Below, one piece after another: positions 1 through 64,000 of a DNA stretch of 64,000 nucleotides. The stretch is from NCBI RefSeq assembly GCF_023617305.1, contig NZ_CP081485.1, positions 1-64,000 on the forward strand, written 5' to 3'. This DNA is from Methanobrevibacter sp. TLL-48-HuF1. GTDB taxonomy: Archaea; Methanobacteriota; Methanobacteria; Methanobacteriales; Methanobacteriaceae. The notes below the pieces were generated by a model, which searched no databases, was not told where the DNA came from, and was given only the letters and a program-made list of their open reading frames with translations. Made by a program: the position numbers and the translations under genes. How positions within the stretch are numbered: the first letter of the stretch is position 1; each line of letters opens with the position of its first letter.

Positions 1-9
1 AGGGGCAAT

Positions 10-3000
10 ATGTTAAATAATTCATCAGATAAAATCAAAAAGGAGTTTGAAAACTTACGTAATGAACTTTTAGATTTAACTTTAAGAAATCAGCTTCTTA
101 ATTTTAAAACCAGAGCCAGAACAATTACTATTTCAAATCAATCACCAATTAACATTTATCAGACATTAGTTTTGCAAAATAATAAAATGTATTTTGTAGC
201 TAATAAAAAAGAGAAAAAAGAGGAAAAATCAGGATTTTCAATTTGGGATCATGCTCCATTTGATCTTTCAAGGTTCACTGATGGAGATAAAACATTATCT
301 ACAGATTTAACTCCTAATGAACTTCAAAAAAGATTGTTTTATATTAATAACCAAGCTAAAACAATGTTGCAGGAACAAGGTTATAATATTCTTTATTTGG
401 CTGTCGGATTTTTAGAATGGAGAGATAATACCAAACCAAAACAGGTAAATCATGCTCCATTAGTTCTTATTCCAGTTGCAATGGAGCGTAAAAAAGTAGG
501 TAAATCATTTAATTTAGAGTGGACAGGAGAAGATATTCAAACAAATATATCTATTAAAGCTAAATTAAAAGAAAACGGTATTGATTTTCCGGATTTTGAA
601 TTTAAAAAATATGGTGAAGCTATTGACCATTATTTAAGAGAAGTTAGGGATTCTGTTAGAGGAATGAATGAATGGAAAGTTAATACTAATATAGCTTTAG
701 GTTTCTTTAGTTTTACCAAGTTTGTAATGTATAATGATTTAAATCCTGAAGCATGGGAAAATAATGTGGATTTAACTAAAAATGAGTTAATACAAGCTAT
801 ATTTAATCCAAGTATTAATGATAAAGAGGCATTTAAGGAAGAAGACATTGATTCCCAATTAGAATACTCTAAAATGTATCAGGTTTTAGATGCTGATTCT
901 TCACAGATTGCAGCTATTCAGGATGTTAAAGTCGGAAGAAATTTAGTTGTAGAAGGACCTCCTGGAACTGGTAAATCTCAGACAATTGTAAATTTAATAG
1001 CTGAGCTTCTTGCTGAAGGAAAATCTGTTTTATTTGTCAGTGAAAAAATGGCTGCTTTAGATGTAGTAAAAGACAGATTAACAGGTGTCGGATTAGGTAA
1101 GTTTATATTGGAATTGCATTCACATAAAACAAGGCGTAAAAAATTCTTGAAAGATTTGGAAAAGGCTACAACAGTAAGATCTCAGGAACCAATGAATATA
1201 GATCAGACTATAAGAAAGCTTGAAACATTAAGACAGCAGCTTGATGATTATGCAGAAATTATTCATAAACCATTGTATGAGGTTCAATTATCTGCATTTC
1301 AGTTATATGGTTTAAAAGAAGCAGCTGATGAGCATTTTTCAAGAAGTAACCGTATAATTCCATTAGTCAGGTTTTCTCATCCTGAAACTTTAACTTTAAA
1401 AGATTTGGATGACATAACTATATCTTTAGAAAACCTGGCTGAGTTATATCAGACAATTTCTAAGGAAAATCCATGGAGTAAATGTGCTCCAAAAAGTTTA
1501 CTTCCTGCAGATTTAAGGGAAATCGAGCAATTAATTAATGATACATTACATGCTTTAGATGACTTTTTAGTTGAAAGGGGAAGAGTTTATGATATTTATG
1601 GTATCAAAAAACCAGAGACACTTAATGAATTTGAAAAGTCTCTTTCAGCATTTGATATAATCAGTTCTAAAAATTCTGAATTGATTGATGGTGACATATT
1701 AAAATCAGGAGCCTGGAATAATAACAATGATGATGCTTATAGGTTAATAAAAGAATTGGATAAATATCAAAAAGCAGCTAAATCATTAGACAAATTTAAT
1801 TCAGGTATATTTTCTGCAGATATTGACAGACTGATTGGACAGGTTCAAGAAAGTGCTCATAAGAAATTATCCAGATTATTCGGTAATAAACCTCACATTG
1901 AGTTAGTTGAAAGATATTATCAAGGTCCAGTTCCTAAATCTCCAGAAGATGTTATATTTGATTTGGAACAGGCAAAACAGGTAATTCTTATTAAAAATCA
2001 ATTGGATGCTAATAAATCATTAGCTCGTAAATATTATGGTGATTATTGGCATTTAGGTGCAAACATTAATGATTTAAAAGAAATAGCAAAATGGATGAAT
2101 GAATTCGTAGCTTTAACCCGTGACGGAATCTTTTCACAAAACACTATTGATATTTTATCTAAAGATATGTTTAGTATAAATCCTAAAGAGGATTTGACTG
2201 AATACATTGAATCCGGAAATTTATTTGAAAGTGAACTTAAAAAATTAGAATCTAAATTAAACCCTAGAAGTAAACTGATTTTTAAAAGGGATACTGGAGA
2301 TGTTGCTTTTGAAAAATGGCAGGAACAATTATATAACTGGAGAGGACAATTATCCAGTCTTCATTTATGGTCACAATATTTAAATACTAAAAATGCTTGT
2401 AAAGGAACAGATTCTGAACAGTTTATTGATTCAATTGAAAGAAGAGACATTAAAAAAGATGATGTTAAAGCACTGGTTCAGGGAAACTTTGCAGATTCAT
2501 TATTAAATATTTTATTTGTTGAAAATCAGGAACTGGCTACATTTATTGGAGAATTACATGAAAATAGAATAAAAGAGTTTGAAGATTTAGATAAAAAAAT
2601 ATTATCCCTAAACCGTAAAAGAATTTTCCAAAAGTTAAATAATAATATTCCACAAATATTTGGAGCTACTGAAAATCCGGAAGCTAAAATATTAGCCGGA
2701 GAATTTACAAGAAAAAGTGGGCATCTGCCAGTTAGAAAATTATTGGAAAAAGCTGGAGGAATCATTAAAAGGATAAAACCATGTTTTATGATGAGTCCTT
2801 TATCTGTTGCACAATATCTTGACCCTACAAATGAAGAATTGCAATTTGATGTTGTTATTTTTGACGAAGCAAGTCAAGTTAAACCTGAAGATGCACTAGG
2901 TGCATTTATGAGAGGCAAAACTGCAGTTGTAATGGGAGATACTCAACAGTTACCTCCAACATCCTTCTTTGACCAAATGGCAACTGGTGAAAGTGAAGAA

Positions 3001-6000
3001 GAAGTAGCTACTTCCTTGGATATGGAGAGCATTTTACATTTATGTAAACTGTCATTTCCGGTTAAAATGCTTAAATGGCACTATAGAAGCCGTCATGAAT
3101 CTTTAATTTCTGTTTCAAATAAAGAATTCTATAATAATGAATTATTGGTATATCCTTCTCCGTCTCATGATGATCCGGAACTGGGATTAAAATTCCATTA
3201 TAATCCAAATACTGTGTATGACAGAGGTTTATCATCTGCAAATCATTTGGAAGCTCGTGATGTTGTAAAAGAAATTTTCAATCATTTTGATAAGTATGGG
3301 GATACTAAAAGCTTAGGTGTTGGAACATTTTCTGTTGCTCAAAAAAATGCAATTCTTGAAGAATTGGAAATTGAACGTAAAAACCGTCCGGAATTAGAGC
3401 CATTATTCTCAGAAAATAAAGATGAACGTTTCTTTGTTAAAAACCTTGAAACAATACAGGGTGATGAAAGAGATGTTATCTTAATCAGTGTAGGATATGG
3501 TCATGACCAAGCCGGAAAAATGTCTCTAAATTTCGGTCCATTAAATCAGGATGGTGGGGAAAGAAGGTTAAATGTATTAATTACCCGTGCAAGGGAAAAA
3601 TGTGTAGTATTTTGCAATTTTAAAGCTTATGATATGCATTTAACAGCTAATCCACCATATGGTGTAAAAGCTCTAAAAGAATTCCTGTCATATGCTGAGA
3701 ATTTGACTTTAGGAGCATCACAAATAACTCAACAGTCCAGTGAACCATTTGAAGATGCAATTGCCAGTTTTTTAGCTGAAAACGGTTATACAGTAGATAA
3801 ACAAATTGGATGTGCAGGATTTAGAGTGGATTTGGCTATTGTTGATGATGAAAATCCCGGAAAGTATATTTTGGGAATTACAACTGACGGAAAAATGTAT
3901 GCATCAAGTAAAGTAGCTAGAGATAGAGATAGGTTAAGAGAACAGGTTCTAAAAGGGCTTGGATGGAAACTTTATCATTTATGGTCTACAGATTGGTATA
4001 GAAATAGGGATTTGGGACGTAAAAGATTACTTGAAGCTGTTGAAATAGCTATTAAAGAAACACGTGAAGAGGAAAAACGCAAATCTGAAGAAGCTAAAAA
4101 ACTGGCTGAAAAAAGGAAAAAAGAAGCTGAAAAATTAGCTGAAGAATTACGTCTTGCAAAACAAAAGGAGCTTGAAGAACAAAAAGAAAATGAAAAATCA
4201 ACTTCTGATATTGGTGAGGATGAAAATATTGAAGTTATTCCTCCTGAAGAGGATTTGGAATTTAATGAAAATAAAAATGATTCTTCGGATGTTGAAGATG
4301 ATGATTATTTATTTGAAGGAAATAGTACTGAATCTGAATCTGGAGAAGATGAAGTTTCTGATGTTGAGGTTATTCTTCCTGAGGAAGATGATGATTCTGA
4401 ATTTGAGGAGAGTGTAGTTTCTGATGTTGGGGTTGTTTCTTCTGGGGAAGATGATGATTCTGAATTTGAGGAGAGTGTAGTTTCTGATGTTGGGGTTGTT
4501 TCTTCTGGGGAAGATGATGATTCTGAATTTGAGGAGAGTGTAGTTTCTGATGTTGGGGTTGTTTCTTCTGGGGAAGATGATGATTCTTTAAAATCTAAAA
4601 AAGAAGATTTCTCTGAAGTTAAAGAAGAAAGTTCTCAAGAGTCTATAAATGATGAAACTAAAGATATTAAAGATAAAAATAAATCTAAAAAATCTTTATC
4701 AAAAGGTTTTGGTATTAGTTCAATTTTCAAATCTAAAAAGAAAAATGCAGGTAAGAATACTGAAAAAATAAATGATATTAAATTTAGTAAAAATATTGAA
4801 AATGAAGATGAATTAGATCTTAAAAATGATAAAATTGATTCAAAACCTGAAGAAAAAGCAGAAAATGTAAAAGTTAATGCTAAAAATAGTGATAATGATA
4901 ATATTAATTCTAAAGAGGACGAGTTAAAAGCTTCAGAACCTAAAGAAGATATTAATCGTGATAATGATGATATTGATTCTAAAGAGGACGAGTTAAAATC
5001 TAAAGAAGAGGTTAATGAATCTTTTGATGAAGAAGTAAATCCTATAGAATCAGATAATAAGAAATCTAAAAATAATTCTATTAAAAGTATTTTCTTTGAT
5101 AATGAAAGATTGGAAAACAAAGAACATGGAACAATAGCTAGTGCGATTATTGGTAAATCTAAATTGGAAAAAGAGGAAATTGAAACTGTAGGTGGTGAAA
5201 TAATGGAGAATGAAAATCCTAAGTTACATAGGCCAACTCCTAAGGATGAGTATGTTGTAGAACCTGAAATTATTGATGAAAATTCACAAGATGGTGAGAA
5301 ATTATATGAAAATCTAAAATTTAAATCTAATGTAGATTTAGATGATGAAGATATTCATAATGTAGCTTCTGATATTGTAGCTAATGCTTTTGAAGAAGTA
5401 ATTTCAGATATTAATAATGAAAAAGACATTGAAGTAAATATAATTGATAAAGATAATTATCAAGATTATGATGATGAAAATCAGTATACTCAACAGGATG
5501 ATAATATTTCACAGGAAACATCAACTACATCTACATCTGTTAATCAAGATGATTATTATCAGGGAGTAAGTGGCATTACCAATCCTCTTAAAAAGAACAA
5601 TATTTACCATAAAACAAATGATAATAAAAACAAATCTGTTAAAGATTCTCTTGTTGATTTAAAAAATGAAGTAAAATATATTAATAAATCATTAAAAGAA
5701 ATTGAAAATCCAACACCTGCAGAATATGTAGCTGTAATTGACAGAACTGAAGAATATAATCCAGATGATTATATAACTCCTGAACATGATGAAGATGAGT
5801 ATGTCTTTTCCAATGATGAAACAGAAGAATTAACTTTTGCTGAAGCTGAAGAAAAAAGATATGAACAGGAAAAATTGATGGAAGCACTTAAAAAAGAAAT
5901 AGCTAGTGATGAAAATGTTATTATTCCGATTCATGAAGAGAAAAGAAGACAGCAAATGCAAGATCAAGCTTTGGAAGATATTATTCAAACAGCTAATGAA

Positions 6001-6627
6001 GATTATGTTGAAATTGAAAAGGAAAGATTTAAAAATAACAATACATTAAAAGCATTTGATGATAAAAAACTTCCGGGAAAAGTCAAACTTAAAGATGAAA
6101 TTGCAGAGTATAAACAGGCTGAAGATATTGGTTTAACATCACAGGAGGATTTATTTAAAAAGTCCAGTGAAGAAGTAGCTAAGTCTATTGATAAAATTGT
6201 AAAAATAGAAGGTCCAGTTCATGTTAGTGAAGTTATTAAAAGAGTTAAAGACAGCTGTAATATTAAAAGAGCTGGTGCTAATTTGAAAAAAGCAGTTAAT
6301 GGTGCTATTAGTGCATCTGAAGATGCGGGAAACATTATTAAAATTGGTGACTTTTTATATGATTCTGCAAGCAATGATGTATGCATCAGAAAAAGACATA
6401 AACCTAATATTGATTTAATTTCTGATGAGGAAATAGCTAAAAATATTGAAAGAATTTTAGTTCATAAACAATCAATCTCTGCAAAAACATTACCAAAAGA
6501 AGTTTCAAGGAATTTTGGATTTAAATCAACTTCCAAAAAGACAGCTAATAAAATTAACAGTGTTTTAGATTTAATGATAGCTGATAATAAAGTCAAGTTA
6601 GATAATGATACTCTTGAGTTAAAATAG
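10..6627 (+). CDS. Giant DUF4011 helicase with Vsr-like domain and C-terminal DUF3320
   Basis: Superfamily 1 (Upf1-like) helicase of 2205 residues. Seen in order: DUF4011-like N-terminus (about 10-300, with TLRNQLLNF), Walker A GPPGTGKS at 316-323, Walker B DEAS at 952-955, GDTQQLPP near 976, HYRSRHE near 1024, QGDERDV near 1150 and ITRARE near 1190. A Vsr/MTES_1575-type nuclease-like domain covers about 1248-1335, ending in WSTDWYRNR. An acidic, low-complexity stretch of nearly 700 residues (about 1360-2045) follows, then a DUF3320-like winged-helix tail (about 2052-2200). Family knowledge: the DUF4011-helicase-Vsr order has been reported among antiphage systems (from memory, named Hhe). Odd: the usual nuclease E of the (V/I)ECDG motif is T1291 (GITTDG), although D1274 is kept. 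The acidic spacer makes the protein longer than usual. uvrC starts 9 nt downstream, so co-transcription is likely. Defence or repair role is inferred. Confidence 0.85.
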   Translation: MLNNSSDKIKKEFENLRNELLDLTLRNQLLNFKTRARTITISNQSPINIYQTLVLQNNKMYFVANKKEKKEEKSGFSIWDHAPFDLSRFTDGDKTLSTDLTPNELQKRLFYINNQAKTMLQEQGYNILYLAVGFLEWRDNTKPKQVNHAPLVLIPVAMERKKVGKSFNLEWTGEDIQTNISIKAKLKENGIDFPDFEFKKYGEAIDHYLREVRDSVRGMNEWKVNTNIALGFFSFTKFVMYNDLNPEAWENNVDLTKNELIQAIFNPSINDKEAFKEEDIDSQLEYSKMYQVLDADSSQIAAIQDVKVGRNLVVEGPPGTGKSQTIVNLIAELLAEGKSVLFVSEKMAALDVVKDRLTGVGLGKFILELHSHKTRRKKFLKDLEKATTVRSQEPMNIDQTIRKLETLRQQLDDYAEIIHKPLYEVQLSAFQLYGLKEAADEHFSRSNRIIPLVRFSHPETLTLKDLDDITISLENLAELYQTISKENPWSKCAPKSLLPADLREIEQLINDTLHALDDFLVERGRVYDIYGIKKPETLNEFEKSLSAFDIISSKNSELIDGDILKSGAWNNNNDDAYRLIKELDKYQKAAKSLDKFNSGIFSADIDRLIGQVQESAHKKLSRLFGNKPHIELVERYYQGPVPKSPEDVIFDLEQAKQVILIKNQLDANKSLARKYYGDYWHLGANINDLKEIAKWMNEFVALTRDGIFSQNTIDILSKDMFSINPKEDLTEYIESGNLFESELKKLESKLNPRSKLIFKRDTGDVAFEKWQEQLYNWRGQLSSLHLWSQYLNTKNACKGTDSEQFIDSIERRDIKKDDVKALVQGNFADSLLNILFVENQELATFIGELHENRIKEFEDLDKKILSLNRKRIFQKLNNNIPQIFGATENPEAKILAGEFTRKSGHLPVRKLLEKAGGIIKRIKPCFMMSPLSVAQYLDPTNEELQFDVVIFDEASQVKPEDALGAFMRGKTAVVMGDTQQLPPTSFFDQMATGESEEEVATSLDMESILHLCKLSFPVKMLKWHYRSRHESLISVSNKEFYNNELLVYPSPSHDDPELGLKFHYNPNTVYDRGLSSANHLEARDVVKEIFNHFDKYGDTKSLGVGTFSVAQKNAILEELEIERKNRPELEPLFSENKDERFFVKNLETIQGDERDVILISVGYGHDQAGKMSLNFGPLNQDGGERRLNVLITRAREKCVVFCNFKAYDMHLTANPPYGVKALKEFLSYAENLTLGASQITQQSSEPFEDAIASFLAENGYTVDKQIGCAGFRVDLAIVDDENPGKYILGITTDGKMYASSKVARDRDRLREQVLKGLGWKLYHLWSTDWYRNRDLGRKRLLEAVEIAIKETREEEKRKSEEAKKLAEKRKKEAEKLAEELRLAKQKELEEQKENEKSTSDIGEDENIEVIPPEEDLEFNENKNDSSDVEDDDYLFEGNSTESESGEDEVSDVEVILPEEDDDSEFEESVVSDVGVVSSGEDDDSEFEESVVSDVGVVSSGEDDDSEFEESVVSDVGVVSSGEDDDSLKSKKEDFSEVKEESSQESINDETKDIKDKNKSKKSLSKGFGISSIFKSKKKNAGKNTEKINDIKFSKNIENEDELDLKNDKIDSKPEEKAENVKVNAKNSDNDNINSKEDELKASEPKEDINRDNDDIDSKEDELKSKEEVNESFDEEVNPIESDNKKSKNNSIKSIFFDNERLENKEHGTIASAIIGKSKLEKEEIETVGGEIMENENPKLHRPTPKDEYVVEPEIIDENSQDGEKLYENLKFKSNVDLDDEDIHNVASDIVANAFEEVISDINNEKDIEVNIIDKDNYQDYDDENQYTQQDDNISQETSTTSTSVNQDDYYQGVSGITNPLKKNNIYHKTNDNKNKSVKDSLVDLKNEVKYINKSLKEIENPTPAEYVAVIDRTEEYNPDDYITPEHDEDEYVFSNDETEELTFAEAEEKRYEQEKLMEALKKEIASDENVIIPIHEEKRRQQMQDQALEDIIQTANEDYVEIEKERFKNNNTLKAFDDKKLPGKVKLKDEIAEYKQAEDIGLTSQEDLFKKSSEEVAKSIDKIVKIEGPVHVSEVIKRVKDSCNIKRAGANLKKAVNGAISASEDAGNIIKIGDFLYDSASNDVCIRKRHKPNIDLISDEEIAKNIERILVHKQSISAKTLPKEVSRNFGFKSTSKKTANKINSVLDLMIADNKVKLDNDTLELK
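4384..4587 (+). repeat. 63-bp tandem repeat, three exact copies plus a partial, inside the helicase gene
   Basis: Three consecutive identical 63-bp units start at 4384, 4447 and 4510, with 15 bp of a fourth at 4573. A diverged partial unit precedes them at about 4345-4383. Each unit encodes 21 residues (DDDSEFEESV, then VSDVGVVSSG and E), so changes in copy number keep the reading frame. The array lies in the acidic spacer of the DUF4011 helicase. Exact identity suggests recent expansion, and copy number may vary between strains. Confidence 0.95.
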
Positions 6628-6636
6628 TGTAAAATC

Positions 6637-8388
6637 ATGTCAACAAAAGTTAAATCTCCGGAAAATTTACCTAAAAAACCGGGTGTTTATATAATGAGAG
6701 ATGCCAATGATGAAATTATTTACATTGGCAAAGCTAAAAACCTTATTAACAGAGTCAGGTCTTATTTCAGAGAAAAACTGGACAGGCCCAAAACTCAAAT
6801 TTTAATGAGTCATTTTGACAGTTTGGAATATATTGTAACTAATTCTGAAAAGGAAGCTCTTATATTAGAAGCTAATCTTATTAAAAAACATCGTCCAAGG
6901 TATAATATACAGCTTAAGGATGATAAAAGATATCCTTATGTTAAAATTACAACTGAGAAATATCCAAGGTTAATTATCACAAGAAACATTACAAAAAACG
7001 GAATATATTATGGTCCATTTACAGATGTAACTTCTGTTAAAAAGACAGTAAAATTCTTAAAATCATTATTTAAAATTAGAACTTGTCGAAATATGGATGG
7101 GCCTTGCTTAAATTCTCAGATTGATTTATGTTATGCTCCATGTTCGGGTGAAATTTCAAAAGAGGAGTATGATGAAATAATCAGTAAAATTGATTTGTTT
7201 TTTCAGGGAAAGTATTCTGTCATTGTTAAAAATCTTAAAAAAGAAATGGCGAAGGCAGCTGAAAATGAGCAGTTTGAAAAGGCAGCTGTTTTAAGAGATC
7301 AGATAACTTCCATTGAAGAAATTATGGAAAAGCAGTTTGTTGATTTGGTAGATGATGATTTGGATCAGGATGTAATAGCTATTGCTCCTAATGATAACGA
7401 AGTTGTAGTTATTATAATGCCTATCAGAAACGGTAAAATTGTTGGGCGTGATGACTTTTTAATGAGTGGATCACAATACGAATCAAATTCTGAAATATTA
7501 TTTGCATTTATTCAGCAATATTATGGATTTAATCGCCATATTCCAAAACAGATTCTTTTAAATGAACCTATTGATGATGCTGAATTGCTTGAAGAATGGT
7601 TAGGTGACTTAAGAGGTAATAAAGTTTATATTAAAGTGCCTATGAAAGGTGTAAAGCTCAGACTTGTTAATATGGCTCAAAAAAATGCTGAAATTATCAA
7701 GCATCAGAAGAAAGCTATGGAAAATTCATTGATCGAACTTAAAAAGTATCTGAAGCTTGATAAACTTCCAAGAATTATTGAGGGTTATGATATAAGTAAT
7801 ATTTCAGGTAAATTTGCTGTTGGTTCAAAAGTTTCTTTTAAAAATGCGAAACCAAATAAAAAGAAATATAAACGTTTTAAAATTGAAACTCCGGGACCTA
7901 ATGATTTTGCTATGATGAAAGAATTGTTAACACGTCGTTTAAAAATGATTGACACAGATGAAGAGCCTGATTTAATTGTTATTGATGGTGGTAAAGGTCA
8001 GTTAGGTATGGCTTGTGAGGTTTTAGATGAGCTTAATTTGGCCCACATTCCTATTATTGGGCTAGCTAAGGAATTTGAAGAAATTTATATTCCTAATTCT
8101 AAACGGCCAATTATTATTCCTAAAAATAATAAAGCTTTGCATTTGCTTCAGCAGGTTAGAGATGAATCTCACAGATTTGCAATCACATACCATAGAAAAT
8201 TAAGAAGTGATAATATAAGTGAATCTTCATTAGATGATATTCCGGGCATTGGTAAAAAACGTAAGATTAATATTTTAAAGGAATTTGGAACTATTGACAA
8301 TGTTAAAAATGCTTCTGTTGATGAATTAGCTAAAATAAAAGGTATGAATAAGAAAGCAGCTGCTAATGTTTATGATTATTATCATTAG
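6637..8388 (+). CDS. uvrC: Excinuclease ABC subunit C
   Basis: UvrC, the dual-incision nuclease subunit of nucleotide excision repair; it joins UvrB at the lesion and cuts on both sides. The 583 residues show the N-terminal GIY-YIG domain (PGVYIMRDANDEIIYIGKAKNL, about 15-36), a Cys cluster near 150-168 (CRN..GPCLNSQIDLCYAPC), a UVR motif (about 205-235), the RNase H-like domain with GYDISN and VIDGGKGQL, and a C-terminal helix-hairpin-helix pair (DIPGIGKKRK and KIKGMNKKAA). Length is normal. It begins 9 nt after the helicase gene, suggesting a shared transcript. In archaea uvrABC is patchy and of bacterial origin, but it is common in Methanobacteriales. uvrA and uvrB are not in this window. 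Confidence 0.97.
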   Translation: MSTKVKSPENLPKKPGVYIMRDANDEIIYIGKAKNLINRVRSYFREKLDRPKTQILMSHFDSLEYIVTNSEKEALILEANLIKKHRPRYNIQLKDDKRYPYVKITTEKYPRLIITRNITKNGIYYGPFTDVTSVKKTVKFLKSLFKIRTCRNMDGPCLNSQIDLCYAPCSGEISKEEYDEIISKIDLFFQGKYSVIVKNLKKEMAKAAENEQFEKAAVLRDQITSIEEIMEKQFVDLVDDDLDQDVIAIAPNDNEVVVIIMPIRNGKIVGRDDFLMSGSQYESNSEILFAFIQQYYGFNRHIPKQILLNEPIDDAELLEEWLGDLRGNKVYIKVPMKGVKLRLVNMAQKNAEIIKHQKKAMENSLIELKKYLKLDKLPRIIEGYDISNISGKFAVGSKVSFKNAKPNKKKYKRFKIETPGPNDFAMMKELLTRRLKMIDTDEEPDLIVIDGGKGQLGMACEVLDELNLAHIPIIGLAKEFEEIYIPNSKRPIIIPKNNKALHLLQQVRDESHRFAITYHRKLRSDNISESSLDDIPGIGKKRKINILKEFGTIDNVKNASVDELAKIKGMNKKAAANVYDYYH

Positions 8389-8499
8389 TCATTCTTATTT
8401 GATTTTTTATAAAATTCTATTTTTTTTCAATTAGATTTAAATATGATGAATTTTAATAAGTTTTATACAGTAAAAACAATTTATTGGGAATTAGATACT

Positions 8500-9039
8500 A
8501 TGGTTAAGTGTCCGAGATGTGGATATGAAAATAACGATATTTCAGTATATTGTGAAAATTGTACATATCCTATTAAAAATCCACAAACTGCTAATTCTGA
8601 TAATAAATCAGACAATGGATGGAATATTAGCACAGGTAAAAAAATAGCTATTGTTTTAGGAATTGTGGTAATAGCATTATTATTATTTTCATTTATTTAT
8701 AACTCAACTCAGCCGGATAATAAAAGTTCATTAAATGTTATTTCTGCTGATGAAAAAGTACAGGAAGGTTCCAATTATCCTTATCAGGCACATATAATGT
8801 ATAATGGAACCTGGTCAGGTAAAGTAGGAGATCCAAATTATATTCGTGAAGTATCAGGTCATGGTGATGAATCATACAATTTAGATTGTGCACCATGGGA
8901 TAAAGTAAATATTGTAATTGAAAAATCAGACGGCAGTTCTAATGAACTTAAAGTAGAACTTCTTAAAAATGGAAATGTAGTAGCTGAAAACTCAACTACT
9001 AGTTCAACAGGTAGTGTGGTTATTAATTATAATTATTAG
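8500..9039 (+). CDS. Zinc-ribbon protein with one membrane segment
   Basis: Unknown function, 179 residues from this start. Seen: an N-terminal zinc ribbon (MVKCPRCGYENND, then CENC), a linker, one membrane segment (IAIVLGIVVIALLLFSFIY, roughly residues 50-70) and a probably extracytoplasmic C-terminal domain of about 100 residues, rich in beta strands and Asn/Ser. The frame is open to an ATG at 8443, but that ATG lies just after a TATA-like sequence (TTTAAATA, about 8434-8441), so transcription would begin near 8465. The ATG at 8500 places the zinc ribbon at the extreme N-terminus, as in its relatives. The same plan recurs in the gene at 50419-51123. The 3' end overlaps the convergent neighbour by 4 nt. 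Confidence 0.7.
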   Translation: MVKCPRCGYENNDISVYCENCTYPIKNPQTANSDNKSDNGWNISTGKKIAIVLGIVVIALLLFSFIYNSTQPDNKSSLNVISADEKVQEGSNYPYQAHIMYNGTWSGKVGDPNYIREVSGHGDESYNLDCAPWDKVNIVIEKSDGSSNELKVELLKNGNVVAENSTTSSTGSVVINYNY

Positions 9040-9335
9040 TTGGAAACTTCATTAACTTTAGCTTCTAATAATTCAATAAGCTCTTCAGTTTTATATATCC
9101 TTATTTCTTCTTTATCTGGTTGGAATATTTTTATAAATGTAATTAAATCATGGCATAACTGATCATATTGGATATTGAAAGTATTGAAATTAGACAATAA
9201 GGCAATTACTTTTTCCTGGTTCAAATCACTATTTTCTTTTAATATTCTTTCAATATTTGCAAAATGTGTTTCAATCATTAGCTTGTCATTTTCTAAAGTG
9301 TCAATATATTCTTGAATTTTATTGTTATTAGTCAT
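9036..9335 (-). CDS. Small hypothetical helical protein
   Basis: No family recognised. The 99 residues are charged and largely helical by appearance (MTNNNKIQEYIDTLENDKLM at the start), with no membrane segment and no Cys pairs, so it is probably cytoplasmic. The reading frame can begin at GTG (9344), but GTGAT there reads better as the Shine-Dalgarno sequence for the ATG three codons later (9335), which is chosen. The gene converges with the zinc-ribbon gene and overlaps its stop codon. It diverges from the component A2 homologue across an 87-nt AT-rich region that must hold both promoters. Confidence 0.55.
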   Translation of the reverse strand: MTNNNKIQEYIDTLENDKLMIETHFANIERILKENSDLNQEKVIALLSNFNTFNIQYDQLCHDLITFIKIFQPDKEEIRIYKTEELIELLEAKVNEVSN

Positions 9336-9422
9336 TTTAATCACTTATTTTAAAATATATTTAATTAAAATATATATAGCTTCAATTATAAAATTATTTA
9401 TATTATTGTTGGGGCATAAAAA

Positions 9423-11126
9423 ATGATTAAAGTTGACAATATTAGTAAAACATATGAATTAGATAACAAAGATAAAGTTATCGGAATTAAAAATATTAGT
9501 TTTGAAGTTAAAGAAGGAGAAATCCTTGGAATAATGGGAAGAAGCGGTTCTGGTAAAACTACTCTTTTAAGATTGCTTAGAGGAGTTGAAGAACTCGATG
9601 AAGGATGCATAACTGTTGGTGATGCAACTGTTCATGCTGGTGATTCTCAATTTTATTATAATCAACTTAAAAAAGAAACAGCTATTCATCTTCAAAGGTC
9701 ATTCGGTATATGGCCGGAAACAGTTCGTGAAAATGTTTTAAGAAAATTATATGCTCGTAAATATTTTGATGAAGAAAGCACTGATTTTAATGTAGCTGAA
9801 AGTGAATTTGGTGATGAAGCAGATAAGATATTGGACATGGTTTCTTTAACTGATAAAGCTGATCATTATGCTGCCGTATTAAGTGGTGGTGAAAAACAAA
9901 GATTGATTATAGCTAGACAGCTTGCAAAACAGCCAAAAGTATTGCTTCTTGATGAACCTGCTACAATGGCATGCCCTAAAACAAAACAAGAAATTCTTGA
10001 TGCTGTTAAAAAGATTAATGAAGAATTAAATATTACAGTTGTTGTTGTGTCTCATTTACCTGAAATTCAAAGATATTTGGCGGATAGAGTTATTTTACTT
10101 GAAAATGGTGAAATTAAAAAAGACGGCAATCCTGATGATATTATTGATGAGTTTTTAAGTAAAATGGAAGCCCCTGTAGATATTGAAAACATTTCAACTG
10201 ATAAAACCGTTATTAAAGTAGAAAATATTTATAAAAGGTTCTATCTGTTCTCTGGAGGAGAGGTTTTACAGATTAAGGATGTAAACTTTGATGTCAAAAA
10301 GGAAAATATTGTAAGTCTTATTGGTCCTAGTGGAGCAGGTAAAACAGTTTTACTTAGAATGCTGGCTGATTTGGAATTGCCTGATAAAGGAAAGGTTGTT
10401 TATGAAGTAGATGGCGATTGGGTAGATATTTCAATGCCAAGTATGCAACGTATGGATGTAAGAAGAAAATTAGGTTTTATGTATCAGGAATTTGCCCTAA
10501 GTTATTATGCAACTGTTTTAAGTCAATTAGCTACTCGTTTAGGTTATAAAAATCAGAATGTTGTAAAACAGGCAAGAAAAAAAGCTGAAAAATTAGGATT
10601 AGGCGAAGAATTATTGGACTCACTTTATGCTTTAATTGATTTGCCTGAAAGTGAAGCAAGAGACCTTTTAGCTAAAATTGGTTTAATGCCAGATATTTTA
10701 GAAGATTTATTCCCCAAATTCCCGGAAACAGCTACTAAAGAAGCAGTAAAAGATATTTTTGAATTGCTTGATTTGCCTTTGGATATTTTATATAGAAAAT
10801 CATATGAATTATCCGGTGGTCAGGAAGTTAGAGTAATGCTTGCTTTGATTTTAATTTCAAAACCTGAATTCCTACTTTTAGATGAACCGTTTGGTGATTT
10901 AGATCCAATTACTTTAAGGATTGTAGCCAACTCTCTTAAAAAAATATCTAAGGAATATAATATTACCATTATAATGATTTCACATAATACTGACTTTGTT
11001 AAGGAAGTAAGTAATAGAACTCTCCTTATGGAAGACGGCAAAATAGTAGATGATAGTGAAGATGTTGATAAGGCTGTTGACAACTTTATTAACTTATGTC
11101 ATGCTGATTATTTAAAGGAGAATTAA
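9423..11126 (+). CDS. Twin ABC ATPase, methyl-CoM reductase component A2 homologue
   Basis: Soluble ABC-type ATPase of 567 residues with two nucleotide-binding domains and no membrane segment. Domain 1: Walker A GRSGSGKT (39-46), signature LSGGEKQR (153-160), Walker B LLLDEP (about 174-179), H211. Domain 2 starts near 262: Walker A GPSGAGKT, signature LSGGQEVR, Walker B FLLLDEPFGDLDP. Family knowledge: component A2 (AtwA) hydrolyses ATP to help reductively activate methyl-coenzyme M reductase, and methanogens often carry paralogues. The first D-loop is unusual (DEPATMACPKTK), as is typical of this family. About 115 residues separate the Walker A and signature regions of domain 2, longer than in transporter ATPases. 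It heads a same-strand run with uspA, a ferredoxin and geranylgeranyl reductase. AtwA itself versus a paralogue cannot be decided here. Confidence 0.8.
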   Translation: MIKVDNISKTYELDNKDKVIGIKNISFEVKEGEILGIMGRSGSGKTTLLRLLRGVEELDEGCITVGDATVHAGDSQFYYNQLKKETAIHLQRSFGIWPETVRENVLRKLYARKYFDEESTDFNVAESEFGDEADKILDMVSLTDKADHYAAVLSGGEKQRLIIARQLAKQPKVLLLDEPATMACPKTKQEILDAVKKINEELNITVVVVSHLPEIQRYLADRVILLENGEIKKDGNPDDIIDEFLSKMEAPVDIENISTDKTVIKVENIYKRFYLFSGGEVLQIKDVNFDVKKENIVSLIGPSGAGKTVLLRMLADLELPDKGKVVYEVDGDWVDISMPSMQRMDVRRKLGFMYQEFALSYYATVLSQLATRLGYKNQNVVKQARKKAEKLGLGEELLDSLYALIDLPESEARDLLAKIGLMPDILEDLFPKFPETATKEAVKDIFELLDLPLDILYRKSYELSGGQEVRVMLALILISKPEFLLLDEPFGDLDPITLRIVANSLKKISKEYNITIIMISHNTDFVKEVSNRTLLMEDGKIVDDSEDVDKAVDNFINLCHADYLKEN

Positions 11127-11130
11127 TTAA

Positions 11131-11556
11131 ATGTTTGATATTATTGCAGTTCCTGTTGATGGGTCTGAATATGGATATGAGGCAGCTGACGTAGCTATTG
11201 AAATAGCTAAAAAATTTGGTTCCAAAATAGCTGCTATTCATGTTTTGGAAGAATTTTCTTTTAGCAGTTATGATGAATCAGAAGACAGCGGTGATGAAAT
11301 TTTAGCAAAAGTTACTGAGAAAGCTAATGCTGAAGGAATAGAAACTGTTGAGCATTTATTAACTGCTGATGCTTTAAGAGACATGAAATTTATTATTAAT
11401 CAGACCTGTGCTGATTTAGTTGTTATTCATGCATTTGGTTCAGATAACAAAAGATTTGTTTCTTTTGAAGAAAATGAAGTATCTCAAAATCAGATTGGTT
11501 CCGTTAGTGAAAGGCTTTTAAGAACTTCTGATGTTCCTGTTGTTTTAGTTAGATAA
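11131..11556 (+). CDS. Universal stress protein, UspA family
   Basis: UspA-fold protein of 141 residues: N-terminal strand FDIIAVPVDGSEYGYEAADV, with the family's D in VDGS, and C-terminal GSVSERLLRTSDVPVVLVR, the usual GS-(x)-S..LL....PV.VV ending. The central ATP-binding glycine motif G-x2-G-x9-G is not clearly present: the region reads HAFGSDNKRFVSFEENEVSQ instead, so nucleotide binding is uncertain. It starts 4 nt after the component A2 homologue, with GGAG about 12 nt ahead of the ATG, so the two genes are probably one transcript. The role is unknown beyond general stress association. Confidence 0.85.
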   Translation: MFDIIAVPVDGSEYGYEAADVAIEIAKKFGSKIAAIHVLEEFSFSSYDESEDSGDEILAKVTEKANAEGIETVEHLLTADALRDMKFIINQTCADLVVIHAFGSDNKRFVSFEENEVSQNQIGSVSERLLRTSDVPVVLVR

Positions 11557-11650
11557 AAAGTTGTGTAAAAGAATTTAAATATTATAATAAACTTAATTAT
11601 TCATAACATAAACTATTTTATTTTTTATAAAAAAAGGAGACTCTTAATTT

Positions 11651-11818
11651 ATGATTGTAAAAGATTGGTGCTCATTCTGTGGAGAATGTGCAGGTGTTTG
11701 TCCGAGAAATTTAATACAAGTTAAAGAGTATAGCTTAGTATTTGATGAAAGTGAGTGTAGAGAATGTAGTACATGCGTTGATGCTTGTCCTATTAATGCT
11801 TTGGAGAAAGAAGATTAG
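11651..11818 (+). CDS. Small 2[4Fe-4S] ferredoxin
   Basis: Ferredoxin of only 55 residues. Seen: two complete CxxCxxCxxxCP clusters, CSFCGECAGVCP (C7, C10, C13, C17) and CRECSTCVDACP (C36, C39, C42, C46), the classic 2[4Fe-4S] clostridial-type arrangement. GGAG lies about 11 nt before the ATG, and the stop TAG runs into the GGGAG used by the next gene. Its position directly ahead of geranylgeranyl reductase (12 nt gap) suggests it is the electron donor for saturating archaeal lipid chains. Reduced ferredoxin supplies that enzyme in some archaea; the pairing here is inference. Conserved Cys pattern and operon position make the call firm despite the small size. Confidence 0.93.
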   Translation: MIVKDWCSFCGECAGVCPRNLIQVKEYSLVFDESECRECSTCVDACPINALEKED

Positions 11819-11830
11819 GGAGATTATTCT

Positions 11831-13012
11831 ATGATTGAAACTGATGTATTAGTAATTGGTGGAGGACCAGCAGGTTCTTCAGCAGCAAAACATGCAGCTC
11901 TTGGTGGAGCAAAAGTTATTTTAGTTGATAAAAGATCTGAAATAGGTGCTCCAAAAAGATGTGCTGAAGGTGTTTCTAAAAAAGGTCTTGCAAAACTTGG
12001 TATTGAACCAAGCCCACGCTGGATTACTAAAGAAATTGATGGAGTAAGACTTACTTCTCCTGACGGAACTGATGTATGGTTAACAGAAGAAGAAATTGAA
12101 TTACCTGAAGCAGGTTACATTCTTGAAAGAAAAGTCTTTGATAAACATATGGCTATGGATGCTGCAAGAGCTGGAGCTGAAATCAGAATCAAAACTTTAG
12201 CTACTGGAATGGATAAAATTGAAGATGGTTTCATTGTTTCTACAGAATCTATGGGCAAAACTGAAGAAATTAAAGCTAAAATAGTAATTGCTGCAGATGG
12301 TCCTGAAGGTCATGTTGCAAGATGGGCTGGTCTTAAAGGTAGTGCAAAAGCTAAAGAAATGGAATCTGGAGTTCAATATGAAATGGTAAATGTTGAATTT
12401 GACAGGGAAGCAGTTATTGAATTCTATTTCGGTTCATGTGCACCTGGAGGATATGTATGGATTTTCCCTAAAGGTGATGACATAGCTAATGTAGGTTTAG
12501 CTATTCTCCAGCATAAAGCAACAAAACCAGCTATTGAATACTTAGATGATTTTATAGCTAAATGTCCGGCAACTAAAAATGCTCAGGCTGTTGAATTAAA
12601 TGTTGGTGGAGACCCTGTTGGCGGAATGCCTAAAAAAATGTATGATGATAACATTTTGGTTTGTGGGGATGCAGCAGGTCAGGTAAACCCATTAACCGGT
12701 GGAGGAATCATCAGCGGTATGACTGGCGGAATGTATGCAGGTCAGGTAGCTGCTGAATCTATTAAAGAAGGTAATCATTCTAAAAAATTCCTTAAAAAAT
12801 ACGACAAAATAGCTCGTGATGATTTATCTCATGAAATTGACAAATATAAAAAAGTTCAGGAGTACATGTTAACTTTATCTGATGAAGAACTTGACAATAT
12901 TGCTCATGCATTCCAGGATGTTAACTTTGAGAAAATTTCAACTACTGAACTTGTTAAAGCTTTAGTTAAAGTGTCTCCTAAAGCTTTATTGAAATTAGGT
13001 AAATTTATTTAA
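11831..13012 (+). CDS. Geranylgeranyl reductase (digeranylgeranylglycerophospholipid reductase)
   Basis: FAD-dependent reductase that saturates the isoprenoid chains of archaeal membrane lipids. The 393 residues begin with a Rossmann FAD motif (VLVIGGGPAGSSAAKHA, 6-22), then DKRSEIGAPKRCAEGVS with the family Cys, AADGPEGHVARWAG, the YVWIFPKG signature, and the second FAD motif CGDAAGQVNPLTGGGI. Length is typical. GGGAG at 11818-11822 is the ribosome binding site for the ATG. The ferredoxin gene just upstream is a likely redox partner. galE follows 9 nt downstream. The substrate (phospholipid-bound versus free geranylgeranyl chains) cannot be read from sequence. Confidence 0.93.
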   Translation: MIETDVLVIGGGPAGSSAAKHAALGGAKVILVDKRSEIGAPKRCAEGVSKKGLAKLGIEPSPRWITKEIDGVRLTSPDGTDVWLTEEEIELPEAGYILERKVFDKHMAMDAARAGAEIRIKTLATGMDKIEDGFIVSTESMGKTEEIKAKIVIAADGPEGHVARWAGLKGSAKAKEMESGVQYEMVNVEFDREAVIEFYFGSCAPGGYVWIFPKGDDIANVGLAILQHKATKPAIEYLDDFIAKCPATKNAQAVELNVGGDPVGGMPKKMYDDNILVCGDAAGQVNPLTGGGIISGMTGGMYAGQVAAESIKEGNHSKKFLKKYDKIARDDLSHEIDKYKKVQEYMLTLSDEELDNIAHAFQDVNFEKISTTELVKALVKVSPKALLKLGKFI

Positions 13013-13021
13013 GGTGATTTT

Positions 13022-13990
13022 GTGATTCTAGTTACTGGTGGAGCAGGTTACATAGGTGCTCATACTAATAAAGCCCTAAATCAGGCAGGTTATGAAACTG
13101 TCGTTGTTGATAATCTTGTTAAAGGTTATGAAGACTTTGTTAAATGGGGACATTTTGAAAACTACGACTTTGGAAGTAAAGATTTAAGAGAAGTTTTTGA
13201 AAAGTATGATATTGATGGGGTCTTGCACTTTGGAGCATTTTCATCAGTAGCTGAATCCGTTGAATTACCTCAAAAATATTTTAAAAATAACTATAAAAAT
13301 ACAATTAATCTTTTACAAATAATGAGAGAATTTGGCGTTAATAAGTTTATTCTCTCATCTACTGCTGCAGTATATGGAAACCCTGAAAAGGTTCCTATTA
13401 CAGAAGATCAGGAATTAAAACCAATTAATCCGTATGGTCATTCTAAATTCATAACTGAAAAGGCATTGGAACGTGAAGCTGCAAAAGGAGATTTTAATTA
13501 TGTGGCTTTAAGATATTTCAATGCTGCAGGATGTGATTTTGATTGTGAAATTGGGGAATTACATGAACCGGAAACTCATTTAATTCCTTTAGTATTAGAT
13601 GCAGCTATTGGAAGAAGAGATTCCATTTCTATTTTTGGAACTGATTATAATACTCCAGACGGAACATGTGTCCGTGATTATATTCATGTAAATGATTTGG
13701 CTAAAGCTCACATTGATGCTTATGAATATTTATGTAATGAAAACGAATCTAATGTATTTAATTTAGGTAATGGAAAAGGATTTTCTGTTAAAGAAGTAAT
13801 TGACATGGTTAAAAAAGTAACTGGAAAAGATTTCCCGGTTAAATTAGATGAACGCCGTGAAGGAGATCCTGATATTTTAATAGCTGATGCAACAAAAATT
13901 AAAGATAAATTAGGTTGGACTCCACAGTACGATTTGGAAACTATTGTTGAATCTGCTTGGAACTGGCATAAAAAAATATATCAGGACTAG
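13022..13990 (+). CDS. galE: UDP-glucose 4-epimerase
   Basis: Extended short-chain dehydrogenase that interconverts UDP-glucose and UDP-galactose, feeding surface glycan synthesis. Seen: NAD motif GGAGYIGAH (6-14), LHFGAFSSVAESV, catalytic region LSSTAAVYGNP with S113/T114, PYGHSK with Y138 and K142, ALRYFNAAG and GTCVRDYIHV. The 322 residues match the family. The start is GTG at 13022, preceded by AGGTGATTTT, and follows geranylgeranyl reductase by 9 nt. Exact sugar specificity (UDP-Glc, UDP-GlcNAc or UDP-GlcA) is not certain, because this family is promiscuous in archaea. Confidence 0.9.
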   Translation: MILVTGGAGYIGAHTNKALNQAGYETVVVDNLVKGYEDFVKWGHFENYDFGSKDLREVFEKYDIDGVLHFGAFSSVAESVELPQKYFKNNYKNTINLLQIMREFGVNKFILSSTAAVYGNPEKVPITEDQELKPINPYGHSKFITEKALEREAAKGDFNYVALRYFNAAGCDFDCEIGELHEPETHLIPLVLDAAIGRRDSISIFGTDYNTPDGTCVRDYIHVNDLAKAHIDAYEYLCNENESNVFNLGNGKGFSVKEVIDMVKKVTGKDFPVKLDERREGDPDILIADATKIKDKLGWTPQYDLETIVESAWNWHKKIYQD

Positions 13991-13999
13991 GTTATAGCT

Positions 14000-14878
14000 A
14001 TGGAAAATGAAAATAGCGTAATTTCAAAAGTTGATGTACGTATAATTGTGTCCGGATTGGATATTGCTGAAGTTGTATCTAAATCTGTAGATAATACTCA
14101 GCTTGAAAATGATTATAATATAATTGTTTCTTCAATTATTCCTACAAATAATTTTGAAATAGCAAAAAAAGTAGCTGCTGGTGGAGATATTATTCTCATT
14201 GGAGGTTATGGCCAGGATGAGAATTACAATTTACTTTTCAATGATTTAAAAACTGATTTTAATCATGTTGGATTATTTGATTATAATAACATTATTAAAA
14301 ATGAAACTGTTGACTCAAATTTAGCAGCTAATGAAATATTGAATTCAATTATACGTGCAGCTTTATCTTATTCTTTAAATTTAGTTAATGTACATACTTT
14401 AGAAAATAAATTATTAAATTTAACTCATAAATACAATAGCTTACTTGATGATTACAATAAACTTATTGAAGATTATGATGATGTATCTTTAAAAAATAAG
14501 GAATTGCAGGAAACTATTGATAATTTAAAATCTGATTTTACTTCTTTCAAGTCCCGTTATGAGGATATTTACTCAAAGGAATTTCTTGAAATTTACAATT
14601 TAAATGATTTATGGCAGGAAGTCTTTAGAGAAAATCTTGCAGATGCAGATAAAGTTACAATAGCTACAAATAAGTTTAAACCGGAAAATATTATTGTTGG
14701 TCAGGGTTATATTGGTGCTCAGTCAAGACAGGATGCAATAGACTGGCTGAAAATTATTAAAACAGCTTTAATCTTTGTTGGAAATGATGAAGAGGATTTA
14801 AAAAAAGATTTAAATAAAACTTCAGAAGTTGAAGATGATTATGATATCTCAAATAATTTTGAAAATTTTTGGGATTAA
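14000..14878 (+). CDS. Hypothetical protein with central coiled coil
   Basis: No family recognised. The 292 residues show an alpha/beta-looking N-terminal part (about 1-120, with the strand-turn GGDIILIGGYG), a coiled coil with heptad-like Leu/Asn/Asp spacing (about 133-190), and a C-terminal region ending in an acidic tail (NDEEDLKKD and NNFENFWD). There are no membrane segments or Cys pairs, so it is probably cytoplasmic. It starts 9 nt after galE, probably on the same transcript. Only a weak AGGTTA precedes the ATG. An AT-rich gap with a likely promoter separates it from purF. Confidence 0.6.
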   Translation: MENENSVISKVDVRIIVSGLDIAEVVSKSVDNTQLENDYNIIVSSIIPTNNFEIAKKVAAGGDIILIGGYGQDENYNLLFNDLKTDFNHVGLFDYNNIIKNETVDSNLAANEILNSIIRAALSYSLNLVNVHTLENKLLNLTHKYNSLLDDYNKLIEDYDDVSLKNKELQETIDNLKSDFTSFKSRYEDIYSKEFLEIYNLNDLWQEVFRENLADADKVTIATNKFKPENIIVGQGYIGAQSRQDAIDWLKIIKTALIFVGNDEEDLKKDLNKTSEVEDDYDISNNFENFWD

Positions 14879-14948
14879 ATCACTATAATTTTATACTACT
14901 AAAAAGAAAATTTATAATTAATATTATATGATATATGGGAGATTGTCA

Positions 14949-16370
14949 ATGCAAGGGGAAATGCAAGATAAATGTGGTGTTGTGGGAATACATTCTGTAG
15001 ATGATTCTAAGGATGTTTCTTCTTTGGTTTATTATTGTTTATATGCTCTTCAGCATAGGGGTCAGGAATCTGCAGGAATGGCTACTTTTAGTCCAGATAA
15101 GGGATTAAATTATTACTGTGGTATGGGTTTAGTGACTGATGTTTTTAAGGATTATGAAATTAATAATCTTCAGGGAAACATGGCTATTGGTCATGTAAGG
15201 TATTCAACTACAGGCGAATCCAAACTTGAAAATTCACAACCTTTTGTAACTGATTTTGATGATGGGTTTATAGCTATGGCTCATAATGGAGATATTGTAA
15301 ATTCTGCTGAATTAAGAGATGAGCTTATTCGTGAAGGTTATGAGTTTAAATCAGGTACAGATTCTGAAGTAATCTGTTATATGTTAAGAAAGGAACATTA
15401 TGCTAATGGTAAAAGTATTATAGAATCCATTGAAGCAGTTTCTAAAAAATTAGTAGGATCATATGCATTAACTATACTTGTTAATGGTGAGTTATATGGG
15501 GTTCGAGGTCCTGCTGGAATAAAACCTTTAGCAATAGCTAAAAGAGGGGATGATTTTATTATAGCTTCTGAAACTGTTGCTTTTGATGTAATTAATGCTG
15601 AATTCATAAGGGATGTAAAACCTGGAGAAATTATATATTTTGAAAATAATGAAATTCGCAGTTCCATGCTGGAATTGGCTGATTCAACTCCTCTTGCTCA
15701 TTGCATGTTTGAATATGTTTACTTTGCAAGACCTGACAGTACAATTGATAATGTTAATGTATATCAGACACGATTAAACATTGGAAAACAGTTATATGAA
15801 CAGTTTCCGATTGATGCTGATGTAGTTATTCCTGTACCTGATTCTTCAATTCCTGCAGCTATCGGGTATTCAAGAGCTTCTGGAATTACTTATGGTGAAG
15901 GTTTAATTAAAAACAGGTATGTTGGAAGGACTTTTATCATGCCTACTCAGGAAGAACGTGAACTGGCTGTCAGACTTAAATTAAATCCAATTAAAGAAGC
16001 TATTAAAGGTAAAAAAATAGTTTTAATTGATGACAGTATTGTTCGAGGAACAACTTCCAAATCTTTAATTGATTTTGTAAAGGAATCAGAACCTGCTGAA
16101 ATACACTTTTTGGTAGGCTGTCCTCCGGTTATAGCTCCGTGTTATTATGGTGTAGCTATGGCAAGTAAAAAAGAATTAATTGCAGCTAATTATTCTGTTG
16201 AAGAGATAAGGCAACAGTTAGATATTGATACTTTAGGATATATCAGTTTGGAATCACTGGTAAAAGCTATTGGAATGCCTAAAGAAGATTTATGTTTAGG
16301 CTGTTTAAATGAATGTTATCCGACAGAGCTTCCTGATGATATTGAAGCTGAAACATATTATAAACCTTAA
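14949..16370 (+). CDS. purF: Amidophosphoribosyltransferase
   Basis: PurF makes phosphoribosylamine from PRPP and glutamine, the first committed step of purine synthesis. Seen: Ntn-glutaminase domain with nucleophile C9 ([16 protein letters not shown]), [22 protein letters not shown] and TDSEVI, then the phosphoribosyltransferase domain with the PRPP motif [15 protein letters not shown]. The late Cys cluster ([10 protein letters not shown] and CLGCLNEC) resembles the iron-sulfur ligands of Bacillus-type PurF. The frame is open to an ATG at 14928, but GGGAG at 14937-14941 sits 7 nt before the ATG at 14949, so the latter is chosen. A short propeptide would be removed to expose the Cys. A TATA-like TTTATAATTA lies at 14911-14920. 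The next gene begins 6 nt downstream. Confidence 0.95.
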
Positions 16371-16376
16371 GATATT

Positions 16377-17615
16377 ATGGTTGAATTGTTATCTCCTGCA
16401 GGAAATTTTATTTCTCTTAGGGCAGTTTTAGAAAATGGGGCGGATGCCACTTATTTTGGTCTTGATGACTTTAATATGAGGGCAAATGCTAAAAATTTTT
16501 CTTTAAATGATTTATCTGAAGTTTCTAAAATAGCTAAAGAATATTCAGCCAAAACTTATTTGTGCAGCAATGTTGTTTTAAATGAAGATAGAGCTATGGA
16601 ATTGAAAAATAACCTGGAGGAAATTGCAGCATCTGAAATTGATGGGATTATTTTATCAGATATAGGATTAATAGAAGATGTTGTTGGTAACGGACTTGAA
16701 GCACATATAAGTGTTCAGGAAAATATTTCCAATTCTTTCATCTTAAAAACACTTAAGAGGTTAGGTGCTAAAAGAGCTATTTTATCAAGGGAGCTTAGTT
16801 TGGAAGATATTAAAAAGACAGTTAAAAATTCTCCAATTGAAACAGAAGTTTTTATACATGGTGCAATGTGCATGGCAATATCTGGCAGATGTTTTTTAAG
16901 TTCAGGATTATATGGCCGTAGTGCAAACTGTGGTGACTGTCTGCAGCCATGCCGTAAAAACTGGACGATGACCTTTGAAGAGGATAATAATGACAGTGTA
17001 ATAAACCTCTCTGAAGTTAATGACGAGTCATTTGTAATATCCAAATCATATGACGACAGCTACAGAACGAACTTCTTTTCACCAAAGGATATGATGATGA
17101 TAGAACATATTCCGGAGCTAATTGAAGTGGGAATTGATTCATTTAAAATAGAGGGAAGAGCCAGAAGTCCTGATTATGGTGCAATGGTAACTGATGTTTA
17201 CAGGCAGGCTATTGATAAGTATTATGAATGTCCTAAAGAGTACAAAATAAATCCTCAATGGATTGAAGAGCTTAAAAGTGTATTTAACCGTGGTTTTGAC
17301 ACCGGATTTTACTTCAACACTCCTTTTGAAACAAGTGAAAATAACCAGTCAAAATTCATTAAAAAAGATATTGGTCAGGTTGTTAATTATTTTAACAAAG
17401 TAAAAGTCGCAGAACTTAAAATATGGGATGATTTAGCTATTGGAGATGAAATTTTAATACAGGGAAAAACTACAGGTTCCATAAAACATAAAATTGATTC
17501 AATGCAAATCAATGGTGAAAATGTTGAAAATGTTGAAAAAGGTAATAATGTGGGAGTAGCTATTCCAACAAAAGTAAGGGAGCATGATTTTGTTTATAAA
17601 CTAGTTAAAAGGTAA
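16377..17615 (+). CDS. Peptidase U32 family protein
   Basis: U32 family, 412 residues. Seen: MVELLSPAGN start, YFGLDDFNMRA, SVQENISN, the U32 signature EVFIHGAMCMAISGRCFLS, then the Cys-rich NCGDCLQPCRKNW, FSPKDMMMIEHIPEL and SFKIEGRARSP. Family knowledge: characterised U32 members act in RNA base hydroxylation or ubiquinone synthesis and often bind an iron-sulfur cluster through four Cys; true collagenase activity is rare. A tRNA or rRNA modification role is therefore more likely than proteolysis, by analogy. It begins 6 nt after purF and is followed 5 nt later by a CDP-alcohol phosphatidyltransferase gene. Confidence 0.88.
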   Translation: MVELLSPAGNFISLRAVLENGADATYFGLDDFNMRANAKNFSLNDLSEVSKIAKEYSAKTYLCSNVVLNEDRAMELKNNLEEIAASEIDGIILSDIGLIEDVVGNGLEAHISVQENISNSFILKTLKRLGAKRAILSRELSLEDIKKTVKNSPIETEVFIHGAMCMAISGRCFLSSGLYGRSANCGDCLQPCRKNWTMTFEEDNNDSVINLSEVNDESFVISKSYDDSYRTNFFSPKDMMMIEHIPELIEVGIDSFKIEGRARSPDYGAMVTDVYRQAIDKYYECPKEYKINPQWIEELKSVFNRGFDTGFYFNTPFETSENNQSKFIKKDIGQVVNYFNKVKVAELKIWDDLAIGDEILIQGKTTGSIKHKIDSMQINGENVENVEKGNNVGVAIPTKVREHDFVYKLVKR

Positions 17616-17620
17616 TATTT

Positions 17621-18133
17621 ATGAATAAACGGCATTTGGCAGATAGTTTAAGTTTGTCCAGGATAATTTTCGGAATTTTATTTGCTTATGGTGTTTTTTA
17701 TTTAAACAGCAATCTGTTCGTTATACTGGTTATTTACTTTTTAGCTGTTTTAAGTGATGTTTCAGATGGCAGAATAGCTCGCAGATACAAAATAGATAAT
17801 AAAAATAAGGGAGCAAAAGTAGATGTTTTATCAGATTTTGCATTTATTATATTAAGCTCTTTTGCATTATGTTATGCAAATTTACTGCCATTTTGGTTTT
17901 TAATTGTAATAACCTTGAAATTAATAGAGTTTTTCAAAACAAGCTCTGAAGGCTTGGAATATGAAAAATTTGGAACTTTAGTAGCTTTAATGTTTTATGC
18001 TCTTCCATGTGTAATTGTTTTATTAAACTTCTTTAAAGTTTCTGTAACTGTAAATTTAATGTTATGCATATTTATTACAGCATGTGCAATTATATCATCA
18101 GGTCTAAGAATAATACATAAAAGGAGAAATTAA
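17621..18133 (+). CDS. CDP-alcohol phosphatidyltransferase family protein
   Basis: Integral membrane enzyme of 170 residues that joins a CDP-activated lipid (CDP-archaeol in archaea) to an alcohol. The catalytic motif is complete: D46-x2-D49-G50-x2-A53-R54-x9-G64-x3-D68-x3-D72. About five hydrophobic segments are visible. The acceptor alcohol (inositol phosphate, glycerol phosphate or serine) cannot be told from this sequence. The ATG is 5 nt after the U32 gene with AAAGGTAAT ahead. The stop codon lies 1 nt before the TTG start of cfbC, so translation may be coupled. Confidence 0.88.
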   Translation: MNKRHLADSLSLSRIIFGILFAYGVFYLNSNLFVILVIYFLAVLSDVSDGRIARRYKIDNKNKGAKVDVLSDFAFIILSSFALCYANLLPFWFLIVITLKLIEFFKTSSEGLEYEKFGTLVALMFYALPCVIVLLNFFKVSVTVNLMLCIFITACAIISSGLRIIHKRRN

Positions 18134-18134
18134 A

Positions 18135-18932
18135 TTGATTAAAAAGATAGCTATTTATGGAAAAGGCGGAATTGGAAAAAGTACAACAGTAGCTAATTTA
18201 TCTGCAGTTTATGCAAATAATGATTTGAACTGTCTGGTTATAGGATGTGATCCAAAAGCTGATACAACACGTACATTATGTGGCAGAAGAATCCCGACAG
18301 TTGTAGACACACTTAAAAATAACAGAAAACCTGCTGAAGAGGATATTGTTGTAAAAGGTTACAATGATATTTTATGTGTTGAAAGCGGAGGTCCTGAACC
18401 CGGTGTTGGCTGTGCAGGACGTGGTGTAATAGTAGCCATGAAAAGACTTGAAAACTTAGGGGTTTTTGATAAGGATTTGGATGTAGTCATTTATGATGTA
18501 CTTGGAGATGTTGTTTGCGGAGGTTTTTCAGTACCTTTACGTGAAAAGTACGCTGATGAAGTAATAATTGTAACTTCCGGAGAATATATGTCTTTATATG
18601 CGGCCAATAATATTGTTAAAGGAATTAAAAAACTTAAAGGAAATTTAAGCGGAATAATCTGCAACTGCAGAAATGTTGACCATGAAAAAGAAATTGTCAG
18701 TGAATTTGCATCAAAGATAGGCACTCGTATTATTGGAACTATCAATAGAAGTAATTTAATTCAGGAAAGTGAATTAGATGCAAAAACCGTTGTAGAAAAA
18801 CACCCTGAATCTAAGGAAGCTAATGAATATGATGTCTTAGCTACAAATATTATGGAGAATAAAGTTTTCACAACACCGGAACCTATGGATGATGAGGATT
18901 TTGAAAAATTTTTCAAATCATTTTTAGAATAA
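18135..18932 (+). CDS. cfbC: NifH-like ATPase, probably CfbC (coenzyme F430 biosynthesis)
   Basis: Nitrogenase iron protein-like ATPase of 265 residues. Seen: P-loop GKGGIGKS (9-16), CDPKADTT (38-45), cluster ligands C93 (GVGCAGRG) and C128 (VVCGGFSVP), and YDVLGDV. Family knowledge: CfbC supplies electrons to CfbD for reductive cyclisation of Ni-sirohydrochlorin a,c-diamide during synthesis of F430, the methyl-CoM reductase cofactor. No nifDK partner is nearby, the length matches CfbC, and every methanogen needs this step. The start is TTG (18135) with AAGGAGA at 18121-18127; no ATG fits. It ends the tight purF/U32/CDP-AP cluster. Alternative: another NifH paralogue of unknown function. Confidence 0.8.
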   Translation: MIKKIAIYGKGGIGKSTTVANLSAVYANNDLNCLVIGCDPKADTTRTLCGRRIPTVVDTLKNNRKPAEEDIVVKGYNDILCVESGGPEPGVGCAGRGVIVAMKRLENLGVFDKDLDVVIYDVLGDVVCGGFSVPLREKYADEVIIVTSGEYMSLYAANNIVKGIKKLKGNLSGIICNCRNVDHEKEIVSEFASKIGTRIIGTINRSNLIQESELDAKTVVEKHPESKEANEYDVLATNIMENKVFTTPEPMDDEDFEKFFKSFLE

Positions 18933-19144
18933 TTTTATAATATCTCTTTTACTTTTTTAAAGCCAAATACTATTATTTTTAACAATATATAAATATTTAA
19001 ATGCATATACATTTGTTTGTATAAGAAGATTGTTTTTATGATGTTTTGTTATTCATGTTTTTTTACGATATTTGTTTCTACATTTTTTTAAAGGAATAAT
19101 TATATTGAGAAATAATATTTTTTTATTATTTTGGGAGGTAGAAA
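18933..19144 (+). promoter_or_regulatory. AT-rich leader and promoter region of adhesin-like gene 1
   Basis: About 210 nt without a gene. It begins with a T-rich stretch that may end cfbC transcription. TATA-like runs follow (AATATATAAATATTTAAATG, about 18984-19003), and a strong ribosome binding site GGGAGGT (19133-19139) sits 5 nt before the adhesin ATG. The exact transcription start cannot be fixed, since several AT-rich stretches qualify. Confidence 0.4.
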
Positions 19145-22100
19145 ATGCTTAAAAGTAAAATTTTAATAATTTCAACTATGATTTTATTCATACTATCTAT
19201 TTCGGCAGTTAATGCAGAAAATGTAACTTCCAGTATGGTTAATGACACAGTAAATGATGAGTTTCACATAACTGATGGGAAAAATTTAAATGCCACTTCT
19301 AATGTGTTATATGATGGAAAAGATGGAAGCGTTTTAGAAAATAAAAACAGTAATAATGCTTTTTTTAAGTATGATGGGAATAATACTGTTGTATCTAAAG
19401 AAAAGCCTAAAATGAATGTAATTGCTGAGGATAGTATAATCTTTGGTGAAAATTTAACTGTTAAAGTTGAATTACCTAAGGATGCTAATCCTAGTTGGGT
19501 GCTGATGTCTGTTGGTGAAATTTATTATTATGTTAAAATTGACGATGAAGGCGTATCATTATGGAATATGACTGATTTAGAAGCAGGTATTCAATATATT
19601 AAAATTGGATATCGGGGCAATAATAAATATGAATCAGTTGAAGTTTTTCATACTGTAAATGTTATTAAAGCTAATCCAAATCTTAATGTATTTATTAAAG
19701 ATGTTAACTATGGTGAAAATTTAACTATTTATGCTACTTTAAAAGGTGTAAATAATACTAATTTAACCGGTAATGTAATTGTAACAATTAATAATAAAAA
19801 TTACTATGTAGTGGTTATTAACGGTAAGGGAAATGTTTCTGCTGATAAGCTGCCTGTGGGATTGTATAATTTCAGTGCTACCTGGGCTGGAAATGATAAC
19901 TATAATGGAACTGATATTTCTGGCGGTTTTAAAGTTAATAAAATAGATCCTGCACTTGTTGTTGATGTTAAAGATATTAAAGTTGGGGAAAACGCAACTA
20001 TTAGTGTTAATTTAGATAGTGATGCTACAGGCAATGTAACTATTACGCTTGATAATCAGAACTATACAGTAGCTATTAATGAAGGTCAGGCAATTAAAGT
20101 AATAGGCGGACTTAAAGTAGGTGATTATAATGTAGCTGTTAAATATGGTGGTGATAACAATTATAATGCAGTAAATGTTAATGCAACTTTTACAGTATCT
20201 ATAATGGTTCCTGCAATGGATGTAATTGTTAATAATATTACATTTGGCCAAAATTTAACTGTTGATGTTATTTTACCTAAAGAAGCTAGTGGTAATGTAA
20301 CTATTACTATTGATAATAAAGATTACATTTCTGTTGTTAAAAATGGTAAAGCCAGCCAAGTTATTTCTAATTTATCTTCTGATAATTATACACTTTTAGT
20401 TAAATATGGGGGCAATAAAGAATATGCTAGTGTTAATTCTACTAAAAACATTAATGTAGCTAAAGCATCACCAAAGTTTGAGGTAGCTATTAAAAATGTT
20501 GATTATGGTGAAAATTTAATTATTGAGGTTATATTAAATGGTGCAAATAATGATAAATTAACAGGCATGGTAGATGTGACGATTAATAATAAAAATTACA
20601 CTGTGGGAGTTGTTAATGGTAGAGGCATAGCTATTGGTGATAAATTACCTGCGGGAGTTTATAATTTTAGTGCTGCTTGGAGCGGAAATGATAATTATAA
20701 TGGAACGAATACTTCAGGTAGTTTTAAAGTTAATAAAATAGCTCCTAGAATAGATGTACTTGTTAATGATATTGTTTTTGGCCAAAATGCAATTGTTAAT
20801 ATTGTTTTGCCTGAGGATGTTAATGATAATGTCATTTTTTCTGTTGATGATGTTGAAAAAACTCTTGCTATTGTAAATGGTAAAGCTAATTATGCTGTTA
20901 AAGATTTAGATTCTGGCAATCATATGATTATGGTTAAATATGAAGGTAGTGATAAATACACTTCAGTTAATGCAACTAAAAATATTAAAGTAGCTAAAGC
21001 AAATGCCTCTTTAAATGTCATTGTTAATGATGTTGATTATGGTAATGTATATGTTATTGACACTGTTTTAACTGGTGTTAATAATGCTAAATTAACTGAA
21101 AACATATTTGTCACTATTAATAATAAAAATTACACTGTAGAAGTTGTTAATGGTAAAGGTACTCTTTTAGGAGATAAATTAGGAGCAGGTGTTTATAATT
21201 TTAGCGCTATTTGGGATGGAAATGATAATTACAATTTAACTGCTGATTCTGGCAAGTTTAAGATTAATAAAATAAATTCAACAGTTAGTGTTGGTGCTGA
21301 CGATATTAGAGTTGGTGAAAATGTAACTGTCACAGTTTCTTTAGCTAGTGATACTACTGGAAATGTAACCATTAGTGTTGATAATCAAGTTTATAATGTA
21401 GCTATTGAAAATGGCAGTGTAGTTAAAACGATATCTGATTTTAAAGCGGGTATTTATGATGTATTTGTTAAATATATAGGTGATGACAATTATAATAGTG
21501 CTCAAAACACAACTAAATTTACTGTATTAAAAATATCTGATTATAATATGGATGTTGCTGTTCCTGAAGCTAAAGATGGAGTAAATTCTACTGTTGTTGT
21601 AGATTTGCCTGAAGATGCAACTGGAACCGTCACTGTTGAAATTGACGGTGAAAATTACACTGCAAATGTAACTAAGGGAACTGCAAAAGTAAATATTCCT
21701 GGATTGGGTGTTGGAGAGTATAATATCACTACAACTTACTCTGGTGATGCTAAATATGATTTGATGACTAAAAAAGGAAACATAACAGTTGTCCCTAATT
21801 TTAATTTAAGTGCTGATGATGTTGCAATGTTTTATCATGATGGAACTCCTTTAGTTGCTAAATTAACAGATTCTCAAGGTAAACCAATAGTTAATGCTAC
21901 TATATACTTCAATATTAATGGTGTGGACTATGCTAAATCTACTGATGCTAATGGTACTGCATCTATGGGACTTAATTTAGAATCTGGTATATATCCAGTA
22001 ACTGTAACTTATAATGGATCTGATATATGCAGCAAAATCTCCAAAAATATCACTGTAACTATTAATCCAAGTATCATAGCTAAAAATTTAGTTAAAATGT

Positions 22101-22831
22101 ATCAGAACGCTACAAGATTTTACACTAAATTTACTGACAGCACAGGAAAAGCACTAGCTAACACTACTGTTAAATTTAACATCCATGGAGTATTCTACAC
22201 TAAAACAACTAATAAAGATGGTGTAACTGATTTAGGTATTATGTTAAGACCTGGAACTTACATTTTAACTGCTTACAACCCTGTAACCGGTGAAGAAAAA
22301 GGATTTAACATAACAGTAAAATCATTAATTGCGGCTCATGATATAACTAAATATTATATGAATGCATCTGCTTTTCAAGCAACTATCTATGATAAAAACG
22401 GATCCTTAGCAGTAGGTAAAAATGTAACATTTAACATCAATGGTGTATTTTACACTAAAACAACTGATTCAAATGGTGTTGCAAGCTTAGGAATAGCTTT
22501 AAGACCAGGAAACTATACCATTACAACAATGTATGATGCTTTGGATGTAGGTAATAATGTAACTGTTATTTCGACTTTAGTAACTAAAGATTTAGATATG
22601 AAATATTTAGATGGCAGCAATTTCACTGCTTTAACTTTAGATGGTCAAGGTAAACCATTAGCTAATCAAAATGTATCATTTAATGTAAATGGTGTCTTAT
22701 ATCACAAAGTTACTAATAAAGATGGTATTGCAAGCTTAGGAATCAGATTAATGAGTGGAAAATACATTATTACATCTTACTGGAATGACTTCCAAACAGG
22801 AAACACAATAATTATAAGAGATTTTAATTAA
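19145..22831 (+). CDS. Adhesin-like protein 1 (Ig-like repeats plus C-terminal cassette)
   Basis: Secreted surface protein of 1228 residues. Seen: a signal peptide (K-rich start, hydrophobic IISTMILFILSISAVNA, cleavage near residue 24), a short Asn/Asp-rich region, then about nine Ig-like repeats of roughly 90 residues (about 88-880). These are recognisable by FGENLTV, GNVTITIDN and YNFSAxWxGNDNY. From residue 887 there are four different repeats of about 85 residues that are shared with the other two adhesin-like proteins. There is no C-terminal membrane helix and no sortase motif. Many N-x-S/T sites suggest N-glycosylation. Family knowledge: such adhesin-like proteins are abundant in gut Methanobrevibacter and differ between strains; binding partners are mostly unknown. 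The gene is monocistronic with its own strong ribosome binding site. Confidence 0.88.
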   Translation: MLKSKILIISTMILFILSISAVNAENVTSSMVNDTVNDEFHITDGKNLNATSNVLYDGKDGSVLENKNSNNAFFKYDGNNTVVSKEKPKMNVIAEDSIIFGENLTVKVELPKDANPSWVLMSVGEIYYYVKIDDEGVSLWNMTDLEAGIQYIKIGYRGNNKYESVEVFHTVNVIKANPNLNVFIKDVNYGENLTIYATLKGVNNTNLTGNVIVTINNKNYYVVVINGKGNVSADKLPVGLYNFSATWAGNDNYNGTDISGGFKVNKIDPALVVDVKDIKVGENATISVNLDSDATGNVTITLDNQNYTVAINEGQAIKVIGGLKVGDYNVAVKYGGDNNYNAVNVNATFTVSIMVPAMDVIVNNITFGQNLTVDVILPKEASGNVTITIDNKDYISVVKNGKASQVISNLSSDNYTLLVKYGGNKEYASVNSTKNINVAKASPKFEVAIKNVDYGENLIIEVILNGANNDKLTGMVDVTINNKNYTVGVVNGRGIAIGDKLPAGVYNFSAAWSGNDNYNGTNTSGSFKVNKIAPRIDVLVNDIVFGQNAIVNIVLPEDVNDNVIFSVDDVEKTLAIVNGKANYAVKDLDSGNHMIMVKYEGSDKYTSVNATKNIKVAKANASLNVIVNDVDYGNVYVIDTVLTGVNNAKLTENIFVTINNKNYTVEVVNGKGTLLGDKLGAGVYNFSAIWDGNDNYNLTADSGKFKINKINSTVSVGADDIRVGENVTVTVSLASDTTGNVTISVDNQVYNVAIENGSVVKTISDFKAGIYDVFVKYIGDDNYNSAQNTTKFTVLKISDYNMDVAVPEAKDGVNSTVVVDLPEDATGTVTVEIDGENYTANVTKGTAKVNIPGLGVGEYNITTTYSGDAKYDLMTKKGNITVVPNFNLSADDVAMFYHDGTPLVAKLTDSQGKPIVNATIYFNINGVDYAKSTDANGTASMGLNLESGIYPVTVTYNGSDICSKISKNITVTINPSIIAKNLVKMYQNATRFYTKFTDSTGKALANTTVKFNIHGVFYTKTTNKDGVTDLGIMLRPGTYILTAYNPVTGEEKGFNITVKSLIAAHDITKYYMNASAFQATIYDKNGSLAVGKNVTFNINGVFYTKTTDSNGVASLGIALRPGNYTITTMYDALDVGNNVTVISTLVTKDLDMKYLDGSNFTALTLDGQGKPLANQNVSFNVNGVLYHKVTNKDGIASLGIRLMSGKYIITSYWNDFQTGNTIIIRDFN
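21803..22828 (+). repeat. Four-repeat C-terminal cassette, copy in adhesin 1
   Basis: Four protein repeats of about 85 residues at residues 887-1228. Each contains a core like G(K/N)PLAN..VTFNINGVFY followed by (T/N)(D/K)(S/D)NG and L(R)PGxYIIT. The repeats differ from each other, but each matches the repeat at the same position in the adhesins at 37380-38375 and 56198-57214. For example, repeat 2 always has NPVTGE/NSVTGE/NLVTGE and repeat 4 always has MKYLDGS and ends in GNT. Confidence 0.9.
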
Positions 22832-23032
22832 TCTCTTCTTTCAACTTTAAATTTTTTACATTATCACTTTAAAATGTCTTTTATTTCTAAATACAAACTT
22901 TTAAAAGATTTTTTTAAAATTTTTTCAAGTTTATATGTCTAAAAACTTTTCAAGCTTTTTTTATAAAATCATTAAATATAAAAAATAAAAAAAATAAATT
23001 ATAATATGATTAACTAATTAGGGGACACATAT

Positions 23033-24310
23033 TTGTTAGATATAAAATTATTCAGAGAAAATCCGGAATTAATTTTTGATTCTGAGAAAAAAAGATTTAG
23101 AGGAACAGAAACTGCTGAAAAAGTTATTGAATATGATACTTTATGGAGAGAAGGGGAAAAAAGATTAAACTTTTTACGTTCTGAAAAAAACAGATTATCT
23201 AAATCATTTAAAAAAGCTAAAGAAGAAGGTAATTTAGAAGAAGTCATTGCCCAATCTAAGGAAGTATCTAATGAAATTAAAGAATTAGGGCCTAAAATTG
23301 AGGAATATAAAAAATCACGTGATGATTACAGATATAAAGTAGGAAATATTATTGATGAAGATGTGCCGATTTCCGATACTGAAGATGATAATGAAATTGT
23401 AAAGAAATACGGTGAAATTCCTGAATTTGATTTTGAACCGTTGAATCATGTAGATTTAATTGAAAAAATTGACGGTGCAGACATGAAAACAGCAGCTCAA
23501 ATAGCTGGTGCAAGGTTTTATTATTTAAAGCAGGATATTTTACATCTTAATTTAGCTTTGATTCAATTTGCTCTAAATGAATTGGAATCTAAAGGTTATA
23601 TTCCTCTTCAGACTCCTTTTTTCGTTAAAGGTGAAGTAGCTGCAGAAACTTCTGAATTAGGTGAATTTGAAGAAACTTTATATAAAGTAGCTGATGAAGA
23701 TTTATATTTGATAGCTACTGCAGAACAGACTTTAGCTGCACTTCACAGAGATGAAATCATTGCTCCTGAAGATTTGCCTATTCAGTATTGTGCTCTTTCA
23801 ACCTGTTTTAGAAAAGAAGCAGGATCTCACGGTAAAGATACTTTAGGAATATTCAGAGTTCATCAGTTTGAAAAAATTGAACAGTTTATTTACACAACTC
23901 CGGAAGAGTCCAAAAATGCTCATAAAAAGTTGCTTGAAGTAACTGAAGAAATATATCAGAAATTAGGCCTACATTATCAGGTAGTAGCTATTGTGTCCTC
24001 AGCACTTAATGATAATGCAGCTATCAAATATGATCTTGAGGCATGGTTCCCCGGTTCCAAAGCTTACAGAGAATTAGTTTCATGTACTAACTGTAAGGAT
24101 TATCAGGCAAGAAAAACCAAAACACGTTTTGGAAAAGCAGGTTCCGGAGATGCACAGACTCTACATACTTTAAACAGTACTGCAATAGCTACTGAAAGGA
24201 CTATCTGCTGTTTACTTGAAAATTATCAGCAGGAAGATGGAAGTGTTAAAGTTCCTGATGTTTTAGTTCCTTATATGGGTGGAAGAACTGTAATTAATGC
24301 AGTTAAATAA
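23033..24310 (+). CDS. serS: Seryl-tRNA synthetase
   Basis: Class II synthetase that charges tRNA-Ser (and tRNA-Sec if present). The 425 residues match the common (bacterial-type) SerRS rather than the rare methanogenic form: an N-terminal coiled-coil arm (about 30-105, EKRLNFLRSEKNRLSKS), class II motif 2 (STCFRKEAGS), GIFRVHQFEKIEQF, and motif 3 near LNSTAIATERTICCLLENYQ. The start is TTG at 23033 with AGGGGA at 23020-23025; no ATG lies near. An AT-rich gap of about 200 nt separates it from adhesin 1 and includes TATA-like TTATAATATG close to the start. Confidence 0.95.
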   Translation: MLDIKLFRENPELIFDSEKKRFRGTETAEKVIEYDTLWREGEKRLNFLRSEKNRLSKSFKKAKEEGNLEEVIAQSKEVSNEIKELGPKIEEYKKSRDDYRYKVGNIIDEDVPISDTEDDNEIVKKYGEIPEFDFEPLNHVDLIEKIDGADMKTAAQIAGARFYYLKQDILHLNLALIQFALNELESKGYIPLQTPFFVKGEVAAETSELGEFEETLYKVADEDLYLIATAEQTLAALHRDEIIAPEDLPIQYCALSTCFRKEAGSHGKDTLGIFRVHQFEKIEQFIYTTPEESKNAHKKLLEVTEEIYQKLGLHYQVVAIVSSALNDNAAIKYDLEAWFPGSKAYRELVSCTNCKDYQARKTKTRFGKAGSGDAQTLHTLNSTAIATERTICCLLENYQQEDGSVKVPDVLVPYMGGRTVINAVK

Positions 24311-24321
24311 ACCCTCTTTTT

Positions 24322-25602
24322 TTAATTAATTTTTTTCTTCATAGCAATAAATTCTTCATCAGTTAATAATCCTTTATCATACATTTCAATTAGTTTTTCA
24401 AGATTAACAGTTGATTTTGAAGATTCATTTATTTTAGAACTGTTAATTTCCCGGTTTATTAGTTCATTTAAAAATTTTTGTACTTTTAATAATATTTCTG
24501 GACGGTATTTGTGAATTAATCTGGAATCATGGGTAACTGCAATGTCAAGAAGTGATGAGGTGATTATTTCATTAATTTCATCACTGTAAAGTTCACATTT
24601 AAAGGTTTCTCCTGAATCTAATACAAAGTAGTTATCATCGCTAAATAGGGATATATTTTTCCATTTTAGAATAAATTTAGTGTTATTTTCTCTGGATACG
24701 GCAATATCAATATCCCCATATTTTTTTGAAATATTGATGGTTGTATAACAGTATTTCGCATCCTGTGTTTTAATTTTCTCAGTTTTTACTTCAGTTTTTA
24801 CACCTGAAGAAGCTGCATATCCTAAAAGTCCGAAACCAAATGTTGCCAGTGCTTTTGTACCTCCTCCGTGTTTATCTGTTGTAATCGGTGTTTTAATAGT
24901 TTGGTATTCAGCAGCACTAATCTGTTTTTTGTTTTTAAAGGTTAATCCTTTTGTATTAAATAATTCTTCTATTTGAGGTTTTATTTTATTTAAAGCAGCA
25001 TTTTCAATATCTTTAAAATTTTCTTTTGTTTCATTTAATATTTTTTCAAAATATGGGATGATATTTTCATTAGGATTACGTATTGCATATTCAATTAGTA
25101 AATACAGTATATGGGATTCTTCATCATATGAAATGTTAAAATGGTCTTTTATAAGAATTTTTCTAAAGTTTGTACTGTAATGTGTGGATAATGGAATAAG
25201 AATCTGGTTTATATAAAGTAATTGGAAGTTTTCATAAGATAAGTCTCCGAAATAATTCTCTTTTGGTTTTGGAATTTCATTTCCACAATTTTGACAGATA
25301 CTTGAATCATCATGATATTTTTTACCGCAGGAAGTGCAAAATCTTAAAACATTTGAATCATAAGCCACATCATCAACTATTTTTTTAATTAATGATGTTC
25401 CTTTTGGTTGATTTGTGTCATATCCACAAAAACGACAGTATTTCCATTCATTCAATATCTGTTTTTTACAGTTAGGACATTTAATTAAGGTTACTAATGG
25501 AAGTATGTCATTTTCATTGTTTTTTTCAATTTTATTTCCACAATTCATACAAAAATTGTCGCTTTCTTCAATTGATGTTCCGCAGTTATTACATTTAACC
25601 AT
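24322..25602 (-). CDS. Multi-zinc-ribbon protein with C-terminal SHOCT domain
   Basis: Unknown function, 426 residues. Seen: three consecutive zinc ribbons in the first 115 residues (CNNCGTSIEESDNFCMNCG; CPNCKKQILNEWKYCRFCG; CTSCGKKYHDDSSICQNCG), a middle domain of unknown fold, a Gly-rich patch KHGGGTKALATFGFGLLGYA, and a C-terminal short SHOCT helix pair (LIEMYDKGLLTDEEFIAMKK). Family knowledge: SHOCT domains are oligomerisation modules, often in zinc-ribbon or membrane-associated proteins. The frame opens with GTG at 25614, but GGTAAT just before the ATG at 25602 and the MVKC N-terminus favour the latter. It converges with serS and diverges from ferritin. Confidence 0.75.
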   Translation of the reverse strand: MVKCNNCGTSIEESDNFCMNCGNKIEKNNENDILPLVTLIKCPNCKKQILNEWKYCRFCGYDTNQPKGTSLIKKIVDDVAYDSNVLRFCTSCGKKYHDDSSICQNCGNEIPKPKENYFGDLSYENFQLLYINQILIPLSTHYSTNFRKILIKDHFNISYDEESHILYLLIEYAIRNPNENIIPYFEKILNETKENFKDIENAALNKIKPQIEELFNTKGLTFKNKKQISAAEYQTIKTPITTDKHGGGTKALATFGFGLLGYAASSGVKTEVKTEKIKTQDAKYCYTTINISKKYGDIDIAVSRENNTKFILKWKNISLFSDDNYFVLDSGETFKCELYSDEINEIITSSLLDIAVTHDSRLIHKYRPEILLKVQKFLNELINREINSSKINESSKSTVNLEKLIEMYDKGLLTDEEFIAMKKKIN

Positions 25603-25721
25603 ATTACCACACACTATGTGATTTTTTAATTTTTTAATTTAATATATTTTGTTTATTTTTATTCGTATAATCTCAAATTTTATATAATAGGTATTTCCAA
25701 TTATTTAGTAAAGGTGATAAT

Positions 25722-26237
25722 ATGCTTTCTAATAATATGGAATTAGAATTAAATAAACAAGTAAATGCAGAATTGTATTCTGGATATCTCTATTTGTCAA
25801 TGGCTTCTTATTTTGAAGATGAAGATTTGCCTGGTTTTGCAAATTGGATGAGAGTACAAGCTCAGGAAGAACTGGAACATGGAATGAAAATCTATGACTA
25901 TATAATTAGGAGAGGAGCTTCTGTTACTTTGGAAGCTATTGAAGGACCTCAAACTAAATGGGACTCTCCATTAGCTGCATTTGAACATGTATTATCTCAT
26001 GAACAAACTGTAACTGGTCTTATTAATAATTTAGTTGATATTTCTATTACAGAAAAAGATCATGCTACCAATAATTTCCTGCAATGGTTTGTTGAAGAAC
26101 AAGTTGAAGAGGAAGAAAATGCAATGGAATTGGTAGGTAAAGTAAAAAGAGCACAAAATTCTGTTGATTTGATGTATACACTTGACAGTGAACTTGCTAG
26201 CCGTGTTTACACTCCACCAGCAGATAATGAAAATTAA
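25722..26237 (+). CDS. Ferritin
   Basis: Iron-storage ferritin of 171 residues. Ferroxidase ligands sit in the standard places: E17 ([11 protein letters not shown]), E50 and H53 (QEELEHGMK), with further acidic residues in the QTVTGL and [13 protein letters not shown] helices. It should form a 24-mer that oxidises Fe(II) and stores it, limiting oxygen damage in an anaerobe. AGGTGATA lies directly before the ATG. A hairpin terminator follows. Together with rubrerythrin at 51255 it forms the visible oxidative-stress and iron-handling set. Confidence 0.95.
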
Positions 26238-26259
26238 AAAGGTAATATTTTACCTTTTT
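26236..26259. terminator. Bidirectional hairpin terminator between ferritin and ACT gene
   Basis: Perfect 10-bp stem AAAAAGGTAA (26236-26245) with TTACCTTTTT (26250-26259), a 4-nt loop, and T runs on both strands. It lies between two convergent genes and can serve both. Confidence 0.75.
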
Positions 26260-26260
26260 T

Positions 26261-26698
26261 TTATAAGTTATAGACTTCCTCTGGAGGTACTATAACTATT
26301 TCATTTTTAATTAAAGCATCTATTAATGCATCTAAATTATCTGTATGCAAAAGTAAGATTGCTTTATCTTTTTTATCATGAGTAAATGCATATAAATACT
26401 CTAAATCTAAGTTATTTTCTTTTATAGTTTTTAAAACAAATGACAATCCACCAGGTGAATCTGTCATTTCAATAGCTACTATGTCAGTTGTTTTGACCAG
26501 ATAGTTTTCTTCAAGTACTTTTTCTCCTTTTTGAGGATTATCTACTACAACTCTTAAAATACCAAAATCAGAAGTATCTGCAAGTGAAAGAGCTCTTATA
26601 TTTATATCATTTTCAGATAAAGTTTCAAGAGCATCATATAAGCTTCCTTTTTTGTTTTGCAAGAATATTGATAATTGTTTTACTTTCATACTGTTCAT
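26261..26698 (-). CDS. Tandem ACT-domain protein
   Basis: Small regulatory or ligand-binding protein of 145 residues with two ACT domains. The first is about 5-70 (VKQLSIFLQNKKGSLYDALE, INIRALSLADT). The second is about 72-140 (IVAIEMTDSPGGLSFVLKTI, NLDLEYLYAF). ACT domains bind amino acids. Family knowledge: this tandem-ACT protein is regularly encoded next to PaaK-type ligases in archaea and anaerobic bacteria, as here, where it lies 10 nt downstream of the ligase gene. AAGGGGATTAAA precedes the ATG, fixing the start. It probably senses an aromatic or branched-chain amino acid linked to the ligase substrate; this is inference. Confidence 0.85.
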   Translation of the reverse strand: MNSMKVKQLSIFLQNKKGSLYDALETLSENDINIRALSLADTSDFGILRVVVDNPQKGEKVLEENYLVKTTDIVAIEMTDSPGGLSFVLKTIKENNLDLEYLYAFTHDKKDKAILLLHTDNLDALIDALIKNEIVIVPPEEVYNL

Positions 26699-26708
26699 TT
26701 TAATCCCC

Positions 26709-28010
26709 TTAATGTAAATTTCTTTTATCTATAACTCTTTTAGCTTTTCCTTCATATCTTGGAAGGCTTTTTGGTTCAACTAATGTTACTTTTACTCTTA
26801 TTCCAGTTTCATTTTCAATAGATTTGGCTATTTTGCTTTGAATATTAACCATTTCCTTTACTCCATCAAAGAAAAGGTTTTTAGAAGCTTCCACTTTTAC
26901 TTCTATTTGGTCTAAAGTTCCAGGTCTTGTAACTATAATTAAATAATGAGGCTCTACATCACCTACTTTAAGTAATGCTTTTTCTATTTGAGATGGGAAT
27001 ATAGCTACTCCTTTTACTTTAATCATATCATCTGCTCTGCCGGTTATTCTGCTCATTCTTGCACTGGTTCTTCCACATTCACATGGTTCGTAGTTAAGTG
27101 AAGTTAAGTCTTTTGTTCTAAATCTGATTATCGGCATTCCTTCTCTTTCAAGGTTTGTTAATACAAGTTCTCCTTTCTGATTTTCTCCTAAGGTTTTGCC
27201 GGTTGCTGAATCAATTATTTCGGGATAGTAAATATCTTCAGCTATATGCAATCCTTTTTGAGCACTGCATTCCATTCCTACACCTGGTCCCATAAGTTCA
27301 GTTAATCCGTAAATGTTGTATGCAGGTGCTCCAAAGAGATTTTCTAGTTTTTGTCTGATTTCTTCACTCCACATTTCAGCTCCAAATCCGATAGCTTTAA
27401 GATTCATATCTTTGGGATTGATTCCGTCATCTTCAGCTACTTCAGCCAAATGAATTCCGTAAGATGGTGTTGCAATCAAACAGGTTACTCCAAAGTCTTT
27501 CATTATTTCGATTTGTCTTCTGGTCTGTCCTGTTGATATAGGCACTATTGTTGCTCCAACTTTATGTGATCCGTAATGAACACCAAATCCGCCAGTAAAT
27601 AATCCGTATCCGTGAGTATTTTGAATAATGTCATTTTCACCGATGCCCATCATTCCCAAACCTCTTGCAGTTGTTTCTGCCCAGGTATCCAAGTCTTTTT
27701 TGGTATATCCTGATACTACAGGTTTTCCGGTAGTTCCTGAAGAGGAATGTATTTCTTTTATGTCTTTCATATCAACTGCAAAAAGACCATAAGGATAGCT
27801 TTCTCTTAAATCATCTTTTGTGATGAACGGTAATTTTTCTATATCTTTTAAAGTTTCAATATCTTCAGGGAAAACTTCACATGCTGTATATTTTTTATTG
27901 TAATATGGAATTTTGTCAAAAGCTCGTTTCACTGTTTTTTGAAGCTTTTTCAATTGTAGTTCTTCAAGTTCTTCCCTTGGCATACATTCGATTTTCTCAT
28001 TCCAAAACAT
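26709..28010 (-). CDS. Phenylacetate-CoA ligase family protein (PaaK / F390-synthetase-like)
   Basis: Adenylate-forming ligase of 433 residues. Seen: SSSGTTGKPVVSGYT (AMP-binding P-loop), QNTHGYGLFTGGFG, NIYGLTELMGPGVGMEC, RFRTKDLT and the late catalytic lysine region RYEGKAKRVIDKR. Family knowledge: in methanogens these proteins are annotated either as aryl-CoA ligases, which activate arylacetates to recycle aromatic amino acids together with indolepyruvate oxidoreductase, or as coenzyme F390 synthetase, which adenylates F420. Sequence alone does not settle which. The ACT gene directly downstream favours an amino-acid-linked acid. The ATG has GAGG ahead of it. Confidence 0.85.
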   Translation of the reverse strand: MFWNEKIECMPREELEELQLKKLQKTVKRAFDKIPYYNKKYTACEVFPEDIETLKDIEKLPFITKDDLRESYPYGLFAVDMKDIKEIHSSSGTTGKPVVSGYTKKDLDTWAETTARGLGMMGIGENDIIQNTHGYGLFTGGFGVHYGSHKVGATIVPISTGQTRRQIEIMKDFGVTCLIATPSYGIHLAEVAEDDGINPKDMNLKAIGFGAEMWSEEIRQKLENLFGAPAYNIYGLTELMGPGVGMECSAQKGLHIAEDIYYPEIIDSATGKTLGENQKGELVLTNLEREGMPIIRFRTKDLTSLNYEPCECGRTSARMSRITGRADDMIKVKGVAIFPSQIEKALLKVGDVEPHYLIIVTRPGTLDQIEVKVEASKNLFFDGVKEMVNIQSKIAKSIENETGIRVKVTLVEPKSLPRYEGKAKRVIDKRNLH

Positions 28011-28198
28011 AAATTGGCCTCATTTTATTTTTAATAATAATATATGTTTCTTATTAGCTTTAAATGTTTAGATGTTTTTACAATAAAAAACAGTATTTTA
28101 TTAAAGTTAATATTTATTAATAAGTAAAAATTCAGGTTTTTAAAGAAATTAAAGAATAATAAAAAAAAGAAAAAAGAAAAAATTATTAATTTAGTGTT

Positions 28199-31100
28199 TT
28201 ACTCTTCATTTTTTCGTTTATAATAACCATAACCAAATATTAGCACCATTACAACAACGCAAATAATCAGTGATATAGGCATATCTCCTTTTGTAGATGA
28301 ACTGGAAGATGTATCTTTAGATACTTCGTAAGATTTTCCGGATTCCTGTTCAGAAGCTGAAACTTCACTGCTTGAAGAGGACGGATTTTGGGAACTGTCC
28401 ATACCAATACTTGAAGATATTTGAGAGTTGGATCCGCCATAGCTTATAATACTGGATTGTGTTGTACTTGTAGCTTTTGATGAACTTTGACTTTCGTCAT
28501 TTGAATTTTGATTATTTGAATTTGTTGGAACAAATGAATTGGCAAAAATGTTATTTTGAGTAGCCTGATAAAGTTGGTCATTAAATTTAGCCAGTAAATC
28601 AGGATTAATGTATTGTGTAGCCCATTTTAACATAGCTATATTACCACAGCTACAATCACAGCATGCAACACCGTTTACAATTATGGAATTTGCCCACATT
28701 GTTGCTAAATTTTCCAGTGTTCCTTTATCTGTTTGCCAGTAGCCGTTATATGCAGCAGTTAAAAGGGTTCCTGCAGATGAAATAAATGCATAATTATTGT
28801 TTCCGCTTTGTAACCAGTCAGTTACTCCTAAATTGTATTTGTCTTTGATGTAAACATTATATGATTCATCCCACATCCAGTTGTTTACTGCATTCGGTCT
28901 TGTTACAGCCCATCCAAATAAATTATTCAGGAATTTATTGGATATATAACGTGCTCCGCTGTATCCTTCATTCATCATTCCAAGTATCCAATTTGGATTG
29001 AAGTATCGGGTTGCTGTTTCTTTAGACAATACAGTTTCAATGGAACTGATATACGGTTTGTCTTTATTACCATACATTAACACATTCATATTAGGAGTTT
29101 TTCCATTAATATATGAAACTGCCATTGAAAGACCGCCCCAGTAATCAAAGAAATCATCATTATCTGCAATGCCGTAAACATTTGTATTACGGCTGACAAT
29201 AATGTCATCAGTATTATTGAGAACTCTTGCAAATACTACAGGATTTGTTTCGCCCCAGTAATTTTTAGAGTACATATTTCCCATTCTGCCTAAGTAAAAT
29301 TTAGCTAAATCATTAGTATTATTCCATGTCCAACTTAATGAAACGGATTTGGCAATACCTGCTCCATAATCTCCATTTGGCGGTGCAAATACGCGGGTAA
29401 TAGCTACTTCTCCGGCATATGTATTATTATAGCCCAAATTTTTGTAGTATATAAAATCATTAACCCAATGACGAGCTACATAATTTTCATCAAAAGATTC
29501 AGATCCGACTCCATAATATCCGATGCCTTCCATTACTTTATCCAGTGCTTCTTTCATGTCTTTTCCATATTTACTTTCCATCAATGTTTTATTATTAATG
29601 ATAGTTAAATATGATCTAGCTAAAGCTACTCTAAATGCATTGTCTAATAATGAAACCTGGGTGCTGTATAAATCTCTAAAGTTACCGCTTGTAATGACAA
29701 CAACATCTATTCTTTTTTTAGCCCATCCTTCAGGTCTGAGCAAATCTTTTAATCCGACAAATTTTGGCATTATTTTGGTTTTGGTACCGACACTGTCACC
29801 ATCTTCAGTTTTACCTCCGGCACTTGGAGAAGAAGTATAAACAGGTTGCATACCTAACAGATATAATACTACTGAAATTAAGGCACCGTTATCTCTTGCT
29901 GTTTCAACACACCAAATTCCCATTGCAATTTTTTGTGTTTTTTCATTAAGAGATGACAGTGTAAGCAATGTCAGTATTTTGGCATAGTTATATGCTTCTT
30001 CTGTTGGCAGTTCCTGTGATTGATCATGGAAGAAATTTCCACCAGTCGGCAGTGAATTAATATTAATTACATCTCCATCAGAAACAACAGGGATATATTT
30101 ACCATTTAATCCATTAATAAATGATGTTAATTCATTGTTTATGGAAGCATAAATTAAAGAAATGTAATATCTTCCATAATTCATTGCAGCAATTAAACTA
30201 GGGCTGTCTGAGCCTAAAACATTAGCTACTGTAGTACTGTTTGAGAATATTAATGCAGCTACTATTTGTTCACTTGTGTTTAATACTTTATCTCTTTCTA
30301 GGGCATTTAATTCAGAATACTTTTTAGAAAAGAGGTATTTTGCAACTTCATCAAATATTGTGGTGGTTATTCCATCATATGTAAACTCCTGGGACAGTGC
30401 AGCAACTACGCTACGACTAATGTCAGTTACTGTCCAATTTTGACCAATAGCATGCAAACCTAATGGGTAAAGGGTATTTTGAACTTCAAATAAAAATTTA
30501 TCTGCAGATTTAACTACTTCATTTAAATTTAATTTTTCAAATTCCTCCTGAGTTAATCCCATAGATTGAATATAATTATTTCTTTCAATTAATAACTTAA
30601 TGCTGAAAGCTATTGTATCTTTTTGAGTTTTATCGGTAGTATTTTCATATTTATTTATTAAATTAGCTATTGCAGTTAGGTTGCCGTAGAGACTGGTATA
30701 AGCTAAAGGTGAGGTTAAATGAGTAATCATAACTGCAAATCCTCTTCTTTTTGCTTCTAATCCTTCTCCTAATCCGTCAGAAATATAGAAATATATCTGT
30801 GGAACGTCACCAACTACAATTGATCCGTAATCAGTTGTTGACAGTAAAACTTCTTTTCCAGGTAACCATTCATGTGTTGCATGTCTTCCAATAAAAACCA
30901 TAGCTGAGGAATATTCTTTTTGCATATAATAATATGCAGCCAGATACTGGTGTGTAGGTGCTACTGCAGAACTATGATATAGTAAATCTGATTTAGCTTC
31001 CCATCCTCTTTGAGGTTCTGGAGCTATGAATATGTTACCGAATTTTAAACCTGGAATTACAAAGTATTCTACTCCATTTTTTGTAACTGTCATAATGTTT

Positions 31101-33214
31101 CCAGGAGCTTCTCCCCATCCGTTTAATCCAGGAATATTCAATGCTTTCCATTGGGATTTAAGAGATAAATATTCCTGATAATCACCATCTTTTCCTGTTT
31201 GTAAGTATTTGTTTAAAGCCGCAACGATTTTATTTAAAAGCAGGACTCCACTTTCAGTATAATTTTCAGGTAATAATGATTTAACGCCATTATACCAGTC
31301 ATTAATTATATCTTTCATTGGTGAGGTATAATTAATAGCTATTGCATTTCTAGCTAACTGACCAATATATGCAACAGGACCTTCAATAACTTGGACTTTA
31401 GAAATTGGTTCCAAACTATTAAACCAGTTTTCATATTCTGCAACTGGCAATAATACGATATTTGGCTGATTGGATAATTTTTCCAATTCTCCAGGAGCCC
31501 AGGTTGCTACATTAATACCGCTTTTAATCATCATGTCTTCAAGTTCCTTAACAGTTGTTGGGAGTTTTCCCACATTATATCCCTGTGATTTAAGTTCATA
31601 TAATAGATTATAAACACTTGTAATTGAATCTAAATAACTTGATCCGATATTTTGTTTTCCTGGAGGATAGTTGAAGTAAACTAAAGAAATCTTTTTGTCA
31701 CTGTTAACTGTATATTGTAAATTTATCCAGGAAACAATTCTTTTAGTAAACAAATCAATATTTTTTTCATGAGCTTTAAAACCACTTAACTGAGCTCCGG
31801 TTTTTGAAGAAATTTCATGAGTAACTCCTCCAACAAATGTTGCTTCAATAATGCCCTGTGCTTCACCAATTGCTACATGCCACCATTTATCACTACGATT
31901 CCCAGGAAGCCCTGTAGCACTTAATTCCCATTCTTCATTACTGACATAATCAGAATGAACCGCACGAAATACTGGAACTCCTGCAGTTTCAAAGTACTTG
32001 GTTGTATTATCAAATAAATTTCCTCCAATACCATATGCAGGCATTGAAATTATTGCATTGACATTATTTGTATATTTCAACGGATTATTTAAATAGGCTT
32101 CATAACTTGGAGCATTGGTAAAGTATTTTACCATTACTTTTAACTGGTTTTCAGACCCGCCAGCCGCTACAACAGGAATAACATTGCATCCTTTAGCTTC
32201 TAATGATTTGATTAGTGCATAGTATGGCTGTAATTGACCGTTACTTACATACATATTACTTTCAAGTAAACCCACAGTATATGGTCTTGAGGAATCAAAA
32301 TATTTCTTTTTATATTCTTCAAGTGTCATGTACTGTTCTCTAAATATTCCGTATTCATAGGTTTTACTAAAACGCGGATCGGAATATTTGCATTCATATC
32401 CGGTAATATTTAAAGCCCACAATATTTCATTTATTTGATTTTCTTTGTTATTGTAATTTTTATATAACACTGCTTTGTTAAATTCTTCATTGACTAATTT
32501 TCCATCCCCATTTGTAATATATTCGTAATATACATTGTAATTTTGCCCTCTTTTAGTCATTGAAAAGTAATTGTTTAAAAATTCTTCAGTATATATGCTT
32601 TTATCTGAAAATATTTTTTTATGATTTATTGTTGAATTTCTAACCAAGTGTAAATTTTTTGCTTGAGAGCTACTGGATGTTTCTAAAAATAAAAACAATT
32701 CTTTATTTGATAGATTTGGATATTTTAGTAGTAAATTAGTAAATACTGAATCAGCATCAGAAGTTAACCAGTTAATAATAACAATATCGCTAGTTTCCAC
32801 AAGAGTGTATAACTCATTTTCATTCATTTTGCAAATTTGATTACAGCTTCTAACCTGTATATTTACATCTTTGTATGTGTTTAGGATATCGCAGGCAGCA
32901 TCATTTAATATGTTTGTCCCAGGATTATCGCTTATTAGTAATGCCTTTTTAGGAAGGTTATTTTCTTTAATTACATTACTATAAGATATTTTATACGGTG
33001 GGAAGCTGCATTCATGAGAATCATTTTCACAGATACTGTTTTCTTCCAAGTTGATTTCTATGCTATCAGCAGTTGTTTCAGTTATATTTTGAATTTCAGA
33101 GTTTGTTGTGTTTTCCTGTGCAGAAATTGTCGTTGGACTTAATGATATAATTATTGCTAATATTATTATAAATGGTATTATAGGTGAAAAATTTTTTTTA
33201 TTACCTAAATTCAT
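28199..33214 (-). CDS. Secreted, membrane-anchored CobN-like (cobaltochelatase large subunit) protein
   Basis: CobN/magnesium-chelatase H-type protein of 1671 residues that appears to act outside the cell. Seen: a signal peptide (KKNFSPIIPFIIILAIIISL, cleavage near 32), the CobN core with WGEAPGNIM, RGWEAKSDLLYH, GRHATHEWLPGK (about 775-790), DGLGEGLEAKRRGFAVMI, FAPPNGDYGAG, NPNWILGMMNEGYSGAR and NNLFGWAVTR, a CCDCSCGN motif near 1520, a Ser/Gln-rich linker (about 1560-1640), then one membrane helix and KRKNEE at the end. Family knowledge: cytoplasmic CobN inserts cobalt into hydrogenobyrinate with CobST; methanogens carry extra CobN-like paralogues. A perfect AGGAGGTAAT precedes the ATG. An IS lies 68 nt upstream. 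A role in extracellular metal or tetrapyrrole capture is inference; chelation itself is unproven. Confidence 0.85.
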   Translation of the reverse strand: MNLGNKKNFSPIIPFIIILAIIISLSPTTISAQENTTNSEIQNITETTADSIEINLEENSICENDSHECSFPPYKISYSNVIKENNLPKKALLISDNPGTNILNDAACDILNTYKDVNIQVRSCNQICKMNENELYTLVETSDIVIINWLTSDADSVFTNLLLKYPNLSNKELFLFLETSSSSQAKNLHLVRNSTINHKKIFSDKSIYTEEFLNNYFSMTKRGQNYNVYYEYITNGDGKLVNEEFNKAVLYKNYNNKENQINEILWALNITGYECKYSDPRFSKTYEYGIFREQYMTLEEYKKKYFDSSRPYTVGLLESNMYVSNGQLQPYYALIKSLEAKGCNVIPVVAAGGSENQLKVMVKYFTNAPSYEAYLNNPLKYTNNVNAIISMPAYGIGGNLFDNTTKYFETAGVPVFRAVHSDYVSNEEWELSATGLPGNRSDKWWHVAIGEAQGIIEATFVGGVTHEISSKTGAQLSGFKAHEKNIDLFTKRIVSWINLQYTVNSDKKISLVYFNYPPGKQNIGSSYLDSITSVYNLLYELKSQGYNVGKLPTTVKELEDMMIKSGINVATWAPGELEKLSNQPNIVLLPVAEYENWFNSLEPISKVQVIEGPVAYIGQLARNAIAINYTSPMKDIINDWYNGVKSLLPENYTESGVLLLNKIVAALNKYLQTGKDGDYQEYLSLKSQWKALNIPGLNGWGEAPGNIMTVTKNGVEYFVIPGLKFGNIFIAPEPQRGWEAKSDLLYHSSAVAPTHQYLAAYYYMQKEYSSAMVFIGRHATHEWLPGKEVLLSTTDYGSIVVGDVPQIYFYISDGLGEGLEAKRRGFAVMITHLTSPLAYTSLYGNLTAIANLINKYENTTDKTQKDTIAFSIKLLIERNNYIQSMGLTQEEFEKLNLNEVVKSADKFLFEVQNTLYPLGLHAIGQNWTVTDISRSVVAALSQEFTYDGITTTIFDEVAKYLFSKKYSELNALERDKVLNTSEQIVAALIFSNSTTVANVLGSDSPSLIAAMNYGRYYISLIYASINNELTSFINGLNGKYIPVVSDGDVININSLPTGGNFFHDQSQELPTEEAYNYAKILTLLTLSSLNEKTQKIAMGIWCVETARDNGALISVVLYLLGMQPVYTSSPSAGGKTEDGDSVGTKTKIMPKFVGLKDLLRPEGWAKKRIDVVVITSGNFRDLYSTQVSLLDNAFRVALARSYLTIINNKTLMESKYGKDMKEALDKVMEGIGYYGVGSESFDENYVARHWVNDFIYYKNLGYNNTYAGEVAITRVFAPPNGDYGAGIAKSVSLSWTWNNTNDLAKFYLGRMGNMYSKNYWGETNPVVFARVLNNTDDIIVSRNTNVYGIADNDDFFDYWGGLSMAVSYINGKTPNMNVLMYGNKDKPYISSIETVLSKETATRYFNPNWILGMMNEGYSGARYISNKFLNNLFGWAVTRPNAVNNWMWDESYNVYIKDKYNLGVTDWLQSGNNNYAFISSAGTLLTAAYNGYWQTDKGTLENLATMWANSIIVNGVACCDCSCGNIAMLKWATQYINPDLLAKFNDQLYQATQNNIFANSFVPTNSNNQNSNDESQSSSKATSTTQSSIISYGGSNSQISSSIGMDSSQNPSSSSSEVSASEQESGKSYEVSKDTSSSSSTKGDMPISLIICVVVMVLIFGYGYYKRKNEE

Positions 33215-33282
33215 ATATTACCTCCTATTGAAACATAATCAGCTTATTTGATTAAATCACTATATTTCTATTCTTTTTTAAT
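33215..33282 (-). promoter_or_regulatory. Remaining core promoter of the CobN-like gene
   Basis: 68 nt between the CobN-like ATG and the left end of the IS. On the minus strand it has TATA-like AAATATAGTG (33259-33268) and a strong ribosome binding site AGGAGGTAAT next to the ATG. The core promoter therefore probably survives, while anything further upstream is now 1.8 kb away. Confidence 0.45.
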
Positions 33283-35070
33283 GGGTGTCCGCCAAAATTG
33301 ATTTTTGATTTTTCGTCAAAAAAATTTTTGGGCTTAATTTTTATTATTTTTAATATATTTCAATTAATTTTTGTTTATTTTATTTTATTTGGTTTAATTA
33401 TTTTTTAAATTATTGTTTAGTTTTATTTTATTCTTATTTTTGATTTTTAATGGTTTTAAGACAGTTAAGTTTATATACTTTGTTGTACATATTTTATATT
33501 AGATATAAGTTGTTTTGGTGTTGTTATTTATGGTTAAAAGAAAGTTTGATAGGAATCAGGCAAAATTGGGCATTAATACTCTTGATTGGAATGTTCCGGA
33601 GAATCATATTTCTCGTTTTGTTGTTGAATTTGTTGAAGAAGTTTTTCCACTTTTAAATATCAAAGAACCCAAGAAAAAGAAAGGAAGAGACTCCCTTCCA
33701 GTGGATTCCATGTTAAAATTGCTTATTTATGCCAAAATCCAACATATTGATAGAACATCAATAATTGCAGATATGGCGCGATACCATGATATATTTAAAT
33801 ACGTGTGCGATGATATTAGACCTTCTGAAAGATCAATCCAAAGATATCGAAGAGAATATGGCCATTATTTTGAAGTATTGCTGCAAATGACATTAAAAAA
33901 GGCCTTTGATGAAGGATTCACTGAATTTAATCACGTTGCCATTGATGGAACCATCAAAAAAGCATACAATTCCAACAACAACACCATTACAAAAAAAGAA
34001 ACTCAAATATTGATCGATTACTACGAAGGACGACCTATTGACCCTGAATGTCTTGAAAAACTTCACAAACCTGCTCAAAGATTATTGGAAAAGAAAGACA
34101 TAGATGATGAAGATAAATTAGAACTATTATATGGAATAAAAACACAATTTACATTCACAGGACAGGATAAAATTCCAGTAAATGATATAGAAGCAAGATT
34201 TATGAAAGGAAAGAAAGGAAACTTCATGGTTGCTTATAATATCCAATCTGCAGTCGATTATGATACCAAATTAATCTGTGCAATAAACGTCACACAAAAC
34301 CCGACAGACCACTACGAACTACCAATAATCGCAGAAAGAGCAATAAGAAACATTAACACCACACCAAAGTATATAAGTGCCGATACAATATACTTAAACC
34401 AAATATCACTATCATACTTAGCAGATAAAAAAATAGATGGTTTAATACCAAATAGAAAGCAAAGTAAAGAAAAAATAGGAAAATTAAATCCAAATCCATA
34501 CCATAAAGACCATTTTGAATATGATTATGAATTAGATGCATTCAAATGCCCAAAAAATCAATATATGCACTTTTTCGCAAAATACATCGAACCACACAAA
34601 GATCCAGAAAAACCAGACAAAATAAAAAGACTCTACAACAATTATGAAGCCTGTAAAAACTGCAAAGCACGAAACAAATGCTTAACAGGCAAACAAACAC
34701 ACAAAACCATCACAGAATACGGATCAGAAATGCAAAAAGCAATGAACGAAAAAATGGAAAAACAGGAATATAAAGACGAATATAGCAAAAGATCAAGCGT
34801 TGAAGGACCATTTGGAATATTCAAAGAACAATTCCAAATAGAAAAAGAAGTAGTCATCGGAATGGTAAAAACAGAAGAAAGAATAAACTTAGATGCATTA
34901 GCATATAATTTAATACGACTACACAACATAAAACAAGAAATAAAAAACACAACAGAAGATTTAGAAGATTTCTGCGAAAGCACATCCATTAAAAACCAAT
35001 TAAAACTTGATGTAACAATATTTTAAAAAAAATCAACAAGTCAGCCAAAATTCAATTTTGGCGGACACCC
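33283..35070 (+). mobile_element. Complete IS1182-type insertion sequence
   Basis: 1788-bp element bounded by perfect 19-bp terminal inverted repeats GGGTGTCCGCCAAAATTGA (left at 33283-33301, right as the complement at 35052-35070). It is flanked on both sides by TAAT (33279-33282 and 35071-35074), a likely 4-bp target duplication. It contains one intact transposase gene. The 5' non-coding part (33302-33529) is extremely AT-rich and holds no other gene. Length and transposase type fit the IS1182 family. Intact ends and an intact gene suggest recent activity. Confidence 0.93.
33530..35026 (+). CDS. IS1182-type DDE transposase
   Basis: Transposase of 498 residues that cuts and joins the IS ends. 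Catalytic triad seen: D139 (HVAIDGTIKKA), D285 (YISADTIYLN) and E424 (SSVEGPFGIFK). A Cys group CKNCKARNKC (374-383) precedes the last block, as in this family. An N-terminal helical region (about 50-110) resembles the DUF772 DNA-binding part. The frame is open to a TTG at 33515, but the ATG at 33530 with GGTG ahead is preferred. The later half is A-rich, unlike the balanced T/A use of neighbouring genes, which fits foreign origin. Full length, no internal stop. Confidence 0.93.
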   Translation: MVKRKFDRNQAKLGINTLDWNVPENHISRFVVEFVEEVFPLLNIKEPKKKKGRDSLPVDSMLKLLIYAKIQHIDRTSIIADMARYHDIFKYVCDDIRPSERSIQRYRREYGHYFEVLLQMTLKKAFDEGFTEFNHVAIDGTIKKAYNSNNNTITKKETQILIDYYEGRPIDPECLEKLHKPAQRLLEKKDIDDEDKLELLYGIKTQFTFTGQDKIPVNDIEARFMKGKKGNFMVAYNIQSAVDYDTKLICAINVTQNPTDHYELPIIAERAIRNINTTPKYISADTIYLNQISLSYLADKKIDGLIPNRKQSKEKIGKLNPNPYHKDHFEYDYELDAFKCPKNQYMHFFAKYIEPHKDPEKPDKIKRLYNNYEACKNCKARNKCLTGKQTHKTITEYGSEMQKAMNEKMEKQEYKDEYSKRSSVEGPFGIFKEQFQIEKEVVIGMVKTEERINLDALAYNLIRLHNIKQEIKNTTEDLEDFCESTSIKNQLKLDVTIF

Positions 35071-35074
35071 TAAT

Positions 35075-35352
35075 AAAAAATAAAAATTTTAAAAGTTCTG
35101 TTTCAATATTTTATTTTTATTGATTTAAAATTTAATAAATTTAACTATATTAGTATTACTTATCTGATAAAAAAATAGATTTAAGTAATACTTTTATTTT
35201 AGCTAAATTTTAAGTATTACTTTTTTTGAAATTATTAATTTATAAGTAATACTTTAAATACCTATTTATATTACATTTTTTATAATAAAGTTCATTAAAC
35301 AATTTTTTCATTGTTTAATAAATTGAATCCTTATAAACGAGGTTATAGGAAG
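35075..35352. promoter_or_regulatory. Former divergent promoter region between the CobN-like gene and adhesin 2
   Basis: About 280 nt without a gene. It holds the four-palindrome array (separate entry), AT-rich TATA candidates (TTTATATTAC near 35264-35275 and TTTTTATAATAAAG near 35277-35290), and AGGA a few nt before the adhesin ATG at 35353. Before IS insertion this segment plus 33215-33282 would have formed a single divergent intergenic region of about 350 bp. Confidence 0.5.
35151..35254. promoter_or_regulatory. Operator-like array: four 11-bp palindromes AAGTA-W-TACTT
   Basis: Four copies of an odd-centred palindrome: TAGTATTACTT (35151-35161, one mismatch), AAGTAATACTT (35183-35193), AAGTATTACTT (35212-35222) and AAGTAATACTT (35244-35254). 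Centres lie 32, 29 and 32 bp apart, about three DNA turns, and the central base alternates T/A/T/A. They sit upstream of the TATA candidates of adhesin 2. Regular phasing and dyad symmetry indicate binding sites for a dimeric regulator, which is not identified. Confidence 0.6.
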
Positions 35353-35370
35353 ATGAATGTTAAAAACAAA

Positions 35371-35381
35371 TTTTTTTTTTT
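35371..35381 (+). repeat. Poly-T tract (11 T) within the adhesin 2 signal-peptide region
   Basis: Eleven consecutive T residues starting 18 nt after the first base of the ATG. Tracts of 9 or 12 T would put the start codon in frame with the long adhesin reading frame; 10 or 11 would not. This is the classic layout of a slipped-strand on/off switch. Confidence 0.75.
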
Positions 35382-37379
35382 ATATTGGTTGCATTGATTG
35401 TTGGTTTGTTAACAATTAATGGTGCATTTGCAGAAACAGCTGATTCAATGCCTGAAATTGATCAGGGTACTGTTTCAGGTGATGCAGAATTAATAAGCAC
35501 AAACCCTTGGAGTACCACAGGAAGTCTTGAATATGCAATTCCTGATGGTGTGCAGGAAATTACTTCTGCTAAGGTAATTGTAAATATCTATTCAGGTAGT
35601 GGAAATTCGGAAACCTATGCTTTACACTCAAATACTACATTAAACACAGCAGGAAATAGTAAGGTATTGGGATATGAAAATTTAACTTATGTTGGTAATC
35701 AGGCTGGTGATTCAAATGTGTATGTGATTAATAATCATACTACAAAACAGTATTCTGATTATCAAATGGTTTATGATGTTTTAGGTGATTTAAAAGATTT
35801 AGGTCCTAATTCAAAAATTAAAATAGATGTAACTAGCACTCCATTTGAAGGTAAAGCTTTTGATGGACGAATAAAAATGATTGGATTATTTATTGCATAT
35901 AATGACGGGGACAGCGACAGTATCACATATTGGTTAAATGTAGGAATGTCATGGACTCAGGGCACTGTAAGCAATTTAATTTATACAAAAAATTACACTG
36001 GTGACATAGGTGAAGTTAACTTTGAAGCAATAATGTTGTCTAGCAATAACGGAGCATATAAGTTTAATGATAATCAACTGTTTATTCCAGAAGACACTAT
36101 AGTAAAAGATTATTATATATATAATAAATGGGATGTTACAGATTATTTCCAAATAGGAGATAATAATAATTTTACATATTCTGCACTATCTCAGGGATAT
36201 GGTTCTATTAAATCAAGTGTTCAATTACTTAAAGTAATTAACAGAGAATCTCCTGTAGTTACTACTAATATTGCTTCAGAATATAAAAATTCTATTTATG
36301 CTGGTGTTACTAATAATTTAACTATTACAGTTAACAGCATTAACAAGGATTTAACTAATGTAACTGTTTATGTTTATGATAATGGCCGTGTTGTTGGTTC
36401 TTATTTGGTTGATTTTGTAAAAGCTAATTCTTCCAAATCAGTAAATATAATAGATTCTTTTATTAGACCAATTGATGAAAATACTGTTTTAGGAAACAAT
36501 AATACCAATGTTGTTTACAGAGTTATTGTTGAAGATAAAAACGGTATTTTAAATGACACCAACAGCAGTAATTTTATGGTGGTTTATAACGGTAATTTAG
36601 GAAAAGATTTGGCATATCCTGCCATGAATGCTACAATTACACGTGTTTATGATATTAGTGGTGATGTAATTATTTTAAATAAAGATGATTCATCATATTT
36701 AGGGTCCAAGAGTACAAATGGAAGCGACACATGGAATATTGATTTTAAAGGGGAGTTAAAAGAAGGATTGTTATATGTTTCATATAACTGGAATAAGCAA
36801 GCTGATGTAAGTGATTGGATAGTTACTTTCAATAATAAAATCATTACACCAATTGTCCATTACCGTGACCAGTCTAATTTAGGAGCATACGGCAAACATG
36901 GCTACGGACTTGCAGTTTATAATGTTACAGATTTAATCAATAAAGGATTAAATACTTTTACTTTAAATAAAACAAGTGGTTTAACTGCTGTTTATCCAAG
37001 TTCTTTATTACTTTTAACTAATAATGAAAATGGCGCTAGTAAAACTGTTTATATAAGTGAAGGTGCGGATTTACTTTCTAAAACAAATAATAAAAATTTG
37101 GATGTCGGAGCTTATACTAAATTTAACATTGACTCCACTTCAATGATTAATTCCACATTATATGTTTTTGCAGCAGGCGGACAAAAAAATGAAGGAAACA
37201 TTGTTTTTAATGGTGAAATAAAAAGTGATGTATGGAATAAGACTTCAAATTCAATTGATTATTATACTTTCAACACCGATGGTTTAACTAAAGACAATAA
37301 CACTGTATTTTTCCAGTCTACAGGTTCAACTATTCTTGCATTACATCAGATACTTGTTGTAGAACGTGAAAACATACAG

Positions 37380-38375
37380 TTAACAGTTGAAGATCTTGAA
37401 AAATATTATGGTGGATCAGAAAGACTTAATGCTACTTTAAAAGATGGTGCTGGAAATCCGATAGCTAATAAAACTATTACATTTACTGTTAATGGTAAAA
37501 AATACAATAAAACAACTGATTCCAATGGATTTGCATCATTGGTAATTGGCTTAATGCCTGGAACATATGATGTAACAACAATGTACGGCAATATGTCTGT
37601 TTATTCAAAAGTTGTTGTTAAAACTACTATTGAAGGTAAAGACCTTGTTAAAATGTATAAAAATGAAACTCAATTCTTTGCAACTTTCTTAGGCACTGAT
37701 GGCAAACCGTTATCTAACACTGATGTAACATTTAACATTAATGGTGTATTTTACACACGTCAAACAAATGAAAATGGTGTAGCTAGGTTAAATATTAATT
37801 TAAGACCTGATGTGTATATTTTAACTGCTATTAATTCAGTTACTGGTGAAAGTAAAGGATTTAATATAACTGTTAAACCTTTAATTGAGTCAAATGATTT
37901 AACCAAGTACTACAGAAATGATTCTAATTTTGAAGTAAAAATTTACAATAAAGATGGAACCCTTGCAATAAACAAAGAGGTTACATTTAATATTAATGGT
38001 GTATTCTATCAAAAAACCACAGACAGCAACGGTATAGCTAGGTTAGGTATTGCTTTAAGACCTGGAAATTATATAATTACCACTATCGTTGACGGTTTGG
38101 ATATAGGTAATAATATAAATGTATTGCCGACTTTAGTAACAAGTGATCTTTCCATGAAATATCTTGACGGCAGCAACTTTACTGTGCAGACATTAGACGG
38201 TCAGGGCAATCCGTTAGCTAAGCAAAATATATTATTTAACATAAATGGTAGATTCTATTACAGAGTAACTGATGATGAGGGTATGGCATCATTGAATATA
38301 AGATTAATGCCTGGAGAGTATATCATTACTTCGTATTGGAATGATTTCGAAGTTGGAAACACAGTAAAAGTAGAT
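37380..38375 (+). repeat. Four-repeat C-terminal cassette, copy in adhesin 2
   Basis: Four repeats of about 83 residues, starting LTVEDLEKYY, IEGKDLVKMY, IESNDLTKYY and LVTSDLSMKY. They contain VTFNINGVFY-type cores and end GNTVKVD. Position by position they match the cassettes of adhesins 1 and 3. Confidence 0.9.
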
Positions 38376-38385
38376 TAAAATTTAA

Positions 38386-38407
38386 AAGAGAATTTTACAA
38401 TTCTCTT
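38386..38407 (+). terminator. Hairpin terminator after adhesin 2
   Basis: Nine-bp stem AAGAGAATT (38386-38394) with AATTCTCTT (38399-38407), a 4-nt loop, followed by ATTTTTTT. It starts 7 nt past the stop codon. Confidence 0.75.
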
Positions 38408-38494
38408 ATTTTTTTAAAATAAATTTTATATAGTTTAAAGTAGAAATGGTAAATATGTAATTAATGTATTATTGATTATATTGAGGAAATAAAT

Positions 38495-39205
38495 ATGGAT
38501 ATGATGAGTGTAATGTGGCAATTTGGTGTACTGGCTGCTGTAATCATATTTGGAATAAAAATTGGTTTGGCATCTGGTCTTGCTAACTTGTCAAAAAAAT
38601 TATTTGCATGTATCTGTGTCGGTTATGGTGGTGGTGTTTTATTATGTACATATATTGCATCATTCTTTGCTGAACAGATTACTGAAGCTATTTATAGTTA
38701 TAATACTGTTTTTTATATAATTATGGCATCTATCATGATTATCGCGGGATTGTTTACTATAAGAGAATGGAAAGTTCATGATAAAAATACAACTACTGCT
38801 ACCTGTTTAGCGGTTGTTGCTCCTTGTCCATGTTGTTTTGGAGCAATTATTGCTTCTGTTTTAATTGTAGCACCTACTGTAGGTTTTTCATTTATGGGTT
38901 TAAGTAAATATGTTGCAGCAGCATTGTTAGTTGTTATGATTGTAACATATTTTGTATCCAATACTATCATTAAATTTATAGATAAGCCTTATCCTATTGT
39001 ATTGGGAAATTTCATGTTATTTTTAGGTGCTTATTTCTTGTTGTCAGCTATTGTAATACCAAGTATTGCCCAAGCAATGCAGGGGCAATTTGGCGGAGTA
39101 ACTATGATTGATTCCCAATCTTTAATTTTAATTTTAGTTGCTTTAGTTGCTTTAGTGATTGTAGGTGTAGTTTTATATAAAAGAAGTGATAATTTATTAA
39201 AATAA
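38495..39205 (+). CDS. DUF2162 family putative transporter
   Basis: Polytopic membrane protein of 236 residues with about six or seven hydrophobic segments. A CPCC motif (VVAPCPCCFGAIIAS) sits at the start of the fourth, conspicuous for metal or redox chemistry. It resembles DUF2162, a methanogen-enriched predicted transporter family found next to ExbB/MotA-like and DUF2149 genes, exactly as here. GAGGAAAT precedes the ATG. The substrate is unknown. The three genes are spaced by 17 and 4 nt, so they are one operon and probably one membrane complex. Confidence 0.75.
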   Translation: MDMMSVMWQFGVLAAVIIFGIKIGLASGLANLSKKLFACICVGYGGGVLLCTYIASFFAEQITEAIYSYNTVFYIIMASIMIIAGLFTIREWKVHDKNTTTATCLAVVAPCPCCFGAIIASVLIVAPTVGFSFMGLSKYVAAALLVVMIVTYFVSNTIIKFIDKPYPIVLGNFMLFLGAYFLLSAIVIPSIAQAMQGQFGGVTMIDSQSLILILVALVALVIVGVVLYKRSDNLLK

Positions 39206-39222
39206 GATTTAGGTGATATTAA

Positions 39223-39867
39223 ATGAGTTCAATACCTGGTACAGAATATTTAAGCGGAGCTTTAAATGTTATATCTCAAAGTTTAACAATTCCCGTAATG
39301 GTTTTATTATTAATAATTGCTATTATTTCTGTTATTGCTTTAGGTGGATTTATATCTGAATACACATCAATGAAAAAAGTAGGTGTCGGAAAAATAAGGG
39401 ATTTAATATTTAAAATTAATACAGCAAGTTCTATTGATGATTTAATGAATATTATATCTAGTTCTGATATTCCAAAATCTCAAAAGAAAGTTTTAACTGA
39501 GATTGCAAAATCAGAAGCACTAGATAGTGATTCCAGAGAAGCTTTAGCTCGTAAATTAGTAGAACATGAAGAAGAAAAAATTGATAAAAGTTTAAGAAAT
39601 ACAGATATTATTACCCGTGTCGGACCAACATTAGGGTTAATGGGTACTTTAATTCCATTAGGTCCTGGTCTTGCAGCATTAGGTGCTGGGGATGTAAATA
39701 CCCTTGCAGATGCATTAACTATTGCATTTGATACTACTGTTGTAGGTATTGGTTCCGGTGCGTTATGTTATTTCATCTCTAAAATTAGAAGAGGTTGGTA
39801 TGACCAATATCTTTCTGATTTGGATGCGTTATCTGATGCAGTTCTTTTTTTCATGAATAAACAGTGA
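39223..39867 (+). CDS. MotA/TolQ/ExbB-family proton channel protein
   Basis: ExbB/TolQ-like stator subunit of 214 residues. Seen: an N-terminal membrane segment (about 18-42), a cytoplasmic helical region (about 50-130), then the conserved channel block ITRVGPTLGLMGTLIPLGPGLAAL and the last membrane segment (ADALTIAFDTTVVGIGSGALCYFISKI). Family knowledge: ExbB pentamers with ExbD dimers use ion flow to drive work across the envelope. It starts after AGGTGAT in a three-gene operon with DUF2162 upstream and an ExbD-like protein 4 nt downstream. What it drives in a cell without an outer membrane is not known. Confidence 0.88.
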   Translation: MSSIPGTEYLSGALNVISQSLTIPVMVLLLIIAIISVIALGGFISEYTSMKKVGVGKIRDLIFKINTASSIDDLMNIISSSDIPKSQKKVLTEIAKSEALDSDSREALARKLVEHEEEKIDKSLRNTDIITRVGPTLGLMGTLIPLGPGLAALGAGDVNTLADALTIAFDTTVVGIGSGALCYFISKIRRGWYDQYLSDLDALSDAVLFFMNKQ

Positions 39868-39871
39868 TTTT

Positions 39872-40210
39872 ATGGTTAGAAGAAAACAAAGAAGGAGAAG
39901 AGCTTCTGATGATGACATAGATCCTATGGCAGGTACAACAAACCTTGTTGATGCAATGCTTGTTCTTGCATTAGGTTTTTTAATATTTGTTGTAATTAGT
40001 TGGAATATGCAAAGCGTTATTTTTTCCGACATGAGCCAAGATCAAAAGCAGGCAGTTATGGAATCTATGAAACAGGTTTCAGAAGTTACACAAGGTCAAG
40101 AATTAAATGATACTCCAGACACATCTCAAAGTTCTGGACAAGGTTTCACTGAGCTGGGAAAAGTCTATAAAGATCCATCGTCAGGGAAACTGATTATGGT
40201 AGAAGGTTAA
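39872..40210 (+). CDS. DUF2149 protein, ExbD-like
   Basis: 112 residues with ExbD-like topology: an Arg/Lys-rich cytoplasmic start (RRKQRRRRA), one membrane helix, and an extracytoplasmic tail. The helix begins NLVDAMLVLALGFLIF, with D27 where ExbD carries its proton-binding Asp (FIDVMLVLL in E. coli, from memory). The tail (about 50-112) is short and lacks a typical periplasmic ExbD fold. It follows the ExbB-like gene by 4 nt and should be its partner. A perfect hairpin terminator overlaps the stop codon. Confidence 0.75.
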   Translation: MVRRKQRRRRASDDDIDPMAGTTNLVDAMLVLALGFLIFVVISWNMQSVIFSDMSQDQKQAVMESMKQVSEVTQGQELNDTPDTSQSSGQGFTELGKVYKDPSSGKLIMVEG

Positions 40211-40219
40211 TCCTTCTAC
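40199..40219 (+). terminator. Hairpin terminator after the ExbB/ExbD-like operon
   Basis: Perfect 8-bp stem GTAGAAGG (40199-40206) with CCTTCTAC (40212-40219) and loop TTAAT, followed by CTTCTTTTTTTT from 40227. The stem includes the last codons and stop of the DUF2149 gene. Confidence 0.75.
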
Positions 40220-40378
40220 ATTTAACTTCTTTTTTTTAAAATTTTATTTATCAGTATTTCTTTAAACATTTTTACATAAAAATTAAGCAATATTTTCTTC
40301 TTATTCTATCAACAGCATAAACATAATAAATTATAAATACTCAATCAATTAAATAAAATAAGATAAGGTGATTAAGTA

Positions 40379-40693
40379 ATGGAATTTTGTCCTGAATGCG
40401 GAGCTATATTACTTCCTATGAATAAAAAATTAAAATGTAAATGCGGATATGAAAAATCTTTATCTGATGAAGTTAAAGACCAGTATGAAGTTAAGGGAGA
40501 AACAAATCCTAAAGCAGAAGTAATAGTTACTGATAATAAGAATGTAGCATTGCCTACTACAACAATTACTTGTTATAAATGTGGCGGAACTAAAGGTTAC
40601 TGGTGGACAGTACAAACAAGGTCTGCAGATGAAGCTCCAACAAACTTTATCAGATGTGCAAAATGCGGAAACACATGGAGATCCTCTAACTAA
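40379..40693 (+). CDS. tfs: Transcription factor S (TFIIS / RPB9-like)
   Basis: Archaeal transcript cleavage factor of 104 residues that rescues backtracked RNA polymerase. Seen: an N-terminal zinc ribbon with C4, C7, C20 and C22, a linker, and a C-terminal zinc ribbon with C65, C68, C93 and C96. The tip carries RSADEAPT with D84 and E85, the acidic pair that acts in RNA cleavage. TATA-like AAATTATAAATAC lies near 40327-40340, and AAGGTGAT precedes the ATG. It is monocistronic or leads into the CLC gene 35 nt away. Confidence 0.95.
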   Translation: MEFCPECGAILLPMNKKLKCKCGYEKSLSDEVKDQYEVKGETNPKAEVIVTDNKNVALPTTTITCYKCGGTKGYWWTVQTRSADEAPTNFIRCAKCGNTWRSSN

Positions 40694-40728
40694 TTTTTTA
40701 AATATTATTAGGTATAAACTATTATACT

Positions 40729-42294
40729 ATGAAAATGCTTCAGAAGACATTAAGGTCAGTTGTAGATAATCCCAAACATATTTTCAAACTAGCTGTTCAG
40801 GGAATATTTGTAGGTATTTTTGCCGGAATAATGGTCTGTTTATACAGATTTCTTTTATATTCCTCAGAAAGTATTTTAAGAAATTTTTTGGAATTCATTA
40901 ATGGAAATATTTTTTTAATTATACTTTGGTTTATTATATTAACTATTTTAGGATTATTTACAGCTTTTTTAGTAAAATGGGAACCTGATAGTGTTGGCAG
41001 CGGTATTCCTCAAATTAATGCAGAAGTTAAAGGTTTTTTAAATACTAACTGGCTGAAAATTTTAACAGCTAAAATTAGTGCAGGTGTTTTAACAGCACTT
41101 GGAGGTTTGTCTTTAGGTCCTGAAGGTCCTTCTGTTCAAATAGGTGGAATGGCCGGAAAGGGAATCTCAAGAATTTTTAAAGAATCAAGAACAGATGAAC
41201 TGAGACTTATTTTAGCAGGTTCAACTGTAGGTATTACAGCTGCCTTTAATGCTCCATTAGCCGGAGTAATTTTTATAATTGAAGAAATCAATCACAGTTT
41301 TGATAAAACGTTGATTTTTATAGCACTGACTGCATCTGTTGTTGCTGATTTTATATCCAAATCCTTTTTTGGTCAGGCAACAGTTCTGAATTTTCCATTA
41401 TATAATCTTCCACTATCATCTTACTGGCTTTTGATTGTTTTAGGTTTGCTTTTAGGTATTTTAGGTTATGTTTATAATGTTGGAATGATTAGGGCAAATG
41501 ACAGATTGGCTAAACTCTCGAATGTTCCACTTGAAATTAAATTCGTATGTGTATTTTTAATATCCGGTGTTGTAGCATTGTTTATTCCTGAAATCTTGGA
41601 TGGAGGACATTTTATGTTAAATATGCTTGATGTAGCTATTCCGTCATTGGGTATTTTGATATTTTTACTTGTAGCTAAGTATCTCTTTTCAGTAGTTTCC
41701 TTTTCAACCGGAACTCCTGGAGGAATATTTTTGCCTCTACTGGTTTTAGGAGCATTTATTGGAGCTATTTTCGGTTCTGTTGTAATTCCTATTTTTGGTC
41801 TTGAAAGCTATCTGATATACAAGTTTATTGTTATTTCAATGGCAGGATTTTTTGCAGCTACTGTAAGATCTCCAATTACAGGTGTTGTTTTGCTCTCTGA
41901 GATGTGCGGATCAACAGAATCTCTGGTAGCTATGCTGATTGTAGCTATTATTGCATATGCTGTTCCTATGCTGCTGAATAACCGTCCGATTTATGAGTCT
42001 TTATTTGAAAGATTACTGGCTAAAAATAATCATGATTTTATAAAAGACCATTCAAAGCATATTTTATCAGAATATGTTGTTCCTTCTGGCTGGAAGTATA
42101 CAGGTAAGCCAATTAAGGAAATTCCTTTTCCTAAAGGATGTATTGTAGTTTCAATTACCAGAGGTGGAGAATATATACTGGCTGATGAGGATATTACTAT
42201 AAATTATGCAGATCAGATTCACATGCTGATGGACAGCAAAACTTATCCTTTTAAAAATGATGAAATGGGTGAATTAATGAGTAAGGTGATATAG
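40729..42294 (+). CDS. CLC-family chloride channel/antiporter with C-terminal TrkA-C domain
   Basis: Polytopic anion channel or Cl-/H+ antiporter of 521 residues. Selectivity motifs seen: GSGIPQ (90-95), GPEGPSVQIGG with gating E132, GTPGGIFLPLL, and about ten or more membrane segments. The last 70 residues (PSGWKYTGKPIKEI, DQIHMLMDS) look like a TrkA-C/RCK-C regulatory domain, a common partner of archaeal CLC proteins. No clear ribosome binding site is seen. A TATA-like TTTAAATATT about 30 nt upstream suggests a leaderless or short-leader transcript. The nitroreductase start overlaps its stop by 1 nt. Confidence 0.9.
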   Translation: MKMLQKTLRSVVDNPKHIFKLAVQGIFVGIFAGIMVCLYRFLLYSSESILRNFLEFINGNIFLIILWFIILTILGLFTAFLVKWEPDSVGSGIPQINAEVKGFLNTNWLKILTAKISAGVLTALGGLSLGPEGPSVQIGGMAGKGISRIFKESRTDELRLILAGSTVGITAAFNAPLAGVIFIIEEINHSFDKTLIFIALTASVVADFISKSFFGQATVLNFPLYNLPLSSYWLLIVLGLLLGILGYVYNVGMIRANDRLAKLSNVPLEIKFVCVFLISGVVALFIPEILDGGHFMLNMLDVAIPSLGILIFLLVAKYLFSVVSFSTGTPGGIFLPLLVLGAFIGAIFGSVVIPIFGLESYLIYKFIVISMAGFFAATVRSPITGVVLLSEMCGSTESLVAMLIVAIIAYAVPMLLNNRPIYESLFERLLAKNNHDFIKDHSKHILSEYVVPSGWKYTGKPIKEIPFPKGCIVVSITRGGEYILADEDITINYADQIHMLMDSKTYPFKNDEMGELMSKVI

Positions 42295-42797
42295 TGAATC
42301 CGATATTTAAAAGAAAAAGCATCAGAAATTTTAGTGATGAGGAAGTCAGTACATATAAAATAAAAAATTTAATCAGGGCAGGAATGCAGGCTCCTTCAGC
42401 TTTTAATTCTCAGCCATGGGAATTCATTGTTGTATCTGATAAAAAGGATTTAAAAGCTGTTTCTAAAATGAGCAGATATGCAAGACCAGCTGAAAATGCT
42501 CAAAAACTGATTATTGTTTTGGGAAATACAACAAAAGATAATGTTGTAATGCCTATGATTCAGCAGGATCTGTCTGCCTGTACACAAAACATACTGCTTC
42601 AGGCAGTTGCTGAGGGTCTGGGTGCAGTCTGGTTGGGATTTTACCCAATTGAAGATAGAGTAAATGCATTAAGGGATTATTTTAATATTCCTGACCATGT
42701 TATCCCATTTTCAGTAATAGCTATTGGTTATCCTAAAGAAGATAAAGAATCTGAAAGCAGATATGATGAATCTAAAATTCATTTAGGTAAATATTAA
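42294..42797 (+). CDS. Nitroreductase family protein
   Basis: FMN-dependent oxidoreductase of 167 residues: KRKSIRNFSDEEV (FMN phosphate grip), MQAPSAFNSQPWEFIVV, the QDLSACTQNILLQAVAEGLGAVWLG core and VIAIGYPKED. The substrate is not predictable; family members reduce nitro compounds, flavins or quinones. The start is GTG, whose first G is the last base of the CLC stop codon, so translation is coupled. Confidence 0.88.
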   Translation: MNPIFKRKSIRNFSDEEVSTYKIKNLIRAGMQAPSAFNSQPWEFIVVSDKKDLKAVSKMSRYARPAENAQKLIIVLGNTTKDNVVMPMIQQDLSACTQNILLQAVAEGLGAVWLGFYPIEDRVNALRDYFNIPDHVIPFSVIAIGYPKEDKESESRYDESKIHLGKY

Positions 42798-42843
42798 TAG
42801 TAATAAAAATATATTTTATTTTAGTAAATTATGAGGTTAAATA

Positions 42844-43815
42844 ATGGTAAGTGTAAACTTAGAAGCTAAAAAAACCGTAGATGTAATGATTGAAAAACAA
42901 GATGAATTAAACATTGCTGTTAGTCAATTGTCAAATGGTGCTACAATTATTGATTGTGGTGTAAATGTTGATGGAAGTTTCAAAGCAGGTGAACTTTACA
43001 CTAAAGTTTGTCTTGGTGGTCTTGCTGATGTTGGAATTTCTATTCCTGGTGATTTATCTGAAAAATTCGCTCTTCCTTCCGTAAAAATTAAAACAGATTC
43101 CCCAGCTATTTCCACATTAGGATCTCAAAAAGCAGGATGGTCTGTATCTGTAGGAGATTTCTTTGCACTTGGTTCCGGTCCTGCTAGAGCAATCTGTAAA
43201 AAACCGGCTGAAACCTATGAAGAAATTGGTTATGAAGACACAGAAGCTGATTTAGCTATTTTAACTTTAGAAGCTGATGTATTGCCTGGTGAAGATGTTG
43301 CACAATACATTGCTGATGAATGTAATGTGGATGTTAAAGATGTTTATTTACTTGTAGCTCCTACCTCTTCCCTTGTTGGTTCTATCCAAATTTCCGGAAG
43401 GGTTGTTGAAAACGGAACCTACAAAATGTTGGAAGCTATTAAATTTGATGTAACTAAAGTAAAACATGCTGCAGGTATTGCTCCTATTGCACCAATTGAC
43501 CCTGACGGACTTAAAGCTATGGGTAAAACTAACGATGCAGTTTTATTTGGTGGAAGAACTTACTACTATGTTGAATCTGATGAAAATGATGATATAGCTG
43601 ATGTTGCAGCTAAATTACCTTCATCTGCAGCTGACGGATATGGTAAACCATTCTTCGATGTATTTAAAGAAGCTGAATTTGACTTCTACAAAATCGACAA
43701 AGGAATGTTTGCTCCTGCAGAAGTAGTTATTAATGATTTAACTACTGGTAAAGTCTACAAAGAAGGATATGTAAACGTAGATTTACTTAAAAAATCCTTT
43801 GGTGTAGACAACTAA
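42844..43815 (+). CDS. mch: Methenyltetrahydromethanopterin cyclohydrolase
   Basis: Mch interconverts N5-formyl-H4MPT and N5,N10-methenyl-H4MPT, the third step of CO2 reduction to methane, in the cytoplasm. The 323 residues show family stretches: GATIIDCGVNVDGSFKAG, CLGGLADVGISIPG, QKAGWSVSVGDFFALGSGPA, GIAPIAPIDPDGLKAMGKTN and FGGRTYYYVES. TATA-like AAAAATATATTTTATT lies about 35 nt upstream, and GAGGT precedes the ATG. It is followed by a strong terminator. This gene alone marks the organism as a methanogen or close relative. Confidence 0.97.
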   Translation: MVSVNLEAKKTVDVMIEKQDELNIAVSQLSNGATIIDCGVNVDGSFKAGELYTKVCLGGLADVGISIPGDLSEKFALPSVKIKTDSPAISTLGSQKAGWSVSVGDFFALGSGPARAICKKPAETYEEIGYEDTEADLAILTLEADVLPGEDVAQYIADECNVDVKDVYLLVAPTSSLVGSIQISGRVVENGTYKMLEAIKFDVTKVKHAAGIAPIAPIDPDGLKAMGKTNDAVLFGGRTYYYVESDENDDIADVAAKLPSSAADGYGKPFFDVFKEAEFDFYKIDKGMFAPAEVVINDLTTGKVYKEGYVNVDLLKKSFGVDN

Positions 43816-43821
43816 ATTTAA

Positions 43822-43839
43822 TTATCTTTTATCAGATAA
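43822..43839 (+). terminator. Hairpin terminator after mch
   Basis: Six-bp stem TTATCT (43822-43827) with AGATAA (43834-43839), followed by C and eight T residues. Starts 7 nt after the stop codon. Confidence 0.65.
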
Positions 43840-43995
43840 CTTTTTTTTATTTTTTTCTGGCCTGTTTGAGGCTTTTTTTAAGTTTTCCTGAATATTTTAT
43901 ACAATATGTTTAAATACTTATTTTTCAATAAATAAATATTAACTCACAGTTTGAGTGATTTTTATTTAAATTAATTTAAAAAGGAGGACTTTAAA

Positions 43996-44769
43996 ATGAG
44001 TTTAACTGAGATTTTCAATGATGCTTTAAAATATCCATTTTCAGATATGACTAAATTTTGCATACTTGGAGTTATAATGGTTATATCTTCATTAGGTTCT
44101 TTAGAACTTGGAAATGAAATAATTTCTTCTGTTTTAGGTCTTATTGGTGTTATAGCTTCTCTTATAACATTGGGATATGGTGTAAGTGTTGTAAAAAATG
44201 CTATTATAAAATCTGATGAAATTCCTGATTTTGATTTGCAAACAAATATTGTTGATGGATTAAAAATGGCAGTAATAAGTATTGTATACTATATCATTCC
44301 ATTTGTAATTGCTGTTATTGTAGCTTTTGCATCTGGTTTCTTTAATCAAATTGTAGAAATTGCAACTTATGCTTCCCAATATGGTCCTAATTTTGTAAAT
44401 GTGATTCCTGAAGATGTAATGTTGTCTTTAGTAAGTTCTGCAGCAATAACTATTATTATAGGTATAATATTATTTGTTATTTTCACCTTGTTGTTTTATA
44501 TGGGTCTTTGCAGATTTGCCAAGTATAACAGTTTGTCTGAAGGTGCTGATATTCCTGAAGCAGCTCGTGATTTAGCAAGGATTGGTATTGGTAAAGTTAT
44601 TGGTTGGATGATTTTATTATTTGTCATTATAGCTGTTATTACCTTTATTGAAATGTTTATTTCATCAATTCCATATGTAGGTATTTTAATTTCAGCATTT
44701 TTAATTTCAACATATAATTTATTTATTGTATACAGATCAGTTGGTTTATTATATTCAGCTATTGAATAA
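43996..44769 (+). CDS. DUF4013 family membrane protein (copy 1)
   Basis: Membrane protein of 257 residues with about six hydrophobic segments and the DUF4013-like start SLTEIFNDALKYPFSDMTKF. A conserved cytoplasmic-side motif GYGVSVVKNAI, then DEIPDFDLQTNIVDGLK, and an ending in YRSVGLLYS identify the family. AAGGAGG lies 8 nt before the ATG. Two close paralogues follow on the same strand and a fourth lies inverted at 48452. Function unknown. Confidence 0.75.
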   Translation: MSLTEIFNDALKYPFSDMTKFCILGVIMVISSLGSLELGNEIISSVLGLIGVIASLITLGYGVSVVKNAIIKSDEIPDFDLQTNIVDGLKMAVISIVYYIIPFVIAVIVAFASGFFNQIVEIATYASQYGPNFVNVIPEDVMLSLVSSAAITIIIGIILFVIFTLLFYMGLCRFAKYNSLSEGADIPEAARDLARIGIGKVIGWMILLFVIIAVITFIEMFISSIPYVGILISAFLISTYNLFIVYRSVGLLYSAIE

Positions 44770-44848
44770 AACCAATTTTTTTTTCTTTTTTTGATGATTA
44801 ATTTTAAATAGTTAATTAGCAATAATATTTCATTGGAGAGTGTTTTAG

Positions 44849-45601
44849 ATGAATATAAGTGAGATTTTTAGTGATTCATTTAAATATCCAATTATTGATA
44901 TTAGAAAATTTGCAATATTCGGTATTGTTGTTGTTTTAGCTACTCTTAATGTTTCAGCAGCTAACAGTTCAGTTTTACAGATAATTTTAAATGTTGTTTC
45001 ATTTGTTGCAATTATTTTAGTTTTAGGTTATGGATTGGATGTTGTGAAATATGGATTTAAGCAGGCTAATGAGTTACCTGATTTTGATTTTAAAACAGGT
45101 TTTGTTAACGGTTTAAAACTTTTTGTAATTCAGTTCTGTTACTTGATAGTTCCATTAATTCTTATATATATTACGGCTTATTTATCAGGATTTTTACAGT
45201 CTTTAGCTGGAATAATGAAATCATATTATGAAACTGGAATGTATTCAATTTCAAATTCATTTTTAACTTCAATGGCAGTTACATTTATTATAGCAGTTGT
45301 ACTTTCTATAGTTTTCATGTTATTTGCTAATATTGGAATGGCCAGACTGGCTAAATATGATGATATTTTTGAGGCAGTGAATCTTTCTAAAGTTTTTAAA
45401 GATTTAAAAAAGATAGGAATAGCTAAAAGCATCGGATGGTTAATTGTATTGATGATTGCTGGTTTTATTATAATCCTTGCTGGAGTTGGAATTTCAATGA
45501 TTATCCCATTTGCCGGTTCAATTATTGCTTCATTTATTGTTATATCTTATTTCTATTTATTTTATTACAGATGTGTTGGTTTATTATATTCAAATATATA
45601 A
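44849..45601 (+). CDS. DUF4013 family membrane protein (copy 2)
   Basis: 250 residues, collinear with its neighbour: NISEIFSDSFKYPIIDIRKF start, GYGLDVVKYGFKQANELPDFDFKTG, six hydrophobic segments, YRCVGLLYSNI end. GGAG lies 10 nt before the ATG. Tandem duplication with the genes on either side is evident from shared motifs at the same positions. Function unknown; a membrane-domain transporter-like or stress-related role cannot be told apart. Confidence 0.75.
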   Translation: MNISEIFSDSFKYPIIDIRKFAIFGIVVVLATLNVSAANSSVLQIILNVVSFVAIILVLGYGLDVVKYGFKQANELPDFDFKTGFVNGLKLFVIQFCYLIVPLILIYITAYLSGFLQSLAGIMKSYYETGMYSISNSFLTSMAVTFIIAVVLSIVFMLFANIGMARLAKYDDIFEAVNLSKVFKDLKKIGIAKSIGWLIVLMIAGFIIILAGVGISMIIPFAGSIIASFIVISYFYLFYYRCVGLLYSNI

Positions 45602-45687
45602 ACCATTTATTTTTTTATCTAAAATTTAATATAGCTTTACTATTAAATATTTACATACGGAACTTTTTATTTTTAGAGGTTGTTAAT

Positions 45688-46611
45688 ATGAATTTAGGGG
45701 AAAATATTAAAAAATCATTTTTATATCCGTTATGTGACTATAACAAGTTTGCAATGCTTGGAGTTTTAACTGTTTTTTCTTTTTTAAGTTCAATTTGCTC
45801 TTCATTTGGTGCGGATAATCCGTGGGTAGTTATTGTAGCTACTTTAATTGGAGGTATAATTTCAATGTATCTTACAGGTTATTCTGTTTCTGTAATCAAA
45901 TGTGGGATTAATGTTAAAGAGGAAATTCCTGATTTTAAAGTAGGTAGAGATATTTTAAACTTTTTCAAATATCTTGTTATAGGTTTAGTTTATACAATTA
46001 TTCCGTTGATTATTATTTTTATTACAGTTTTTGGAACTGGGATATTGGAAATATGGACTAATATAGCTCCTTATATTCAGTATGGAAATGCAGATATTCC
46101 GCCAGCATTGCTTTCCAGTTTCATGTTTGCTGTTTTCATTACATTTTCAGTAACTGTTATTGTTTTGGTTATTCAAATAATTTTTACTAATTTGGGAATT
46201 GCAAGAATGTTAGCTAACAACAGTATAACTGACGGATTGGACTTATTTGAAGTTTTTAATGATATTGGAAAAATAGGCTGGTTTAAAACTGTCGGATGGT
46301 TTATTGTAATATGTGTTTTAGATATGATATTTTTTATAATTTCAGTAGGAATAATGCTTATTCCATATGTTGGAGTTATTATAGCCGCATTTTTCATGTT
46401 AACATTTACAAGATTATTTAATTCATATTCAGTAGGTTTATTATATTCTGATGCTTATAAAATCAATAAAAATCAGGAGAATATTAAAGATAATGTTTTA
46501 GAAGATACTTCAAAGGCTGAAAAGACTGATGTTTTAGAGGAATATGAAAAAATTATTGAAGGTAAAAAGGAAGATACAATAGACAGTATGTATGGTGAAA
46601 AAGATGAGTAA
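45688..46611 (+). CDS. DUF4013 family membrane protein with acidic C-terminal tail (copy 3)
   Basis: 307 residues from the ATG at 45688 (AGAGGT ahead). The frame is open further upstream to 45436, but that part lies inside copy 2 in another frame and is not coding. Seen: NLGENIKKSFLYPLCDYNKF, GYSVSVIKCGINVKEEIPDFKVG, six membrane segments, SVGLLYSDAY, then a charged tail of about 50 residues absent from the other copies. The tail could contact a cytoplasmic partner; the flavodoxin-type gene overlaps its end by 8 nt, implying translational coupling. Confidence 0.75.
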   Translation: MNLGENIKKSFLYPLCDYNKFAMLGVLTVFSFLSSICSSFGADNPWVVIVATLIGGIISMYLTGYSVSVIKCGINVKEEIPDFKVGRDILNFFKYLVIGLVYTIIPLIIIFITVFGTGILEIWTNIAPYIQYGNADIPPALLSSFMFAVFITFSVTVIVLVIQIIFTNLGIARMLANNSITDGLDLFEVFNDIGKIGWFKTVGWFIVICVLDMIFFIISVGIMLIPYVGVIIAAFFMLTFTRLFNSYSVGLLYSDAYKINKNQENIKDNVLEDTSKAEKTDVLEEYEKIIEGKKEDTIDSMYGEKDE

Positions 46612-47143
46612 AAAAGTAGTTATATTACATGGCAGTCCCCGTGTAAGTGGAAATAGTGATATATTAGCTAAAGAATTTAAAAAAGGAGCAGAAGATGCTG
46701 GAAATGAAGTTAAAAAAATTTCATTTCCAATGAGATTTATTAATTATTGTAAAGGCTGTTTAGGTTGTGTATCTTCTGGAGAATGTGTTATTCATGATGA
46801 TATGTCTGGGATTTTAGAGGATATGGCAGATGCAGACATTATTGTATTTGCAAGTCCTATTTATTTCAATACAATCAGCGGACAAATGAAAACAATGATT
46901 GACAGATTAACTCCAAAAGCTAAACAGTTATGTGATAAAGATTATTATTTCTTATTTTCAGCAGCTACTGATAATCAAAAATCATTGGATCCTGCAGTTT
47001 GTGAGTTAAGAGGATTTTTAAATTGCATTGGTGTTGAATCTGAAAAAGGCATTGTTTTTGGTTTAAATGCTGAAAGTGAAGGTGAAATTAACCATAATGA
47101 AAATGCTTTAAAGCAAGCTTTTGAATTTGGAAAAAACATTTAA
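46604..47143 (+). CDS. Flavodoxin-fold NADPH-dependent FMN reductase family protein
   Basis: FMN-binding oxidoreductase of 179 residues. Seen: the phosphate loop HGSPRVSGNSDILA, CKGCLGCVSSGECVIHDDM, and FASPIYFNTISGQMKTMIDR. The Cys group CxxCxxCx5C matches the compact cluster motif of archaeal iron-sulfur flavoproteins, but similar Cys pairs occur in cluster-free relatives, so an Fe-S centre is possible rather than certain. The frame opens at an ATG at 46592, but GGTGA at 46594-46598 is the ribosome binding site for the ATG at 46604. Overlaps the DUF4013 gene upstream. Confidence 0.85.
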   Translation: MSKKVVILHGSPRVSGNSDILAKEFKKGAEDAGNEVKKISFPMRFINYCKGCLGCVSSGECVIHDDMSGILEDMADADIIVFASPIYFNTISGQMKTMIDRLTPKAKQLCDKDYYFLFSAATDNQKSLDPAVCELRGFLNCIGVESEKGIVFGLNAESEGEINHNENALKQAFEFGKNI

Positions 47144-47251
47144 TTTGTGATTAATTTCACATTTATTTACTATTTTTAACTTCACTTTACTGTTTTTTTT
47201 AAGATAGTATTAAATATTGTTTAAAACATATTATGTAATAAGGTGAAGTAA

Positions 47252-47608
47252 ATGAAATTTAAAATAACCATTAATGATAATGAGTATCATGCAGATATGG
47301 TGGATTGTGAGTTAGTAAATCAGATAGCTGACATGTGTCCTTTTGAAAGTACTTATAAACAACATCTTCATCATGAATACTTTACTAAATTGCCAAGTAC
47401 TGTTAATGATGAAGGATGTCCACTAACTACATCTATTTTAAAAAATAAAATATACTATTATCAAAAATGGAACTCACTTGTTATTGTTTATGAAGATGCT
47501 AATGTTAGTCCTTATGAATTAAGTTATATTGGTGAATTTGAGGAAGACGTTAGTGAATATCTTCAGGAAATGGGAAGAAACATCTTTGTTGAAGTAGATG
47601 CAGAATAA
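47252..47608 (+). CDS. Cyclophilin-like fold protein
   Basis: 118 residues resembling the small cyclophilin-like (CLP) family: MKFKITINDNEYHADMVDCE, YFTKLPSTVNDEG, KIYYYQKWNSLVIVYEDANVSPYELSYIGEF. No catalytic peptidyl-prolyl isomerase residues can be confirmed. Family members are cytoplasmic and uncharacterised, though often near flavodoxin-type reductases, as here. AAGGTGAAG precedes the ATG. The intergenic gap of 108 nt on its 5' side carries TTAAATATTG-type promoter sequence. Confidence 0.6.
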   Translation: MKFKITINDNEYHADMVDCELVNQIADMCPFESTYKQHLHHEYFTKLPSTVNDEGCPLTTSILKNKIYYYQKWNSLVIVYEDANVSPYELSYIGEFEEDVSEYLQEMGRNIFVEVDAE

Positions 47609-47672
47609 TTTCTATTTAAAAAGCTATATTATCTATGTTTCATATAAATACTATGTAATATGGTGATTTTTT

Positions 47673-48422
47673 ATGGAGATTACTCTAAATTTAAAAACAA
47701 TTTCTACAATTGTAGCTGTTATAGCTGTAATTATTGGTATAATTGAAGGGTTAAATGTTTTTAGTTTATCTGGATTAGTTTCAGATTTTGTATTTTATGG
47801 TTCTTTAGCAATAATTATAGCTATTCTAGGTCTTTTAGGAGTTTATATTTCTAAGATGGATATTAGAATAGCTGCAATTCAATATATAATTATTGGTCTT
47901 GGTCTTTTTATAACTATTGGTTATTATGGCGTAATTGGCTGTGTTATATTTGTTGTTGCTGGTGTTTTAGCAATTGTTGAATATATGCAAACTAAAGAGG
48001 AAGTTACAGCAGACAAAAAGCTTTTTTTAATTCCTGTTTTAACTATTAGCATAATTGTTTTATTTTTACTTGTTAGTGTTGGTTTAGGCATTTTAGATAG
48101 TATGGCTGCTTCAGATTCTGTATCTTTTAGTGATTTAAGTGCATCTATATCTAATGAATACGGCACCACTTCTGGTGATTTAACTGGAACATTAAATGTT
48201 GATAAAGACTTTGATTATTTGGAAGTTAAAGTTAGTTTTTATAATTCTAATAATTTAACACTATATGAATCATATGCTTATAATGGAAATAATGTTCATC
48301 CAGGCAAATATTCAATTGATGCATTTTATTTTGGAAATGAAATCCCTACAAAAGCAGTAATTGAAGTATATAATGAGATTAATAGTGATCCGATTTATAC
48401 TCAAAATGTAAATATTAATTAG
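47673..48422 (+). CDS. Hypothetical membrane protein with extracytoplasmic domain
   Basis: No family recognised. 249 residues: five hydrophobic segments (about 10-30, 37-57, 64-84, 87-107, 117-140), then an Asn/Ser/Tyr-rich domain of about 100 residues with beta-strand pattern (SGDLTGTLNVDKDFDYLEVK, VHPGKYSIDAFYFGN), presumably outside the cell. That domain resembles in style the tail of the zinc-ribbon protein at 50419. GGTGATTTTTT lies before the ATG. A terminator follows directly. Confidence 0.65.
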   Translation: MEITLNLKTISTIVAVIAVIIGIIEGLNVFSLSGLVSDFVFYGSLAIIIAILGLLGVYISKMDIRIAAIQYIIIGLGLFITIGYYGVIGCVIFVVAGVLAIVEYMQTKEEVTADKKLFLIPVLTISIIVLFLLVSVGLGILDSMAASDSVSFSDLSASISNEYGTTSGDLTGTLNVDKDFDYLEVKVSFYNSNNLTLYESYAYNGNNVHPGKYSIDAFYFGNEIPTKAVIEVYNEINSDPIYTQNVNIN

Positions 48423-48446
48423 GTGTTATCTGATTAAAGATAACAC
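48423..48446. terminator. Bidirectional hairpin terminator at 48.4 kb
   Basis: Perfect 9-bp stem GTGTTATCT (48423-48431) with AGATAACAC (48438-48446), loop GATTAA, then seven T. It lies between convergent genes and directly follows the upstream stop codon. Confidence 0.75.
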
Positions 48447-48451
48447 TTTTT

Positions 48452-49267
48452 TTATTCTTCTATTGGTTCATAAATAAGACCGATTCCACGTGTTTTAAAT
48501 AATTCAGTTAATGCAATTATCAGTGTAAATATAAGATTTGTAATAATAAACATTGCCCACCAGAGAGGTTCTGGTGATGTTAGTGTATTTATTCCTGAAG
48601 TTCCGATAATCATCATAGCTATCATGGTGATTGTAAACAGTACAAATGCAATTACACATTCTATTACTGTTAATCCAATGTAAAATAAAATATATCTGGC
48701 AGGACCTATTGTTAAGATTACTTCTTTTATTTCTTTAAAGTCAAATGCTTTTTTAAAGTTATTATGAGCAGCCATATTTGACAGGCTTATGAAACTTACA
48801 AAATATAATATGATTCCCAATATTATGGATATGATTGCTCCTGCTGTTCCGATTATTCCTCCGGAGATGTGATTTAAAAATGCTATATTGCTAACAGCTA
48901 ATATTATTATAGGAATTGCAAAGTATATGAATTTAACAAGAAATACTTTTGCTCCGTTTATTAACATTTCCTTTAAGTTATTGAATTCAGGCACTTTATC
49001 TGTTCCATTAATCATTCCGCGGGTGGAGATTTCTAGTATTTTGTATTCATATCCTAAAAATAAAAATCCGGGGATTAATGTAAGTACTGCCGGTACAATT
49101 AAACTGGCAAATTTTAAATTTAAATTTGCATTCTGATAATGGATTAATATTAAGAGATATGTCATCCATAGGATAAATATTGAAAATAATGTTAGTCCAA
49201 AGTAAAACAGTGATTTTGAGTTTTTTATTGAGTATTTGATGCTGTCATTGTATATGTCAAGTATCAT
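48452..49267 (-). CDS. DUF4013 family membrane protein (copy 4)
   Basis: 271 residues with about six membrane segments: MILDIYNDSIKYSIKNSKSL start, LGYEYKILEISTRGMINGTDKVPEFNNLKEM, and RGIGLIYEPIEE end, parallel to the YGxxVVK, E(I/L)PDF and VGLLYS motifs of the three tandem copies 3 kb away but much diverged. The frame opens at an ATG at 49294, but GGAG lies about 10 nt ahead of the ATG at 49267, which is chosen. Function unknown. Confidence 0.7.
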   Translation of the reverse strand: MILDIYNDSIKYSIKNSKSLFYFGLTLFSIFILWMTYLLILIHYQNANLNLKFASLIVPAVLTLIPGFLFLGYEYKILEISTRGMINGTDKVPEFNNLKEMLINGAKVFLVKFIYFAIPIIILAVSNIAFLNHISGGIIGTAGAIISIILGIILYFVSFISLSNMAAHNNFKKAFDFKEIKEVILTIGPARYILFYIGLTVIECVIAFVLFTITMIAMMIIGTSGINTLTSPEPLWWAMFIITNLIFTLIIALTELFKTRGIGLIYEPIEE

Positions 49268-49401
49268 ATTTCTTTCTCCAGTATTTTTCAGCAACTATGT
49301 AAAATATATGTTACTTATGTAAAATTAAGTTTACATCATATATAAATGTATGGTTTATGTTACATGTCTGGAGTAAAATTTCAATGTAAAAAAAAGTTTT
49401 A

Positions 49402-49427
49402 AAAGAAAAGAAAGGAATCTTTTCTTT
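49402..49427 (-). terminator. Hairpin terminator of the SDR gene
   Basis: Ten-bp stem AAAGAAAAGA (49402-49411) with TCTTTTCTTT (49418-49427), loop AAGGAA. On the minus strand it is followed by TTTTAAAAC and eight T. The stem overlaps the stop codon of the SDR gene. Confidence 0.6.
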
Positions 49428-50190
49428 ATGGTCTTAAACCTGATCCACCTTGGAGAGTTATTGTTTCTCCAGAGATGTAGCTTGCAGCTTCCGATGCTAA
49501 GAATAAGCAGGTTCCACCAATATCTTTTTCAGCATCACCAAATCTTTGTAATGGTATGCCTTGTATTGTTTTTTCATAAATTTCAGGATATTCTTCCTTC
49601 CATTGTTCTAATTGGGCAGTCATTACAAGAGGACATACAACATTGATGTTGATTCCGTCACAACCCCATTCTGTTGCAGCTACTCTTGACATACCTCTGA
49701 TTCCTTCTTTTGCAGCAGCATATGATGATTGTCCGTCTCTTCCAAACAATCCGGCACCTGATGCAAAGTTGATTACAGAACCTTTGCTTTCTTTAAGATA
49801 TGGATGAGCATATTTCATAAAATTAAATACTGCATATAATCCTGAGTTGATGGCTAAATCAAAGTCTTCTTTTGTATGTTCTACAAGTTTTAATCCTGAT
49901 TTGGAAGCTTGTGCATTGTTTATTAATACATCAATTCTTCCATATTCATCAACAACTTGTTTTATTGCATCTTTTACCTGGTCTTCATATCCACCGTCAG
50001 CTACAATAGCCAATACTTTTATATCATATTTGTCTTCAAGTTCTTCTTTTGCTTTTAAAAGTGTGGATTCAGTTCTGCCTGTAATCGCAAGGTTTGACCC
50101 TGCTTTTGCAAATGCTGTAGCTATACCAAATCCGATTCCTTTTCCTCCACCAGTTATTATCGTTACTTTTCCATTCATATCGTTGTTCAT
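49426..50190 (-). CDS. Short-chain dehydrogenase/reductase (SDR)
   Basis: Classical SDR of 254 residues: cofactor motif TGGGKGIG (13-20), NNAQ (in place of the usual NNAG), catalytic S144, Y157 and K161 (SSYAAAKEG), and a C-terminal YISGETITLQGG. T39/R39-type residues after strand 2 (ITGRTES) suggest NADP preference. The substrate is unknown; similar proteins are annotated as glucose/ribitol or 3-oxoacyl reductases. The frame is open to 50235, but the ATG at 50190 follows an AGAGGCGG ribosome binding site and a TATA-like TTATATTTATATT. Confidence 0.85.
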   Translation of the reverse strand: MNNDMNGKVTIITGGGKGIGFGIATAFAKAGSNLAITGRTESTLLKAKEELEDKYDIKVLAIVADGGYEDQVKDAIKQVVDEYGRIDVLINNAQASKSGLKLVEHTKEDFDLAINSGLYAVFNFMKYAHPYLKESKGSVINFASGAGLFGRDGQSSYAAAKEGIRGMSRVAATEWGCDGININVVCPLVMTAQLEQWKEEYPEIYEKTIQGIPLQRFGDAEKDIGGTCLFLASEAASYISGETITLQGGSGLRP

Positions 50191-50418
50191 AAATATCCGC
50201 CTCTTAATATAAATATAACGAAGTATATTTATCACGATTTATAATATGCCTTTTGTATTATATAAAATTTGCTTATTGATTTTTCTTAAAATAAGTTGTA
50301 TTGTTTTATTTTCATTAATGATGGCTTATGTGTCTTATTTAATTTTATAGAATAAAATTTAAACATGTGTTTAAAAAAACAGAATATTTTTATAAAAAAG
50401 TAAATTAAAAGATTTCTC

Positions 50419-51123
50419 TTAGGATTGGGTAGTGTTGTTATTATCTATTGAGAAATCTGATTTGTTCATATCAAAATTACCGGTAGCTTCTTTTACGACA
50501 TTGCCGTCATGTATAATCTCAATTTTGGCATGATCTATAGCTAAATATTTATGACTGTTGTAAAATCCGAAATAAGAACCATATTCACTATTATCTACCG
50601 TATTTAATCCTTCAGTTGTAGTAGCTAATGCGTTTCCATTACTATCATAATATGTTGTTTTTAAGAAGTAACCCTGAGTATTTGATGGAAGATTATTAAA
50701 AATAGCATTGACATTGTAATAATAACCGCTTTCATCACTAGTTCCTGAAATATCTGTAATTGTTATGGAGATACTGTCTGGATTGTAAAATAGAATACTG
50801 CTAAAAATGGCTATTCCTATAATTATAATAACTATAACTGCAACAGGAATTAATATTTTATTTTTAGATAGATTAAATGAAGCTTTGCTGCTGAATATTT
50901 TGGAATCCATATTGTCGTCGGATTTAGCTTCAGCCGGAGCTTCATTAAATAATAATTCATCTATATCTTTTTTAGAAGTTTCAGTTTCTTCGGTTTTTTG
51001 AACTTTTTTAGGAGTTTCTTTCACTGGAGAATTGTCATCGACTAAAACAGAATATCCGCATTCATTACAAAATTGTGCATCATCAGGTAGTTCATTTCCA
51101 CATTTTGGGCAATATTTGCTCAT
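50419..51123 (-). CDS. Zinc-ribbon protein with one membrane segment and C-terminal domain
   Basis: 234 residues: N-terminal zinc ribbon CPKCGNELPDDAQFCNECG, a charged linker (about 30-88), a membrane helix (ILIPVAVIVIIIIGIAIFSS, about 88-108), and an extracytoplasmic domain with beta-strand pattern (ISITITDISGTSDESGYYYN, YFLKTTYYDSNGNALATT). The same plan occurs at 8500-9039. AGGTGAAA precedes the ATG. A signal-relay or metal-sensing role is conceivable, but there is no direct evidence. Divergent from rubrerythrin. Confidence 0.7.
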   Translation of the reverse strand: MSKYCPKCGNELPDDAQFCNECGYSVLVDDNSPVKETPKKVQKTEETETSKKDIDELLFNEAPAEAKSDDNMDSKIFSSKASFNLSKNKILIPVAVIVIIIIGIAIFSSILFYNPDSISITITDISGTSDESGYYYNVNAIFNNLPSNTQGYFLKTTYYDSNGNALATTTEGLNTVDNSEYGSYFGFYNSHKYLAIDHAKIEIIHDGNVVKEATGNFDMNKSDFSIDNNNTTQS

Positions 51124-51254
51124 TTGTTTTCACCTCTATTGTAAATTGAATCTGTATAAATATGTATATAAATTGTTATTGATATTTCTTTTTAAAAATT
51201 TTCGAAAAATTTATTTATAATAATTGTTTATTCTTAATTAAAGAGGTTTTTTAT

Positions 51255-51800
51255 ATGGTAGAATTAAAAGGAACAAAAACTGAAGCAAACTTGAAAGCTG
51301 CTTTTGCAGGTGAGTCACAGGCTCATACCAAATATGAATACTATGCAAGTCAGGCAAAAAAAGACGGTTATGTTCAAATTTCAAATATCTTTTCAGAAAC
51401 TTCACATAATGAAAAGGAACATGCTAAAATCTGGTTTAAACTCTTGCATGGTGGCAGTATTCTGGATACTGCATCTAATCTTAAAGATGCAGCTGAAGGC
51501 GAAAATCACGAATGGACCAGTATGTATCCAACTTTTGCAAAAGAAGCCAGAGAAGAAGGATTTGATGAAATAGCTTATCTATTTGATGCTGTTGGAGCTA
51601 TTGAAAAAGAACACAACGAACGTTATGATGTTTTACTCAAAAAAGTTGAGGAAGGCAGCGTATTTGTAAAAGAAGAAGAAATTGTTTGGATTTGTGGAAA
51701 CTGCGGACATATCTTTAAAGGAAAAGAAGCGCCTGAAAAATGTCCGGTTTGCGCTCATCCAAAAGCATACTTTGAAAAAAGAGCAGATAATTATCTCTAG
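51255..51800 (+). CDS. Rubrerythrin
   Basis: Peroxide-reducing diiron protein of 181 residues. Seen: diiron ligands E20 (FAGESQAH), E53 and H56 (HNEKEHAK), and a second pair in the [12 protein letters not shown] helix, then a rubredoxin-like domain with CGNCG and [11 protein letters not shown]. It detoxifies H2O2 using electrons from rubredoxin or similar donors, protecting an anaerobe. AAGAGGT precedes the ATG. A small hairpin with T run ends the gene. Confidence 0.96.
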
Positions 51801-51813
51801 ATTTTTAAAATCT
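51799..51813 (+). terminator. Hairpin terminator after rubrerythrin
   Basis: Seven-bp stem AGATTTT (51799-51805) with AAAATCT (51807-51813) and a minimal loop, followed by GGACTTTTTTTC. The one-base loop means the inner pairs are probably open; the T run is the stronger signal. Confidence 0.45.
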
Positions 51814-51878
51814 GGACTTTTTTTCTTCTTTTTTTTATTATAAAAAGAATTTCAATTTAAAAAAAGGTTAAAAATCAG

Positions 51879-52577
51879 CTATTTGTTAATAGCTATTAAT
51901 TTTTTAGCAGCTTTCATATCATTGCTGTAGATATGGCCGCTGGTGGAGTGGTAATGGATGCCTCCGAAGTTTACTTTTTCACCTAATAATTCTTTATTAA
52001 GTTCCTCTTTCATTTTGATTCCAATATAAGCTATAAAAAACATATTTGAATAAAAAGCACCAAAAATGTCATTGGATCTGAATAAACAGTGGATTGTCAA
52101 TTCATTGTTACGGACAATACATTGCAGGAACTGTAAACATGGAATATCTTCACGGTCCTGGTCTAATTTCGGATCATAGGTAATAGCTACTGCACGGTTA
52201 CTTCCGATTGCATGAAGCATTCTTTTTTTCATTACTTCAAATTGGTCTGTGTCAAAATGGGCCAATATACGGTTTGGGTAAGTGTATACGAATCCCTGAT
52301 CATCGCTGTTTTCAAATGACCTGACATATTCATATAATGCATCACTTTTAATAGGACATCCTTCAATATCATATTTTCCGGATTTGATTTCATTTAGCAT
52401 CATATCAGTAGTCATATGCTGGTATTTAGCAGCAAATTTTAAGTTTAACGGGTCGTCAATTATGTAAAAATTACCTAAACTTTCTTTTAAATGATGATTG
52501 CTGTCTTTATAAGTTTCTTTTCCTTCCTTTAAGATTTTTTTAACAAAATCTAAATAGCATTGATTAATAGATAGCAT
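51879..52577 (-). CDS. thyA: Archaeal-type thymidylate synthase
   Basis: Makes dTMP from dUMP with a folate-type one-carbon donor. In 232 residues the thymidylate synthase hallmarks are visible: catalytic Cys in DIPCLQFLQ, LFRSNDIFGAFYSNM (the RSxD phosphate and pyrimidine site), and GHIYSND near the end, matching the HIYSN of canonical enzymes. It is the short archaeal version. The frame is open to 52670, but the extra 31 residues are lysine/isoleucine-rich, and a TATA-like TATTATAAAAG lies inside them on the minus strand, so the ATG at 52577 is chosen, with TAAGGA ahead. Monocistronic, divergent from adhesin 3. Confidence 0.78.
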   Translation of the reverse strand: MLSINQCYLDFVKKILKEGKETYKDSNHHLKESLGNFYIIDDPLNLKFAAKYQHMTTDMMLNEIKSGKYDIEGCPIKSDALYEYVRSFENSDDQGFVYTYPNRILAHFDTDQFEVMKKRMLHAIGSNRAVAITYDPKLDQDREDIPCLQFLQCIVRNNELTIHCLFRSNDIFGAFYSNMFFIAYIGIKMKEELNKELLGEKVNFGGIHYHSTSGHIYSNDMKAAKKLIAINK

Positions 52578-52852
52578 AATAAAATAATTCCTTAAATCAG
52601 TTATTTTAATTTTAGTTTCTTTTATAATATATTTATTTTTATTAAACTGAAAGTGAAATATGGTGTTCATCGATATTTTTCTTAATAACTTATTTATTTA
52701 GTTGTAATACTAATTTGTATACATTGTTATTATTTTTTAAAATGAATGTTGTATGTATTTTTATATTAGTAAATCTAATGTATTAATGTATAAAATTATA
52801 TTTCATATATGTTTATATGATATTATAAAATTAAATTTTGGAGGAACAAAAA

Positions 52853-55800
52853 TTGGTTAAATATGTTAATAAGTCAATTGTACTTTTTTTAGTATTTTTG
52901 TTATTATTAATAATTGTTCCATCTACTTTTGCTAGTGATGCTGTTGATAACCAGACAGTCGTTAGCAGTGATGAACAAATTGAAATATCTGCTGTTAATG
53001 ATGGCGGAGTTATTTATAGTCATAGTGGGGATACTTCTGATGTTCTTACTGGTTCTAATGACATCTATTTCAATGCATCTGCAGACAGTGATGGAAAAGG
53101 AACACCGTCTAGTCCATATAAGTACTTGCAGTATAACAGATTAACTTCAGGATGTACTGCTCATTTTGCAGACGGTACTTATAATTTAGATGCTAAAAAA
53201 GGAATATATTCATCTATGACACTCATTGGTCAAAGTGCTCAAAATACTATAATTAAGTTTAACGGTATTGCATTTAATGTTGGAACTGGTTATACTTTAA
53301 CTTTAAAAGATTTGACTTTAAATCATGCTACTGTTAAGAATTTTGGTACTGTCAGTGCAACTAATGTGATATTTAAAAATGGTGTAGCTGTTGATGATAC
53401 AGGTTATGGATATAACAATGCATATGGTGGAGCTATCTACAATTATGTTAACACTGATTATTCAGGTTATGTAACTAATACACCTAAAAATACATTATAT
53501 AACTGTACATTTTTAAATAACAGTGCAATGTATGGTGGAGCTATTTACATGCCATATGGAGAATTGTCTATTTCAAACTGTAAGTTTATTAATAACTCTG
53601 CACATTGGTTTGGTGGAGCTATAGCTTCTGAAAATGAATGTGGAATTTCTATTACCGGCACAACTTTTGAAAACTGCAGATCTGTAGATGATGCTGGTGG
53701 AGCTATTTATGCGTTTTCTACTGATTTGGAAGTTAAGGACAGTATTTTCAATAACTGTTCTGCAAACTTTGCAGGAGCTATCTGTAGTTTAAATTCTGAA
53801 ATGTTAATTTCTTATTCTAATTTTACAAATAATCTTGCCAGATATGAAGGTGGAGCTATATATAAGATGTATGGTTCTGGAACTGTTATTAAATCCAATT
53901 TTACTAAAAATGCAGCTTTAAATGGTGGTGCATTATTTAGTGATAACTGTACTTCTTTTGAAATTAGAAACTCTGAATTTGTATCAAATGCAGCAACCGG
54001 ATTTGGAGGAGCAATATTTTCCAATGCAAATCCTAAATTGACTGTTGATGGAGTTATATTTAGTGATAATAAAGCCAGTTACAATGCTAATATCTTAAAT
54101 CAATCTAATTTCAGCCCTATTGTATCAAGCAGTAACAATTATTCATTATTTGTTTACAAATCATTATTTAATGGTACATTACCTGCCAGATATAATTTAG
54201 CTGAACACGGCTTTGTAACTGAAGTTAAAGATCAGCAAGCTTCAGGTAACTGCTGGGCATTTGCAGCACTTGCTTCTCTTGAAACCTGTGTTTTAAAAGC
54301 AAGTAATAAAACATTCAATTTCTCTGTAGAAAATATGAAAAATTTAATTGAAATGTATTCTTCTTATGGATGGCAAATGGAAACTAACAATGGCGGATAC
54401 AATGGAATGCCGATGGGTTATTTGGCTAGCTGGTTAGGTCCTGTTAATGCTACTTTAGATCCGTTTGATGATAAGGGTGTTTTATCTCCGGTTTTGGATA
54501 GTGAAATACATATTCAAAACATTTATGTTTTGCCTGCACGTACAAGTTACACTGATAATGATGCTATAAAAGAAGCTATTTTAAAATACGGCGGATTATA
54601 TGCTTCATATTATCATTCAGCAACATATCTTAACACTAGAACATATGGTTACTATGATCCATACACAGGTAATGGAAACCATGCAATTACTGTAGTTGGA
54701 TGGGATGACAATTATTCAAAAAATAACTTCAATACAAAACCTGCAGGTGACGGAGCATTTATAGTTAAAAACAGCTGGGGAAGTTCCTGGGGAGATAAGG
54801 GTTACTTCTACATTTCTTACTATGATAGAGTTCTATTCGCTGTAAACAAAGATAACCAGGCATTTACCTACATTTTAAATGATACTGTAAGATACACCAA
54901 AAACTACCAGTATGATGTTGCAGGAATGACTGATTACTTAATAAATGGTAAAAAAACTATCTGGTATAAGAATATTTATAATGCAACTGGTAACGAAGCA
55001 ATTGCAGCTGTATCAACATTCTTCAATACAACTGTTGATTACGAAATTTCTATTTATGTAAATGATGTATTGCAGCTTACCCAAAACGGCAGACATGAAG
55101 GAAGCGGGTATTATACCATTCCATTAAAAGAATATGTTCCTGTAGCTGTTGGGGATATCTTCAAAATTGTTGTAAAACTTGCAAATCCTCAAAATGGATA
55201 TGCTGCTGTTCCTATTTCAGAACAGGTTTCAACAACAAGATGTTATTATGCTCCTGGAGTATCATACTTCAGTAATGACGGTAAAAAATGGACAGATTTA
55301 TATGATTACTCAGCTTCAGCTTATAGTCACACATATAATTCTCAGGTAGCCTGTCTTAAAGCATTCACTATCACTGATATACAGAATACAACTGTTACTT
55401 TAAATAACATTGCTCCTAAAGTTCAGGAGTTCAGTGAAATTATAGCTACTGTAACTGACGGTAAAGGCAAAATGGCTAAAATCGGGGAAGTTATTTTCAG
55501 CATTAACGGAACTAATTATACAGCTGGTGTAGTTGACGGTGTTGCAAAGATTAGCGTATACTTTGATGAAGTTGGAGATTATGTAATTTCAGCTAACTAT
55601 AAAAATAACGGATTGTATAACGGATCTTTCGTTCAAAAAACCGTCAGCGTTACCAAAACCGATGTTAATTTAACTATTGATATTGATGATATTGTTTATG
55701 GTGAAAACCCTATAGTTAATATTAATTTAACTTCAGTAGCCTGTGTTAATGTAACAGGTGATGTTGTTTTAACAATCAGCGGCAAAAAATATATTGTTAA

Positions 55801-57217
55801 TGTTGTCAACGGTTTGGCGGTATTTGAAATACCTGAAATGTTAAATGCTGGAGAATATCAGGCTAGTGTATCTTATTTGGGCAGTGAAAAATATAACTTG
55901 GCTAACAGCACTGCTGATTTTACAGTAGCTAAAAAAGAAATCACTATGGATGTAACTGTAGATAAAGATTACAGAGACATAACAGTAAATGTTAACTTGT
56001 CTGAAAAACTTGATGGAAATTTAACAGTTCTTGTAAATAATACACCTTACACATTATCTTACACTAATGGAACAGGTTCATTAATATTAAAAAACTTAAC
56101 TTATGGAAATTATACAATCAGTGCAGTTTTCACAAAAGATAACTACCAGACAGTTAATGTATCTGAAAATGTTGAAATAAACTCCATCAAAACAGTTTTA
56201 GAAGCGGAAAATGTTGTAATGTATTATAAGGACGGTACAAGATTTGCAGTTGTCCTGAGAGATATTTACGGCAATCCGTTAGCTAATATGAATGTAACCA
56301 TTTCAATAAACGGCAGAAACTATGTTAAACAAAGTGATGAAAATGGTACTGCTTCTTTAGGCCTTAATTTGGAGAGTAAAAATTATACTGTTGTTACCAC
56401 ATTTGGCGGAACTTCCAAATACTTCGGAACCAGTTCAAATAACACAGTATCTATTTTATCAACACTCATCAGTAAGGATATAGTTAAATACTACAGAAAC
56501 GGTACACAGTTCTATGCAACTGTTCTGGACTTCAACGGAAATCCGTTAGCCAATACAACTGTTATGTTTAATATCAATGGTGTATTCTACAATAAAACCA
56601 CTGATGAAAATGGTACTGCTAAATTAAATATCTGGCTAAGGCCTGGAAAATATATTATTACAATATTTAATTTGGTTACTGGTGAACAGGCAGGCAATAA
56701 TGTCACAGTATTGTCTAAAATTGTTGAAAATTATGACATGGTTAAATACTATAAAAATGCTTCAAAATTTTCAGTTAAAATCTTAGACAGTCAAGGATAT
56801 CCTGTTGAAGGAACTATTGTAACATTTAACATCAACGGTGTATTTTACTACAAGGAAACTGATTCAAATGGTATAGCTAGTTTAGCTATTAATTTAAGAC
56901 CTGGAAAATATGTAATTACTACTATATATGGTCAGTATGATGTAGGAAACAATGTCACTGTTCTGCCGACATTACAAACTAGCGATTTAAAAATGAAGTA
57001 TCTTGATGGTTCAGCATTCAATGCAAGAGTTGTAGACGGTCAGGGAAATCCATTAGCTAATCAGATTGTTACATTTAATGTAAATGGTGTGTTTTATAAT
57101 AAAGTTACTAATGATGAGGGTATTGCATCCTTAAACATTAAGCTAATGAAAGGGGAATACATCATTACTTCAATATACAATGGATTTGAAACCGGAAATA
57201 CAATTAAAATTCAATAA
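52853..57217 (+). CDS. Adhesin-like protein 3 with beta-helix and papain-type protease domain
   Basis: Secreted protein of 1454 residues. Seen: signal peptide (VNKSIVLFLVFLLLLIIVPSTFA), beta-helix repeats with recurrent GGAIY and F.NNSA (about 60-420), a C1 (papain-type) peptidase with Q461, C467 (ASGNCWAFA), H610 (GNHAITVVGW) and N640 (VKNSWGSSWG), a linker domain (about 690-850), Ig-like repeats (about 855-1110), and the four-repeat cassette from 1116. All papain catalytic residues are present. The start is TTG at 52853: GGAGG at 52840-52844 is its ribosome binding site, and the TTG at 52838 overlaps that site. The target is unknown; pseudomurein peptides or host/bacterial surface proteins are possible. 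Confidence 0.9.
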   Translation: MVKYVNKSIVLFLVFLLLLIIVPSTFASDAVDNQTVVSSDEQIEISAVNDGGVIYSHSGDTSDVLTGSNDIYFNASADSDGKGTPSSPYKYLQYNRLTSGCTAHFADGTYNLDAKKGIYSSMTLIGQSAQNTIIKFNGIAFNVGTGYTLTLKDLTLNHATVKNFGTVSATNVIFKNGVAVDDTGYGYNNAYGGAIYNYVNTDYSGYVTNTPKNTLYNCTFLNNSAMYGGAIYMPYGELSISNCKFINNSAHWFGGAIASENECGISITGTTFENCRSVDDAGGAIYAFSTDLEVKDSIFNNCSANFAGAICSLNSEMLISYSNFTNNLARYEGGAIYKMYGSGTVIKSNFTKNAALNGGALFSDNCTSFEIRNSEFVSNAATGFGGAIFSNANPKLTVDGVIFSDNKASYNANILNQSNFSPIVSSSNNYSLFVYKSLFNGTLPARYNLAEHGFVTEVKDQQASGNCWAFAALASLETCVLKASNKTFNFSVENMKNLIEMYSSYGWQMETNNGGYNGMPMGYLASWLGPVNATLDPFDDKGVLSPVLDSEIHIQNIYVLPARTSYTDNDAIKEAILKYGGLYASYYHSATYLNTRTYGYYDPYTGNGNHAITVVGWDDNYSKNNFNTKPAGDGAFIVKNSWGSSWGDKGYFYISYYDRVLFAVNKDNQAFTYILNDTVRYTKNYQYDVAGMTDYLINGKKTIWYKNIYNATGNEAIAAVSTFFNTTVDYEISIYVNDVLQLTQNGRHEGSGYYTIPLKEYVPVAVGDIFKIVVKLANPQNGYAAVPISEQVSTTRCYYAPGVSYFSNDGKKWTDLYDYSASAYSHTYNSQVACLKAFTITDIQNTTVTLNNIAPKVQEFSEIIATVTDGKGKMAKIGEVIFSINGTNYTAGVVDGVAKISVYFDEVGDYVISANYKNNGLYNGSFVQKTVSVTKTDVNLTIDIDDIVYGENPIVNINLTSVACVNVTGDVVLTISGKKYIVNVVNGLAVFEIPEMLNAGEYQASVSYLGSEKYNLANSTADFTVAKKEITMDVTVDKDYRDITVNVNLSEKLDGNLTVLVNNTPYTLSYTNGTGSLILKNLTYGNYTISAVFTKDNYQTVNVSENVEINSIKTVLEAENVVMYYKDGTRFAVVLRDIYGNPLANMNVTISINGRNYVKQSDENGTASLGLNLESKNYTVVTTFGGTSKYFGTSSNNTVSILSTLISKDIVKYYRNGTQFYATVLDFNGNPLANTTVMFNINGVFYNKTTDENGTAKLNIWLRPGKYIITIFNLVTGEQAGNNVTVLSKIVENYDMVKYYKNASKFSVKILDSQGYPVEGTIVTFNINGVFYYKETDSNGIASLAINLRPGKYVITTIYGQYDVGNNVTVLPTLQTSDLKMKYLDGSAFNARVVDGQGNPLANQIVTFNVNGVFYNKVTNDEGIASLNIKLMKGEYIITSIYNGFETGNTIKIQ
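56198..57214 (+). repeat. Four-repeat C-terminal cassette, copy in adhesin 3
   Basis: Four repeats of about 85 residues at 1116-1454, starting LEAENVVMYY, LISKDIVKYY, IVENYDMVKYY and LQTSDLKMKY. They contain VTFNINGVFY cores and end GNTIKIQ at the C-terminus. Order and repeat-specific features match adhesins 1 and 2. Confidence 0.9.
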
Positions 57218-57237
57218 GGTTTTTTAAATAAAACCTT
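57216..57237 (+). terminator. Hairpin terminator after adhesin 3
   Basis: Perfect 8-bp stem AAGGTTTT (57216-57223) with AAAACCTT (57230-57237), loop TTAAAT, followed by a long T-rich run. The stem begins within the stop codon. Confidence 0.75.
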
Positions 57238-57421
57238 TTTTTCTTTTTTTTGTATATTTGCAATAGGAATTATCTTATTTTCAACAGATGCTTTAAAATA
57301 TTTGCAATATCTTTAATTAAACAAGCTAATTTTTTAATAACTTATCATTTAATTAGCTGATTTTCCAATTTAATTAATAAAAAAATATCAGCAAAAAATA
57401 TCAGCAAAAAATAAAAAAAAG

Positions 57422-57448
57422 TTAGAGTTCCTACATTATGAACTCTAA
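57422..57448 (-). terminator. Hairpin terminator overlapping the permease stop codon
   Basis: Nine-bp stem TTAGAGTTC (57422-57430) with GAACTCTAA (57440-57448). On the minus strand it is followed by C and eight T (57413-57420). The permease stop codon lies in the loop. Just beyond it, AAAATATCAGCAAA is directly repeated (about 57385-57412). Confidence 0.7.
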
Positions 57449-58831
57449 AACCATATAAATGAATAAAAGTGCAAATAAAATCCACATTGCTTTGGATATT
57501 TCTTTTGCTTTACCGAATAAGACTTTAACGATAACAAATGCAAATACACCTGCAATAATACCTGTTGTAATACTTTGGGTAAGTGGAGTTACAATAATGG
57601 CAGCAAGTGCAGGAATCAGATCAGAAAGATTGCCTGTATCAAGGTTTTTGTACAGTCCGCACATTAAGATACCTACAACAACAAGTGCAGGAGCTACTGC
57701 AAAGGTTGGAATGATTGTAAATATAGGTGCAAACGGAATTGCAAGCAGGAATAAAATACCGACTACAATAGCTGTAAGACCGGTTCTTCCTCCTTCCATA
57801 ATACCTGTAGAACTTTCAATGTATGTAACTACAGGGGAGGTACCTAAAAGGGATCCGATCATAGGTCCGAGTGCATCTACACTTAAAACCTTTTTAAGTC
57901 TTGGCAGTTTGCCGTTTTCATCATATCCGTCAACTTTTGTTGTAAGTGCAGTTAAGGTTCCCATTGTATCAAATAGAGAGATTACCAGAAATGTTACGGC
58001 AATGATTATAAAATCAATAAATGCCCTTGCTCCGGTAAATACTCCGGTAGCTTCTCCGAATTTAAATGCAACATTTCCCAGTGATCCTCCCAGATTGCTG
58101 TTGATTATAGCTGTTGGTATTAATGACTGGTCAGGTAAAACAGGACATCCTGCCAGTTCTAAAACAACTCCGATAATGTATGTTGCAATAATTCCGATTA
58201 GAATATTTCCTTTTACATTTTTCTTCATTAAAACCATTATGATGACAAAACAGATTAATGCCAAAAGGTTTCCGAGAGTAAAAATAGTTGAAGCGCTTCC
58301 AAGTCCTATTAGCTGTGTAGCCCAGTTTGCATCTCCGATATTTATTACCTGTGAAGAGTATGACAGGATTCCGAGGTTGCTTAAACCTAATGCAAGGATA
58401 AATAAACCAATACCAATTGATATACCGAATCTTAAAGAGTCAGGAATTGAATAGAATAATTTTTCACGTAGGGAAGTAAGTGAGATAACCAAAAAGATTA
58501 TACCTGAGACAAAGATAGCTAAAAGCGCATATTCCCAGCTGTATCCCATAGTCAGTACTACGGTATATGTGAAAAATGCGTTAAGACCCATTCCTGCAGC
58601 CAGTGCATATGGGTAGTTTGCTATATATCCCATCAATATTGTAGCTATTGCAGCTGAAAGTGCAGTTGCAATAAATACTCCTTGTATGTCCATTCCAGTT
58701 TCACTTAACATTGCAGGGTTTACAATTAATATGTAAGCCATAGCTAAAAAAATGGTAATACCTGCAATGATTTCAGTTTTCACGTCTGTATTATTTTCTT
58801 TAAATTTAAAAAAAGCATCTAACTTAGACAT
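57431..58831 (-). CDS. NCS2/AzgA-type purine permease
   Basis: Proton-coupled nucleobase transporter of 466 residues with about 13 membrane segments. Family blocks seen: DVKTEIIAGITIFLAMAYIL, NPYALAAGMGLNAFF-like YPYALAAGMGLNAFFTY, VISLFDTMGTLTALTTK, DALGPMIGSLLGTSPVVTYI and ESSTGIMEGGRTGLTA. The AzgA/PbuG branch carries adenine, guanine or hypoxanthine, so purine salvage is the likely role. The start ATG lacks a clear ribosome binding site. A regulatory purine riboswitch was looked for upstream and not seen. Confidence 0.9.
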   Translation of the reverse strand: MSKLDAFFKFKENNTDVKTEIIAGITIFLAMAYILIVNPAMLSETGMDIQGVFIATALSAAIATILMGYIANYPYALAAGMGLNAFFTYTVVLTMGYSWEYALLAIFVSGIIFLVISLTSLREKLFYSIPDSLRFGISIGIGLFILALGLSNLGILSYSSQVINIGDANWATQLIGLGSASTIFTLGNLLALICFVIIMVLMKKNVKGNILIGIIATYIIGVVLELAGCPVLPDQSLIPTAIINSNLGGSLGNVAFKFGEATGVFTGARAFIDFIIIAVTFLVISLFDTMGTLTALTTKVDGYDENGKLPRLKKVLSVDALGPMIGSLLGTSPVVTYIESSTGIMEGGRTGLTAIVVGILFLLAIPFAPIFTIIPTFAVAPALVVVGILMCGLYKNLDTGNLSDLIPALAAIIVTPLTQSITTGIIAGVFAFVIVKVLFGKAKEISKAMWILFALLFIYMVLEFIM

Positions 58832-59347
58832 ATTATTATCTTTTTTAAATAATGCTTTATAAGTTTTTATATTTAAGTTCAGTTTCTTTCGATTTTTTTA
58901 GGCTGTATATTCAAATTGTAATTTATTTTTAGCATTTATATTCATTTTTAATTTGCTTATTTAAAATTTGTTTCATTTTCTAATTTCTTCAAAATATTCT
59001 TTGGGTTTTGTCAAAGTATTACTGGCTTTTTTTGAACAGCTTCGTGAATTGTACAACTGTGTTAAAATTAATAGAATATATTGTGTTAATATAGCGATAT
59101 TCTTGTAATATTCTAATTATTATATAGTTGTCTGCAAAAATAGTATTGTTTTGTTTAATTTTACATTTTTTAGATAATGATTAACTTTGTTTGTCATATC
59201 AGCAATTTTCAAATGAATTTTTAGTTGTTTTCATATAAATAATATCTAAAACATGGACAATTTATCATATCTTATAAGACAATATTACCACAAAGTATAT
59301 ATTACATGCTAATATAAAATATAAAGCAAGGTGCAGATTATTAAAAA
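58832..59347. other. Non-coding AT-rich stretch between permease and transposase remnant
   Basis: 516 nt with no convincing reading frame, RNA gene or terminal repeat. The left part should hold the permease promoter (TTTATATTTAAG near 58864-58875 on the plus strand). A single copy of AAGTATTACT, ten of eleven bases of the palindrome found upstream of adhesin 2, occurs near 59014. It stands alone and may be chance. Confidence 0.4.
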
Positions 59348-60034
59348 TTAGGTCTTATTTTTAGTTTTCATTAATCTAGCATCATAATCATTCAAAGCAA
59401 GCGACACCTGACCTGAATAATCGAGCAAATACCACCAATAAAAAAGAATATCAACTTTTTCTTCATCAGATTTTGATTTGTCATTTAAAAATTTCCTTGC
59501 AGTCCTTCTAAGCTTTTTAATCTCATCCTTTGTTAATTCTTGAATCACATAATGCCTTATTAACAAACTAATGTCTTTTTCTTTGATTATATTGAAAGGA
59601 GAGTTATAAGCTTCTTTAATAGTACCATCAATTGAAACATGTTCAAAATCAGTAAAAACCATCCTATTTGCCACAATTAATATAAAACTCATTACCAATC
59701 GATAGATCGGTTGAAAATAAACACAATAATCTCTTATTGTCCTATCACTCGGTTCTATACCATGTGAAATAATATTATACAAATAATTATGCTTAGCATT
59801 ATAAGCCAACACTATAGAACTTGTTATTTTATTAATATACCCATAAAAAATAAGTTTAATTATATCCTTCAGATTAAAAGGTGGTTTTCCGGGACCTGAT
59901 GTGTCACGTTCAATTTTAAAGAAATTAAAAGTACCATCAATGATTTCTGAAGCAAGATACATGAGTTGAAATTCTTCCTCCATTTTTTCAATTTCTCCAC
60001 TAAAATCATTCAAAATATATCTATTCAAAATCAT
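59348..60034 (-). pseudogene. Truncated IS1182-type transposase
   Basis: N-terminal 228 residues of an IS1182-type transposase. It keeps the DNA-binding helical part (PFNLKDIIKLIFYGYINKI, IEPSDRTIRDYC), the first catalytic Asp (HVSIDGTIKEAYN) and NDYDARLMKTKNKT. It stops exactly where the full-length relative at 33530 continues with the second Asp and the Glu blocks. Those blocks are absent from the 500 nt beyond, so the 3' half is deleted. It belongs to a different subgroup from the intact copy, since sequences agree only at motifs. No inverted repeats were found. Confidence 0.85.
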
Positions 60035-60357
60035 ATATATCAAAACTCCAAATACTCCATTAAATAATTATAAAATTAATTATAATTAATTATATATTTA
60101 TATTTTCTAATATAAATAGATTTTAATTACTTTTATTAAGAATAACATTACATATAATCTAATTATTAATTATTACTAAAAATACATTAGATTTAGCAAA
60201 AATCAATAAAAATTTCATAGTCAAATGTAAAAAATAAGGTATATTCTATCAAAAAATTAGTTCAATATATTAATTGAACATTTTTAAAAAAATAAGGTAA
60301 AAATTAGTATTAAATTAAACATTAATCAAATGCTAATAATTTCTGCCAACACTCTTT
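60035..60357. other. AT-rich gap between two transposase genes, with a palindrome
   Basis: 323 nt without a gene. It contains the inverted repeat GTTCAAT (60262-60268) / ATTGAAC (60275-60281) and otherwise A- and T-rich sequence. Terminal inverted repeats of the IS4-type element were looked for here and at 61690-61760 and not confirmed. Confidence 0.4.
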
Positions 60358-61689
60358 TTAGAATCCTTGGCTTTTGCTTGTTTTGCAATTTTTATTCCAA
60401 TTTCTTTTTTTATCTCTTTCTGTGTGTGTTTGTGGAGGTATTTTTGTTGCTACGAGTTCTTTAGAACCTATTTCCATTATTTCTTTTATTACTTTTTGTA
60501 TTTCGTCTTGGTTGTCTGTTAGGAGTCTTGGTAGTTGGTCTTTGATTTCTCCGATGAGTGTGTTGATGTTGGAGTGGTATTTGTAGGTGTATTTTGCTGT
60601 TTCTTTTGGTTTTCGTGTTATTTTTAGTTCTGCATCGTGTTTTATTCCTATTAGTAGGTTTAGTAGGAATATGTGGCTGTAGAAGTCTTGTTCGATTATG
60701 GTTCGTCTTCTTCCGCTGAATTTTTCGATGAATTGTTTGTTTTTTAGTCTGTCGTAATCGGTTTCTATTTTCCATCTTTCGCCGTATAATTGCTTTAATT
60801 CTTCTGGTGTTGCTATTTCTTTTGGTAAATTGGTAAATAGTATTTCTGTTTGTCCAGTTTTTAATTTTACTTTAACTATTCTGACTTGGATGCTTTTTTG
60901 TTTTCTTGCGATTTTTTTCAGTTCTTCGTAGTGAAATTTTTTTATTTTTGCGTTATTTAAGCTGATATCGAATGTTTCGTCGGTTTTTTTATCATTATCC
61001 ATTTTTTGTTGTTGTTTTTTGAATGTATTTGTTTTTCCTCGGATTAGATAGTATGAATTCAATGTTTCTGTTTTTAACATGATTTCTGTGGAATTATAGT
61101 ATCTATCATAACAGGTAATTACATTATTCATATTTATTTTGTTTTTTACATCGTCTAAGTGTCTTAATGCTAGTGTTATTTCATCTACGGTTTGATTTTC
61201 AATTATTGATGATATTACAAAGTCCATTTTTGTATCTACTGTGCATGAAATCCTTGCATTTGCAGCAAATGTTTCAACTTCATTATTTGATGGAACTCCC
61301 ATTTCTTCACGTGCCTGTGGATGATTTGGAATTTCAACATAAGATCCATCAGTTGCAAAAACGTGAAAGCCTTTAAAAGTTTCCATTTCTTCCACATTGT
61401 TGTATATTTCCATTATAACTCCATCATTCATGCCTATATAAACTTTGGGATTAATATATTGCATTCTATCGCAAACACTAGAACCAGTTATTTTCATAGA
61501 ATAATCACCTGTTTGACTCCTTAAATACCTATTAACTTCATTAAATTTTGTTTTCTTACGATTAAATAAAGGAAATTTAATTGCAGTTTCCAAACTCCAT
61601 TTACCACTACGAACAAAAGCATTATCACTTAATATATATTTTTCATCAACAAAATTATTAAAACTTGCTAAAAAAATTTGAAAACACAT
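60358..61689 (-). CDS. IS4-family transposase
   Basis: DDE transposase of 443 residues. Seen: D114 (FATDGSYVE), D195 (ITCYDRYYN), and E309 inside a perfect YREK motif Y302-x2-R305-x3-E309-x6-K316 (YGERWKIETDYDRLK), diagnostic of IS4-type enzymes. Full length, no internal stop. The frame can start at TTG 61695, but the ATG at 61689 is preferred. The 3' half (60370-60830) is richer in G and C than its surroundings, and codon use differs, consistent with transfer. Element ends are not defined, so mobility is uncertain. Confidence 0.9.
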   Translation of the reverse strand: MCFQIFLASFNNFVDEKYILSDNAFVRSGKWSLETAIKFPLFNRKKTKFNEVNRYLRSQTGDYSMKITGSSVCDRMQYINPKVYIGMNDGVIMEIYNNVEEMETFKGFHVFATDGSYVEIPNHPQAREEMGVPSNNEVETFAANARISCTVDTKMDFVISSIIENQTVDEITLALRHLDDVKNKINMNNVITCYDRYYNSTEIMLKTETLNSYYLIRGKTNTFKKQQQKMDNDKKTDETFDISLNNAKIKKFHYEELKKIARKQKSIQVRIVKVKLKTGQTEILFTNLPKEIATPEELKQLYGERWKIETDYDRLKNKQFIEKFSGRRRTIIEQDFYSHIFLLNLLIGIKHDAELKITRKPKETAKYTYKYHSNINTLIGEIKDQLPRLLTDNQDEIQKVIKEIMEIGSKELVATKIPPQTHTERDKKRNWNKNCKTSKSQGF

Positions 61690-62312
61690 ATTCAAAAACC
61701 ATCAAAAACCACCCTAAAAACAACAATCCTCAAATAAAAACTAATATTATTAGATAATAATACTTTATAATTAATAATATATAATATTAACTATATAAAA
61801 TACTTAAAAATAAATATAAATAAACTTACACCCAATAAAATAAAATTAAAATAATAACACACCGATACAAGCAAAATAAACAAAAAAATAAAAAAATGGA
61901 AAAAATTAAAATTAAAAATCAGAAAAAACACTTAACTTGATAGTACTGATACTTTGGAAATAAATTATAATACTAAAAGCCACAAAAGTATGGTTTAGAG
62001 AGAAAAGTATGAGACATTTTCTACAATGTTATGTTATTAATAAGTTATGTTAGTTTATAAATTTATAATTAATGTGGAGAACAATCTCAAGTCATGAACA
62101 TTAACATTTACATCACAATTAACAATGTCATATTTTATTTCGCAATATTATTTTGCATTTTATGGAAATCATCATCCGATATACACCTAAACAACTGTTT
62201 ATTTAAATGTTATAACCAACTAGTAATTGGGACTTCATCCGCAAATTTAATTAAGCATCCCAATCAAAAAGATTATTGTAAAAAAGGTAAGTGAAATCAT
62301 AAAAGTAACTGA
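61690..62312. other. AT-rich stretch with a possible promoter, no convincing gene
   Basis: About 620 nt between the IS4-type transposase and the acidic ORF. A TATA-like TTTATAAATTTATAATTAAT lies at 62054-62073, with GGAG at 62074-62077, which could drive the downstream genes. An ORF of 66 codons from 62094 to 62294 shows a hydrophobic stretch and a DYCKKGK end but no recognised family. It may be the remnant of a damaged 5' part of the next gene. Confidence 0.35.
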
Positions 62313-62369
62313 TATTTTAGTGATAATAATGATGAATCCAGTAATTCTGATTATGATGAACGTTCATTT

Positions 62370-62597
62370 ATGGAAGAATATGACTTTGAAGATAATTTAA
62401 CTTTTGAAATGGAATCAGAAATTTATGGATCAGATTTTAAATCAGAAATGGATGATTATGGGGAAGAAGAATATTATCAGAAGAAAATAGCTGAAATGGA
62501 TGCAATAGAACGAGCTCAGGAAAGAGAATTTGAGAAGCAAATAGCTGAATATAATGCAAAAAATCCAATTAAAAAAATGATAAAACATGTCTTATGA
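62370..62597 (+). CDS. Small acidic hypothetical protein, possibly 5'-truncated
   Basis: 75 residues from the ATG at 62370, highly acidic (EEYDFEDNLTFEMESEIYG, MDDYGEEEYYQKK), then a charged helix (AEMDAIERAQEREFEKQIAE). The frame is already open from 62313 with equally acidic codons (SDNNDESSNSDYDERSF) but has no normal start codon there, so the true N-terminus may have been lost upstream. The end overlaps the TPR gene by 11 nt, indicating coupled translation. Function unknown. Confidence 0.5.
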   Translation: MEEYDFEDNLTFEMESEIYGSDFKSEMDDYGEEEYYQKKIAEMDAIERAQEREFEKQIAEYNAKNPIKKMIKHVL

Positions 62598-63576
62598 TGA
62601 TATAATAGCTAAAATTAAATCTGATTTAACTGGAAATACAGATAAAGATAAAGCTTATCTGATTAAGCAATTTAAGATTCATAACTCAAAGGAAATCCAT
62701 TTGGAACTTGGCAGATTGCTTTGGGATTTGATGAGTGATGAAGAACAAAATGCGTATAAAAAAGCTGTTATTCAGGATATACCAGTTGATGAATTCATAA
62801 AATCAGTTTACAGTTATCTGAATTATGGGGATTTTGAAACAGCCCTAAAAGAGCTTGAAGACTTTATGGAAATTTTACCATTTAAATTTAGGGAAGATCC
62901 TCAATTTGATTATTTTTACTTTAATAATCCTTTGGAAGAGGAGTTATTCCGGAAATATTTTAAAACACCAAAAGAAATGAAAGTAATTCCATTTGGTGAT
63001 GAATATCCAAGAGTGTTTTACTTGTATGGTGTTGTACTTATGAATTTATCTGAATTTGACAGGGCTGAAAGTGCACTTAAAAAAGCTCTATCCTATAATC
63101 CTGTTTCTGGTGAGATTTTATCTACATTATCTGCATTATATGATGGAAATTATGATTTGAATAATTTGAAGAAAACAGCAGTTGAAATTTTAAAGTTTAG
63201 CTATGATCCAAGAGAAATAGCTAAAGCGTATAGGGATTTGGGATACTGCTACTATGAAAATAAGAAGTGTAACATATCAAAGGCATTATATGAACAAAGT
63301 TTAAACTATGAAAATCATCCGAGGGCACAAATAGAGCTGCAATTAATAAACAGCTATCTGCATATTGATGAAACAGACATTAAAAAAGTTTTAAATGATG
63401 AAAATATTCCGGCAAATATTAATGATGATATTTTGGAAATATCAATGTTTTTAGCTTTGGATTTTGAAAAGAAAAATCTTTTAAATCAGTCCTTGTATTT
63501 TTATGGTGTTTTATATAACTTAACTCATGATGAAGAAGTTTTAACTAAAATTAATGATTTAAAACATAGATTATAA
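62587..63576 (+). CDS. TPR-repeat protein
   Basis: 329 residues with tetratricopeptide-like helix pairs. The clearest repeats are YPRVFYLYGVVLMNLSEFDR with AESALKKALSYNP (about 138-170), EIAKAYRDLGYCYYENKKCN with ISKALYEQSLNY (about 213-245), and a weaker N-terminal pair near 55-85 (YSYLNYGDFETALKELEDFM). TPRs build protein-protein scaffolds; no enzymatic domain is seen, and there is no signal peptide, so it is cytoplasmic. It overlaps the acidic ORF upstream, which may be its partner. Confidence 0.75.
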   Translation: MSYDDIIAKIKSDLTGNTDKDKAYLIKQFKIHNSKEIHLELGRLLWDLMSDEEQNAYKKAVIQDIPVDEFIKSVYSYLNYGDFETALKELEDFMEILPFKFREDPQFDYFYFNNPLEEELFRKYFKTPKEMKVIPFGDEYPRVFYLYGVVLMNLSEFDRAESALKKALSYNPVSGEILSTLSALYDGNYDLNNLKKTAVEILKFSYDPREIAKAYRDLGYCYYENKKCNISKALYEQSLNYENHPRAQIELQLINSYLHIDETDIKKVLNDENIPANINDDILEISMFLALDFEKKNLLNQSLYFYGVLYNLTHDEEVLTKINDLKHRL

Positions 63577-63690
63577 TTTTTTTATTTGGTTTAAAACTTC
63601 CAATCCAAATTTAGTTATTTCATATATTCTTCCTTTTTTGTCTTCTAATACACTAAGTTAGGTTTTTAGTGCAATTTCAGAAATGCAGCA
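63571..63690 (-). pseudogene. Degenerate C-terminal fragment of a winged-helix regulator
   Basis: On the minus strand, one frame reads ISEIALKT, a TAA stop, then LSVLEDKKGRIYEITKFGLE followed by VLNQIKKL and the stop. The second part is the typical wing and last helix of a MarR/PadR/ArsR-like winged-helix protein (GRIYEITxFG). The TAA sits where a Gln codon (CAA) would be natural, so a single C-to-T change probably broke the gene. Further upstream the frame has another stop and no start. It abuts the TPR gene end to end. Confidence 0.5.
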
Positions 63691-63877
63691 TATAATTATT
63701 TTCAGGATATTTTAAATCCATGACTGAATAAATTTCTTTTTTGTTTATAAAATATTAATTAATCCCCATTTTTAATAACAATATTAATATATGATATCTT
63801 ACAAAATTAAAATATAATATATCTATTTTAATAAAAAATTAGGCTTCCTAGTTTTGAATTAGGTTAAATTATTTGAG
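63691..63877. promoter_or_regulatory. AT-rich region with TATA-like sequence before the last ORF
   Basis: About 190 nt without a gene. AATATAATATATC (about 63811-63823) is a good TATA candidate for a start near 63850 and fits the ATG at 63878. Confidence 0.35.
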
Positions 63878-64000
63878 ATGTTAAGAGGAAAAGTGCAAAC
63901 TGTTGTTGAAAATCAAAATACTGAAACCAAGTAAAGCAGAACTTTTAAGACAGTATCAGCAATTATATGATGAAAGTACAATTGTTGAAGTAGAATTCAA
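63878..64000 (+). CDS. Incomplete ORF at the window end, apparent frameshift
   Basis: From the ATG at 63878 the frame reads MLRGKVQTVVENQNTETK and stops at 63932-63934. A second frame, open through the window edge, reads ILKPSKAELLRQYQQLYDES and TIVEVEF. The two together look like one protein with a shift near 63925-63932, but only about 40 residues are visible and no family is recognised. Alternatively the real start is a TTG at 63903 or 63906. Confidence 0.3.

Follow-up and report, generated by a model that had tools for sequence, protein, structure and literature searches.

The window analysed here, a stretch of 64,000 nucleotides, begins at base 1 of the complete genome of Methanobrevibacter sp. 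TLL-48-HuF1 (G000; 1,951,395 bp, 30% GC). It includes an insertion sequence followed by a large gene for an adhesin-like protein, whose reading frame is broken by a run of eleven T residues (T11) located within the codons of its signal peptide. We compared this region with G033, the nearest relative, which belongs to a different species and has a complete genome of 1,853,160 bp (93.5% identity over 420 kb aligned). The features are as follows:

33283-35070, plus strand: IS1182-like insertion sequence of 1,788 bp, with TIR GGGTGTCCGCCAAAATTGA and an apparent 4-bp target duplication, TAAT; G033 is without the element
33515-35026, plus strand: transposase ORF of the IS1182-like element (NCBIfam IS1182, 249.5 bits, slightly under the 270-bit cut-off)
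35052-35070: right TIR of the IS1182-like element
35071-35352, plus strand: upstream region, promoter and leader of the adhesin-like gene, ca. 98% identical to G033
35339-35343, plus strand: SD-like GAGGT, 9 nt 5' of ATG1 and 13 nt 5' of ATG2
35353-35355, plus strand: ATG1 start codon, in the adhesin-like frame if the tract is T9 or T12
35357-35359, plus strand: ATG2, second start overlapping ATG1, in the adhesin-like frame if the tract is T10 or T13
35371-35381, plus strand: T11 homopolymer within the signal peptide, breaking the frame from both ATGs; T9 in G033
35382-38378, plus strand: remainder of the adhesin-like gene, with the rest of the signal peptide (ILVALIVGLLTINGAFA), DUF3344 and C-terminal Ig-like repeats (Big_1/Big_3_5/MG4-type)

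The IS1182-like element, of which G000 contains about nine full copies, separates the adhesin-like gene, whose ATG lies 282 bp further on, from a CobN-like gene. The CobN/Mg-chelatase-like protein (28199-33214, minus strand, 1,671 aa) has an apparent signal peptide, and its gene is divergent from the adhesin-like gene.

The start region of the adhesin-like gene reads ATGaATG and contains two out-of-phase starts. The original prediction placed a start codon with a ribosome binding site at 35353 and the loss of the frame at T11, and both are confirmed in the sequence: GAGGT precedes ATG1, which opens MNVKNKFFF ahead of the tract, and translation ends after 14 codons at a TGA stop (35395-35397), yielding a 14-aa peptide. 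Indeed, short peptides of 14–20 aa are all that either start would give with the T11 allele. Beyond the tract, the frame is open from 35382/35385 to 38378, with 998 codons and zero internal stops (997 aa when counted from the TTG at 35385), in agreement with the nearly 1000-codon frame, free of other lesions, that had been described. A start at this TTG, 3' of the tract, is unlikely: there is no SD ahead of it and the charged N-region of the signal peptide would be missing. We found nothing unusual in the RNA structure near the start codon (z −0.06).

The length of the tract decides the frame of the gene, a property expected of a phase-variable (contingency) locus mediated by simple sequence repeats (SSRs). 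It had been proposed that tracts of 9 or 12 T would restore the fusion and that those of 10 or 11 would not. This is correct for 9, 12 and 11, but not for 10, because ATG2 is then in frame. T9 and T12 are served by ATG1 and T10 and T13 by ATG2, which leaves T8, T11 and T14 as the only fully off lengths; since T10 still yields a product, the logic of the switch differs from that first put forward.

Pfam matches in the large frame include DUF3344, Big_1 and related Ig-like domains, identifying an extracellular-repeat protein, and the C-terminal repeat region is common to many paralogs. The T9 form carries, as judged by eye, a Sec signal peptide (MNVKNKFFFILVALIVGLLTINGAFA). By a crude filter, G000 contains ca. 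70 adhesin-like (ALP-like) ORFs. The protein resembles the ALPs of Methanobrevibacter and Methanosphaera in its signal peptide, its large size, its repeat-rich and Asn/Thr-rich sequence and in having many paralogs per genome; it differs from them in that its gene is broken at the signal peptide, and its Pfam matches include neither a C-terminal TM nor a known wall-binding domain. We use the term adhesin as a putative designation, because DUF3344 has no function assigned to it and the searches did not reveal a wall anchor.

The G033 ortholog contains a T9 tract, two T fewer than G000, and is in frame from ATG1. No other indel separates both genomes over the 3 kb of the gene, the proteins are 98% identical and the DNA identity of the gene (ca. 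98%) is higher than the genome average; with 35 synonymous versus 16 non-synonymous changes, dN/dS is 0.12, which indicates purifying selection on the protein. Judging from these sequences, the intact T9 ortholog is the decisive confirmation of the frame break. Because T9 is in frame and the single indel is accompanied by such high DNA identity and low dN/dS, the protein has been in use through most of the divergence of G000 and G033, the break being recent or reversible. The same data uphold the earlier argument that the intact remainder speaks against ordinary decay, in the sense of old decay. ON (T9, G033) and OFF (T11, G000) lengths both occur among relatives, as two alleles, one per species.

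A pattern search of 67 genomes of the genus retrieved the tract in two, G000 and G033 alone, and a scan of genome contigs for other strains returned two distant homologs only (45–47% identity). Homologs in other genomes are 34–54% identical and, where their 5' ends were resolved, have a signal peptide without a tract of at least nine T. Among sites with at least 11 T, sampled one per genome in 30 genomes, we found no second arrangement of SD-ATG, T tract and large ORF; a recurrent T-tract design across the genus was rejected on these two counts.

Long runs are strongly avoided in coding sequence. In the 1.95 Mb of G000 there are two A/T runs of at least 11, where a first-order Markov model expects ca. 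38 of exactly 11; the present T11 is the longest T run of the genome and is matched only by one A11. We shuffled codons within amino acids in the 1,371 CDS that encode 150 aa or more (1.65 Mb in all) and obtained, for coding runs of at least nine T, 29.6 expected versus one observed, a ca. 30-fold depletion, and, for those of at least ten, 7.2 expected versus none; the broken gene enters this count only from its TTG, so that its own T11 is left uncounted. Given this depletion, the T9/T11 tract at this gene is exceptional. Coding runs of at least eight T are concentrated at gene 5' ends, with 6/17 within the first 75 nt, which is partly due to Phe-rich signal peptides; a similar 5'-end trend for tracts was reported in another survey (PMC2831843). 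In a screen for tracts that, on changing length, would connect an SD-ATG leader with an ORF of 150 codons or more in another frame, the present site was the sole match in 108 tract-by-strand tests of A/T runs of at least nine. Taken alone, this is weak support, with ca. 0.1–0.2 chance matches expected from background rates of 0.1–0.2%.

We evaluated the mutability of tracts by comparing G000 with 500 kb of G033, of which ca. 420 kb were aligned. Length changes that were not a multiple of three affected 8 of the 908 coding A/T blocks of at least six, mostly at the edges of ORFs or within small ones. All ten non-coding A/T blocks of at least nine had changed length between both genomes, and these ten include the present T tract, which lies just beyond the called ORF. 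Runs of at least nine are unstable anywhere in this lineage; this backs slippage, yet a changed length does not by itself demonstrate that a switch is selected. MutL was undetectable in G000 and G033 with a model that was positive in 11 of 14 control genomes; both genomes show only a weak MutS-domain match and contain NucS/EndoMS. The absence of MutL and the presence of NucS bear on indel stability throughout the lineage. NucS-type repair has been reported to be incapable of fixing short indels (PMC8228993), and missing indel repair would turn such tracts into effective switches.

A second adhesin-like gene of G000 (ca. 1658702-1662851, plus strand, start MNKFKIGIISLFFLLISMSFVNA), which lies outside the window, at locus L112 or a neighbour, has a G9 tract as its sole lesion (genome positions 1659262-1659270). 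There are ca. 187 codons before the tract and 1,192 open codons after it, and G8 or G11 would restore the frame; we found no close ortholog of this gene in G033, where the best match shows 33% identity. Additionally, a poly-C tract situated 156–200 nt 5' of a 3,951-aa adhesin-like gene is C8 in G000 (284105-284112) versus C12 in G033 (175674-175685), the latter being the only G/C tract of at least nine in G033.

Runs of at least nine G/C are present in 32 of 60 genomes of the genus. Sampling one locus per genome from 30 genomes, mostly draft assemblies and with tract lengths as assembled, we found out-of-frame G9–G12 tracts inside genes for a C5-MTase, a D12 MTase, an N4/N6 MTase, a ParB-domain protein, an HsdS and an alpha/beta hydrolase; one adhesin-like gene with a G tract from the same sample was in frame (intragenic tracts at L139, L140, L142, L143, L148, L157 and L160). 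Two more genomes contain G10 tracts between divergent signal-peptide genes (L136 and L144). The tract-bearing methyltransferase and HsdS genes among L139-L160 are candidate phase-variable archaeal restriction-modification genes, and the tract-bearing gene classes are largely those that phase-vary in bacteria.

The best explanation for the T tract, which we consider probable rather than firmly supported, is that it is a hypermutable, contingency-type tract that toggles the gene of a secreted adhesin-like protein by slippage. Replication slippage would alter the number of T residues within the signal-peptide codons. T9 and T12 would then give the protein from ATG1, T10 and T13 would give it from ATG2 (the rate probably not being the same), and T8, T11 and T14 would give a short peptide alone, so that the sequenced clone of G000 would be in an OFF length and that of G033 in an ON length. 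We infer that slippage is fast within a clone, that it is reversible and that it has an effect at the cell surface, where the benefit might be a varied exposure to the host, to partner microbes or to viruses. Switching by slipped-strand mispairing was the central claim of the original prediction. It is strengthened by the decisive place of the tract, the in-frame T9 ortholog, the dN/dS value, the unstable tracts, the absence of MutL and the existence of other tract-broken adhesin-like and restriction-modification genes, but it is weakened by the limitation of the tract to 2/67 genomes of the genus, by the two alleles coming from different species, by the drift of any run of at least nine in this lineage, by the general concentration of T runs at gene 5' ends and by T10 being also productive.

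It is rather unlikely, but deserves consideration, that the tract results from a recent, essentially accidental T9 to T11 slip in this strain or lineage, the gene being an early pseudogene without selected switching. Unselected tracts of at least nine drift between G000 and G033 too, the IS1182-like insertion upstream is another recent change found in G000 only, and a low dN/dS is equally expected after a recent loss. However, a chance T9 should have been purged as were other coding runs of at least nine T, and slippage easily reverses the same length change; moreover, the other surface and restriction-modification genes that are broken by a tract and otherwise intact suggest a general pattern.

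We consider it improbable that transcriptional (or ribosomal) slippage at U11 rescues the frame in some mRNAs, with the T11 allele making some protein. Most slips would in fact rescue the frame, those of −2 or +1 via ATG1 and those of −1 or +2 via ATG2, and A/T runs of ca. 9–11 are known to slip, with frameshifting of 63% for 11-A and 40% for 9-A in Mg-chelatase gene cassettes (PMC3711429). Nevertheless, this leaves the retention of T9 in G033 unexplained, and it is compatible with switching at the DNA level rather than exclusive of it. An assembly or base-calling error, with a real tract of T9, T10 or T12 and an intact gene, also has little probability: homopolymers are the commonest site of long-read errors, but coding A/T runs are nearly all frame-consistent with G033 (8/908 differ over 420 kb), so the assembly is not homopolymer-ragged, and the tract is longer than that of its ortholog, whereas long-read errors usually make homopolymer runs shorter. 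A Ca. M. intestini strain was sequenced with a hybrid Illumina 640x/Nanopore 208x assembly (PMC9431525), which is possibly, not certainly, that of G000.

The slippage switch that we favour would have much in common with the homopolymer/SSR contingency loci of bacteria, such as those of Neisseria, Campylobacter, Helicobacter and Mycoplasma surface genes: a slippery 5' repeat whose length sets the frame, an intact remainder of the gene and lengths that differ among relatives. It differs from them in the archaeal host, in the poly-T within signal-peptide codons and in being a candidate switch from two genomes, known from sequence. For genes of surface proteins and of restriction-modification systems, phase variation by simple repeats is a textbook strategy of bacteria. 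In the lic-type LPS genes of Haemophilus influenzae, several start codons are found 5' of a tetranucleotide repeat; the present gene is similar in its two out-of-phase ATGs before the repeat, with more than one expressible length class, and dissimilar in having a mononucleotide T repeat and in encoding an archaeal protein.

A survey that included 18 archaeal genomes proposed that homopolymeric tracts near 5' ends serve generally to silence genes, e.g. Listeria inlA; tracts of more than seven bases were not generally in excess there, and Methanobrevibacter is unnamed in its text (PMC2831843). The present locus resembles the inlA type in that a surface-protein gene has an A/T tract close to its 5' end and is silenced by a frameshift. 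A 2025 review of phase variation still places archaeal distributions under future work (PMC11868660), and a survey of archaeal restriction-modification systems mentions phase variation only via bacteria-focused studies (PMC10609329). In the literature searched, with subscription papers outside its reach, we came across no study of phase variation in either Methanobrevibacter or archaea at large, consistent with the view that such switching has rarely been discussed for archaeal surface proteins. The locus is a new archaeal candidate for a kind of switch known from bacteria, credible but unproven. If it switches, it would provide a direct and cheap test of human-gut archaea varying their surface and methylation through replication slippage, and could address why strains differ in their repertoires of adhesin-like proteins.

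More tentatively, and as a possibility that we would not yet put at even chances, human-gut and other Methanobrevibacter might have a genuine phasome, with homopolymer switching of adhesin-like proteins and of DNA methyltransferases/HsdS enabled by missing MutL-dependent indel repair. Its adhesin members would be the T tract with three length classes and two starts, the G9 tract in the second gene and the intergenic poly-C/G tracts beside others. If true, simple-repeat phase variation would be a standing strategy in Archaea.

Four genomes of the genus (G029, G079, G061 and G026) contain far more runs of at least nine G/C or at least 11 T than other members (up to 38 and 139 overlapping matches), and these might represent large phasomes or assembly problems. 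G000 itself has intergenic poly-C tracts, C11 (359275-359285), C10 (830177-830186) and C9 (786565-786573), which are improbable at 30% GC; ca. 0.05 runs of at least ten C are expected in this genome by a Markov model. The C11 tract lies 194 nt 5' of a gene for a MarR-like regulator, a family assigned by eye.

Follow-up and report, generated by a model that had tools for sequence, protein, structure and literature searches.

An adhesin-like protein with a Cwp84-type C1A peptidase in Methanobrevibacter sp. TLL-48-HuF1

The window (the whole stretch of 64,000 nucleotides of contig NZ_CP081485.1 that was analysed) encodes a large adhesin-like protein with a Cwp84-type peptidase in its central part. 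In the interpretation that we favor, with a probability of roughly 0.55, this protein is a secreted cysteine endopeptidase of the Cwp84 type, with a C1A domain and a lectin-like domain, that an adhesin scaffold presents at the surface of the archaeon and that processes surface proteins. The more general part of this interpretation, a surface protease on an adhesin scaffold that is conserved and probably active, is well supported by sequence conservation and the structural model and agrees with the earlier note on this DNA, whereas the link to pseudomurein drawn there appears weak, given that a surface protein is the substrate of the closest enzyme studied. The shaping of the surface of gut methanogens and their contact with partners are poorly known, and genes of this kind can reach about 20 copies per genome. 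The Cwp84-type identity brings with it a solved structure, a route to assay design and a concrete question, that of surface-protein processing, where earlier work had guessed at pseudomurein turnover.

Gene and domain architecture

The gene (52853..57217, on the plus strand, as are all features below) is an open frame of 1454 amino acids and a stop codon. The start codon is TTG at 52853, with a GGAGG motif just 5' of it, and the start region is also kept in the syntenic orthologue of a sister genome, taken as M. smithii PS. A putative signal peptide, with a basic n-region, a hydrophobic core and an end near TFAS, can be recognized by eye (52853..52942). It is followed by a right-handed beta-helix of Chlam_PMP-type repeats (53048..54112; Pfam, AlphaFold2 and VIA-align, Z up to 29.3), a short and poorly conserved linker defined by column entropies and a dip in pLDDT (54113..54181), the C1A papain-type peptidase domain (54182..54820; PF00112, 4e-21, and fold match to Cwp84), the lectin-like domain PF18560 (54905..55369; 7.2e-22, and part of the structural match to Cwp84), an Ig-like (Big_3_5) region identified by Pfam (55370..56278) and a C-terminal Big_1/MG4-like cassette, the proposed envelope anchor (56279..57214). 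Pfam accordingly places the Chlam_PMP repeats N-terminal, and the Big_1, Big_3_5 and MG4 matches C-terminal, of Peptidase_C1. The order of beta-helix, protease and C-terminal cassette reported in the earlier note is confirmed, but PF18560, between the protease and the Ig-like region, had been omitted. The signal peptide seen by eye, the beta-helix and/or Ig-like repeats and the shared C-terminal cassette are the features by which methanogen adhesin-like proteins are recognized. The AlphaFold2 model of residues 29-845 is confident (pLDDT 91.2, pTM 0.88), with the first 39 modelled residues below 50.

The C-terminal 312 amino acids show 56% and 58% identity to the C-terminal ends of the other two window adhesins, encoded at 35385-38378 (cassette at 37461..38375) and 19145-22831 (cassette at 21887..22819), respectively, both on the plus strand. 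The last 151 amino acids recur, over nearly their whole length and with at least 54% identity, at 33 other places in the genome, the two window adhesins included. The "wall-attachment unit" assigned to this end of the protein is a name rather than a result; the Pfam matches of the protein include no pseudomurein-binding repeat.

The peptidase domain and its active site

The peptidase domain scores 76.6 bits against PF00112, for which the curated cut-off is 20.7, and the ORF translation together with Pfam bears out the complete set of active-site residues previously numbered Gln461, Cys467, His610 and Asn640. Conservation of these residues was surveyed, as had been suggested, in copies from 22 high-quality genomes, each copy being counted where it reaches the column. 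Gln461 of the oxyanion hole (54233..54235) and the nucleophile Cys467 (54251..54253) are both kept in 121 of 121 copies, so that frequent loss of Cys467 is not seen; His610 (54680..54682) is present in 123/123 copies, and Asn640 (54770..54772) is Asn in 115 and Asp in 9 of the 124. The 119 intact copies are only 28-94% identical to the window copy, and 20 of the 432 columns are conserved in at least 97% of them.

These patterns bear on the possibility that the protease domain has no catalytic activity and acts only as a structural or binding module. The nine copies with Asp for Asn would be compatible with such a role, as would the fact that the parts of the literature surveyed report no proteolytic activity for an archaeal member. 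However, Gln, Cys and His are kept in every copy that has the region and, together with the residues beside them, are among the few highly conserved columns, which makes a silent domain highly unlikely. The gene is syntenic in the sister genome taken as M. smithii PS, with 94% identity over the protease and lectin-like domains; the orthologue is the only intact copy there. Between the sister species, the C1 part has a dN/dS of 0.16, indicative of purifying selection.

Relationship to Cwp84 and the region before the protease

The best relative in the PDB is Cwp84, both by sequence, over the protease and lectin-like domains (E = 1.6e-33), and by fold, where the same part of the AlphaFold2 model matches Cwp84 over 379 residues (Z 42.4, 2.2 A). 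The two domains co-occur in 36 of 38 sampled proteins. The structural match to 4ci7 starts at Cwp84 residue 79, inside the Cwp84 propeptide. A propeptide of ~60 residues lying in the groove, as in Cwp84, was not found in the archaeal protein; the beta-helix and the short variable linker stand in its place. Nor is a conserved inhibitory segment seen between the helix and the protease, where conservation starts at the LPxxYDLR stretch.

The beta-helix of the model aligns to solved beta-helix proteins with Z up to 29.3; sugar-acting enzymes and phage tailspikes rank highest among its PDB matches, and it is also similar to the adhesin PfbA. Because beta-helix chains fill the VIA match list, other folds may be hidden. 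From the fold alone, a glycan-binding beta-helix that aims the protease is possible. In the 38 sampled proteins, Pfam calls Chlam_PMP in 18 and Beta_helix in 4. The Methanobacteriaceae copies group as a single clade in the sampled tree; by a crude GG-motif, on which this wider count rests, 30 of 32 of them carry a beta-helix, versus none of 49 others, which carry a short pro-region. The motif G-x-[IVLMTF]-P-x-P, a pattern picked by eye from the same sequences in which it was counted, occurs in the pro-segment of 17/49 relatives outside Methanobacteriaceae (mean of 1.8 and maximum of 5 after shuffling). Its absence from Methanobacteriaceae copies (0/121 and 0/32) says little because the shuffled means are only 1.6 and 0.5, and an earlier pattern failed to separate the groups (6/49 vs 4/32); the pro-segment difference in sequence may be regarded only as a lead. 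Tentatively, and with odds well against it, one might imagine that Methanobacteriaceae gained the Cwp84-type enzyme once and swapped the short inhibitory pro-region for a permanent beta-helix, whereby a substrate-binding helix fixed beside the active site would have taken over control from a removable pro-segment, and the protease would be switched on or aimed by the ligand of the adhesin.

Phyletic distribution and the pseudomurein question

C1 family matches were found in 107 of 138 Methanobacteriaceae genomes, and matches to the lectin-like family in 107 of 151 genomes, an equal number that, like the co-occurrence in the sampled proteins, fits a protease and lectin-like domain that travel as a pair. 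In a scan of named genomes, 53 of the 80 kept loci lie outside the family Methanobacteriaceae. The protease-lectin pair is found in Clostridia, Aminicenantes and one Methanomicrobiales archaeon, and M. acetivorans, included as a control, matches both families. These four, as well as the groups to which the 53 loci belong, are not known to have pseudomurein. A viral origin was considered and rejected: in an IMG/VR scan, with 80 of 83 relatives kept, all 80 matches stop short of the lectin-like domain, and the majority span ~50 residues around the catalytic His.

This distribution weighs against remodelling of pseudomurein, that is, cleavage of the peptide cross-links of the archaeal wall by the protease during growth. 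Such turnover was proposed for the papain-domain adhesins of M. ruminantium, where the M1-C tail might bind pseudomurein (Leahy et al., 2010; PMC2812497), and the window protein, too, is presumably wall-associated. However, it contains neither Peptidase_C71 (Pei, PF12386) nor the PF09373 repeat at Pfam E-values up to 0.1, so that pseudomurein binding through PF09373 was rejected, and no pseudomurein-binding repeat is detected in the 38 sampled relatives at E-values up to 0.001. The seven PF09373 matches of the genome all fall in frames other than 52853-57217, the sole Peptidase_C71 match is at 370439-370657, and a 274-aa frame of the same genome with Peptidase_C71 and a pseudomurein-binding repeat is a better candidate for wall-peptide cleavage. 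Furthermore, 31 of the 138 Methanobacteriaceae genomes, including 15 of the 78 high-quality ones, have no C1 match, so that this protease seemingly is not needed to grow a pseudomurein wall. Cleavage of pseudomurein peptide links, suggested in the earlier note, thus fares poorly and is, in our estimate, quite unlikely.

Proposed function

Cutting of surface proteins, rather than of the wall, is the most likely activity because the nearest relative that has been studied trims the coat on the surface of a gut bacterium: Cwp84 is an S-layer maturation protease that cleaves the surface protein SlpA (PMC4089489). In the proposed mechanism, the beta-helix would hold the enzyme outward and perhaps position it on a glycan, and the C-terminal cassette would retain the protein at the envelope. 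Cys467 could then attack peptide bonds in proteins of the same surface, namely selected adhesin-like proteins and possibly its own chain or, alternatively, in proteins brought close by adhesion; surface proteins would thereby be processed or released, as SlpA is by Cwp84. The specificity need not match that of Cwp84, given that the three positions examined, of the four in the Cwp84 S2 pocket named in PMC4089489, all align to poorly conserved columns, 664, 665 and 667. General maturation of all adhesins is unlikely because genomes with many Big_3_5 domains occur without a C1 match: of the 31 Methanobacteriaceae genomes lacking such a match, 27 still have Big_3_5 (E up to 0.001), and among the 15 of high quality there are 8 with at least 24 such domains.

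The adhesin might instead dock on gut bacteria, protists or host mucus, with the protease cutting surface proteins or glycoprotein backbones of these neighbours for feeding, competition or escape. The resemblance of the beta-helix to sugar-acting enzymes, tailspikes and PfbA fits such an attack, as do the copy-number expansions, with up to 21 C1 matches in some genomes, and the presence of peptidase_C1 on vesicles. Against it, the genome taken as M. smithii PS has a single intact copy, and the closest studied enzyme works on the surface of its own cell; we consider this scenario unlikely. The vesicle observation comes from a 2025 proteome, in which vesicles of M. smithii and M. intestini show an increase in a peptidase_C1 that carries adhesin-like domains (PMC12134236); this peptidase, which may or may not correspond to the window gene, fits surface exposure. 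In M1, genes upregulated by lauric acid are reported to include two adhesins with a cysteine protease domain (PMC5816558).

Comparison with known systems

In Cwp84 of Clostridioides difficile (PDB 4ci7, 4d59), the C1A domain is directly followed by the lectin-like domain, as in the archaeal protein, and both proteins are secreted and surface-located, the archaeal one by prediction. Cwp84 differs in having a propeptide of ~60 residues, compared to the beta-helix of ~350 residues that precedes the archaeal protease, and PF04122 wall-binding repeats, of which there are none among the Pfam matches of the archaeal protein, where Ig-like cassettes are found instead; the column of Asn640 is occupied by Ser in Cwp84 in the sequence alignment. 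PeiW and PeiP, described as peptidases that act at the wall of pseudomurein-containing archaea, are set apart by the Peptidase_C71 domain and binding repeat, which are missing from the Pfam matches of the window protein. The same kind of protein is represented by the papain-domain adhesin-like proteins of Methanobrevibacter ruminantium M1, M. smithii and Methanosphaera stadtmanae (Leahy et al., 2010; Gupta and Seedorf, 2024). The former study (PMC2812497) already described adhesins of M. ruminantium with papain domains, and the latter counted one papain adhesin in M. smithii; the available portions of both neither tie the papain domain to Cwp84 nor treat the protease-lectin pair as a unit. Thus, the kind of protein is not new; what is added here is the single Methanobacteriaceae clade in the sampled tree and, by a crude motif, the presence of a beta-helix in this clade at the position of the short pro-region of other members.

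Domain architecture and C-terminal cassette

The ORF at 52853-57217 (forward strand) encodes an adhesin-like protein of 1454 residues, with a TTG start closely preceded by a GGAGG motif. The Pfam domains are arranged in the order Chlam_PMP repeats, Peptidase_C1 (76.6 bits), Lectin_like (PF18560; 78.7 bits) and a series of Big_3_5, Big_1 and MG4 repeats that extends to the C-terminus. The catalytic set claimed in an earlier note on this DNA, Q461, C467, H610 and N640, is found at exactly those positions of the ORF. The layout described in that note, a beta-helix followed by a protease and a C-terminal cassette, agrees with the Pfam order, except that the lectin-like domain located after the protease had been overlooked; recognition of this domain changed the comparison to be made for the adhesin protease (see below).

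Over its C-terminal 312 residues, the protein shares 56% and 58% identity with the termini of the two further adhesins of the window (35385-38378 and 19145-22831), and the last 151 residues are found at 33 or more other places in the genome, including these two adhesins, with at least 54% identity over nearly the whole query (a lower bound, given that 150 of the 252 candidates were scored). This putative wall attachment unit probably corresponds to the M1-C domain, for which Leahy et al. (2010; PMC2812497) suggested attachment to the wall. Elsewhere in the same genome, the adhesin ORFs near 900145-903522 and 1011123-1014500 (1951 and 2063 aa) share identical domain scores at matching offsets and therefore probably represent a recent duplication. 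At the beginning of the window, a large protein with DUF4011, AAA and REase domains (10-6627) resembles the anti-phage proteins ProA and Hhe, with scores below both curated cut-offs (1320 vs 1500 and 914 vs 2000, in this order).

Spread and active-site conservation in Methanobacteriaceae

Peptidase_C1 (PF00112) is represented in 107 of the 138 genomes of the family (63 of the 78 high-quality ones), and the lectin-like domain in 107 of the 151 genomes in a phylum-wide search. The earlier note had called for a survey of the catalytic residues across strains. Such a survey, conducted on 22 chosen high-quality genomes, each with C1 matches (132 matches, 106 stretches fetched), yielded 130 domain stretches, the copy in the window being left out of the counts. 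The Gln and the Cys are retained in all 121 copies that have these columns, and the His in 123 of 123, whereas the Asn position is occupied by Asn in 115 and by Asp in 9 of 124 copies. The 11 stretches that lack one or more catalytic sites either derive from fragmented genes or are short matches. The 119 copies with all four sites are 28-94% identical to the window domain, and conservation of at least 97% is reached among them in 20 of the 432 columns. Asp replaces the active-site Asn in eight otherwise intact copies (L163, L192, L229, L242, L243, L253, L254 and L255). In genome G037, 18 matches were detected, six of them inside 20 kb, and two proteins of about 2000 aa (L183 3679-9672 and L185 3648-9632) each contain two intact protease domains.

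In the sister genome G041, the subject gene is syntenic, and the protease and lectin-like domains are 94% identical to those of the window copy. Calculated with a Nei-Gojobori script, dN/dS is 0.16 for the C1 part and 0.07 for the lectin-like domain. Synonymous divergence between the window gene and its G041 counterpart (L153 3990-8351) is 0.28-0.64 up to the vicinity of codon 720, where it falls sharply to about 0.08-0.12, and it remains at 0.08 in the adjacent gene, which suggests that the two species have exchanged a stretch here by recombination. A second paralogue, whole in the window genome, is cut down in G041 to a 153-aa remnant (L154 4481-4942), which overlaps an ORF that by eye resembles a restriction specificity subunit.

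Relatives beyond the family

Among the best 80 of 138 relatives in a scan of named genomes, 27 loci are titled Methanobrevibacter or Methanosphaera and 53 come from elsewhere, including Clostridia, Syntrophomonadaceae, Aminicenantes, Synergistota, Thiotrichales and one archaeon of the Methanomicrobiales. In the stretches from these 80 relatives, the complete QCHN set is read in 78 of 88, and the Cys is present in 81 of the 82 with a letter at this column. A maximum-likelihood tree built on the 79 rows with 380 residues or more places the 32 Methanobacteriaceae rows together with the window copy in a single group (support 100/99); the Methanomicrobiales copy lies outside this group, among bacteria, with weaker support. 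As judged by a rough motif criterion (at least two GG[AGSV][ILVF] motifs upstream of the catalytic Cys), a beta-helix-like region precedes the Cys in 30 of 32 Methanobacteriaceae copies, compared to 0 of 49 others; measured from the beginning of the stop-to-stop frame, the Cys lies at a median distance of 446.5 and 121 residues, respectively. Four of the 32 Methanobacteriaceae copies are truncated by a locus edge, and one of these four is among the two that fall short of the criterion. In the Methanomicrobiales protein (L105 4707-8015), the order is reversed, with the protease and lectin-like domains first, followed by regions that by eye look like PKD domains and a beta-helix.

Role of the protease

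Several adhesins with the M1-C domain have been described as carrying a papain domain, and pseudomurein turnover was put forward as their possible function (Leahy et al., 2010). For the adhesin protease described here, this role is less likely, among other reasons because the same genome offers a better candidate at 370439-370840 (reverse strand, L406). The only Peptidase_C71 match of the genome (27.4 bits, cut-off 22) lies there in a 274-aa frame, beside a pseudomurein-binding repeat detected in a frame of equal length; by its domain content, this would be a candidate pseudomurein endoisopeptidase. Of the 92 adhesin protease copies that passed the length filters, 38 were sampled at random; Peptidase_C1 is present in 38 of these, Lectin_like in 36 and Big_1 in 30, and the pseudomurein-binding repeat is listed in none. 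It is also unlikely that the protease serves all adhesins in general because Big_3_5 domains persist in 27 of the 31 family genomes without a C1 match; among the 15 high-quality ones, 8 hold at least 24 such domains, with the Big_3_5 counts of this search reaching a ceiling near 35 in any one genome. The enzyme would most likely process or release proteins located at the surface of the archaeon, with the catalytic activity, substrate, glycan binding and anchoring all putative.

In the literature, one papain adhesin apiece is reported in M. smithii and M. stadtmanae, with mention of the lectin-like domain (Gupta and Seedorf, 2024; PMC11532034), peptidase_C1 proteins with adhesin-like domains are raised in archaeal vesicles (Weinberger et al., 2025; PMC12134236), lauric acid raises two adhesins of M. 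ruminantium M1 that contain a cysteine protease domain (PMC5816558), and prokaryotic multidomain C1A peptidases are left aside (Kordis and Turk, 2023; PMC10380794). A 2026 comparison of Methanobacteriota lineages (PMC13135261) counts adhesins, and a term search finds neither proteases nor peptidases in its text.

Comparison with Cwp84

The protease-lectin pair has been noted in Clostridiales and a few archaea, with M. mazei aligned (Bradshaw et al., 2014; PMC4089489); among the search listings and text passages covered, we found no detailed tie of methanobacterial adhesin proteases to Cwp84, the S-layer maturation protease of Clostridioides difficile. Cwp84 is the best PDB sequence match of the window protein (E = 1.6e-33, vs 7.2e-14 for the best cathepsin), and the alignment spans the protease and the lectin-like domain together. 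An AlphaFold2 model of residues 29-845, built from 61 aligned sequences all taken from the window and the fetched loci, has a mean pLDDT of 91.2 and a pTM of 0.88. Cwp84 chains occupy Foldseek ranks 1 to 3 for this model. In VIA-align comparisons, the modelled beta-helix resembles alginate epimerases (Z up to 29.3) and the pneumococcal adhesin PfbA (Z 27.0), and the model matches the Cwp84 proform (4ci7) with a Z of 37.9, starting at Cwp84 residue 79, and mature Cwp84 (4d59) with a Z of 42.4 and 2.2 Å across 379 residues.
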